DNA from: a virus
IMG/VR virus record: IMGVR_UViG_3300042879_001439
Location: 1 to 31,817 of that record
Length of the DNA stretch: 31,817 nt
Reading direction: 5' to 3' (one strand)
Both the position numbers and the translations under genes were made by a program. Shown piece by piece: positions 1 to 31,817 of this stretch (the stretch's first letter is position 1; each line of letters opens with the position of its first letter). The notes under the pieces were generated by a model. It was not told where the DNA came from. It saw only the letters and a list, made by a program, of their open reading frames with translations, and did not search any database.

Positions 1-41
1 ATCAGTCCGCTGTCTTTATCAATCACCAACTGCGAGGAAAC

Positions 42-467
42 ATGCCTGGAACTGGCCGAGCGCCGAAGCCGCAACTGCAGTCTGCTGCGCAGCAGAAGCG
101 CCGCGACGCGATCACGAAGCGCGTCGCAATGGATGATCAGTTGCGCGGCCCGGAGCTGCCCGCAGGCGATTGGCACCCTCGCACCCTGGCCTGGTGGGAC
201 ACCTGGCGTCGTTCTCCGCAGGCTCAGACATTCACGGTCACCGACTGGGACTTTCTCACCGACACGGCCCTGCTGCACTCGATGATGTGGAATGGCGCAG
301 AGCGCGTGGCGCCTGAGTTGCGGCTGCGGGTCGGCAAGTTCGGCGCGACGCCGGAGGACCGGCTGCGACTTCGCGTGCAGATCGAGGACGAGGTCGAGCA
401 GGTCGCAAAGACTCCGGTCCCGAAGGCCCGCAAGGCCAGGCTGCTGAATGTCGTCAACGCTTCGTGA
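42..467 (+). CDS. terS: Terminase small subunit
   Basis: 141-residue protein likely to recognise the packaging start on phage DNA and load the large terminase. The basic N-terminus (RAPKP, then KRRDA) precedes a WHP..LAWWDTWR segment at about residues 44-56 and a late RVGKFGATPEDRLRLR helix. I recognise this order from small terminase subunits of actinobacterial siphophages. The ATG at 42 has GAGGAAA just upstream. The gene overlaps the large terminase by 20 nt, suggesting coupled translation. Position directly before the large subunit supports the call. The HNH gene at the far right end would be its neighbour on a circular map. Confidence 0.82.
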   Translation: MPGTGRAPKPQLQSAAQQKRRDAITKRVAMDDQLRGPELPAGDWHPRTLAWWDTWRRSPQAQTFTVTDWDFLTDTALLHSMMWNGAERVAPELRLRVGKFGATPEDRLRLRVQIEDEVEQVAKTPVPKARKARLLNVVNAS

Positions 468-2028
468 GCAGGACACCCTCGGCTTTCAGCTACTCGACTG
501 GATCGAGAACTACCTAGTCCACGGGCCGGGCGATATCGAGGGCGAGCCGATCGTCCTTGACGACGAGTTCGCCGCGTTCCTGCTGAGGGCGTACCGCGTC
601 GGCAAGGACGGGTCGCGGGCTATCCGTCGCGCCGTCCTATCAAGGCCGAAGGGGCGGGCGAAGTCTGAGTTTGCCGCCATGGTCGGCGCTGCGGAGGCCA
701 TCGGCCCGGTGCGGTTCGATCACTTTGCCGGCAAGGGCGAGGTCTCGGCCTGGGGCTACGAGTACGCGGTCGGCGAGCCGGTCGGCGTGCCCGTGAAGCG
801 TCCCGAGGTGCTGTGCTTCGCCACGGAGCTGGGGCAGTCGGGCAACACCTACGAAGCGATTGCCTACATGCTGCACCAGGAGACCTGCTCGGCTGCGCTG
901 CGCCGGGACTATCCGCGGATCGACGTCGGGCTCACTCGCATCCTGCTGCCTGGCGGCGGCATCGTGTCGCCGGAGTCGGCTGCGGATTCCTCGAAAGATG
1001 GCGCGAAGTCGACGTACTGCGTCATGGACGAGACGCACCTCTGGGTTCATCCAAGGCTGAAGCGGATGCACCAGGTGGTGCTTCGGAACCTGCTCAAGCG
1101 CAAGGCCGCCGCAGGCTGGGCGCTTGAGACGACCACCATGTTCGCGCCTGGCGAGGGCTCGGTCGCCGAGGGGACGTTCGACTACTGGCGGCAGCAGGTC
1201 GAGGGACGCAGCAAGGATGACTCGCTGCTGTTCGACCATAAGCAGGCCTCCTCGAAGTGGGACGTGTCGAAGAAGCGCGACCGGCTCGCTGGCCTCAAGG
1301 AGGTCTACGGCCCGGCGGCTGCGTGGATGGACCTGGAGTCGATCGCTCGATCGTTCGACGATCCCCAGGTGTCGCCTGCCGAGTGGCAGCGCTACTGGTG
1401 GAACCTGCCGGTCAGCATCCAGGGCGGCTGGCTGAGCCAGAAGGCCTGGGACGAGTGCCAAGTGCCACGACCGATTCTTGACGGGGCGCGCGTGGTGCTC
1501 GCCCTCGACGGATCGTTCCGTGACGACTCGACTGCCGTGGTCGCCGTCGAGGTCGGCGAGTTCCCGCACCTGTCCGTCGTCGGCCTCTGGGAGCGGCCGA
1601 CCGACGACCACGACTGGCGCGTCCCGATCCTCGACGTGGAGGACGCGATCCGCACCGCCTGCCTGCGCTGGCAGGTCGTGGAGGTGATCGCCGACGCCTT
1701 CCGCTGGGCTCGCACCCTGGAGGTACTCGCCGACGAGGGCATCCCGGTCGTGGAGTTCCCGCAGACTGCCGCGCGCATGAGCCCGGCGACGCAGCGCTTC
1801 ACCGACTACATCAACGGCCGGCAGATGACGCACGACGGCAACCCCAGCCTGGCGCGACACGTCAGCAACGCGGTCCTGACCAGTGATTCACGTGGAACAC
1901 GCATCCGCAAGGAAGGCCGGATGTCGGCCAAGAAGATCGACCTCGCGGTCGCGTCGATCATGGCCCTCGAACGGGCCTGCCACTTCACCGAGGCACCAGT
2001 CGCCCCGGTCCCACAGTTCTTCGCGTAG
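448..2028 (+). CDS. terL: Terminase large subunit (packaging ATPase-nuclease)
   Basis: 526-residue DNA-packaging motor. It would pump DNA into the prohead using an N-terminal ATPase and cut concatemers with a C-terminal RNase H-like nuclease. Visible motifs are a degenerate Walker A (SRPKGRAKS, about residues 65-73), Walker B (YCVMDE, about 190-195), and nuclease acidic residues in VLALDGSF (Asp about 354) and EVIADAFRW (Asp about 416), with a late KKIDLAVA segment as the third acidic site. Length fits the family. The ATG at 448 overlaps the small subunit gene. A 406-aa open frame on the opposite strand is a high-GC shadow. Confidence 0.95.
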   Translation: MSSTLREQDTLGFQLLDWIENYLVHGPGDIEGEPIVLDDEFAAFLLRAYRVGKDGSRAIRRAVLSRPKGRAKSEFAAMVGAAEAIGPVRFDHFAGKGEVSAWGYEYAVGEPVGVPVKRPEVLCFATELGQSGNTYEAIAYMLHQETCSAALRRDYPRIDVGLTRILLPGGGIVSPESAADSSKDGAKSTYCVMDETHLWVHPRLKRMHQVVLRNLLKRKAAAGWALETTTMFAPGEGSVAEGTFDYWRQQVEGRSKDDSLLFDHKQASSKWDVSKKRDRLAGLKEVYGPAAAWMDLESIARSFDDPQVSPAEWQRYWWNLPVSIQGGWLSQKAWDECQVPRPILDGARVVLALDGSFRDDSTAVVAVEVGEFPHLSVVGLWERPTDDHDWRVPILDVEDAIRTACLRWQVVEVIADAFRWARTLEVLADEGIPVVEFPQTAARMSPATQRFTDYINGRQMTHDGNPSLARHVSNAVLTSDSRGTRIRKEGRMSAKKIDLAVASIMALERACHFTEAPVAPVPQFFA

Positions 2029-2038
2029 AGGAGGCGTC

Positions 2039-2173
2039 ATGGCTACCTGGCTTCAGGCCGCGGGCCTCGCCGCCATCACCATCGGCGTCGGGTTCATCTT
2101 CTGGCCAGCTGGCCTTATCGTCGGCGGCGTCGCCCTCATCCTCGCCGGGATCTCATTGGCCGGTGAGCGCTGA
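2039..2173 (+). CDS. Small hydrophobic membrane protein
   Basis: 44-residue protein with two closely spaced hydrophobic stretches (roughly residues 7-24 and 26-40, separated by a Pro/Gly turn), so probably a short membrane hairpin. The ATG at 2039 has an AGGAGG ribosome site 5 nt upstream, and the stop overlaps the portal start as TGATG, so translational coupling is likely. Function is unknown. A tiny membrane protein between terminase and portal is not needed for head assembly in model phages. It could influence the host envelope or be an accessory gene. Confidence 0.75.
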   Translation: MATWLQAAGLAAITIGVGFIFWPAGLIVGGVALILAGISLAGER

Positions 2174-3522
2174 TGCTGGAGCGACTCTTCGAGCGGCGCG
2201 CGATCACGTTCCAGTCGCTGTTCGCATCAGGCCAGGAGCTGCCGCGCCAGTCGCTGGCCGGCGTCACGGTCAACCAGGACACCGCGCTCCGGCTTGAAGT
2301 CTTCTACGCCTGCGTGCGGATCATCTCCGACACGATCAGCAGCCTTCCGGTCGACACGTTCGTCCGGTTCGACGGCCAGCGGCGTCCGTACCGCCCGCGC
2401 CCGGCCTGGGTCGACAATCCCGAGCCCGACCAGTCGATCCCGCGCTCCGATCACCTGGGCATGGTGCTGTGCTCGCTGATGATCGACGGCAATGCGTTCG
2501 TGCGCATCATCCGCTCGCCCTCCACGCAGGAGGTCGTGGCCCTCTCGGTGCTGGACCCGAACCGGGTCATCGTGCGCCGGAACCGCCAGGGCCGCATCGA
2601 GTACGTCATCGATCACGGCGCGTTCGTCGTCGCCGAGGACGACATGCGGCACATCACCGAGCTGCGCAAGCCCGGCCATCTGCGAGGCGTAAGCCGGGTC
2701 GAGGAGTTGAAGGAGACCCTCGGCCTGACCGGCGCGCTTGAGCAGTTCGCCGCGCGTTTCTTCGGGTCCGGCTCCACGACGTCGGGCGTCATCGAGGTTC
2801 CCGGCGACCTGAACGCCGAGCAGGCCGCGCGCATCCAAGACGGCTGGGAGCAGGCCCACCGTGGCCTGCGGCGCGCGCACCGTCCGAGCATCCTCGCTGG
2901 CGGCGCGAAGTTCATGAAGACCGGCGTCGACCCGAACGAAGCGCAGATGCTGGAGTCGCGCCAGTTCGCCGTCGAGTCCCTCGCGCGTGCGTTCCGCATC
3001 CCGCCGCACATGCTGCAGGTCACCAGGCCGGGCGCGATGTCCTACGCCTCGGTGGAGGAGAACGCGCGGCAGTTCGTGACCTTCACGCTGCTGCCGTACA
3101 TCTCCAAGATCGAGGAGGCGTACTCGAGCCTTCTGCCTGATCGGGCCTTCCTGCGGTTCAACGTCGACGGACTGCTTCGCGGATCGCTGCAGGATCGCTA
3201 TCAGGCGTACTCCATCGGCACACAGGCCGGGTTCCTGTCGATCAACGACATCCATCGACTTGAGGACATGACCCCGGTCGACGGCGGCGACGCCTACCGC
3301 GTCCCGCTCGCGAACGTGAACCTGCAAGCCGCCGACCTGGTCGAGACCAGCAAGCGGGTCGAGATGGCTCAGCGGCTGGTGTACTGCGGCTTCGACCCGG
3401 CGTCAGTGCTGCAGGCCCTCGGCCTGCCGAGCATCGATCACACCGGAGTGCCGTCCACGCAACTGCAGGCACTTTCGACCCTCGACCCGATCAACCCGCC
3501 GAGCCTTTACGAGGTGCAGTGA
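2173..3522 (+). CDS. Portal protein (HK97-like)
   Basis: 449-residue portal that would form the dodecameric ring at one capsid vertex through which DNA enters and leaves, and to which terminase and connector dock. Supporting features: FYACVRIISDTISSLP near residues 43-58, IDGNAFVRIIR about 106-116, the FFGSGSTTSGVIEVPG segment near 195-210, and ARAFRIPPHMLQV around 272-284. All are typical of HK97-type siphophage portals. Start overlaps the preceding stop (TGATG). It sits between terminase and the maturation protease, the standard order. Confidence 0.93.
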   Translation: MLERLFERRAITFQSLFASGQELPRQSLAGVTVNQDTALRLEVFYACVRIISDTISSLPVDTFVRFDGQRRPYRPRPAWVDNPEPDQSIPRSDHLGMVLCSLMIDGNAFVRIIRSPSTQEVVALSVLDPNRVIVRRNRQGRIEYVIDHGAFVVAEDDMRHITELRKPGHLRGVSRVEELKETLGLTGALEQFAARFFGSGSTTSGVIEVPGDLNAEQAARIQDGWEQAHRGLRRAHRPSILAGGAKFMKTGVDPNEAQMLESRQFAVESLARAFRIPPHMLQVTRPGAMSYASVEENARQFVTFTLLPYISKIEEAYSSLLPDRAFLRFNVDGLLRGSLQDRYQAYSIGTQAGFLSINDIHRLEDMTPVDGGDAYRVPLANVNLQAADLVETSKRVEMAQRLVYCGFDPASVLQALGLPSIDHTGVPSTQLQALSTLDPINPPSLYEVQ

Positions 3523-3785
3523 TGATTAGCAGCGGGCAGACGACTATCGGGACCGCGACCCCGGTGCAGATCGACGGCGCATCGGCGTCGGCCTCCATCC
3601 TGCACGTCGCCAACATCGACAACACCAAGACGATGTACCTGGGCGGCGCGAACGTCACGACCAGCAACGGCTTGCCGCTGTTCAAGCTGGAGCGGCTAAC
3701 GATCGACCTGCAGCCTGGCGAGCAACTGTTTGCGATCAGCAGCGACACCGGCCATACGGTCGCCTGGCTCCGGCAGGTGCTCTAG
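3522..3785 (+). CDS. Small beta-rich head-associated protein (hypothetical)
   Basis: 87-residue protein rich in Ser/Thr/Gly with a YLGGANVTTSNGLPL segment and DLQPGEQLFAISSDTGHTVAWL at the C-terminus. I recall this pattern from small beta-sandwich-like phage proteins encoded in head modules. Role is unproven; capsid decoration or a head-tail accessory role are options. ATG at 3522 overlaps the portal stop; a GTG at 3519 would add one residue. Its stop TAG shares its G with the GTG start of the next gene, so translation is probably coupled. Confidence 0.7.
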   Translation: MISSGQTTIGTATPVQIDGASASASILHVANIDNTKTMYLGGANVTTSNGLPLFKLERLTIDLQPGEQLFAISSDTGHTVAWLRQVL

Positions 3786-5359
3786 TGCCGTACTTCATCA
3801 CCGACTCTGCGCTTGGATGCGACGGCTGGGCGACGATCAAGGAGGACGGCGAGGTCATCGGCTGCCATGCCACCAAGCAGGCCGCGATCGACCAGATGGT
3901 CGCCGTCAGCATCGCCGAGGGCATCGAGCCTGGCGGCGAGCGCCTCGCTGGCGGGCCTGCTGCCGTCATCACAGACATCGACGGCACGCTGCTGGCCGGT
4001 GATCGGCCAATCCAGCGCGTCATCGACTTCGTGCTCGCGCAGCCTGGCTCGCTGTTCGTGCTGACCGCCCGGCTGGAGTCGGATCGATCGGCGACGGAGG
4101 CAGACCTCGACCGGATCGGCGTGACCTATCGCGCGCTGTTGATGAAGCCCGACGACGAGGACGACTCGACGCCTGACTTCAAGGCCGACATGGCCGAGGA
4201 GCTGCTGCAGACCTACGACGTGGTCATGGCCGTCGACAATGACCCGGCGAACCGGGCAGCGTTCGCTGCTCTCGGGATCGATGCCATCGACCCGGCTGAC
4301 ATCCCGGCCTCGCGATCCGTCGACCTGCGAGCCCAGGTTCCTGCCTACATGGCACGGGCAGCGCAGCGCGGCCTCGACCTGCGCGCCGACGGATTCGGCG
4401 GCGACGGCCTGACCGATCAGACGATCCGCGAGGCCAGGGCCATCGCTGGCGGCGACATGTCGGACGACAAGGTCATCCGCGCGAATGCCTGGGCCGCTCG
4501 CCATGCAGTCGACCTGCAGGCCGGGCAGAACTCCGACTCGGACGATCCTCGCTGGCCTGGAGCTGGCGCGGTTGCGCACTACCTGTGGGGAATCGATCCC
4601 CTTAACCCTGATCCCGCGAGGGCCTGGCTGGCAAGGACAGCGCAGGCGATCCAGGACGGAAGGACAACGCCGATGAGCGTCGAACAGCGTTCCATCACCA
4701 TCGAGGACTTCGAGCTGCGGCAGGCCGGCAACGGCATGTCCTTCAGTGGCTACGCCGCAGTCTTCGACAGCCCGAGCCAGCCGCTGCCGTTCGTGGAGAC
4801 GATCGCGCCGGGCGCGTTCAAGCGCTCGCTGTCGTCCCGAAACAACGTTCGGATGCTGCTCAACCATGACACCAGCCGCGTGCTCGGGACCACGCGCGCC
4901 AAGACGCTGCGACTGGCCGAGGACTCCAAGGGCCTGCATGTCGAGGCCGACCTGCCGGAGACCACCTACGGCAGGGACCTGTCGGTCTCGATGCAGCGCG
5001 GCGACGTCGACTCGATGTCGTTCGGTTTCAGCGTCCCCAAGGGCGGCGATTCGTGGAATGAGGACGGGTCTCGCCGCACCCTGCGCGAGGTCCGTCTGCA
5101 CGAGGTTTCTGTAGTCACCTTCCCGGCCTACGAGGCCACCTCAGCGCAGGTGCGGGACTACTCAGCTCTCGCCGTCCGCGCGCAAGCCGATCAGGACGCT
5201 ATCGCCGAAGCGATGGAGGCCCTGATCGACGGCAGCCTCACCGACGCGCAAGCCGAGCTGCTGCGCTCAGTCGTTGACCAGGCCGCGCCGAAGGCCGAGC
5301 CGTCGGTGCCGCTTTCAGTGCTGCAGAAGCAGCTGGACTTGATCGCCAAGTCCCTCTAG
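3785..5359 (+). CDS. HAD-phosphatase / HK97 prohead protease fusion
   Basis: 524-residue fusion. Residues 1-50 form a short YFIT...GEVIGCHATKQAAIDQM domain that I associate with head protease genes. Residues 60-172 look like a HAD-superfamily hydrolase: DIDGT nucleophile loop (Asp64/Asp66), Thr94 in VLTAR, Lys133, and the acidic DNDPAN motif at 151-156. Residues 195-292 form a helical segment (GDGLTDQTIREAR...NAWAARHAVDL). Residues 300-457 are an HK97-type (U35) prohead protease with GYAAVFD, His361 in LLNHD, Ser412 in SMSFGF and HEVSVVTFPAY. The protease trims the scaffold and delta domain of the capsid protein encoded next. The GTG start at 3785 overlaps the previous stop. An internal ATG at 4673 with a good ribosome site could yield the protease alone. 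What the HAD part does is unknown; it keeps all recognisable catalytic residues. Confidence 0.88.
   Translation: MPYFITDSALGCDGWATIKEDGEVIGCHATKQAAIDQMVAVSIAEGIEPGGERLAGGPAAVITDIDGTLLAGDRPIQRVIDFVLAQPGSLFVLTARLESDRSATEADLDRIGVTYRALLMKPDDEDDSTPDFKADMAEELLQTYDVVMAVDNDPANRAAFAALGIDAIDPADIPASRSVDLRAQVPAYMARAAQRGLDLRADGFGGDGLTDQTIREARAIAGGDMSDDKVIRANAWAARHAVDLQAGQNSDSDDPRWPGAGAVAHYLWGIDPLNPDPARAWLARTAQAIQDGRTTPMSVEQRSITIEDFELRQAGNGMSFSGYAAVFDSPSQPLPFVETIAPGAFKRSLSSRNNVRMLLNHDTSRVLGTTRAKTLRLAEDSKGLHVEADLPETTYGRDLSVSMQRGDVDSMSFGFSVPKGGDSWNEDGSRRTLREVRLHEVSVVTFPAYEATSAQVRDYSALAVRAQADQDAIAEAMEALIDGSLTDAQAELLRSVVDQAAPKAEPSVPLSVLQKQLDLIAKSL
4658..4675 (+). promoter_or_regulatory. Internal ribosome site and in-frame ATG for a free protease
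   Basis: GGAAGGA at 4658-4664 lies 8 nt before an in-frame ATG at 4673-4675 (Met297 of the fusion). Starting here gives a 228-residue product (MSVEQRSITIEDFELRQ...) that begins just before the protease domain and has the usual prohead-protease length. Seen directly: site, spacing and frame. Use as a real start is inference. Confidence 0.55.
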
Positions 5360-5363
5360 TTCT

Positions 5364-5381
5364 CGGCCAGGAGCCTGGCCG
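5364..5381 (+). other. Intergenic hairpin between protease and capsid genes
   Basis: CGGCCAG / CTGGCCG form a perfect 7-bp stem with a GAGC tetraloop, 4 nt after the protease stop. There is no U-run, so it is more likely an mRNA processing/stability element or weak attenuator that could set capsid versus protease expression. The remaining 67 nt before the capsid gene hold only its ribosome site (GGAAAGAAG) as a clear signal. Confidence 0.45.
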
Positions 5382-5448
5382 GTAGTTCCCGCGTGCGGAG
5401 CCGCAGCGGATTGCCATCACTGCGATCACTCCGAACAAAGGAAAGAAG

Positions 5449-6636
5449 ATGAGTGCATATCTTGCGCGCCAGATCGAGGCGCGCCAGGAGGCTTGGCACG
5501 CTGCCAAGTCCCTGCTCGATCGCGCCGCCTCCGAGAGCCGGGACCTGTCCGGCGAGGAGGAGCAGTCATACCAGCGCATGATGGAGGACATCGACAAGCG
5601 CGGCCAGGTCATCGCTGACCTGCAGGCCGCCGAGGCCCGCGAGGCCGACATCGCTGCCAGCGTCATCACGGCCCCAGAGGTGCGCGGGAATCGCATCGAG
5701 GTCGCCCGCACCGACGCCGACATCGTCCGGTCCCTCGCCGCTGGCGAGATGCGTTCCTACACCTTCGAGCGCCGCGACCTCAACACCACCGACGACTCCA
5801 GCATCGTGCCGCAGTCGTTCTACGACGTGATCCAGGAGAACCTGGTGACGGTCGGCCCGATGGTCGACGGCAACTACGTGACCCTGCTGAACACCGCGTC
5901 CGGCGAGGACATCAAGGTGCCGGTCGAGTCGACCCGGCCTGCAGCCACGGCCATCGCCGAGGCGACGCAGATCACCGCGCTCGATCCGACGTTCAGCAGC
6001 ATCACGCTGAAGAGCCAGAAGGTGGCCGTGCTCACGGTCGTCAGCCGCGAGATCCTCACGGACTCCGGCATCGACCTGGTCGCGTTCCTGGGTAGGTCGC
6101 TCGGCACCTCTATCGGCATCAAGGCCAACGGACTGCTCACCACCGGCACCGGCACAGTGCAGCCGAATGGCATCGTCACCGCTTCAGGCTCGGGCGTGAC
6201 CGGCGGCACGGGCGTCTCCGGCGTACCGACAGCCGACAACCTGATCGACCTTGTTCACTCGGTCGATTCGGCCTACATCCGTCGCGGCGCTCGCTTCATG
6301 GCCCGCCGGACCACGATCGGCGCTATCCGCAAGCTCAAGGACACGGCGGGGAATTACCTCTTCGTGCCGGCGGCGACAGTCGGCAGCCCGGACACCCTGC
6401 TCGGGTTCGAGATCGTGGAGAACCCCGACGTTGCCGCGACCGGAACGGCGGTCAAGTCCGTCCTCTTCGGATGGACCGGCTCCTACCACACCCGCATGGT
6501 CGGCGGCCTGGAGATCGCACGCAGCGACGACGCCTACTTCGACACCGATGAGGTGGGCTTCCGAGCGACGATGCGGATCTGGGGCGACCTGGGCCAGTCG
6601 GCAGCCGTCAAGCACTTCGTCGGCGGCACCGCCTAG
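5449..6636 (+). CDS. Major capsid protein (HK97 fold)
   Basis: 395-residue shell protein. Residues 1 to about 95 are a charged, coiled-coil-prone delta/scaffold-like segment (ARQIEARQEAWHAAK...DLSGEEEQSYQRMM) that the upstream protease would remove. The mature part starts near SSIVPQSFYDVIQENLV and shows E-loop/P-domain features such as KSQKVAVLTVVSREILTDS and LGTSIGIKANGLLTTGTG, with the C-terminal GFRATMRIWGDLGQS. These match HK97-type capsid proteins of siphophages. Start ATG at 5449 has GGAAAGAAG upstream. A strong terminator follows, consistent with high-level expression ending here. Confidence 0.94.
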   Translation: MSAYLARQIEARQEAWHAAKSLLDRAASESRDLSGEEEQSYQRMMEDIDKRGQVIADLQAAEAREADIAASVITAPEVRGNRIEVARTDADIVRSLAAGEMRSYTFERRDLNTTDDSSIVPQSFYDVIQENLVTVGPMVDGNYVTLLNTASGEDIKVPVESTRPAATAIAEATQITALDPTFSSITLKSQKVAVLTVVSREILTDSGIDLVAFLGRSLGTSIGIKANGLLTTGTGTVQPNGIVTASGSGVTGGTGVSGVPTADNLIDLVHSVDSAYIRRGARFMARRTTIGAIRKLKDTAGNYLFVPAATVGSPDTLLGFEIVENPDVAATGTAVKSVLFGWTGSYHTRMVGGLEIARSDDAYFDTDEVGFRATMRIWGDLGQSAAVKHFVGGTA

Positions 6637-6644
6637 CACCACAA

Positions 6645-6672
6645 AAGGGGCGGGGCTGCGGCCCCGCCCCTT
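6645..6672 (+). terminator. Strong intrinsic terminator after the capsid gene
   Basis: AAGGGGCGGGGC pairs with GCCCCGCCCCTT to give a 12-bp perfect stem with a TGCG tetraloop, 8 nt after the capsid stop. The stem is flanked by AAAA on the left and TTC on the right. It probably separates abundant capsid mRNA from the downstream genes; read-through must occur, or a promoter must lie further on, to express the tail genes. Confidence 0.85.
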
Positions 6673-6680
6673 CATCGACT

Positions 6681-6747
6681 CCACCGGCCCGCGCGTCTTC
6701 GCAGTGGGCGGTCGGCGGGCCGGTGGACCCACTGCGAGCACTGCGAG
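6681..6747 (+). promoter_or_regulatory. Leader with two competing RNA stems before the glycosyltransferase
   Basis: Stem 1 is CCACCGGCCCGC (6681-6692) with GCGGGCCGGTGG (6715-6726), 12 perfect base pairs. Stem 2 is CGCAGTGGG (6700-6708, inside the loop of stem 1) with CCCACTGCG (6728-6736), 9 perfect base pairs. With one nucleotide between the two right arms, both full stems can hardly coexist, so they look mutually exclusive. A tandem 9-mer CACTGCGAG at 6730-6738 and 6739-6747 gives stem 2 a second partner. The second copy contains the GAG of the likely ribosome site (GAGG, 6745-6748) before the ATG at 6754. A translational switch is inferred, not shown. Confidence 0.55.
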
Positions 6748-6753
6748 GTTTCA

Positions 6754-8010
6754 ATGGATCGTGCAGCACGTCGTCGCGCCGCGCGCGGCAACGGAAAGAG
6801 GATCGCTGGAGTCTGGCTGTCCAATGCACCGTGGGCACCCACGGGATACGGACAGCAGACCGCCCAGGTCATCCCCCGGATCGTCGCCGATGGCCATCGG
6901 ATCGCCATCGCGGCGAACTACGGCCTAGAGGCCGCATCCACGAGCTGGGAGGGCATCGACGTCTGGCCTCGCGGCATGGACGTCTACAGCCAGGACATGG
7001 CAGCGCCGTATTACAGAGACTGGATCAAGCAGCACCCAGGCATGACTCCAATCATGTTCACGCTGTTCGACGTCCACGTCTTCACGAGTCCGCAGTGGGA
7101 GTCGATGAACGTGGTGCCCTGGCTTCCGGTCGACCATATGCCGGTCCCGCCAGCGGTGGCGGCCTTCTGCGGCAAGCCGAACGTGCATCCGATCGCGATG
7201 AGCCTCTTCGGCCAGGAGCAGTTGCACCGGCGAGACATCGACGCGCACTACGCGCCGCACGCGATCGAGGCAGTGTTTCGTCCGACGCAACACGTCGAGC
7301 AGCAGGACGGCAAGCGGATCACCGGGCGGCAGTTGACCGGCTGGGACCCAGATCACTTCGTGGTCCTGATCGCGAACGCAAACAAGGGCGTGCCGACGCG
7401 CAAGGCATTCGGCGAGCAGGTGCTGGCGTTCTCGATCTTCGCGGCGAAGCACGACGATGCGCGGCTGTTCATCCACTCGGAGCAGTTCGGCGCGATGACG
7501 GGCATCCAGTGGGACCCGCTGCTGGAGGCCTGCGGCGTCAAGGACAAGACGAAGTTCATCAACCAGTACCAAATGCGCATCGGCATCCCGCCCGAGGCAC
7601 TCGCTGCCATCTACAGCGGGTCCGACGTCATGCTGAACCCAACGATGGGCGAGGGCTTCGGCATCACCCAGCTTGAGGCCCAGGCGTGCGGACTTCGGGT
7701 CATCACGCAGGACTTCAGCGCCCAGGCCGAACTGGCTGGTCCGGATTCCATCAAGGTCACGGGTCAGCCCTGGTGGGACGCGACTCAGCACGCCTGGTTC
7801 TCGACGCCCAGCGTCCCGCAGATGGTCGATGCCTTAGAGCAGATGTACCAGCAGGGCCAGGTGCGCAGCGACGCAGCTGCAGCCTGGGCGCGCGATAGCT
7901 ACGACGCCGACGTCGTGTACGCGCGTCACTGGCGACCGATCCTCGACCACCTGGCCGAGGAGATAGGAGAGGAGGGACCGTGCCAATCGTCAACGGATAT
8001 TGCACCCTGA
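6754..8010 (+). CDS. GT-B glycosyltransferase (group 1/GT4-like)
   Basis: 418-residue probable glycosyltransferase encoded inside the head module. The C-terminal half shows the nucleotide-sugar signature GEGFGITQLEAQACG with an EX7E pair (Glu300/Glu308), preceded by IYSGSDVMLNPT. The N-terminal half begins WLSNAPWAPTGYGQQT, typical of a Rossmann-like acceptor domain with a Gly-rich loop. No signal peptide or membrane segment, so it acts in the cytoplasm. Plausible substrates are virion proteins or host glycans; the neighbouring capsid gene makes virion glycosylation attractive but unproven. Its end overlaps the next gene by 31 nt. The unusual leader upstream suggests regulated translation. 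A second sugar-transfer cassette lies at 28099-30018. Confidence 0.85.
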   Translation: MDRAARRRAARGNGKRIAGVWLSNAPWAPTGYGQQTAQVIPRIVADGHRIAIAANYGLEAASTSWEGIDVWPRGMDVYSQDMAAPYYRDWIKQHPGMTPIMFTLFDVHVFTSPQWESMNVVPWLPVDHMPVPPAVAAFCGKPNVHPIAMSLFGQEQLHRRDIDAHYAPHAIEAVFRPTQHVEQQDGKRITGRQLTGWDPDHFVVLIANANKGVPTRKAFGEQVLAFSIFAAKHDDARLFIHSEQFGAMTGIQWDPLLEACGVKDKTKFINQYQMRIGIPPEALAAIYSGSDVMLNPTMGEGFGITQLEAQACGLRVITQDFSAQAELAGPDSIKVTGQPWWDATQHAWFSTPSVPQMVDALEQMYQQGQVRSDAAAAWARDSYDADVVYARHWRPILDHLAEEIGEEGPCQSSTDIAP

Positions 8011-8603
8011 ACGAGATCAAGGCCGCCGCCCGAATCCCGCAGAGCGACACCCAGGACGACACGCTGCTCGAACTCGCCGTCGAATCAGCCTCCCGGTCGA
8101 TCGACGCGCACTGCGCCCGGCACTTCTACCAGTCCGGCACGGCCACCCGGTACTACGTGCCGGCCAGCCGGATCGTGTGCGACATCGACGACGTCGCGGG
8201 GACCGCGCTCACGGTCGAGATTTCGTCGAGCGCCGACCAGGTCTACGACATCACGCTGAACAACTCCACCGACCTGCAACTGGAGCCGCTGAACCGGCGC
8301 TCCGTCGGCCTGGCGTTCCCGGCCAATCGGCTGCGCATGATCGGGGACTACTCCTTCACCACGACCCTCGATGCCGAGGCGACGGTGCGCGTGACCGCTA
8401 ACTTCGGCTACGGCACGGCAGTGCCGACCGAGGTCAAGCAGGCCTGCATCGTCCTGGCGTCGCGGTTCTACAAGAGGTTCGACTCTCCTCTCGGCGTGGC
8501 CGGCTTCGGCGACCTCGGGGCCATGCGCGTCTCTCGCGTCGACCCTGACGTGCAGTCGATCCTGCAGCCGTTCGTTCACGCGCAGGCCTACGGCATCGCA
8601 TGA
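7980..8603 (+). CDS. Head-tail connector protein (gp6-like)
   Basis: 207-residue protein likely forming the connector ring below the portal. The N-terminus (YCTLNEIKAAARI...DTLLELAVESASRSIDAHCARHFY) is the helical pattern typical of gp6/gp15-type head completion proteins. The central part is beta-rich, and VPTEVKQACIVLASRFYKRFDSPLGV near residues 148-173 is a familiar closing element of this family. The GTG start at 7980 lies within the preceding gene's 3' end, behind a GGAGAGGAGGG stretch. Next come the tail terminator and tube genes, as expected. Confidence 0.8.
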   Translation: MPIVNGYCTLNEIKAAARIPQSDTQDDTLLELAVESASRSIDAHCARHFYQSGTATRYYVPASRIVCDIDDVAGTALTVEISSSADQVYDITLNNSTDLQLEPLNRRSVGLAFPANRLRMIGDYSFTTTLDAEATVRVTANFGYGTAVPTEVKQACIVLASRFYKRFDSPLGVAGFGDLGAMRVSRVDPDVQSILQPFVHAQAYGIA

Positions 8604-9010
8604 CGACCGTTAGCGAACTACGCGCCGGCATCGCGACGAATCTAGGGTCTGTAACTGGACTGCGCGCCTACGCCTACGTCCCGGATGACCCGAAGCCACC
8701 GATCGCCTACGTGATCCCGACTGGCATCTCGTTCGACACTGCGATGGGTCGCGGCGCTGACACGTACTCATTCACCGTGAAGGTCATCGTGGGCCGGTGG
8801 AACGAGCGCACCGCGCAGAACACCCTGGACGGGTATTGCGACCCGACCTCCTCGACGTCCCTCAAGCGCGCGATCCAGTCGGATCGGCAGCTCGGGGGCA
8901 AGGCATTCGACCTGCGCGTGCAGTCGATGTCGAACTACGGCCCGATCGTCCTCGACGACGGGATCACCTACCTCACGGCGGAGTTCTCCGTCGAGGTCAT
9001 CGCACAATAA
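8600..9010 (+). CDS. Tail terminator-like protein
   Basis: 136-residue protein placed between connector and tail tube, where siphophages carry the tail terminator that caps the tube and joins it to the head. The pattern (SELRAGIATNLGSVTGLRAYAYVPD, then DTYSFTVKVIVGRWNERTAQ, then LTAEFSVEVIAQ) fits the small alpha/beta terminator proteins of actinobacterial phages. ATG at 8600 overlaps the connector stop as ATGA. The assignment relies strongly on gene order; it could be another head-tail joining protein. Confidence 0.68.
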   Translation: MTTVSELRAGIATNLGSVTGLRAYAYVPDDPKPPIAYVIPTGISFDTAMGRGADTYSFTVKVIVGRWNERTAQNTLDGYCDPTSSTSLKRAIQSDRQLGGKAFDLRVQSMSNYGPIVLDDGITYLTAEFSVEVIAQ

Positions 9011-9019
9011 GGAGTCATC

Positions 9020-9436
9020 ATGGCGAAGTACGTGGTCACCGATCCGGTGATCGTGTTCGCTGGCGGTACGATCACCACGTCCTGCGCCAGCGTGACCATC
9101 AGCCTCGAAGCAGACGACGTCGAGACGACAGCGTTCGGCAGCAACGGAGGCTGGAGGACCAGAATCGGCGGCCTGAAGCAGGGCACTGTCGACTTCGAGT
9201 TTCATCAGGACATGGCTGGCGGCGCGCTGGACGCGACCGTCTACCCGTATCTCGGAGCGACTGCAGCGGTGAAGGTCCGTCCCGGCGGCACCGCAACCAT
9301 CGGCACCAGCAACCCCGAGTACCAGTTTGACGTCCTTGTCAACGCTTGGAATCCGATCGACTCCGCCGTCGGAGACCTGGCGACGGTCAGCGTGTCCTGG
9401 CCGATCACCGGGGCCGTCACCCGCGCCACGGCCTGA
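9020..9436 (+). CDS. Major tail tube protein
   Basis: 138-residue beta-rich protein with a strong AAGGAGT ribosome site at 9010-9016. Features include an N-terminal beta strand set (VIVFAGGTITTSCASVTIS), the DDVETTAFGSNGGWRTRIGGLKQG segment and the closing SVSWPITGAV strand. I recognise this as a short tail tube subunit of siphophages with non-contractile tails. The location before the frameshifting tail chaperone pair supports the call. It would polymerise around the tape measure protein. Confidence 0.83.
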   Translation: MAKYVVTDPVIVFAGGTITTSCASVTISLEADDVETTAFGSNGGWRTRIGGLKQGTVDFEFHQDMAGGALDATVYPYLGATAAVKVRPGGTATIGTSNPEYQFDVLVNAWNPIDSAVGDLATVSVSWPITGAVTRATA

Positions 9437-9452
9437 CGAATAGGACACTGCG

Positions 9453-9749
9453 ATGCAGCTGCGAATCAGCATCACCTACGACGACGGTTCGACCGTGGAC
9501 GCCTCAGCCTCCACGGTCGACCTCGTCGCCTGGGAGCGCCACACAAGCAAGTCGCTCGCGCGGCTGCTGGAGGAGCGCTTCTTGGGCGACATGCTCTGGC
9601 TCGCCTGGCATGTCCTGAACCGCCGGAAGTCGACCGAGAAGGACTTTGACACCTGGCTGGAGCAAGTCGACTCGATGGCCCTCGGGGAGTCTGCCGAGGA
9701 CACCGTCCCTTTGGCCGAACCAGCGAGCACTGGCGAGTCGTCGCGCTAG
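9453..9749 (+). CDS. Tail assembly chaperone, short form (gpG-like)
   Basis: 98-residue protein: beta N-terminus (LRISITYDDGSTVDA), then a helical core (WERHTSKSLARLLEERFLGDMLWLAWHVLNRRKS) and an acidic tail. It lies between the tail tube gene and the tape measure, the classic place of the G protein. It is expected to coat the tape measure and recruit tube subunits. A fraction of ribosomes should shift at 9707-9713 to make the longer GT form. The upstream ribosome site is weak (AGGACAC). Confidence 0.85.
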   Translation: MQLRISITYDDGSTVDASASTVDLVAWERHTSKSLARLLEERFLGDMLWLAWHVLNRRKSTEKDFDTWLEQVDSMALGESAEDTVPLAEPASTGESSR

Positions 9750-9880
9750 CGCGCGCGTGGGGCTGCACGCCGCACGAGCTGCTGCAGCACGACGACCGGA
9801 TGATCCACACGATGAGCATGTTCCTGCGCTGGGAGCAGGGCGAGCGCGAGAAGGCCCGCAGGGCATCCAAGAGGAGGTGA
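9453..9880 (+). CDS. Tail assembly chaperone, frameshifted long form (gpGT-like)
   Basis: Product of a -1 frameshift: 85 codons in the first frame to Val (9705-9707), then 57 codons from 9707 to a TGA at 9878-9880, 142 residues in all. The second-frame part (HWRVVALARAWGCTPHELL, then DDRMIHTMSMFLRWEQ) has no start codon of its own in a suitable place but reads as a proper T domain that binds the tape measure. The G/GT arrangement is conserved across siphophages, and a canonical slippery heptamer is present in the correct phase. Confidence 0.85.
9707..9713 (+). promoter_or_regulatory. -1 frameshift slippery site CCCTTTG
   Basis: The heptamer C CCT TTG matches X XXY YYZ, with CCT and TTG as in-frame codons. 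After slipping, the tRNAs read CCC and TTT. The first frame ends with TAG at 9747-9749, 34 nt downstream. The phase and the location are exactly right for making the G/GT chaperones. Confidence 0.85.
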
Positions 9881-9885
9881 CCGTC

Positions 9886-10446
9886 ATGCCGATGACTCTC
9901 GAAGTCGACGGCGCTGGCCGCCTGGTCGAGGCGCTCTCCAAGTTCAACAAGGAGATTTACGACATCCTCAAGGCCGAGGTAAAGCAGGCAGTAGGAGTCG
10001 TCGCGCAGGATGCGCGCGATCGGACCCCAGACCTCATCCTCGCAGGTGGCCGATCCAGCAACCGCGAGCGGCGCTCGCCTGGCTGGGGCCAGTGGACTCA
10101 TGCGCGTGATGGACGCGATTTCTCTTGGAGCGAGCGGCGAGCAGACAGTGACATCAAGACTGGTGTTCGCAAGACGCGAGTGCGAGGCGCTGGGACAACT
10201 GGGATTAGCGGACGTGCCTACAGCAAGAAGGACGTGGCGCTAGCCATCTTCTCGACTGCTGGTGCCGAGACTCCAGGGTCAAGGTTCAACAAAGAGATCA
10301 TCGGCAAGTGGGGCGCAATTCCAACGATCAACGGAAAGAAGACGACTAGGACCCTTGGGGCTGCCCTGATCTCCAAAGGACCGCAGGCCGCTGATGAGAT
10401 TGACCGTGCCCTTGAGCGCGCGCAGGCACGGTTTGGGCTGTCCTGA
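9886..10446 (+). CDS. Hypothetical tail/neck protein between chaperone and tape measure
   Basis: 186-residue basic protein with no firm family. It begins MPMTLEVDGAGRLVEALSK, followed by a helix (IYDILKAEVKQAVGVVAQDARDRTP) and an Arg/Gly-rich middle. It recalls the opening of HK97 gp10-like tail-completion proteins (helix, then ARSRTP-like turn), but those genes normally lie before the tail tube. ATG at 9886 follows GAGGAGG at 9871-9877, and the stop overlaps the tape measure start (TGATG). Position between the frameshifted chaperone and the tape measure is uncommon. Confidence 0.65.
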   Translation: MPMTLEVDGAGRLVEALSKFNKEIYDILKAEVKQAVGVVAQDARDRTPDLILAGGRSSNRERRSPGWGQWTHARDGRDFSWSERRADSDIKTGVRKTRVRGAGTTGISGRAYSKKDVALAIFSTAGAETPGSRFNKEIIGKWGAIPTINGKKTTRTLGAALISKGPQAADEIDRALERAQARFGLS

Positions 10447-12518
10447 TGGCGAAGCCGATCAACGTAGTCATCAAGGGCGACTACACGGACCGCGACATCA
10501 ACCGAGCTATTGCCGACCTGAATCGGCTCCGGTCAGGCGGCACATCAGCGAGCACCGGAATGGCCGGCCTGGCCGGAACTATGAAGAACGTCCTAGGCCC
10601 AGCCCTGATCGGGGCTAGTGCGGCTGCTGGCGCGATGGCCGTGGCATTCGGCGTCGATGCCGTCAAGGCATTCATTGATGATGAGCGCGCTGCCGCGACA
10701 CTCTCGCGCACCCTGCGCAACCTCGGACTCGCGGAGGCAACGACCGCAGTCGAGGGCTTCATAGATGCGCAACAGAGGGCGACCGGCGTCTCGGACGAGC
10801 AGCTGCGTCCTGCGATGGATCGGTTGCTGCGCTCGACTAGGGACGTCAAGGAGGCTCAGGAACTGCTGAGCCTGAGCCTCGACATCAGCGCAGGAAGCGG
10901 CAAGAGCCTTGAAGCCGTCAGCAACGCACTGGCCCGTGCGGCTGATGGGAATACGGGAGCCCTAGGACGACTGGGCACCGGGCTTGACCAGGCGACGCTG
11001 AAGTCCAAGGACTTCGACAGGATCGTCGGCGGGCTTTCGCAGACATTCAAAGGCCAAGCGGCAGAGGCCGCAAACACCCTGTCAGGTGACATCTCGCAAC
11101 TGGGTATCGCATTCGACGAGCTGAAGGAGAGTTTCGGTCGCGGGTTCATCAAGGGCCTGGAGGAGGCTGCAGGCAGCCTCGACGACGTGACAACCAACAT
11201 TCAGTACCTGGAGGCCGCTGCCGGGCGCATCGGCGAGTTCATCGGCAAGACGGCGATCATCGGCCTCAAGCAGTTCTCGGCGGCTTTCGCGCAGATGGCA
11301 CAGGCCATCGACAAGGTCAAGAAGGGCGACTTCCTAGGAGCCATCCAGACACTTGCCGCCGAAACGTCGACATTCGTCAATGACTTCAGCATGGGCACCT
11401 TTGGAGGCGGCAACAATCTGGTCACTGCCGCCCAGGCAGCCGCTGGTCAGTTTGAGGACGCGCGTCGGCAGATTCAGCAGACCACCGATGCGACTCGGCA
11501 GTTCGACGATCAGGCGCGTCGTACCTCATCCAGCGGCAGCAAGGCCGCGGAGGACCTGGCGATCAAGTGGAAGCAGGCCGCCGCCGAGATCAGCGCCGAC
11601 ATCGAGGGCCTAAAGCTGTCCTTCGGCGGCGGCGGGACCGTGATCGCCGGTGGCATGGTCGAGGCCTTCCAGTCCAGGCTCGATTCCTTCCGGTCGGTCG
11701 TGAACACGCAGGTCGGCATCGTGAAGCAGGCAACCGACGCGCTGGACTCCTACGCCAAGGCCGTATCGGACACGGTGCTCGGCAATATCCAGTTCTCGAT
11801 GACGGGCGCTGAGGGTCAGCCGCTGACGCCTGAGCAGGTCGTGCAGATGGTGCTCGGCGACATCGAGCAGCAGGGCAAGGCCGTCCAGGCGATCTCCCAG
11901 ATCGCGACGAAGATCCCCGAGGCGCTCGCGCAGCAGATCCTGACCCTGCCGCCCGATGCCGCGATCGGCCTGGCCAACTACCTCGCCAACAATCCCGCGC
12001 AGCTGGAGCAGCTCAACACCAACTACCAGGCGCTGGCATTGACGACGCAGACGCTGCTCGGCATCCCGATGGCCGAGGCCTTCGCGATCGTCGGCGATCA
12101 GTCTGCGGTGTCGATGATTCAAAGCGCCAAGGAGAAAATCGCCGAGGAGTCCGAGGCGTTCCGTCGCTGGGTCCAGTCCAAGCTGAAGACGCGCATTACC
12201 GTCGAGGTCGAGTACCGCGCGGTCAACGTGGTCGCCGGTGCTTCCCTCGTGCCGCGCGCCGAGGGAGGCCCGGTCGGCCCCGGCACTGCCTACCTGGTTG
12301 GGGAGCAAGGCCCCGAGGTCTTCGTGCCCAAGCAGCCCGGAGTGATCGTGCCGAATGATTCGATCTCGGGCGGCGGCTCCCCGGTGGCCACTGGCGGGTC
12401 GACGTTCGTCGTCAACATCAGCGCAGGGATCGGGGACCCGCGCGCTATCGGGCGCGAGGTCGTCGAGGCCATCACCCTGTACGAGCGCGCCAGCGGCCCC
12501 GTCTTCGCGAGGGCCTGA
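10446..12518 (+). CDS. Tail tape measure protein
   Basis: 690-residue, long and largely helical protein that sets tail length and is ejected during infection. It has an early hydrophobic segment (GPALIGASAAAGAMAVAFGV, about residues 51-70), an N-terminal tape-measure pattern (ATGVSDEQLRPAMDRLLRSTRDVKEAQELLSL region) and long Ala/Gln-rich helices. The C-terminus carries AEGGPVGPGTAYLVGEQGPE, a motif common at the end of tape measure proteins. At roughly 1.5 Å per residue this suggests a tail of about 100 nm. It is the second longest open gene run of the tail module after considering overlaps and follows the chaperones as expected. Confidence 0.92.
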   Translation: MAKPINVVIKGDYTDRDINRAIADLNRLRSGGTSASTGMAGLAGTMKNVLGPALIGASAAAGAMAVAFGVDAVKAFIDDERAAATLSRTLRNLGLAEATTAVEGFIDAQQRATGVSDEQLRPAMDRLLRSTRDVKEAQELLSLSLDISAGSGKSLEAVSNALARAADGNTGALGRLGTGLDQATLKSKDFDRIVGGLSQTFKGQAAEAANTLSGDISQLGIAFDELKESFGRGFIKGLEEAAGSLDDVTTNIQYLEAAAGRIGEFIGKTAIIGLKQFSAAFAQMAQAIDKVKKGDFLGAIQTLAAETSTFVNDFSMGTFGGGNNLVTAAQAAAGQFEDARRQIQQTTDATRQFDDQARRTSSSGSKAAEDLAIKWKQAAAEISADIEGLKLSFGGGGTVIAGGMVEAFQSRLDSFRSVVNTQVGIVKQATDALDSYAKAVSDTVLGNIQFSMTGAEGQPLTPEQVVQMVLGDIEQQGKAVQAISQIATKIPEALAQQILTLPPDAAIGLANYLANNPAQLEQLNTNYQALALTTQTLLGIPMAEAFAIVGDQSAVSMIQSAKEKIAEESEAFRRWVQSKLKTRITVEVEYRAVNVVAGASLVPRAEGGPVGPGTAYLVGEQGPEVFVPKQPGVIVPNDSISGGGSPVATGGSTFVVNISAGIGDPRAIGREVVEAITLYERASGPVFARA

Positions 12519-14383
12519 TGTCGGTCAAGGTCGAGTTAGCCGTCGACCTGGCGGCCAACGGCATCGGCGACTACTTCACCCTCGACGACTCCACCAAGGG
12601 CATCCTCGGCGGCACTGTCTACAAGCTCGCCGGTGACGTCCTGGTAGACCTCACTTCCTACGTCCGCAGCGTCCAGGTGCGCAGGGGACGGTCGCGCGTG
12701 CTGGAGCGGTTCCAGCCGGGCATCGCCGAGGTGGTGCTGGACAACCGTGGCCGCATCTTCGACCCGACGTATGCGCCGACGTCGCTGACTCGGACCAACT
12801 TGCTGACGAACCCGAGTCCAAGTGCACTCAACACCGCGGGCCTTGAACGGTGGTCAACTACCAATAGGGGAACCGGCGGTGCTGGCACGGACGCGTTAGT
12901 TGATGGCTACCTTGTCAGCACGGTCACCACGGCAGCATCGAATAACCCCTATACCGTGCGCATTGGCGTTATAGGCGGAACGACGCAACAAATAGCCGTT
13001 GTTGCTGGCACGCAGTACACAATGTCCGTATATGTGACGTCATCAGTTTCCGACAACCGCGCGATAGCCATTGATTGGTATAACTCAGCAGGCTCATCGA
13101 TCTCAACCACGACTTCTGGTGTTCGTCAACCACTTGAGGCAAACGCGGAAACTCGCTTGGACGTGACGGGTACTGCTCCAGTTGGTGCCACATTCGCGAA
13201 TCTCGCTGTGTACGCGGGCACAAGTGGACCTGCAGCGATTGTCAGACCACTTGATAGCACGATGAAGATGCGCAGAGCGTTGGTTGAAACCGGCTCTACC
13301 CTCGGCTCCTACTTCGACGGCAGCGTGTTCGGCGGTAGCGGCCTGATCGTCGCGCAGGGCTGGAACGGCACCGCGAACGCCAGCACCTCCTACCTGACGC
13401 AGTACGTCGCCGGGACCGGTTCGCCGTACTTCGGCAGCATCGTGCCGCGCAAGGGCGTCAGGATCACGTACTCGGGCCAGCCGCTGTACGAGGGCCTGGT
13501 CGAGGACTGGATGTTCGACTTCGGCCTGGATGGCGACGCCACTGCCGTGATGCGCTGCGTGGACGGTTTCGCGTCGATATCGCAGGCCACGGTGACGGCG
13601 GGCACGCAGGCCACGACGGGCTCCGGTGCGCGCGTCGGCGCGGTGCTCAACGATGCGGGCTGGCCGACGCTGCATCGGGTCATCTCGACTGGCCTGGCGA
13701 CGCTGGACAACGATGTCGTCACGGCGAATACCAACGTGGCGACGTATTTGGCGAAGGTGGAGTCGTCTGAGCAGGGCGCGTTCTTCTTCGACAAGTCGAA
13801 CATGGCGACGTTCCTCGACCGTGCGCAGGTGCAGGACCCGACCAGCGGCGGCGTCGAGTTCGGCACTTCGGTGCCGTTCGTTTCGTTCGAGGCAGCCAGC
13901 CTGACCGATGAGATGCGCAACAGCGTCGCGGTGACATACACCGCGGGCACCGTCGTCGCCGGCACTGCGACGGCGTCGTCGTCGTCCTCGATCACGGCCT
14001 ACGGGCAGATCGACTACTCGCTGGACACCCTCGTCAGCACCAACCTGCAGGCCCAGGCCATCGCCGACTTCCTCGTCAACCAGTACAGCGAGCCTCGGTT
14101 CCGGGTCGACGGCCTGACCGTCATCGTGGACGCGCTCAGCCCGACGCAGGCACTGAGCGTTATCGACCTGGAACTCGCCGACATCGTGACCGTCGCCGTG
14201 TCGCTGCCGAACATCAACTCGGTCGGGTCGGCGCTGTCACGGACGGTGGCGATCGACGAGATCAGCCATTCGATCGACATCGACCGGCACCTGATCTCGT
14301 TCAGGACCTCTGACGCGATCACCGGCTTCGTGCTCGACTCCAGCGACTTCGGCGTGCTTGACATCAACCAACTCGGATTCTGA
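12518..14383 (+). CDS. Minor tail protein with inserted carbohydrate-binding-like domain
   Basis: 621-residue tail-tip protein. The N-terminal part (to about residue 87) and the part from about 268 to 621 match actinophage baseplate/hub proteins: RGRSRVLERFQPGIAEVVLDNRGRIFDP and GVRITYSGQPLYEGLVEDW. Between them, residues 88-267 form a beta-sandwich that looks like a CBM4/9-type carbohydrate-binding module: NLLTNPS start, TQYTMSVYVTSS core, and a closing GSYFDGSVFGG. This insert would bind surface glycans. The insert DNA is clearly less GC-rich than its flanks (28/60 GC at 13021-13080 and 31/60 at 13081-13140, against 39/60 at 13501-13560), suggesting recent acquisition. Start overlaps the tape measure stop (TGATG). 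Confidence 0.8.
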   Translation: MSVKVELAVDLAANGIGDYFTLDDSTKGILGGTVYKLAGDVLVDLTSYVRSVQVRRGRSRVLERFQPGIAEVVLDNRGRIFDPTYAPTSLTRTNLLTNPSPSALNTAGLERWSTTNRGTGGAGTDALVDGYLVSTVTTAASNNPYTVRIGVIGGTTQQIAVVAGTQYTMSVYVTSSVSDNRAIAIDWYNSAGSSISTTTSGVRQPLEANAETRLDVTGTAPVGATFANLAVYAGTSGPAAIVRPLDSTMKMRRALVETGSTLGSYFDGSVFGGSGLIVAQGWNGTANASTSYLTQYVAGTGSPYFGSIVPRKGVRITYSGQPLYEGLVEDWMFDFGLDGDATAVMRCVDGFASISQATVTAGTQATTGSGARVGAVLNDAGWPTLHRVISTGLATLDNDVVTANTNVATYLAKVESSEQGAFFFDKSNMATFLDRAQVQDPTSGGVEFGTSVPFVSFEAASLTDEMRNSVAVTYTAGTVVAGTATASSSSSITAYGQIDYSLDTLVSTNLQAQAIADFLVNQYSEPRFRVDGLTVIVDALSPTQALSVIDLELADIVTVAVSLPNINSVGSALSRTVAIDEISHSIDIDRHLISFRTSDAITGFVLDSSDFGVLDINQLGF

Positions 14384-14392
14384 GAGGACACC

Positions 14393-15601
14393 ATGGCGAT
14401 CCGATCGACCTTTACGACGGGGGAGGTGCTGACCGCCGCCGACCTCACGGACACCATCAAGGGTGCATTCATCAACACGGAGACGACGACAGCGCGAACT
14501 CTGGGGACCGCTGACGCGGGGAACCTGGTGACCCTGAACAACAACTCGGGTGGGACGGTGACGATCCCGACGAACACGACCTGGGGATCGCCGCTGGGCA
14601 CCCTGGTGCATCTCATAAACATCGGGACCGCCGGGTCGTTCACGGTGGGCACCGCAGCAGGCGTGACCTTGAACGCCGCAAGCGCGACCATGGCCATCCA
14701 AGAGGGCGGGACCCTCATCAAGACAGCGACGAACACCTGGCAGTTCGTCAAGGGTGGCGGCCTGGGAAAAGCCCGATATAGCTCCGCGCCAACTGGATCA
14801 CCGACGGTGACCACGGTGGGGGGCAAGACGTGCGTCCAGTTCACCGGGTCTGGGTCCATCACGATCAGCACGGCGGGCCTGGTCGAGGTGCTGGTCGTCG
14901 GTGGTGGTGGTGGCGGTGGTGCTACGGATGGTGGCGGTGGCGGTGGTGGATCTTTCCTATACGAAACAGGGGCGTATCTCCCATCGGGGACATTGACGGT
15001 GACGGTCGGTGCCGGTGGTGCTGCTGGAGTCGGTGGGTCTGGACTCCGTGGCGGCGATGGAATGAATGGACGTGGCTCCCGTGTCGGTGCGTATTGGGCA
15101 TCGGGTGGCGGTGGGGGAGGAGGCAGAACGCAGGACAGCAGTGGTGCTGGGTTTGACTCACCAGGGAACAATGGTGGAAGTGGCGGCGGTGGTGCTTCTG
15201 CTGGTGCTGCATCTTCTGCTGGTGGCTCTCCAGACACCGGGAACGCCGGTGGATCTTCCAGCGTCGCTGCGACGAACTACGGGGCTGGCGGTGGCGGTGG
15301 CCAAACCGCTGTCGGGTCTAATGGATCCTCGACCGCTGGTGGAAATGGAGGCGCTGGTCAAAGCAACTCCATCACTGGTAGCGCACTGACGTATTCATCG
15401 GGCGGCGGCGGTGGTTCGCTCGGCGGCACCGCTGGCACTGGCGGGACTAATGCTGGCAACGGAAGCAACTCCAGCACTGCGGCAGCGGCTGCCAGCCCGG
15501 CGAACAGAGGCTGCGGCGGCGGTGGTGGTGGCATTACGGGCGGTACTGGTGGCAGCGGAGGCGCTGGCTCCAGCGGCATCGTCATCCTCCTATTCGGATA
15601 A
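14393..15601 (+). CDS. Glycine-rich tail adhesin
   Basis: 402-residue protein. Residues 1 to about 120 form a beta-rich head (SGGTVTIPTNTTWGSPLGTLVHLINIG). From about residue 166 to the end it is mostly glycine-rich blocks (runs of 5-8 Gly, GGSGGGGASAG and similar), ending in GSSGIVILLFG. This architecture resembles receptor-binding adhesins with polyglycine-II helical bundles (the T4-like gp38/S16 adhesin type) and Gly-rich tail fibres. The likely role is host recognition with variable loops between Gly strands. ATG at 14393 follows GAGAGGAC. Long antisense open frames here are mirror images of the Gly/Ser codons. Confidence 0.72.
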   Translation: MAIRSTFTTGEVLTAADLTDTIKGAFINTETTTARTLGTADAGNLVTLNNNSGGTVTIPTNTTWGSPLGTLVHLINIGTAGSFTVGTAAGVTLNAASATMAIQEGGTLIKTATNTWQFVKGGGLGKARYSSAPTGSPTVTTVGGKTCVQFTGSGSITISTAGLVEVLVVGGGGGGGATDGGGGGGGSFLYETGAYLPSGTLTVTVGAGGAAGVGGSGLRGGDGMNGRGSRVGAYWASGGGGGGGRTQDSSGAGFDSPGNNGGSGGGGASAGAASSAGGSPDTGNAGGSSSVAATNYGAGGGGGQTAVGSNGSSTAGGNGGAGQSNSITGSALTYSSGGGGGSLGGTAGTGGTNAGNGSNSSTAAAAASPANRGCGGGGGGITGGTGGSGGAGSSGIVILLFG

Positions 15602-15609
15602 GGAAACCA

Positions 15610-15876
15610 ATGGGGCACTTTGCACGCATCGATCAGGACAACATCGTCCGAGATGTAATCGTCGTCGCCAACGCCGCGATGGACGACAAGCCATTCCCCG
15701 AGTCAGAGCCCATCGGCCAGGCCATGCTGGCCGAGTCCGGCTTTACCGGCACCTGGCTGCAGTGCTCGTACAACGCATCCTTCCGCGGCTGCTATCCGGG
15801 CTCGGGCTACTCCTACGACCCGGCCCTTGATGTGTTCGTCCCGCCAGCCGCACCCGAGCCACCCGTGGAGCCCTGA
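15610..15876 (+). CDS. Conserved small protein of aquatic phages
   Basis: 88-residue protein with a recognisable layout: FARIDQDNIVRDVIVVAN, then FPESEPIGQAM, then GTWLQCSYNASFRGCYPGSGYSYD and a Pro-rich tail. I recall close relatives, usually next to tail fibre genes, in marine and freshwater phages; the role is unknown but probably structural, perhaps at the fibre. ATG at 15610 has AAGGAAAC upstream. The stop overlaps the next ATG. Confidence 0.72.
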   Translation: MGHFARIDQDNIVRDVIVVANAAMDDKPFPESEPIGQAMLAESGFTGTWLQCSYNASFRGCYPGSGYSYDPALDVFVPPAAPEPPVEP

Positions 15877-16085
15877 TGTCCTGGTTCGACTCGCCGCCCG
15901 AGATCCTCACGGTCCTGTCCATCGGCGGGGTCATCGTCGGCATCCTGTTCTGGATCATCGACTCCCGGCTAAACAAGGTGCTGCGCGAGTTCAAGCCCAA
16001 CGGCGGCACCTCAGTGCGCGATCAACTGAACCGCATCGAGGGCAAGATCGACGGGCACATCGACTGGCACATGAACCAGCGATGA
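15876..16085 (+). CDS. Single-pass membrane protein of the lysis region
   Basis: 69-residue protein with one membrane segment near residues 11-28 (LTVLSIGGVIVGILFWII) followed by a charged amphipathic tail (SRLNKVLREF...RIEGKIDGHIDWHMNQR) that could form a coiled coil. Located just before the holin and endolysin, so it may modulate lysis (antiholin- or spanin-like), though it could be a tail-associated membrane protein. Start and stop overlap both neighbours by a few nucleotides. Confidence 0.68.
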   Translation: MSWFDSPPEILTVLSIGGVIVGILFWIIDSRLNKVLREFKPNGGTSVRDQLNRIEGKIDGHIDWHMNQR

Positions 16086-16309
16086 GCAAGCCGCCGTGGA
16101 AACTGCGGCGGCGCGCGATCTTCGGCTCGATGATCTTCGGCGGCTGCATCGTGACCTACGTCGCGATTCGCTGGGACTCCACCAGTCTCGCCGAGACCCT
16201 CGCACTTGGCGGCTTCGGGCTGATCGGCACCGTGGTCGCCGCCTACGTCGGCGGCGCGGCCTATGAGGACGTGCGACTGCACAATCCAAAGGATGAGGAG
16301 AGCACATGA
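16082..16309 (+). CDS. Two-pass membrane protein of the lysis region
   Basis: 75-residue protein with a basic N-terminus (MSKPPWKLRRRAIFGS) and two hydrophobic segments (about 14-30 and 41-60), ending in an acidic tail (NPKDEEST). The charge layout fits an N-in, C-in hairpin, common for small phage holin-like proteins. I recall similar KPPW-starting small proteins beside lysis genes in other phages, without known function. A second holin or antiholin is plausible. Confidence 0.7.
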   Translation: MSKPPWKLRRRAIFGSMIFGGCIVTYVAIRWDSTSLAETLALGGFGLIGTVVAAYVGGAAYEDVRLHNPKDEEST

Positions 16310-16536
16310 GCACCCTGACCCCTGACTTCTGGAAGGCCGCAGCCGAGCGGGCGATCCGCACCTTCGCGCAGACGATGCTCGCGATGCTCGGGTTCAAGGC
16401 CTTCGACGTGCTTACCGCCGACTGGGGCCAGCTCCTGGGCGTTAGCCTCGGCGCTGCGGTCCTGTCCCTGCTGACCTCCATCGTCGCCTCCGAGATCGGC
16501 GACAAGGGAACCCCTTCGCTTATTGAGGAGCCGTGA
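16306..16536 (+). CDS. Holin (r1t-like)
   Basis: 76-residue protein with the features of phage r1t-type holins of Gram-positive hosts: FWKAAAERAIRTFAQTMLAMLG near residues 8-29, the conserved DW in LTADWGQLL, and a second hydrophobic stretch GVSLGAAVLSLLTSIVAS, closing with GTPSLI. It would form the timed membrane lesion that lets the endolysin reach the wall. Placed immediately before the endolysin and overlapping it (TGATG). Confidence 0.85.
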   Translation: MSTLTPDFWKAAAERAIRTFAQTMLAMLGFKAFDVLTADWGQLLGVSLGAAVLSLLTSIVASEIGDKGTPSLIEEP

Positions 16537-17048
16537 TGCCATCCGCAACCCTGAACGAGGACGCCGTCCTGCTGGAGGGCACCGGGCCGTTCGCCGACGT
16601 GCCGGAGATGGAGCCTCGCTCGATCTGGATACCGCCGAAGCGCGGCTACCTCAAGCGCTCCGTGGACGAGGCCATCGACTGGGCCTGGGGCCAGGCCAAG
16701 GAGCCGAGCCAGGACTGGACCGGACTGTGCCAGTCCTTCTGCCGGCAGAGTTACGGCGTCGGCGCGTGGGCACCCTCGGCCATCAAGGCCTGGGAGCGCA
16801 TACCGAAGGCGAAGAAGGCGAGCGGCGGCAAGCCGGAGGACGCGCCGCGCGGAGCGCTGCTCTACTACTCCGGCGGCCAGTACGGCCACGTCGCTATCGC
16901 CATCGGCAAGAAGACCAACCGCTCGTGCCTGTCGAACGACTACGTCGAGCGCGGCCGGATCGACCGCGCGCCGCGAGGATTCCCTCGGTGGGGCATCCGC
17001 TACTTGGGCTGGTCGGCCTGGACCCCGTTCGGGACCATGAACATCTGA
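16536..17048 (+). CDS. Endolysin, small Cys/His peptidase or amidase
   Basis: 170-residue probable cell-wall hydrolase. A Cys in WTGLCQSFCRQSYGVG (about residues 66-81) and a His in YSGGQYGHVAIAIG (about 112-125) give the Cys-His dyad expected of CHAP/NlpC-P60-type folds; PRGALLYYSGG precedes the His strand as in that family. No signal peptide and no obvious wall-binding repeat, so the holin must release it. ATG at 16536 overlaps the holin stop; a GTG at 16533 would add one residue. A strong terminator follows 70 nt later. Confidence 0.83.
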   Translation: MPSATLNEDAVLLEGTGPFADVPEMEPRSIWIPPKRGYLKRSVDEAIDWAWGQAKEPSQDWTGLCQSFCRQSYGVGAWAPSAIKAWERIPKAKKASGGKPEDAPRGALLYYSGGQYGHVAIAIGKKTNRSCLSNDYVERGRIDRAPRGFPRWGIRYLGWSAWTPFGTMNI

Positions 17049-17117
17049 TAATCTCGAACCGCGTCCGCTGCGTTGCGCGAGAACGGCCCGGAGTTGGTCG
17101 CCCGGCACTGCACTAAG

Positions 17118-17154
17118 AAGGCCCCCAGGATCACACCTTGATCCTGGGGGCCTT
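17118..17154. terminator. Bidirectional terminator between convergent units
   Basis: AAGGCCCCCAGGATCA pairs perfectly with TGATCCTGGGGGCCTT (16 bp) around a CACCT loop. It lies between the endolysin stop (17048) and the stop of the minus-strand gene at 17163, so it can end transcription from both sides. The 17049-17117 stretch shows no other feature. Confidence 0.92.
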
Positions 17155-17162
17155 CCTGCGTT

Positions 17163-17327
17163 TCAGCCCTTGAAGCCCTCGACTTCGACCCGCAGGCCGA
17201 TGTCTTCGAAGTGGGCCCGCATGGCGCGGAACTTCTTCAGCCGCGTGGTCAAGGTCGCGAACGGGACCTCCGACTTCGGCTTCGTGAGGCTGAACACGAC
17301 GACCTTCTTGGCTTGCTTCTTCGACAT
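17163..17327 (-). CDS. Small basic protein, unknown
   Basis: 54-residue Lys-rich protein (MSKKQAKKVVVFSLTKPKSE...). One beta strand is followed by a basic helix (TLTTRLKKFRAMRAHFEDIG). Not recognised. It is the last gene of the minus-strand group, with GAGAAGGG just upstream of the ATG and the bidirectional terminator 9 nt after its stop. A nucleic-acid-binding or regulatory accessory role would fit charge and context but is unproven. The 70 bp up to the next gene hold no clear signal. Confidence 0.65.
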   Translation of the reverse strand: MSKKQAKKVVVFSLTKPKSEVPFATLTTRLKKFRAMRAHFEDIGLRVEVEGFKG

Positions 17328-17397
17328 TGTCTTGCCCTTCTCAGCGGCACCCTGCCGCTGGGACGACCCTCGACCTAAGTCGAGAATCATCCGAACG

Positions 17398-17877
17398 TCA
17401 GGACTTGCCGAGCGCTCGCCGCACCGTGAGCCGATTGACCCCGAGGGCCTCGGCGATCTGCGCCTCCGGCATCCCGGCCTCGGCGGCAGCCTTGGCTGCG
17501 TCGTAGGCAGACCCGGCGACCTCGCGCTCCTCGTCGCGCGCGCGATCCCAGACGGCTCCGACGATCTGCAGCCGCAGGCGCGGATCCTCAATCTCGTAGT
17601 CGCGCCGCGCGACCTCGGCGAGAAGCGCGTCCATCGCGGCAGCCGACTGGTGGCCATCCCAGCCCTTCAGGTAGCCCCGCGCGGCGTCGTCTGCTGACCG
17701 GAAGACGTGCAGGCTGGACAGGTCCCGCCGTGTCGCTGCGACGGCATCCTCGAAGGTCGCCTCGATGGGCAGCTCCTCATCGACGGCTGCGACCTTAACG
17801 ATGAAGTCGGCCTCATCGTCTGAAACCCAGCAGATCGGCTTGCGCTGGTGCGGGATCTCGACTGCGTAGATGGTCAT
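17398..17877 (-). CDS. Putative regulator with C-terminal HTH
   Basis: 159-residue protein. Residues 1-90 form an acidic alpha/beta part (MTIYAVEIPHQRKPICWVSDDEADFIV) without a family I can name. The last 35 residues contain a helix-turn-helix of the resolvase/HTH_23 style: AGMPEAQIAEALGVNRLTVRRALGK. ATG with GAGGGAGA upstream on the minus strand. In a temperate phage this group, divergent from the early operon, is where the immunity repressor is expected, and no other gene in the window is a better candidate. Repressor function is inference; a recombination directionality or copy-control role is possible. Confidence 0.68.
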   Translation of the reverse strand: MTIYAVEIPHQRKPICWVSDDEADFIVKVAAVDEELPIEATFEDAVAATRRDLSSLHVFRSADDAARGYLKGWDGHQSAAAMDALLAEVARRDYEIEDPRLRLQIVGAVWDRARDEEREVAGSAYDAAKAAAEAGMPEAQIAEALGVNRLTVRRALGKS

Positions 17878-17910
17878 GATTTCTCCCTCGGTATGCCTGC
17901 CTCATCAGGC

Positions 17911-17949
17911 CCAGGGCGGCACCCCTGGACGACCGGGCCGGAGCCCGGT
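17911..17949 (-). other. Two tandem hairpins between minus-strand genes
   Basis: In the 77-bp gap, ACCGGGC/GCCCGGT (17932-17938 with 17943-17949, CGGA on the plus strand as loop) and CCAGGG/CCCTGG (17911-17916 with 17923-17928) form two perfect stems of 7 and 6 bp. They follow the upstream gene's stop on the minus strand. No U-run follows, so partial attenuation or mRNA stabilisation is more likely than full termination. Confidence 0.45.
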
Positions 17950-17954
17950 TTCGG

Positions 17955-18197
17955 CTACTCGTAGGTGGCGAATCGGCCGCGCGCGACGAGGGTGTCGCCC
18001 TGGGCCTCGTAGCCGCTTTCGCGGTAGATCTTGGCGTCGCGCATGTACCGATCGGCGCGGGCGAAGTATCCGGGATCAAACTTCGTGCTGCGCGTGTAGA
18101 CGGTCACCCCGTCGCTGGTCACGGTCAGTCGGCACCGGTCAGCGGCTGCCGCGTCCGGGCCGAGGGTGATGGTCACGTCCTTGATGACGGGGGTCAT
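17955..18197 (-). CDS. Small hypothetical protein, first gene of the minus-strand unit
   Basis: 80-residue protein from the ATG at 18197, which has AAGGAGA 5 nt upstream. It is beta-rich at the N-terminus (VIKDVTITLGPDAAAADRCRLTVTSDGVTVYTRST), then has a helix with YFARADRYMRDAKIYRESGYE. Not recognised. A second possible start is the ATG at 18227, which lies 7 nt after the -10 hexamer and would suit a leaderless mRNA, adding 10 residues. It heads the putative regulator group behind a strong promoter. Confidence 0.65.
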   Translation of the reverse strand: MTPVIKDVTITLGPDAAAADRCRLTVTSDGVTVYTRSTKFDPGYFARADRYMRDAKIYRESGYEAQGDTLVARGRFATYE

Positions 18198-18227
18198 TGC
18201 GGTCTCCTTAGTCTGGGTGCTGCTCAT

Positions 18228-18255
18228 GTGTACCAGTATACAGAGCACTGTACAC
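18228..18255. promoter_or_regulatory. Palindromic operator candidate overlapping the promoter
   Basis: GTATACAG AGCA CTGTACAC (18236-18255) is an inverted repeat with 7 of 8 positions paired. A third half-site, GTGTAC, sits at 18228-18233, so three GTRTAC-like half-sites are spaced along the promoter. They cover the -10, part of the spacer and the start point, as expected for an autoregulated repressor. Confidence 0.6.
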
Positions 18256-18262
18256 CTGTCAA
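18235..18262 (-). promoter_or_regulatory. Near-consensus sigma70-type promoter (minus strand)
   Basis: On the minus strand TTGACA (18262-18257), a 16-bp spacer and TATACT (18240-18235). Transcription would begin near 18228, reading into the gene at 17955-18197. It is the best promoter I see in the window. Palindromes overlap the -10 and spacer. Confidence 0.8.
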
Positions 18263-18330
18263 CACAAGACCCAGCAAATATCCCACCGTTACCGAATCGT
18301 GACCAAAGGCCCTACAGGCCCGACGAATCA

Positions 18331-18358
18331 CCCCCCGCCCGAATACCGGGACGGGGGG
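18331..18358 (-). terminator. Terminator after the integrase gene
   Basis: CCCCCCGCCCG pairs with CGGGaCGGGGGG (11 bp with one bulged A) around a 5-nt loop, 22 nt downstream of the integrase stop on the minus strand. It has no clear U-run. It would shield the regulator promoter at 18235-18262 from integrase transcription. The rest of 18263-18379 holds no gene; an attP core could lie here but cannot be recognised. Confidence 0.6.
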
Positions 18359-18379
18359 CGATCTCGCGTTACAGGCGCT

Positions 18380-19198
18380 CTATATGGCGAGGACCGCCTC
18401 GTAGGGCCGCTTATCCGCGACCCTGGCATAGACCTGGGTCGTATTGATGCTGCGATGCCGGCACACCTTCGCTGTCGTCAATAGATCGCCCGTGGCGCGG
18501 TAGACGCTCGTCGCGAATCGGTGCCGCAGCCGGTGGAACGTCACCCCGTCGAGCCCGTTCTTCTTCATCGACCTCGCCCAGGCCTTGTCGAACGTCCCCG
18601 TCGTGATCGGCCATAGTCGGCCAGGCCCGTGCGCGACGAGCACCTCGACGACCAGCGGATGCGCCGGGATCGACAGATTCGTGCCGCCCTTCCCGTTCGG
18701 CACGAGCAAGGTCGGCCCACGGTCGTCGGCGAGCAGGTGCTCGCGCTCGACCTGGAGAACCTCGGCACGACGCAGGCCCGCATAGGCCGCCAGCGTGGCC
18801 CACTCGGCGATCCTGCCGCCGATGGCCAGGACCCGCTGCAGCTCGTCCTCCGTGATCGGCCGTGGCTCGTACTGCCGTGGCCGTCCCATCCGCAGGCCCG
18901 CCGACGGGTCAGCGTCGAGCACTCCCATCGCCGCCAGCTCGCTGAAGACGCGCCGGATGATCGACAGGTACTGCCGACGTGTCGGCCCCTCGAACGGCTC
19001 CAGCACCCGAATCACGTCGGCCTTGGTCGCCGACCTCGGATCGCCCAGGCGGTCGAAGAGCATGAGCCGCTGCCGGATCGCCGACCGGCTCAGCCGCTGG
19101 TGCTGCAGTTCCTGCTCATAGGCCTGGCGGAGGGCCTTCAAGCCCCCCCCCCCCCCGCGCGTTCGCACTTCGCCCCCAATGTCCCCCGACGGTCCCAC
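18380..19198 (-). CDS. int: Tyrosine recombinase (phage integrase)
   Basis: 272-residue integrase for site-specific insertion and excision. The core-binding domain covers about residues 20-105, the catalytic domain 115-272. Catalytic residues visible: Arg143 in AYAGLRRAEV, Lys170 in VPNGKGG, His222 and Arg225 in FHRLRHRFAT, His248 in CRHRS and the nucleophile Tyr257 in TTQVYARV. It is XerC/D-sized and lacks an arm-binding domain, so attP may be short. The start is uncertain: GTG at 19198 is the first in-frame option, and the coding sequence then crosses a run of 14 G (19143-19156), where one-base changes would break the frame. A TTG right after the run would still keep the core domain. Confidence 0.88.
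   Translation of the reverse strand: MGPSGDIGGEVRTRGGGGGLKALRQAYEQELQHQRLSRSAIRQRLMLFDRLGDPRSATKADVIRVLEPFEGPTRRQYLSIIRRVFSELAAMGVLDADPSAGLRMGRPRQYEPRPITEDELQRVLAIGGRIAEWATLAAYAGLRRAEVLQVEREHLLADDRGPTLLVPNGKGGTNLSIPAHPLVVEVLVAHGPGRLWPITTGTFDKAWARSMKKNGLDGVTFHRLRHRFATSVYRATGDLLTTAKVCRHRSINTTQVYARVADKRPYEAVLAI
19143..19156. repeat. Homopolymer of 14 C (14 G in the integrase frame)
   Basis: A run of 14 C on the plus strand lies inside the 5' coding part of the integrase, encoding five Gly. Such tracts slip during replication and are often miscounted in sequencing. With 13 or 16 residues, the integrase core would instead join an upstream open frame starting near 19349. Confidence 0.85.
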
Positions 19199-19274
19199 GG
19201 TAGTGAGTGGCCCTCCGATTCGTCAGCCGATTCTCGGCCAAAGTTGCGGTGATGCGACATGCGGATCTCAGTGC

Positions 19275-19304
19275 TTGCCAAGTCCATTTGCTGTCCTCTA
19301 CCCT
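19275..19304 (+). promoter_or_regulatory. Possible promoter for the early operon
   Basis: TTGCCA (19275-19280), an 18-bp spacer and TACCCT (19299-19304) resemble an actinobacterial -35/-10 pair on the plus strand, upstream of the structured leader and the early genes. Match is moderate and the call is inference from position. The 19199-19274 stretch shows nothing else beyond the integrase upstream region. Confidence 0.35.
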
Positions 19305-19321
19305 GTATTTACGTAGAAATA

Positions 19322-19434
19322 CGGGGGCCTCCCTGAGGACTTTCATCACGTTCTAGCGTGATGCCTGCGTTTATGCGCATATGCACCGTCCGTGCATAAC
19401 TGCATAAACGCGTAAGTCCTCTGAGGAGCCCCCG
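19322..19434. promoter_or_regulatory. Three-way-junction inverted repeat (control element, ncRNA or origin)
   Basis: Outer arms GAGGACTT (19335-19342) and AAGTCCTC (19414-19421) pair perfectly and are extended by CGGGGGC..TCC with GGAGCCCCCG (19322-19333 with 19425-19434). Inside are two hairpins: CATCACG/CGTGATG (19344-19350 with 19357-19363), and a 20-nt arm pair 19367-19386 with 19392-19411 matching at 17 of 20 positions around a 5-nt loop. Together they form a 113-nt three-arm fold between integrase and early operon. Confidence 0.6.
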
Positions 19435-19456
19435 GACCACCGGGGAGGTGCTCCAG

Positions 19457-19576
19457 ATGCATCCTGCATCACTGGCACGCGAATGTGCCAAAAACCGTCC
19501 GATTGCTGGACTTCTTGACTGGTCAATGACCAGCCCACATGCCGCCCCGCTGCGCGCGAGACCTCTCCCCCGGTAG
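19457..19576 (+). CDS. Possible 39-residue leader peptide
   Basis: ATG at 19457 is preceded by GGAGG at 19444-19448 with 8-nt spacing, a good ribosome site. The frame encodes MHPASLARECAKNRPIAG... and ends at TAG 19574-19576. Its last codons form the left arm and loop of the terminator-like hairpin at 19545-19591, an arrangement like transcription-attenuation leaders. No family is recognised and the peptide may not be made. Confidence 0.3.
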   Translation: MHPASLARECAKNRPIAGLLDWSMTSPHAAPLRARPLPR

Positions 19577-19597
19577 GTCCGCGTAGCGGGGCTCTTT
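19545..19597 (+). terminator. Long hairpin with CTCTTT tail in the early leader
   Basis: CCCCGCTGCGCG (19545-19556) pairs with CGCGTAGCGGGG (19580-19591; 12 pairs, one G-U), continued by an inner GACCT/AGGTC stem (19560-19564 with 19575-19579). CTCTTT follows directly. It would end transcription entering the early operon from upstream unless antiterminated. Confidence 0.65.
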
Positions 19598-19600
19598 GCG

Positions 19601-19664
19601 TTCCCGGCGTAGGTGAGAAGGGGAAGCCCATCTGCGCCGGGAACGGCCCGCCGCCACGCGGGCC
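19601..19664 (+). other. Two further hairpins in the early leader
   Basis: TTCCCGGCG (19601-19609) pairs with CGCCGGGAA (19635-19643), 9 bp with a 25-nt loop. One nucleotide later GGCCCGC/GCGGGCC (19645-19651 with 19658-19664) gives a 7-bp stem followed by TCTCTC. Together with the preceding terminator they make a tandem array of stems in the untranslated leader. Confidence 0.6.
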
Positions 19665-19689
19665 TCTCTCACAACTGAATACCGAAGGC

Positions 19690-19728
19690 AGGCAGGCCTG
19701 CCTCGACCCAATCCGGGGCAGGCCTGCC
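19690..19728. repeat. Duplicated 12-bp palindrome GGCAGGCCTGCC
   Basis: Perfect palindromes at 19691-19702 (14 bp when extended to 19690-19703) and 19717-19728, exactly 26 bp apart, framed by direct repeats ACCGAAGG at 19681-19688 and 19732-19739. They end 21 bp before the first early ATG (19750). Candidate operators for a dimeric regulator. Confidence 0.6.
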
Positions 19729-19749
19729 AACACCGAAGGGAAATCAGAA

Positions 19750-19920
19750 ATGGACACAGCACTACTGATTGCACTGGCAGCCAGCGTGACGCTGCTGCTG
19801 GTCACGATCCGGCTCTACGAGAGACGCATCGAGCGCCTGGAGGCCGACCTCGCCTGGGCCGTCGAGCTGCTCGACGCCGACCCCGACGAGCTGCTGCGCG
19901 ACATCGGGAGGAGCGCATGA
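19750..19920 (+). CDS. Small membrane protein with coiled-coil tail
   Basis: 56-residue protein: one membrane segment near residues 4-20 (ALLIALAASVTLLLVTI), then a charged helix (RLYERRIERLEADLAWAVELL). First gene of the early operon, ATG at 19750 with AAGGGAAA upstream, stop overlapping the next start (ATGA). Not recognised. Early membrane-anchored proteins of phages often act in host takeover or exclusion, but nothing here proves that. Confidence 0.62.
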   Translation: MDTALLIALAASVTLLLVTIRLYERRIERLEADLAWAVELLDADPDELLRDIGRSA

Positions 19921-20072
19921 CCGGCATGGCCTGGGCCTTGTTTGGCGGCATGGTCGTCGGCGGCGCGTTCGTCCTCGGGCACTGGCTGCGCGCCTGGGCC
20001 GCCGACCGCGAGCGGGAGGCCCGCTACGCAGACGAGTGGGTCAAGCGGCATCGTCGGGAGGAGTCCCGATGA
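19917..20072 (+). CDS. Small membrane protein with basic tail
   Basis: 51-residue protein with an N-terminal hydrophobic, Gly-rich segment (AWALFGGMVVGGAFVLGHWL) and a strongly charged tail (AADREREARYADEWVKRHRREESR). ATG at 19917 overlaps the previous stop and the stop overlaps the next ATG. It shares the layout of its upstream neighbour (membrane segment then charged helix), so the two could be partners. Function unknown. Confidence 0.6.
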   Translation: MTGMAWALFGGMVVGGAFVLGHWLRAWAADREREARYADEWVKRHRREESR

Positions 20073-20521
20073 TCGAGTCGATTGTCCTCGCCGGTGCGCT
20101 GATGGCAGGCCCGGCTACTGCCGGCACGGCAGTCATCGAGCAGGCCCAGGCCGCTGCCGAGATCCCCACGACCTGGAGGCCGTTCGCCGACTGCGTCGCC
20201 AAGAGGGAGTCGAACCACAACCCGCGCGCGCGCAATCCGCGGTCGAGCGCGCAAGGGAAGTGGCAGTTCCTCGACAACGCTTGGCGAGTCCGAGGTGGGA
20301 TCGAGTGGATCGTCCTGCGCCAACTGAAGAAGCAGGGCGTCTCGTGGGAGGCCAGGAAGCGCATCTACTGGAAGCTCACGAACACGCGCATCCAGCTCTG
20401 GCCCGAGTGGGCGCAGGACGCTGCCTTCGTCGGCGTCGTCACCGAGCGCAGCACCGGATGGCGGCACTGGTCGCTGCCGGGCTCCAAGTGCCAGGGCCTG
20501 GTGCCGAGGTTCGCGACATGA
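20069..20521 (+). CDS. Secreted lysozyme/transglycosylase-like wall hydrolase
   Basis: 150-residue protein with a signal-like N-terminus (MIESIVLAGALMAGPATAGT, cleavage possible near residues 30-35) followed by a lysozyme-like fold: CVAKRESNHNPRARNPRSSA and QGKWQFLDNAWR. The Glu in KRES matches the catalytic Glu of soluble lytic transglycosylase and Rpf-like domains. It lies at the start of the early operon, far from the holin-endolysin pair. An exported wall enzyme made early might remodel the wall or block superinfection. ATG at 20069 is favoured because it overlaps the previous stop. Confidence 0.72.
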   Translation: MIESIVLAGALMAGPATAGTAVIEQAQAAAEIPTTWRPFADCVAKRESNHNPRARNPRSSAQGKWQFLDNAWRVRGGIEWIVLRQLKKQGVSWEARKRIYWKLTNTRIQLWPEWAQDAAFVGVVTERSTGWRHWSLPGSKCQGLVPRFAT

Positions 20522-21153
20522 CCACGACGACGACGACCGAGATCGGCGGCACCCTGACCGCGCCCAGGTCGAAGGTCTGCGCAGCCCTGGTGGCCGCCCA
20601 GGCCGACCTGCGGAACCCACCCAAGGACAAGACGGCGAACACCGGGACCTACTCCTATAAGTACGCCGACCTGGCCTCGATCCTCGACCTCGTCCGCCCG
20701 ATTCTCGCCAAGCACGGCCTAGCGATCACGCAGGACGTGGTGATGCAGGACGGTCGGCTGCTGATCTACACGCGGCTCATCCACTCCAGCGGCGAGTGCC
20801 TGGACTTCGGTCCCCTGGCCGGCCAGGTCGGCAGCAGTTGGCAGCAGACCGGCGGCGGGATCACCTACGCGCGCCGGTACGCATTGCAGGCCGTGCTGGG
20901 ACTGCAGAGCGAGGACGACACCGACGCCGCTGAGGCACCGCCAGCGAAGGGGAAGCAGCGACTGCAGTCTTTGGAGCAGTCGAAGGCCACGGACGAGGAC
21001 ATTCAGCGCTGGGCGCAGTTGATCGACGCAGCGACGAACTTCGTCGAGCTGAAGTCCATTGCCGACGAGATCGCGGCGCACGACGTCGGCAAGGCCGAGA
21101 GGGCCGACCTTGTCGCCCGCTGGACGGCGCGGAAAGCCGAGGTGGTCCAGTGA
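20518..21153 (+). CDS. erf: ERF-family single-strand annealing protein
   Basis: 211-residue recombinase that would anneal complementary single strands for phage recombination and end repair. The ERF core is clear: YSYKYADLASILDLVRPILAKHGLAI, then TRLIHSSGE, and GGGITYARRYALQAVLGL (about residues 40-135). The C-terminal third is a charged helical tail. ATG at 20518 overlaps the preceding stop (ATGA). Nearby HNH, resolvase-like nuclease and SSB genes build a recombination/replication group. Confidence 0.9.
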   Translation: MTTTTTTEIGGTLTAPRSKVCAALVAAQADLRNPPKDKTANTGTYSYKYADLASILDLVRPILAKHGLAITQDVVMQDGRLLIYTRLIHSSGECLDFGPLAGQVGSSWQQTGGGITYARRYALQAVLGLQSEDDTDAAEAPPAKGKQRLQSLEQSKATDEDIQRWAQLIDAATNFVELKSIADEIAAHDVGKAERADLVARWTARKAEVVQ

Positions 21154-21563
21154 AGTGGTCGGAAGTGATCGACGCCGCGAACCCGGCGAACGTGCCGAGG
21201 CAGGTGGACTACCGCGAGCACACGTTCATGCCGCTGGAGCCCTGCACCGAGTCGCAGCGCTCGTACCTGGTGATGCTCCTGCGCCAGGCCGCGATGGACC
21301 CGGCGCAACTGTTCGGCGAGGGATTCGAGTCGATCGAGGGGCTGTCGTCGTGGGCCGCGTCCTGGGCCATCGGCGAGCTGCAGGTGCTGCGGCAGGTCCA
21401 CGACGCGCGCGAGCAGCGCGTGAAGCGGCTCATGGGTGCGTGGCTGCGGGAGCGCATGGAGGAGCTGCCGGTGCGCCGCTGCGCCACATGCAACGAGGAC
21501 CGACCGCACCGCGTCGTGTCTGCCGTCCTCATCTGCGAGACATGCAAGGAGGTCACCGAGTGA
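21150..21563 (+). CDS. Hypothetical protein with C-terminal zinc ribbon
   Basis: 137-residue protein. A helical part (TESQRSYLVMLLRQAAMDPAQLF, then SSWAASWAIGELQVLRQ) is followed by a CATC...CETC pair (about residues 110-133) likely binding zinc. Not recognised, but the SQRSYLVMLL start recalls small phage proteins next to recombinases. GTG at 21150 overlaps the ERF stop (GTGA), so it is probably translated with it. A DNA-binding accessory to the annealing protein is a guess. Confidence 0.68.
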   Translation: MKWSEVIDAANPANVPRQVDYREHTFMPLEPCTESQRSYLVMLLRQAAMDPAQLFGEGFESIEGLSSWAASWAIGELQVLRQVHDAREQRVKRLMGAWLRERMEELPVRRCATCNEDRPHRVVSAVLICETCKEVTE

Positions 21564-21901
21564 GCGCACAAATGGAACTACGGCTCTACGCCGACGGGGT
21601 CGACCCCGACACGGCAGCACTGCTCGACCTGATGGACGGCGACCCGATCCACGCGAGGGACCGCGAGGCCGTCATCGACGCGATTCGCGCCGCCGTCCGA
21701 CCCGACGGGACGGTGTGCGGCAATGACTGGCGCGGCCTGGTGCCGCAGTGGGTCTACCCGAGGGTGATCGGCGCGACGGTGCATGCACTGGCTCGCCGGG
21801 GCATCCTGCAGGCCACCGGGGACTGGGCCATCTCCGACGACACGGTCGGCAAGAACAGCGGCAAGCCGGTGCGCGTGTATCGCTGGCATGGGCCGAGGTG
21901 A
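21560..21901 (+). CDS. Winged-helix-like small protein
   Basis: 113-residue protein with an AAGGAGG ribosome site 7 nt before the GTG at 21560. It contains REAVIDAIRAAVRPDG and WVYPRVIGATVHALARRGIL, then ISDD...GKPVRVYRW, a helix-helix-strand pattern resembling a winged helix. Likely DNA-binding; no family named with confidence. Overlaps on both sides indicate operon coupling. Confidence 0.66.
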   Translation: MSAQMELRLYADGVDPDTAALLDLMDGDPIHARDREAVIDAIRAAVRPDGTVCGNDWRGLVPQWVYPRVIGATVHALARRGILQATGDWAISDDTVGKNSGKPVRVYRWHGPR

Positions 21902-22109
21902 ACCAGTGGCGATGCGCGATCTGCAAGCAGACGGGCGAGGCACCGGACCGGCGCAGCGCAGAGGTCGCTCTCGGCAATCACTGGAAGCAGCATCACTACG
22001 GCCGAGGTTCTGGACCTGCACGGCCTGCGGATTCAGCGAGCGCGCACCAAACGAAAGCGGAGCAGTCGACGCCTATCGACTCCACATCGAGGAGGACCAG
22101 TGCCGCTGA
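21898..22109 (+). CDS. Tandem zinc-finger protein split over two frames
   Basis: From the GTG at 21898 the first frame gives a finger with CAIC...HWKQHH (to about 21996). The next finger, WTCTACGFSE...YRLHIEEDQC, lies in the -1 frame and ends at TGA 22107-22109. Both halves look like genuine Zn-binding modules of similar layout, so they probably belong to one protein of about 70 residues. Without a shift, the first frame continues as low-complexity sequence to 22125. No slippery heptamer is visible at the junction (about 21990-22010), so a missing base in the assembly or a real inactivating indel are both possible. DNA-binding role inferred. Confidence 0.5.
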
Positions 22110-22390
22110 CGATTCCAACGCCTGACGAGATCGCTGCAATGCCGTGGCCTCAGCAGCAGCGAGTCCGTCGGACTGTCCGGCAGTTGCTCATCACGCTCAA
22201 TACCGAGCACCGGTGCTATCACGACTCCAAGCATGTCAGCGCAAAAACGCTTGCCGAGTTGAAGGAGTGGGCACGCGAAGTGCGCAAGGAGGCGAAGCGC
22301 ATCCAGCGTGCGAGTCGGGTCGTCTGCAAGTCGGACCCAGACCCCGACTGGCAGGAGCATCAGCGCATCCTGCTGGAGGCGATCTCGTGA
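22100..22390 (+). CDS. Small helical hypothetical protein
   Basis: 96-residue protein, helical and charged: PTPDEIAAMPWPQQQRVRRTV, then KTLAELKEWAREVRKEAKRIQRA. Not recognised. GTG at 22100 follows AGGAGG (22091-22096). It overlaps both neighbours. The basic helices could contact nucleic acid. No membrane segment or Cys cluster. Confidence 0.66.
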   Translation: MPLTIPTPDEIAAMPWPQQQRVRRTVRQLLITLNTEHRCYHDSKHVSAKTLAELKEWAREVRKEAKRIQRASRVVCKSDPDPDWQEHQRILLEAIS

Positions 22391-22743
22391 GCCTGCCGAC
22401 GCAACTGGAAGTCATCAAGCGCCTGTCTGAGTGCAGCCGACTGCTGGAGGTCGCGCAGCACGACCTGGCCGACCTGGACGAGGCAGCGGTGCGCGCGAAG
22501 CAGGCCTACGAGGTCGCCTGGGCTAGGGCCTACCTACGTGCCGAGGGCTCGATCGAGGCACGCAAGGCCGAGGCCGTCATCGTCACGGCCGGCGAGGCCC
22601 TGGAGGCCGAGTTGTGCGCCGCGAAGGTGCGTGCCTGCCGGGAGCGCATCCGGACCCTGGGCGCGCAGTTGGACGTGGGTCGCACGTTGTCGGCGGCGAT
22701 CCGCAGCCAGTTCCAGGCCGAGCCGGTCGGGCAGTGGACATGA
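22387..22743 (+). CDS. Conserved coiled-coil phage protein
   Basis: 118-residue, almost fully helical protein (LPTQLEVIKRLSECSRLLEV, then AVRAKQAYEVAWARAYL, then KVRACRERIRTLGAQLDVGR) ending AEPVGQWT. I recall relatives beside recombination and replication genes in many actinobacterial phages, including the VRACRERI and QLDVGR elements, but no established function. GTG at 22387 overlaps the previous stop. Confidence 0.75.
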   Translation: MSLPTQLEVIKRLSECSRLLEVAQHDLADLDEAAVRAKQAYEVAWARAYLRAEGSIEARKAEAVIVTAGEALEAELCAAKVRACRERIRTLGAQLDVGRTLSAAIRSQFQAEPVGQWT

Positions 22744-22949
22744 GGACCACGGCCATCATCCACGTCGTCAAGCATGAGTGCGCCTTGCGCGTCTGCGGTG
22801 GGGTCAGCGGAGCACGAGCGCACTCGTTCTACCGCGCCATCTGCAAGGACTGCGGAGCGATGCACGACGATCACATCCGCACCGTGCTGGAGGAGTACTG
22901 GGTACGCAGCCACCGGCAGGACTGTCCGAAGCGGCCAGGTGCGTCGTGA
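22740..22949 (+). CDS. Small Cys/His protein
   Basis: 69-residue protein with several possible zinc ligands: HECALRVC near the N-terminus, CKDCG in the middle and a terminal HRQDC. Not recognised. ATG at 22740 and stop overlap the neighbours (ATGA, GTGA). A small zinc-binding accessory protein is likely, and the following HNH gene makes a nucleic-acid role plausible. Confidence 0.62.
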   Translation: MRTTAIIHVVKHECALRVCGGVSGARAHSFYRAICKDCGAMHDDHIRTVLEEYWVRSHRQDCPKRPGAS

Positions 22950-23242
22950 GATTCCGCAGCAAGAAGCGCGAAGCCCTCTACCGGGAACGTCGTCCCCTGG
23001 TCGCACTCCTGCTGGAGGAGCACCCGATCTGCCAGCGCTGCGGCACGAATCCGAGCGTCGACGTCCACGAGATCGTCAGCCGCGCGCGTGGCGGGTCGAT
23101 TCTCGACCGATCCAACCTGGCCTGTCTGTGCAGGAGCTGCCATATCTGGCTGACGGATCACCCGGCGGCAGCCGAGCGCGAAGGCTTTAGCGCGCACTCG
23201 TGGGAGCGGGACAAGTACACGACCGATTGGGAGTCAAAGTGA
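22946..23242 (+). CDS. HNH endonuclease
   Basis: 98-residue nuclease with the HNH layout: CQRCG zinc pair (about 29-33), VHEIVSRARGG (first catalytic His), the Asn in DRSNLACLCRSCH, and the terminal zinc pair with His. It would nick or cut double-stranded DNA during recombination or packaging. GTG at 22946 overlaps the previous stop. A second HNH gene closes the genome at 31452-31751. Confidence 0.85.
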   Translation: MRFRSKKREALYRERRPLVALLLEEHPICQRCGTNPSVDVHEIVSRARGGSILDRSNLACLCRSCHIWLTDHPAAAEREGFSAHSWERDKYTTDWESK

Positions 23243-23694
23243 GTCTGCACTTGGTTCCCATCTCTGAGCAGGCACTCAAGGACTGCATCAGTCGATGGCA
23301 TCGTCACAACGGGACAACATTCTTTGGCACGATCCTGCGCGTCGGCGCTGCGAGCGATGACGGCGAACTGGTTGCCGTTGGTTGCGCAGGACGACCAGTG
23401 GCTCGGCACTATGCGGATGGTCAGACCTTAGAGGTCTGGCGGGTCGCTAGCGACGGGACAAGAAATGCGACCTCGCTCCTGTACGGCGCACTAGCCCGTG
23501 CCGCCTTTGCGCTCGGGTACACGCGGATCATCACCTACACGCAGGCCGACGAATCAGGATCAAGTCTGAAGGCAGCAGGGTGGAAAGTCATTGCGTCGCG
23601 ACCAGCAAGGAAAGGTTGGAGTACGCAAAGTCGACCTCGTGACGATGCCCGTTACATGACGAGCGAACGGACGCTCTGGGAGAACCTCGCATGA
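23239..23694 (+). CDS. XF1762-like / GNAT-type acetyltransferase-like protein
   Basis: 151-residue protein resembling the XF1762 family of phage proteins with an acetyltransferase-like fold: LVPISEQALKDCISRWHRHN, VGCAGRPVARHYADG, RVASDGTRNATSLLYGALARAAFALGY, then IITYTQADESGSSLKAAGW. Substrate unknown. Codon choice and base composition look slightly more AT-rich than the neighbours. GTG at 23239 overlaps the HNH stop. A DNA- or protein-modifying role in takeover is conceivable. Confidence 0.72.
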   Translation: MSLHLVPISEQALKDCISRWHRHNGTTFFGTILRVGAASDDGELVAVGCAGRPVARHYADGQTLEVWRVASDGTRNATSLLYGALARAAFALGYTRIITYTQADESGSSLKAAGWKVIASRPARKGWSTQSRPRDDARYMTSERTLWENLA

Positions 23695-23939
23695 TCGACC
23701 TCATCCAGTGGATCGCCATCGGCCTGCTCGGCGTCCTCGTCCTGCTGGCGCATCGCCTGCTCGGCAAGCACGAGCTAGTGATCCGCGAGATGGCCAAGAC
23801 CCTTGCGGGAGTGGCGACGATCAGCGCTGCCCTGGCGAACGTCGAGGTCGCTCGAGCCCTGCGCAGGCCGCTCGTCTACTGCGCGACTCACGGCGGCCAG
23901 GAGTCGACCGACGAAGGCAGGTGCGTCAAGTGCAGGTGA
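23691..23939 (+). CDS. Membrane-anchored protein with zinc-knuckle tail
   Basis: 82-residue protein: an N-terminal membrane segment (LIQWIAIGLLGVLVLLAHRLLG), a helix (EMAKTLAGVATISAALANVEVARAL) and a C-terminal CATHGG...CVKC likely to bind zinc. Not recognised. ATG at 23691 overlaps the previous stop, and the stop overlaps the next GTG. Confidence 0.64.
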   Translation: MIDLIQWIAIGLLGVLVLLAHRLLGKHELVIREMAKTLAGVATISAALANVEVARALRRPLVYCATHGGQESTDEGRCVKCR

Positions 23940-24094
23940 ACCAGCAGTGCGCTAACGGCCACGACCTCACGGTCGAGGACGCCTTCGTCTACTCGTCTAC
24001 CGGACTGCGGTCCTGCCGTCAGTGCCTGCAGGCGGTGCGGAAACGGCCCAAGTTCAAGAACGACCTCGGCTCAATCAACCGGTGGGCCGGATGA
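23936..24094 (+). CDS. Very small zinc-binding protein
   Basis: 52-residue protein with CANGHDLT and CRQC, the CxNGH...CxxC pattern I know from short phage zinc proteins related to the metal site of HNH domains. Basic C-terminus (VRKRPKFKNDLG). Start chosen at GTG 23936, which overlaps the preceding stop (GTGA); GTG 23930 is an alternative. Function unknown. Confidence 0.62.
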   Translation: MNQQCANGHDLTVEDAFVYSSTGLRSCRQCLQAVRKRPKFKNDLGSINRWAG

Positions 24095-24426
24095 GCCAGC
24101 ATCGCAAGCGCAGAGGGTACGAATCGCAGCGCATCGTCGCCGACTACCTCAAGGCCAACGGCTGGCCTTACGCCGAGCCTGCAGGAGCCGGACGGCCTGG
24201 CACGGACGTGACCGGAGTCGTCGGGGTCGACATCGAGGTGAAGGCCCGCCGGGACCTGGACCTGAACGCGATCACGCGGCAGATACAGGCCCGGCTGCGC
24301 GAGGACGTGATCGGCGTCGGCGTCATACGCCCAGATGGCTACGGCCCCGCAACGGTGGCCGGTTGGCCCGTCGTGATGACCCTGGAGCAAGCAGTGCGGC
24401 TACTCAAGGAGGCGGGATACCAGTGA
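24091..24426 (+). CDS. PD-(D/E)XK nuclease, Holliday-junction-resolvase-like
   Basis: 111-residue protein with the restriction-type nuclease core: RRGYESQRIVADYLKANGW at the N-terminus, then GRPGTDVTGVVGVDIEVKAR containing D...EVK (Asp40, Glu53, Lys55 approximately). The size and order recall archaeal Hjc-type resolvases and phage single-domain resolvases. It would cut branched DNA made by ERF recombination and replication before packaging. ATG at 24091 overlaps the previous stop. Confidence 0.75.
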   Translation: MSQHRKRRGYESQRIVADYLKANGWPYAEPAGAGRPGTDVTGVVGVDIEVKARRDLDLNAITRQIQARLREDVIGVGVIRPDGYGPATVAGWPVVMTLEQAVRLLKEAGYQ

Positions 24427-24860
24427 ATCCGAACGTCGCGAAGTGCGGGACAACCAGCGGATACGACCGGCATCGACGGCTCGGGGAGACGACGTGCGAG
24501 GCGTGCAGGGAGGCGCAGCGGCTGGACCGGCAGCGGCGGGCGCGCAATCCGTTCAAGCCGCCGCCGGAGCCGCCGCCGAGGAAGCGGGAGGCCGAGTTCG
24601 ACTTCGCGCAACTGCCGTGGATGAGCCAGGCGGCGTGCCGCGACGTCGAGCCGGACATGTTCTTCGCCGAGGACCCGCGCGCGCAGAAGCAGGCCATCGG
24701 CGTGTGCAAGCAGTGCCCGGTCCTGGCCGAGTGCCTGGACTACGCGATCACGAGCAACAGCGAAGGGATCTGGGGCGGCCTCCTGCCGTCGCAGCTCGAT
24801 CAGGTCAAGAGAAGGAGGCGCAGGGAATGGCAGTACCAATCAGCATTGCGGGCAATCTGA
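24423..24860 (+). CDS. whiB: WhiB-family Fe-S regulator with N-terminal zinc module
   Basis: 145-residue protein. The C-terminal half is a WhiB domain: Cys72, Cys95, Cys98 and Cys104 (CX22CX2CX5C) would hold a 4Fe-4S cluster, with the GIWGG turn at 115-119 and a basic tail (KRRRRREW) for DNA contact. The N-terminus carries a short CGTTSGYDRHRRLGETTCEAC module. WhiB proteins are confined to actinobacteria and their phages and act by binding the principal sigma factor. Expected role: retuning host or phage transcription. GTG at 24423 overlaps the previous stop; the 3' end overlaps SSB by 34 nt. Confidence 0.9.
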   Translation: MNPNVAKCGTTSGYDRHRRLGETTCEACREAQRLDRQRRARNPFKPPPEPPPRKREAEFDFAQLPWMSQAACRDVEPDMFFAEDPRAQKQAIGVCKQCPVLAECLDYAITSNSEGIWGGLLPSQLDQVKRRRRREWQYQSALRAI

Positions 24861-25234
24861 CGCGCAAGGGCGTCGAGTTGAGTTTCACCAGCGGCGGGGT
24901 CGCCCGCGCGACGTTCACCGTCGCTGTGACCAAGCGAGTGAAGGAAGGCGACGTGTGGAAGGACGGCCCGCCGTCGTACTTCCATTGCACGGCCTGGCGG
25001 CAGATCGCCGAGAACCTGGCCGAGTCGGTCACTGAGGGTCAGCGGGTCGTGGTGATCGGGACGATGGCGCAGCGGGAGTACGAGACCAAGGAAGGCGAGA
25101 AGCGATCCGTCTGGGACGTGACGGTCGATGAGGTCGGCCCCAGCCTGCGGTTCGCCCAGGCGTCGATGCGGAAGGTTGAACGGACGCAACAGGCACCCGA
25201 GGCAGACCTGTGGGCTGCGGATGCGCCGTTCTAG
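24827..25234 (+). CDS. ssb: Single-stranded DNA-binding protein
   Basis: 135-residue OB-fold SSB: IAGNLTRKGVELSFTSGGVARATFTVAVT, then YFHCTAWRQIAENLAESVTEGQRVVVIGTMAQREYETKEGEKR, and WDVTVDEVGPSLRFA. The C-terminus is acidic and ends ADAPF, matching the partner-docking tip of bacterial SSBs (DDDIPF-like). ATG at 24827 has GAAGGAGG upstream and lies inside the WhiB 3' end. Placed before the initiator and helicase genes. Confidence 0.92.
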   Translation: MAVPISIAGNLTRKGVELSFTSGGVARATFTVAVTKRVKEGDVWKDGPPSYFHCTAWRQIAENLAESVTEGQRVVVIGTMAQREYETKEGEKRSVWDVTVDEVGPSLRFAQASMRKVERTQQAPEADLWAADAPF

Positions 25235-25302
25235 GCCCTGGTGCATGTCAGTGGGCTATGGGATGATTTGCATGCCTAGCAGGTCCACTGCGAACCAAGA
25301 AA

Positions 25303-25332
25303 GTCCCGGCGCCGCCATCAACGGCCCGGGAC
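25303..25332 (+). other. Hairpin in the gap after SSB
   Basis: GTCCCGG (25303-25309) pairs perfectly with CCGGGAC (25326-25332), extended by GCCG/CGGC inside. It lies in the only real gap of the early operon (25235-25357, 123 bp). No U-run follows. It may attenuate transcription between recombination and replication genes; I see no convincing promoter here. Confidence 0.45.
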
Positions 25333-25357
25333 GCGACCGGTCGTAGAAGGGACCGAT

Positions 25358-25480
25358 ATGACGATGTTAGTTGAGTGCGCGCCCGAGGACATCGACCAGG
25401 GCGCTCGCCTGAAGAAAATCTGCATGGATGACTGCCTTGACGTGTGGCTGGCGATCAAGGCCGCAGGGCGGCAGCCATGA
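25358..25480 (+). CDS. Very small acidic protein before the initiator
   Basis: 40-residue protein (MTMLVECAPEDIDQGARLKK...), ATG at 25358 with AGAAGGGA upstream, stop overlapping the initiator start (ATGA). Two Cys residues (CMDDC) lie mid-protein. Not recognised. Good ribosome site and coupling to the initiator make a true gene likely. Confidence 0.55.
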   Translation: MTMLVECAPEDIDQGARLKKICMDDCLDVWLAIKAAGRQP

Positions 25481-26229
25481 CATGGTTCAAGGTTGATGAC
25501 AACCTGTGGTCTCACCCGAAGACGATCGGCCTGAGCCATCGAGCGATGGCCCTGTGGGTCAGGGCAGGCGCTTACGCGGCGTGCCATCTGACGGATGGAG
25601 TAGTCAGCCGTCAGGCCCTCGGCATCCTGCAGGGCACCGCCGAGGACGCATCCGAGCTAGTTCACGCTGGCCTATGGCTTGACCATGTCGAGGGCTACCT
25701 CTTCCATGACTGGCACGACTACCAGCCCACCCGCAGCAAGGTGCAGGCCGAACGCGCCAAGACGAAGGAGCGGGTGACCGCATGGCGCGAACGCGCAAAA
25801 AGTCAGGAAATCGAAGAAGGGCCAGACCCGTCCCGTCCCGTCCCGTCCCGACCAGTGTTACACGTTACTAACGCCGTTACGAACGCCGTTAGTAACGCCG
25901 TTACAAAGAATGCCGACCCCGATCCCTTCGATGCGTTCTGGTCTGTATATCCAAGAAAGATCAGCAAGGCTGCTGCACGGAAGTCTTGGTCAATAGCAAT
26001 TAGAGATACCGACCCGGCAGAAATTATCTCCGCAGCATCGAAGTACGCGCAGGTGCCGGGTCGATCACTGGAGTTCACCGCTCACCCGACGACATGGCTG
26101 AATCAGCGCCGATGGGAGGACGAGTACCCCGAGCCGGTGCATGTTCCCGAGGGCTGGCTGCTGCGACCCGACGGCATCATGGTCGACGGTGCCGGCCGCC
26201 TGTGGGACAAGGACGGGTGCGCGCTATGA
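25477..26229 (+). CDS. Replication initiator-like protein (O/DnaT-type)
   Basis: 250-residue protein. The N-terminal part (WFKVDDNLWSHPKTIGLSHRAMALWVRAGAYA, then HAGLWL and FHDWHDYQP) matches the winged-helix start of phage replisome organisers. A charged helix and a linker (residues about 115-145) follow, and the C-terminal part (DPFDAFWSVYPRKISKAAARKSW) is a DnaT/replisome-organiser C-domain. It would bind the origin and hand over the helicase encoded next. Its linker is encoded by a 5-bp tandem repeat and by iterons, and the following DNA is AT-rich, so the gene probably contains the origin. ATG at 25477 overlaps the previous stop. Confidence 0.85.
   Translation: MTWFKVDDNLWSHPKTIGLSHRAMALWVRAGAYAACHLTDGVVSRQALGILQGTAEDASELVHAGLWLDHVEGYLFHDWHDYQPTRSKVQAERAKTKERVTAWRERAKSQEIEEGPDPSRPVPSRPVLHVTNAVTNAVSNAVTKNADPDPFDAFWSVYPRKISKAAARKSWSIAIRDTDPAEIISAASKYAQVPGRSLEFTAHPTTWLNQRRWEDEYPEPVHVPEGWLLRPDGIMVDGAGRLWDKDGCAL
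25827..25851. repeat. Pentanucleotide tandem repeat CCCGT within the initiator
   Basis: Four CCCGT units plus a CCCGA unit in direct tandem, encoding SRPVPSRPV. As the unit is not a multiple of three, gain or loss of one copy would shift the initiator frame. Copy change is a possibility, not observed. Confidence 0.75.
25857..25904. repeat. Iterons, likely origin of replication inside the initiator gene
   Basis: Three consecutive 12-bp units: TAACGCCGTTAC (25869-25880), GAACGCCGTTAG (25881-25892) and TAACGCCGTTAC (25893-25904), with a degenerate fourth, GTTACACGTTAC, at 25857-25868. Each core TAACGCCGTTA is an odd-centred palindrome. The DNA just after is AT-rich for this genome (31/60 GC at 25921-25980 and 28/60 at 25981-26040, against 42/60 at 26281-26340). 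Confidence 0.72.
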
Positions 26230-27485
26230 GCGCCGACATCCTCGCTGAGGTCGAAGCCGAGGCGCTCGGCTGCGTCCTGGCGAACCCGGCACTCGCCGCC
26301 TCGCTCTTCGACCAGGTGCGCCCGGAGCAGTTCACGTCCTGGCGCATGACCCTGGCGCAGGGCATCGACGCCATGATCGGCAAGGGCATGGACGTGTCCC
26401 CGACGACGGTCGCCGAGTACCTCCGTGTCAACGGCCTCGGCAGCAAGTGCGGCGCGACCCAGGTCTTCGACGCCTACCAGGCCGGGGCCGGTGTCCTCGA
26501 CCCGCTATCGCGGTTCAGCCTGCTGGCACGCCGCTACCTGCAGCGGGACCTGGAGACGTTCGGCGCACGGCTTCAGCACATGGCGCAGACGACCGACCCG
26601 TCTGTTGCGCTGGAGTACGCCAGGGCCGAGTCAGACCGGCTCGCGAGGCTCGACCAGGGCAACACCGCCGCCTCGGCGACGACGATGGCTGACTTCATGC
26701 GCCTGGACTTCCCCGACGCCGAGTGGTGCATCCCCAACCTGCTGCCAGCCGCCACGTCCCTGATGGTCACCGCGACCGAGGGCATGGGCAAGTCCGTCTT
26801 CCTCCGGCAACTCGCGCTGTCTGCAGCGCTCGGCATCGACCCCTTCGACCCCTACGACCGCAGCCTGGACTACGCCCCGCAGCGGGCCTTGATCGTCGAC
26901 TGCGAGTACACCGGCAGGCAGGTGCAGCGGCAGCTCGCGTCCGTGTCCGGCTATGCCAGCCGATTCGTGGACGTGTCAGGCGCAACCGGCTCGCGGGTCT
27001 ACGTCCACAGCAGCCAGCACGGCATGGACCTCACCGACCACGCCGACCAGGCGTACCTGCGTGGCCTCATCCGCGCGCACCGACCGACCCTGCTGGTGAT
27101 CGGGCCGCTGTACCGCTGCACGTCCAAGGGCTACATGGACGAGGACGCCACCCGGCTATGGCAGCAGCCACTGGAGCAGGTCATGGCCGACGGGGTCGCC
27201 GTCGTCATCGAGCACCACATCGGCAACGAGGGGCCGGACGGCAGGCGCTCCCTGCGTCCCATCGGGTCGAGCGCCATGCGCCGCTGGGCCGCTCAGGGCA
27301 TCGGGTTCCGGCAGGTCAAGTGCACCCACGAGGCCGACGACTGCCGCTCCTGCGGGCGCTCCGCTCGGGTCGAGCGCTGGCGCGGGGGCCGCGACGAGAC
27401 GCACTGGCCGACGCGCATCAAGTCGCCGTCCAAGGGCGGCTACTGGTGGGAGCGGGACCTCATCAAGGAAGGGCTCGCCGCATGA
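26226..27485 (+). CDS. DnaB/RepA-like replicative helicase
   Basis: 419-residue P-loop ATPase. Residues 5-75 look like a DnaB N-terminal domain (ILAEVEAEALGCVLANPALA, then MDVSPTTVAEYLRVNGL). A linker follows, then a RecA/KaiC-like motor with Walker A ATEGMGKS (183-190), a Walker B-like strand in PTLLVIGPLY (about 284-293) and a sensor region VVIEHHIG. Near the C-terminus is an unusual Cys cluster (CTHEADDCRSCG). Shorter and more RepA/AAA-25-like than canonical DnaB. Expected to unwind DNA at the origin after loading by the preceding gene product. ATG at 26226 overlaps the initiator stop. Confidence 0.88.
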   Translation: MSADILAEVEAEALGCVLANPALAASLFDQVRPEQFTSWRMTLAQGIDAMIGKGMDVSPTTVAEYLRVNGLGSKCGATQVFDAYQAGAGVLDPLSRFSLLARRYLQRDLETFGARLQHMAQTTDPSVALEYARAESDRLARLDQGNTAASATTMADFMRLDFPDAEWCIPNLLPAATSLMVTATEGMGKSVFLRQLALSAALGIDPFDPYDRSLDYAPQRALIVDCEYTGRQVQRQLASVSGYASRFVDVSGATGSRVYVHSSQHGMDLTDHADQAYLRGLIRAHRPTLLVIGPLYRCTSKGYMDEDATRLWQQPLEQVMADGVAVVIEHHIGNEGPDGRRSLRPIGSSAMRRWAAQGIGFRQVKCTHEADDCRSCGRSARVERWRGGRDETHWPTRIKSPSKGGYWWERDLIKEGLAA

Positions 27486-28102
27486 GCACCTGTCCTCTCG
27501 TCCACGCCGAGCCAGCCGAGTCCACCGTGGGACGGCTCTGCCGCTGGCACGCGACCCGGGCCAGGAAGGCCGTCGAGTCGATCCCGCAGGCGTACTACGC
27601 ACTCGCCGCCAGGCTGCAGCCGACCGGCCAGGGACTCGGCAGCATCCCGACCCACACGATGGACCCAGGGCTCAACCTCGACCATCGCGTCGTCGCGTGC
27701 CGCTCGGACATGCGCAACACCACCAGCACCTGGGCCAGGGTCGTCATCGAGGAGCGGCAGGTCCACGCGCCGCAGGACACCATCGGCCACGTCTGCGCGT
27801 TCCTGTCGGCGCACCTGGACTGGTCCCTCCGGCAGCCGTGGGGACACCAGCACGCACTGGACCTGATCGGCGTGTGGGAGACGAGCAGGAGCCTGCTCGA
27901 CCCGAACCCGGTGCGGCGGTTCGCCGTCGGCCCGTGTCCCGAGTGCGCCGGGACGCTGATCGCGCACATCCGGCCAGCAGACAGCCTGCTGCCGCACGAG
28001 GTCGTCTGCGATCAGTCGCCGGTCGAGGACGGCTATCCGACGCACGCATGGACCGCAGACAAGTGGCTGACACTCGGCCGCAAGATCAGGAGCCCCAAGT
28101 GA
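27482..28102 (+). CDS. Conserved hypothetical phage protein with zinc pair
   Basis: 206-residue protein with Cys-rich N-terminus (STCPLVH...LCRWH), central helices (TIGHVCAFLSAHLDWSLRQPW) and a C-terminal CPECAGTLIAHIRPAD...VVC zinc-ribbon-like part ending in a helix-rich WTADKWLTLGRK. I recall similar proteins near helicase genes in actinobacterial phages but know no function. ATG at 27482 overlaps the helicase stop. Could bind DNA or RNA. Confidence 0.7.
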   Translation: MSTCPLVHAEPAESTVGRLCRWHATRARKAVESIPQAYYALAARLQPTGQGLGSIPTHTMDPGLNLDHRVVACRSDMRNTTSTWARVVIEERQVHAPQDTIGHVCAFLSAHLDWSLRQPWGHQHALDLIGVWETSRSLLDPNPVRRFAVGPCPECAGTLIAHIRPADSLLPHEVVCDQSPVEDGYPTHAWTADKWLTLGRKIRSPK

Positions 28103-28743
28103 TCCCAGCCATGATCGTCCCCGTACTCGCCAGGCACGAGCTCCTCGATCGGCTCGTGCAGTCCATCGACCACCCCGTCGACCACCTCGTCGTCATCGAC
28201 AACGGCCAGGTCATGGACCGCGCGCCATTCAGCGAGCACGTCCATCGCTCAAGCCTGATCTCGATGCCGGCCAACCTGGGCGTCGCCGGATCGTGGAATC
28301 TCGGCATGAAGGCCACGCCGTTCGCTCCCTGGTGGCTCATCGTCAACTTCGACGCCTCGTTCCCGCCGGGAGCGCTGGCCAGGCTGGCCGAGGAGGCTCG
28401 CCTCGACGCCGTGGTCCTGTCAGCCGCCAGGCCGCCGTGGTCATGCTTCACCATCGGCGAGGACGTGATCCGCAAGGTCGGACTCTTCGACGAGCGCTTC
28501 CACCCGGCGTACTTCGAGGACGACGACTACGCCTGGCGGTGCCACCATCATCAGGTCGACGTGCATCACGGCGACGTCCACGTCGAGCACGAGAACTCCA
28601 GCACCCTGACGGCAGGCGAGTACCGCAAGCGGAACGACGCCTCCTTCTCCACGAACGCCGTCACGCACGTGTTCAAGCGGCAGCGGGGCGACTACTCGGC
28701 TGGCTGGGACCTAGACAAGAGGCGGCTGAACACATGGGACTAG
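28099..28743 (+). CDS. GT-A glycosyltransferase (family 2-like)
   Basis: 214-residue predicted glycosyltransferase with GT-A features: MIVPVLARHELLDRLVQSI, DHLVVIDNG, the NLGVAGSWNLGM motif (about 59-70), WWLIVNFDASF holding an acidic cluster, and FHPAYFEDDDYAWR (about 134-147) typical of the catalytic base loop in family 2. No membrane segment. First of three successive genes (transferase, DUF115-like, methyltransferase) that look like a glycan-building unit. GTG at 28099 overlaps the previous stop. Confidence 0.87.
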   Translation: MIPAMIVPVLARHELLDRLVQSIDHPVDHLVVIDNGQVMDRAPFSEHVHRSSLISMPANLGVAGSWNLGMKATPFAPWWLIVNFDASFPPGALARLAEEARLDAVVLSAARPPWSCFTIGEDVIRKVGLFDERFHPAYFEDDDYAWRCHHHQVDVHHGDVHVEHENSSTLTAGEYRKRNDASFSTNAVTHVFKRQRGDYSAGWDLDKRRLNTWD

Positions 28744-29351
28744 ACATCTACGTCCTCGGCAGCGGCCCGAGCCTGCAGCACATCCCGCTCGACTTCTGGC
28801 AAGGCAAGGTCATCGTCTCCACGAATCACGGCTGCACGCTGCGCGGCATCAAGCCGGACTACCTCGTCACCAAGTACCACCATCACGCTCGCGAGTACGC
28901 CGAGCGCTTCCCGGCCAGCCGAATCGTCGTCACCCGGCACGACCGAGGCGATGTCAACCAGCCGCAGATCGAGCCGGGGCCGTGGATCGTGCTCGACCAC
29001 GAGCAGAACCTCTGTGAGCGCTGGGACGGCCAATGGCCCGAGGCCGGCAAGTTCCTCGTGACCTTCTCCACCATCACGACCGCCATGCACTGGGCGATGC
29101 ACTTGGGCGCGCGAAACGTGATCCTCGCCGGGCACGACTGCGGCTGGATCGGCGGATCAGGCAGGGTCGACGGCTACCGCCGCGACTCCGAAGGCCACGG
29201 CAGGGACGACGACTCGCACCTCTGGTCCACGTTCAGCGCGCAGACCGCCCTCGTCAAGCAGCAGCTCTGGGAGCGCTTCGGCGTGACCGTGACCAGCGTG
29301 AATCCGTTCATCAACCTGGCCCTCGAAGGCCACGAGTACCGGAAGGCATGA
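28734..29351 (+). CDS. DUF115/sialyltransferase-like glycan transferase
   Basis: 205-residue protein with the Rossmann-like start IYVLGSGPSLQHIPL, STNHGCTLRGIKPDYLVTKYH, then LVTFSTITTAMHWAMHLGARNVILAGHDCGWI. This order is typical of DUF115/MptE-like and bacterial sialyltransferase-like enzymes acting on sugars or lipid-linked groups. It overlaps the glycosyltransferase by 10 nt and is followed by a methyltransferase. Likely a second step in glycan synthesis; the substrate is not readable from the sequence. Confidence 0.78.
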   Translation: MGLDIYVLGSGPSLQHIPLDFWQGKVIVSTNHGCTLRGIKPDYLVTKYHHHAREYAERFPASRIVVTRHDRGDVNQPQIEPGPWIVLDHEQNLCERWDGQWPEAGKFLVTFSTITTAMHWAMHLGARNVILAGHDCGWIGGSGRVDGYRRDSEGHGRDDDSHLWSTFSAQTALVKQQLWERFGVTVTSVNPFINLALEGHEYRKA

Positions 29352-29352
29352 A

Positions 29353-30018
29353 ATGGACTGGCAGGCACTGCAGCAGGATTCCGAGGCTTACTGGACCCGC
29401 AACAACGGGCAGCACCACCAGCACCCCGACCCCATCGAGGAGACCCTCGACCGCATCCACCGGCACACGCCGATTCTCGACGCCTTCGAGGCCGGTGCAT
29501 CGGACGGCTGGCGACTGCAGTGGATGCAGGCCAAGTACGGCTGCCGGGTGCAGGGGATCGACGCCAGCGCGTCAGCGGTCAAGCAAGCCAGCGTGCCGGT
29601 GCGGCACGGCATCGCGCCGTTCAGCATGGAGCAGTTGAGCGAAGCCGCCTTCGACCTGGTCATCCTCGGCTTCTTCGCCTACTTGCTGCACCGATCCCAG
29701 TCCCTGCGCCTGGCCGCCGCAGTCGACAAGATCCTGCGGCCCGGCGGTCACCTCGTCATCGTCGACTTCCTCTCGCCGTACCCGACGAGAGCCGACTACG
29801 CGCACCATCCCGGCCTGGCCGTCTGGAAGCAGGACCTGTCGGCACTGTGGACCGGGAGCCCGCAGTGGACCCTGGTCGACCGCACCCTCATCGAGCACCA
29901 GGCGCACGACGTCGACAACGCCGACCCGGCCAGATGGATCACCGTCGACGCGATCCGAAAACTGCCGACCGACCTCGCCTGGGCCGACATCGAGCCGCCA
30001 AGGAGCCGCACAGCATGA
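29353..30018 (+). CDS. SAM-dependent methyltransferase
   Basis: 221-residue class I methyltransferase. Motif I ILDAFEAGASDGWRL (41-55) binds SAM, GIDASASAV (69-77) gives the acidic ribose contact, FDLVILGFFAYLLHR is motif IV and LRPGGHLVIVDF is motif VI-like. The YWTRNN start and overall layout recall methylases tied to pseudaminic-acid or O-antigen pathways. It stands 1 nt after the DUF115-like gene, so it may cap or modify the same glycan. DNA or RNA as substrate is less likely given the neighbours. Confidence 0.85.
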   Translation: MDWQALQQDSEAYWTRNNGQHHQHPDPIEETLDRIHRHTPILDAFEAGASDGWRLQWMQAKYGCRVQGIDASASAVKQASVPVRHGIAPFSMEQLSEAAFDLVILGFFAYLLHRSQSLRLAAAVDKILRPGGHLVIVDFLSPYPTRADYAHHPGLAVWKQDLSALWTGSPQWTLVDRTLIEHQAHDVDNADPARWITVDAIRKLPTDLAWADIEPPRSRTA

Positions 30019-30266
30019 CCGACCCGATGTGCAAGGCCGTCCACTACTCCACAAAGCTCAACCCGGACTGCCGGTGCAATGAGTACTTCAAGGTGCGGCA
30101 GGACGAGCGCCGACGGATGCGCAAAGTCGCCGAGCGGGCCTACGTCAAGGCCACGCCGGCCAGGCAGGGCCGGATGACACCCGAGCAGAAGGCAAGGGTC
30201 CAGGCCGCCCAGGACTTCCTGATCCTGGTCACCAGCGAGATCGCCAATGAGGGAAGGAACCGTTAG
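30015..30266 (+). CDS. Small basic Cys-containing protein
   Basis: 83-residue protein starting TDPMCKAVHYSTKLNPDCRCNEY (three Cys) followed by a strongly basic helix (KVRQDERRRMRKVAERAYVKA). Not recognised. ATG at 30015 overlaps the methyltransferase stop. Charge suggests nucleic-acid binding. Confidence 0.62.
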   Translation: MTDPMCKAVHYSTKLNPDCRCNEYFKVRQDERRRMRKVAERAYVKATPARQGRMTPEQKARVQAAQDFLILVTSEIANEGRNR

Positions 30267-30271
30267 AAGCC

Positions 30272-30550
30272 ATGACCGACCACCTGCCCGAGTGCCCGAT
30301 GCTTGATGAACGGTATCCAAAGCACCCGCTAGAAAAGTGCGATTACTGCGAAATGCTCCGCGCCTGCGAGCAGCGGGTAGCAAACAAGATCGCTGCCCTG
30401 CTGGTCGAAGGGATCGACTGGCAGGACGGCTTTGCTGCTGGCCTGACGGCTGCACGAGAAGCGGTGGATGGGCTGGACAAGTACACCCACGGCCAAATCT
30501 CAGCAGCCGACGCCCTCGCCGCTATCGACGCACTACGGGAGAAGCCATGA
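30272..30550 (+). CDS. Small PECP/CxxC protein, paralogue 1
   Basis: 92-residue protein beginning HLPECPMLDE, then CDYCEMLRACEQRV and GFAAGLTAAREAVDGL. It shares layout with the protein at 30875-31081 (HEPECP, CICEQLRAA, GYLSALLEARESL), so the two are likely paralogues. I recall such short proteins in right arms of actinophages without known role. GGGAAGGAA upstream, ATG at 30272. Confidence 0.68.
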   Translation: MTDHLPECPMLDERYPKHPLEKCDYCEMLRACEQRVANKIAALLVEGIDWQDGFAAGLTAAREAVDGLDKYTHGQISAADALAAIDALREKP

Positions 30551-30735
30551 GCATGGCCATTCATTGCGACACCTGCGACACCTGGGGCCGGGGCACGATG
30601 GTCCTCGACTTCCTCACTGTCTACTGGGGCAAGCGGAACCTGCACTTCTGCAGCTGGGACTGCATCCTCAAGCACGCCGCCGCCCTCTACGACCTCTGCT
30701 GCACGGAGAACCGGCCGTCGGTGATCGTCCTATGA
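30547..30735 (+). CDS. Small zinc-binding protein
   Basis: 62-residue protein with CDTCDTWGRG, then HFCSWDCILKHAAALYD and DLCC, a set of Cys pairs likely holding zinc (HFCSWDCILKH resembles the treble-clef-like end of small phage proteins). Starts and ends in ATGA overlaps. Function unknown. Confidence 0.65.
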   Translation: MSMAIHCDTCDTWGRGTMVLDFLTVYWGKRNLHFCSWDCILKHAAALYDLCCTENRPSVIVL

Positions 30736-30878
30736 GCATTTGGGATCGGTTCTTTGATTTCGTGTTCGAGTCTCGGGCTATCTACGCGATCCTGGCGGTC
30801 CTCGCGCTCTGGGCCCTCCTCGTGGTGTTCGCCATGATCTTTGTCGGCGCCTTCCACCTCTTGAGCGAGTTGTTATGA
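30732..30878 (+). CDS. Small membrane protein
   Basis: 48-residue protein with an aromatic amphipathic start (MSIWDRFFDFVFESRA) and one strong membrane segment (IYAILAVLALWALLVVFAMIF). ATG at 30732 and stop overlap both neighbours. Not recognised; small late-operon membrane proteins may affect superinfection or lysis timing. Confidence 0.6.
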   Translation: MSIWDRFFDFVFESRAIYAILAVLALWALLVVFAMIFVGAFHLLSELL

Positions 30879-31081
30879 CGATGCATGAACCTGAGTGCCC
30901 GGTTGAGAAGAGGCTGAGAGCCGGGAGGACTGTCGGCTCCCAGACCTGCATCTGCGAGCAGCTCCGCGCCGCGTACTCGCGCGGCTACCTCAGCGCACTG
31001 CTGGAGGCTCGAGAGTCCCTCGCCGAGCCGGACCCGGCCGGTGCGATCAACGAGATGCTCGCCGACCTGGCGCACCCGTGA
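30875..31081 (+). CDS. Small PECP/CxC protein, paralogue 2
   Basis: 68-residue protein resembling the one at 30272-30550 in its HEPECPVEKR start, CICEQLRAAYSRGYLSALLEARESL core and Ala-rich end. ATG at 30875 overlaps the previous stop; ATG at 30881 is an alternative. The pair probably arose by duplication with two genes now between them. Confidence 0.65.
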   Translation: MTMHEPECPVEKRLRAGRTVGSQTCICEQLRAAYSRGYLSALLEARESLAEPDPAGAINEMLADLAHP

Positions 31082-31455
31082 TCGACGTCCCCACTGCTGC
31101 AGTGGCCGCGAACGTCAGCGAGCGCACGATCCGACGATGGATGGCAGCCGGGATGCCGTCGTCCCTCGTCAACGGCCAGCGACGCATCAACCTGGACGAC
31201 CTTGAGGACTGGGCCTTGCGAATGTCACGTCCGTGTCATAGCATGAGTGATACCTCGGTTGTCTTGTCTTCAGCCCCGCCCACCAGCGGGGCTTCTTCAT
31301 TGGACTGGGTCATGTCGACGCACATCCACCAGATCCTCGACGACTACGACCTCACAGCAGACGACCGCGAAGCCATTGCGGAGCGCATCCTGCAGGCCAC
31401 GCAAGCCAGGCCCCAGCGCAGTACCCGCGTTGTAGGACCCCCCGAGACCCGGTGA
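31078..31455 (+). CDS. MerR/excisionase-type HTH protein
   Basis: 125-residue protein. The N-terminal 45 residues are a MerR-like helix-turn-helix (AAVAANVSERTIRRWMAAGMP, then GQRRINLDDLEDWA), the fold used by excisionases and small regulators. A terminator-like hairpin lies within the coding frame at 31272-31293, and after it comes an in-frame ATG (31312) with a helical MSTHIHQILDDYDLTADDREA part. So it may be two products or one protein with a structured linker. GTG at 31078 overlaps the previous stop. Confidence 0.68.
   Translation: MIDVPTAAVAANVSERTIRRWMAAGMPSSLVNGQRRINLDDLEDWALRMSRPCHSMSDTSVVLSSAPPTSGASSLDWVMSTHIHQILDDYDLTADDREAIAERILQATQARPQRSTRVVGPPETR
31272..31300 (+). terminator. 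Terminator-like hairpin inside the HTH gene
   Basis: AGCCCCGC (31272-31279) pairs with GCGGGGCT (31286-31293) around CCACCA, followed by TCTTCAT. Stem and pyrimidine tail fit an intrinsic terminator. It lies within an open frame that continues to 31455, so it could end early transcription before the HNH gene, unless read through. Confidence 0.6.
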
Positions 31456-31751
31456 AGCCCTGTCTGAGGTGCGGCCAGCCCACCCAGGGCAGCCGCTGCC
31501 CAGCCTGCCGACCACCAGCAGCACCGTGGAGCGCCGCCAAGCGATCCCTCTACGGCAACGCCGACTACCGACGTCGAGCCAAGGAAGTCCGCGACAACGC
31601 GAGCGCCTGCTGGATCTGCGGGGAGGGGGCACGGCCCGGCGATCCCTGGCAAGCCGACCACGTCCAGCCAGGCGACCCGGCATCCCCCCTGCTGGCCGCC
31701 CATCGATCCTGCAACGCGCGTCGAGCGAACGAAGCGCGCCGCAAGGGATGA
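31452..31751 (+). CDS. HNH endonuclease next to terminase (genome end)
   Basis: 99-residue nuclease: N-terminal zinc ribbon (CLRCGQPTQGSRCPAC), a basic helix, then the HNH core CWICGEGARPGD...QADHVQPGD and LLAAHRSCNARRANEA. HNH proteins beside terminase genes assist DNA cleavage during packaging in many tailed phages. On a circular map this gene directly precedes the small terminase subunit, which strongly supports that role. GTG at 31452 overlaps the preceding stop. Confidence 0.88.
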   Translation: MKPCLRCGQPTQGSRCPACRPPAAPWSAAKRSLYGNADYRRRAKEVRDNASACWICGEGARPGDPWQADHVQPGDPASPLLAAHRSCNARRANEARRKG

Positions 31752-31761
31752 CCCCATCCCC

Positions 31762-31781
31762 CCCCCGAGTTTCATCGGGGG
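31762..31781 (+). terminator. Terminator-like hairpin at the genome end
   Basis: CCCCCGA pairs with TCGGGGG (7 bp, loop GTTTCA) 10 nt after the HNH stop, next to a run of 9 C (31758-31766). It may terminate early transcription before the terminase genes. The remaining 31782-31817 and 1-41 hold no gene and could contain the packaging site. Confidence 0.6.
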
Positions 31782-31817
31782 TCGGTCCCGATCTGCGACG
31801 CGACGACAAACGCGCAC

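Follow-up and report, generated by a model that had tools for sequence, protein, structure and literature searches.

A T4 Pnkp-like HAD domain is one of several exchangeable modules in the head maturation protease gene of a metagenomic phage

Polyvalent proteins are multidomain phage proteins built from shuffled enzyme and non-enzyme modules, and they are thought to enter the host along with the phage DNA (Iyer et al. 2017, PMC5512222). They are the closest published concept for the gene described here, which joins a HAD domain to an HK97-type head maturation protease and lies in a 31,817-nucleotide stretch of viral DNA (IMG/VR record IMGVR_UViG_3300042879_001439, positions 1 to 31,817), called the window throughout. 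The likeness lies in the 26 architectures seen in 149 proteins and in the presence of two of the domains, A and GL, ahead of a Zeta-kinase tail and of other tails that match a minor head protein. The two systems differ in that the constant partner here is the head protease, and a term search of the text of PMC5512222 found no phosphatase, HAD or maturation protease named as a component.

HK97-type head maturation proteases (phrog_80, TIGR01543) share with the window protein the protease core with its His, Ser and Glu residues and the gene position between portal and capsid, and the phrog_80 profile also includes domain A, a four-cysteine (Cys4) module and the GL region. The window protein differs from them by some 300 additional N-terminal residues, by exchangeable modules and by a conserved internal start, and its HAD domain falls outside the phrog_80 match. 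The described counterparts of the HAD domain are the 3'-phosphatase domain of T4 Pnkp (PDB 1rrc, 5uj0, 1ltq) and bacterial Pnkp1 (4xrp), which have the same capless HAD fold (Z 16.5-17.6), whereas the window domain is only 19-24% identical to them, comes without a kinase domain and is fused to a protease. The closest isolated relative is Pontimonas phage phiPsal1, whose prohead protease (AUV61415.1, 40.8% identity) has the order A, module, GL, protease within the same gene order, with a Cys4 module where the window has HAD. Three proteins of uncultured Caudovirales phages (UniProt A0A6J5R419, A0A6J5PW45 and A0A6J5R7M5) have predicted structures that match the window model and bear automatic names only, prohead protease or HAD-like domain protein. 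Similar sequences are therefore already in databases but undescribed; a literature search returned no paper on the HAD-protease fusion, on its internal start or on these UniProt proteins.

In the window, the portal gene (2173-3522) is followed by a small ORF (3519-3785), the stop codon of which overlaps the GTG start of the long-form gene, a single open frame of 524 amino acids (3785-5359, + strand). The major capsid gene of HK97 type comes next (5449-6636, + strand), which places the protease gene between portal and capsid as in Peptidase_S78/U35 systems. The protein begins with domain A (residues 1-53; 3785-3943), which carries a 'CxGWATxKxDGEVIGCH' motif, is matched by the start of phrog_80 and forms the unvarying end of the module slot. 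The exchangeable cassette (3943-4326) contains the HAD domain (residues ~57-173; 3953-4303), recognised by profile, fold and motifs, with the codons of the catalytic Asp64 and Asp66 at 3974-3982. The helical domain GL (residues ~185-292; 4337-4660), the second near-constant module, precedes the protease, whose Peptidase_S78/U35 core spans residues 309-458 (4709-5158). A Shine-Dalgarno-like AAGGA (4660-4664) stands 8 bases ahead of an internal ATG, the codon of Met297, from which a short-form gene encoding the protease alone is predicted (4673-5359); all these elements are on the + strand. The earlier note on this DNA, made from the sequence alone, had described a continuous 524-codon frame with a small N-terminal domain, a HAD part, a helical part and a U35 protease, and each of these was recovered. 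The full-length AlphaFold model (pTM 0.33) does not place the domains reliably relative to each other; its low-confidence flexible linkers are residues 51-56, 176-183 and 292-299.

The assignment of the protease is firm. Peptidase_S78 (PF04586) matched residues 309-458 with an E-value of 1e-49 (169.3 bits, cut-off 21) and TIGR01543 matched the protein with an E-value of 1.4e-38 (132.3 bits, cut-off 59). His361, Ser412 and Glu440, which we take to be the catalytic residues of the S78/U35 protease, were invariant in 30 aligned relatives. The major capsid protein, in which about 118 residues forming a delta-like scaffold region precede the capsid domain, is the expected target.

Since metagenomic contigs can be chimeric, we considered that the fusion might be an assembly or gene-calling artefact. 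The HAD-protease frame recurred in dozens of metagenomic phage contigs, making up 75 of 149 distinct frames running from A to the protease, a set enriched in HAD by one of the contributing scans. Its recurrence in many independent samples, its low dN/dS and the existence of public prohead-protease and HAD-like proteins of the same kind make an artefact a negligible concern. As for hosts, a scan of genomes with a single sequence found no relatives, and an alignment-based scan found five contigs, with HAD in none of the five. The genome contigs with relatives belonged to Microbacteriaceae MAGs, Actinomarina MAGs and one Proteobacteria MAG, and phiPsal1 infects Pontimonas salivibrio. Actinobacterial hosts are likely for these phages.

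The identity of the HAD domain was examined with profiles and structures. The 'polynucleotide kinase' family phrog_415 matched residues 72-180 (E 4.7e-15, or 2.4e-16 with the domain alone). Acid phosphatase PF03767 (E 1.6e-6) was the sole Pfam model to pass its own cut-off in the HAD region; the window protein scored 15.2 bits with HAD_PNKP (PF25109; cut-off 27.6), a cut-off that was passed by the homologue in related locus L134 (36.1 bits). While phmmer with the full-length protein found zero matches among PDB sequences, a profile search of the same sequences retrieved Pnkp1 (E 4e-8) and T4 Pnkp (5.6e-5), and class C acid phosphatases also appeared. The domain was modelled by AlphaFold2 from 50 homologues with a mean pLDDT of 94.9, and the best Foldseek match of the model was the 3'-phosphatase domain of T4 Pnkp (E 2.8e-6). 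VIA-align placed T4 Pnkp at the top of the HAD families listed (Z 17.6, rmsd 1.6 Å over 115 residues), with Pnkp1 at Z 16.6, Nir2 at ~15, plant storage protein and lipin at 12-13 and class B acid phosphatases at ~10.7. With its Rossmann-like fold and its DxD, T/S, K and acidic motif IV, the domain belongs to the HAD superfamily, and a chance motif match was ruled out by the agreement of profile, fold and conservation. The HAD call made previously thus survived the fold search proposed as its check; 'HAD-like' was true but too general, the fold being that of a T4 Pnkp-type 3'-phosphatase.

The catalytic motifs are all present in the window: DIDGT (Asp64, Asp66, Thr68), TAR (Thr94, Arg96), Lys133 and DND (Asp151-Asp153). 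In the profile search of the PDB, Asp64, Asp66, Thr94, Arg96, Lys133 and Asp151-Asn152 aligned to the motif residues of T4 Pnkp, Asp165, Asp167, Ser211, Arg213, Lys258 and Asp277-278, so that DxDGT, Ser/Thr, Arg213, Lys258 and motif IV are common to both. All four motifs were intact in 27 of the 28 distinct HAD homologues found by two scans with no pattern in the DxD motif; a scan using a DxD pattern, in which 39 of 39 were intact, was excluded as evidence, being biased by its own search pattern. The single exception (L019) reads DIGMT, having lost the second Asp (Asp66) and kept the domain. Asp64 and Lys133 were invariant in the 50-sequence set, and the catalytic columns were the most conserved of the domain. 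Against the two nearest relatives, the dN/dS of the HAD domain was 0.027 and 0.045, similar to that of the protease (0.043 and 0.036). Given the low dN/dS and the retention of the catalytic residues by 27 out of 28 homologues, the domain is quite probably an active phosphatase, a prediction drawn from sequence. The earlier note had held that the retained catalytic residues argue against a structural remnant; we agree, dN/dS adding to the case, and a decayed remnant is rejected on both counts. The Asp residues, which it had proposed to follow in homologues, are not routinely lost.

Which phosphatase this may be is less clear. Two residues of T4 Pnkp, Arg176 and Asp254, which we assume to be required for its 3'-phosphatase, align to positions without a conserved residue in the window HAD family, so the substrate may differ from that of T4 Pnkp. 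Together with the passing of PF03767 alone among Pfam models and the class C acid phosphatases of the profile search, this could indicate an acid-phosphatase-like or nucleotide phosphatase instead of one acting on nucleic-acid ends, within an architecture otherwise as we propose below. However, T4 Pnkp and Pnkp1 (Z 16.5-17.6) stand well above the acid phosphatases (~10.7), phrog_415 and phrog_505 both bear the name polynucleotide kinase, and the L134 homologue passes the HAD_PNKP cut-off. We consider the acid or nucleotide phosphatase a somewhat unlikely alternative.

We then compared the segment between A and the protease across related loci, using profiles for A, HAD, Cys4, Tudor-like (PF11160), DUF5824-like, GL and protease run on all of them. 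The string between A and the protease was assembled from HAD, Cys4, Tudor-like, DUF5824-like and GL modules in 26 different orders among the 149 distinct proteins that hold A and protease in one frame, and HAD was placed before or after GL, Cys4, Tudor-like or DUF5824-like modules. Only A, GL and the protease were near-constant, and in some relatives A was joined to GL with no module between them. A scan with domain A only, which has no preference for HAD, found HAD in 21 of 80 ORFs (not deduplicated, some clipped by contig ends). The exchange itself could be seen in close relatives. The window and L007 share 94.9% identity over 144-3942 and 96.2% over 4327-6524; in place of the 384 bases in between (3943-4326), which are exactly the HAD cassette, L007 and L008 carry a Cys4 cassette of 213 bases. 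A second exchange pair was found in L005 (HAD) and L010 (Cys4), with flanks about 91% identical. A phylogeny of 73 protease domains required at least 20 changes in HAD presence, 13 of them forced by well-supported branches. Each architecture was represented in it by one sequence at 90% identity, a choice that inflates the label count, and recombination of the protease would make the picture less sharp. These data show at least four interchangeable modules at one spot, a slot where cassettes are often exchanged. The swaps and the 26 architectures lead us to reject the first reading of the fusion as a fixed, dedicated HAD-protease pair: HAD is one exchangeable module, absent from most relatives in the scan with domain A (found in 21/80) and replaced by Cys4 in a ~95%-identical phage.

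Such free exchange raises the possibility that the modules, HAD included, are structural, filling or organising the prohead core in a scaffold-like manner or setting the amount or timing of protease entry, with the HAD domain used for its fold. HAD is exchanged, even in near-identical phages, for small domains without a known enzyme role; A, GL and the protease alone are near-constant; and L019 still keeps the HAD domain without Asp66. On the other hand, the catalytic residues are the most conserved HAD columns and are intact in 27/28, a scaffold-like region is already present at the N-terminus of the capsid protein itself, and some relatives have no module at all between A and GL. On balance we find a purely structural role unlikely.

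The modules that share the slot have features of their own. The Cys4 module (4981-5193 in L007) occurred in 51 distinct copies in related loci and has a CxxC followed, mostly after 14-19 and then 12 residues, by the next Cys. It weakly resembles HiPIP iron-sulfur proteins; the HiPIP profile PF01355 gave E-values of 0.08 and 0.2 on this module (13.6 and 12.4 bits), below its cut-off of 22. It would be unusual for a head protease to contain a metal-cluster domain. In L163 and L187, an extra small module resembling DUF3721 (PF12518, E 6.5e-8) lies between A and the DUF5824-like module, indicating that the deck is larger than the five modules profiled.

The junction between the module string and the protease was then considered. 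Most relatives have a Met 9-13 residues ahead of the protease profile, and an ATG was found near the protease boundary in 125 of 138 unique proteases. A Shine-Dalgarno match of at least 4 bases preceded 84 of these 125 ATGs, compared to 162 of 1367 other in-frame ATGs; counted by protease cluster (<80% identity), a start codon with such a match was present in 30 of 35, against 96 of 620 control windows. In the window, the signal is AAGGA, 8 bases and the ATG at 4673. The possibility that the motif at 4660 merely reflects charged linker residues was rejected, since the enrichment persists with amino acids fixed: when synonymous codons were drawn from the same ORF, 13 of 20 were observed versus 3.9 expected, and none of 2000 simulations reached as high. 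In addition, five relatives (L038, L154, L156, L157 and L196) have a stop at the protease boundary, with string and protease as separate adjacent ORFs, and the protease must therefore start there as its own gene; in L170 the two are separate with one gene between. These results make it probable, as far as sequence can tell, that the gene yields two products, the long form and the protease alone. The conserved internal start at 4673 adds to what the earlier note had pictured.

In L154 the separate string ORF carries the HAD domain. This ORF, together with the fact that other phages have their Pnkp-type phosphatases as free enzymes, would suit a HAD domain that works in the host cytoplasm during infection, on substrates such as nucleotides or RNA ends, with the fusion merely tying its expression to late genes and no need to enter the head. 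But the string adjoins the protease or shares its frame in nearly all relatives, and A and GL are also found on tails matching a minor head protein family, which leaves the cytoplasmic role rather unlikely.

These other tails were found in several loci. In L170 (207-1793), A-Cys4-GL is joined to a P-loop Zeta-type kinase (Pfam E 5e-26). This tail has further matches to the kinase half of phrog_505, named polynucleotide kinase like phrog_415, and to a 'minor head protein' family. In L134 (3325-4998) and L144 (4615-6291), A-HAD-GL is joined to an unclassified tail with a weak match to the minor head protein family of L170; a by-eye reading of these tails as ADP-ribosyltransferase was dropped, as no profile supports it. 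In L105 (5809-8073), HAD is the N-terminal part of a head protein of 755 aa from a different family (phrog_859/phrog_18402), which has a maturation-protease match and, following the protease-like part, a GL-like domain of its own, indicating that HAD joined head proteins more than once. Taken together, the tails of L170, L134, L144 and L105 indicate that the modules, including HAD, belong to head-associated proteins beyond this protease.

The explanation that we favour is that the long form, from the GTG at 3785, would be a string of accessory modules carried on the head maturation protease, and the short form, from the ATG at 4673, the protease alone. Judging from the protease family, from which both the prohead location and the cleavage are inferred, the long form would co-assemble into the prohead via its protease part, as in HK97, bringing the module inside the head, where the protease would probably sever it at the flexible linkers. 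Work by Duda in 2013 reportedly found that fusions to the HK97 protease are carried into proheads. An HK97 prohead holds about 60 protease copies (PMC12749128), so that, should the long form enter the head, tens of module copies could fit inside. The HAD domain would be a phosphomonoesterase, its likeliest substrates being DNA or RNA ends that bear a 3'-phosphate (or 2',3'-cyclic phosphate); in the head, at ejection or within the cell, it could clean the termini of the packaged or ejected genome or, early in infection, those of host RNA. Because the slot is a site of frequent cassette exchange, the phosphatase would be an optional extra suiting some hosts or conditions rather than a head-building step. 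Counting against this, the replacement of HAD by Cys4, which has no known enzyme role, is a pattern that a purely structural slot would also give. Among the window ORFs scanned, which are part of the total, neither a kinase nor a ligase was recognised as a separate partner. For the whole chain, from dual products through prohead entry and release of the module to end healing by HAD, we judge the chances to be about even.

Other features of the window were also recorded. A type II hammerhead ribozyme lies after the tail genes on the - strand (17891-17956; 55 bits with Rfam RF02276, cut-off 37). Hammerhead products end in a 2',3'-cyclic phosphate, and T4 Pnkp-type phosphatases can remove such ends. 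Glycosyltransferases, an MptE-like protein and a methyltransferase are encoded at 6754-8010, 27697-28743, 28293-29351 and 29353-30018, the first of these ORFs lying directly after the capsid gene, a position that it also has in phiPsal1. In L007, positions 2-1184 link the last 113 bases of the window (31705-31817) to its first genes (1-144) via about 1 kb, which suggests a circular or permuted genome in which the two window ends adjoin; the linking stretch holds a 272-aa ORF (251-1069) that looks HNH-nuclease-like by eye.

A broader and more tentative reading is that the head protease gene is a cargo locus: the long protease form would take slot modules into the head and release them for delivery to the next host, the internal start would supply cargo-free protease, and host defences or DNA/RNA damage would select among the modules. 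The joint cargo, put forward just as tentatively, would comprise an end-healing phosphatase, a possible metal-cluster domain, a Tudor-like domain and others, with a kinase in some relatives.

Head proteases are usually seen as transient assembly tools, whereas here the gene is a hot spot for module exchange. Near-identical phages trade whole enzyme or binding modules at one exact site, and a second start separates the protease from its passengers. The HAD/Cys4 swap pairs in ~95%-identical phages offer a ready comparison for the role of each module. If the passengers do enter the head, the protease would be a natural cargo-loading tag.
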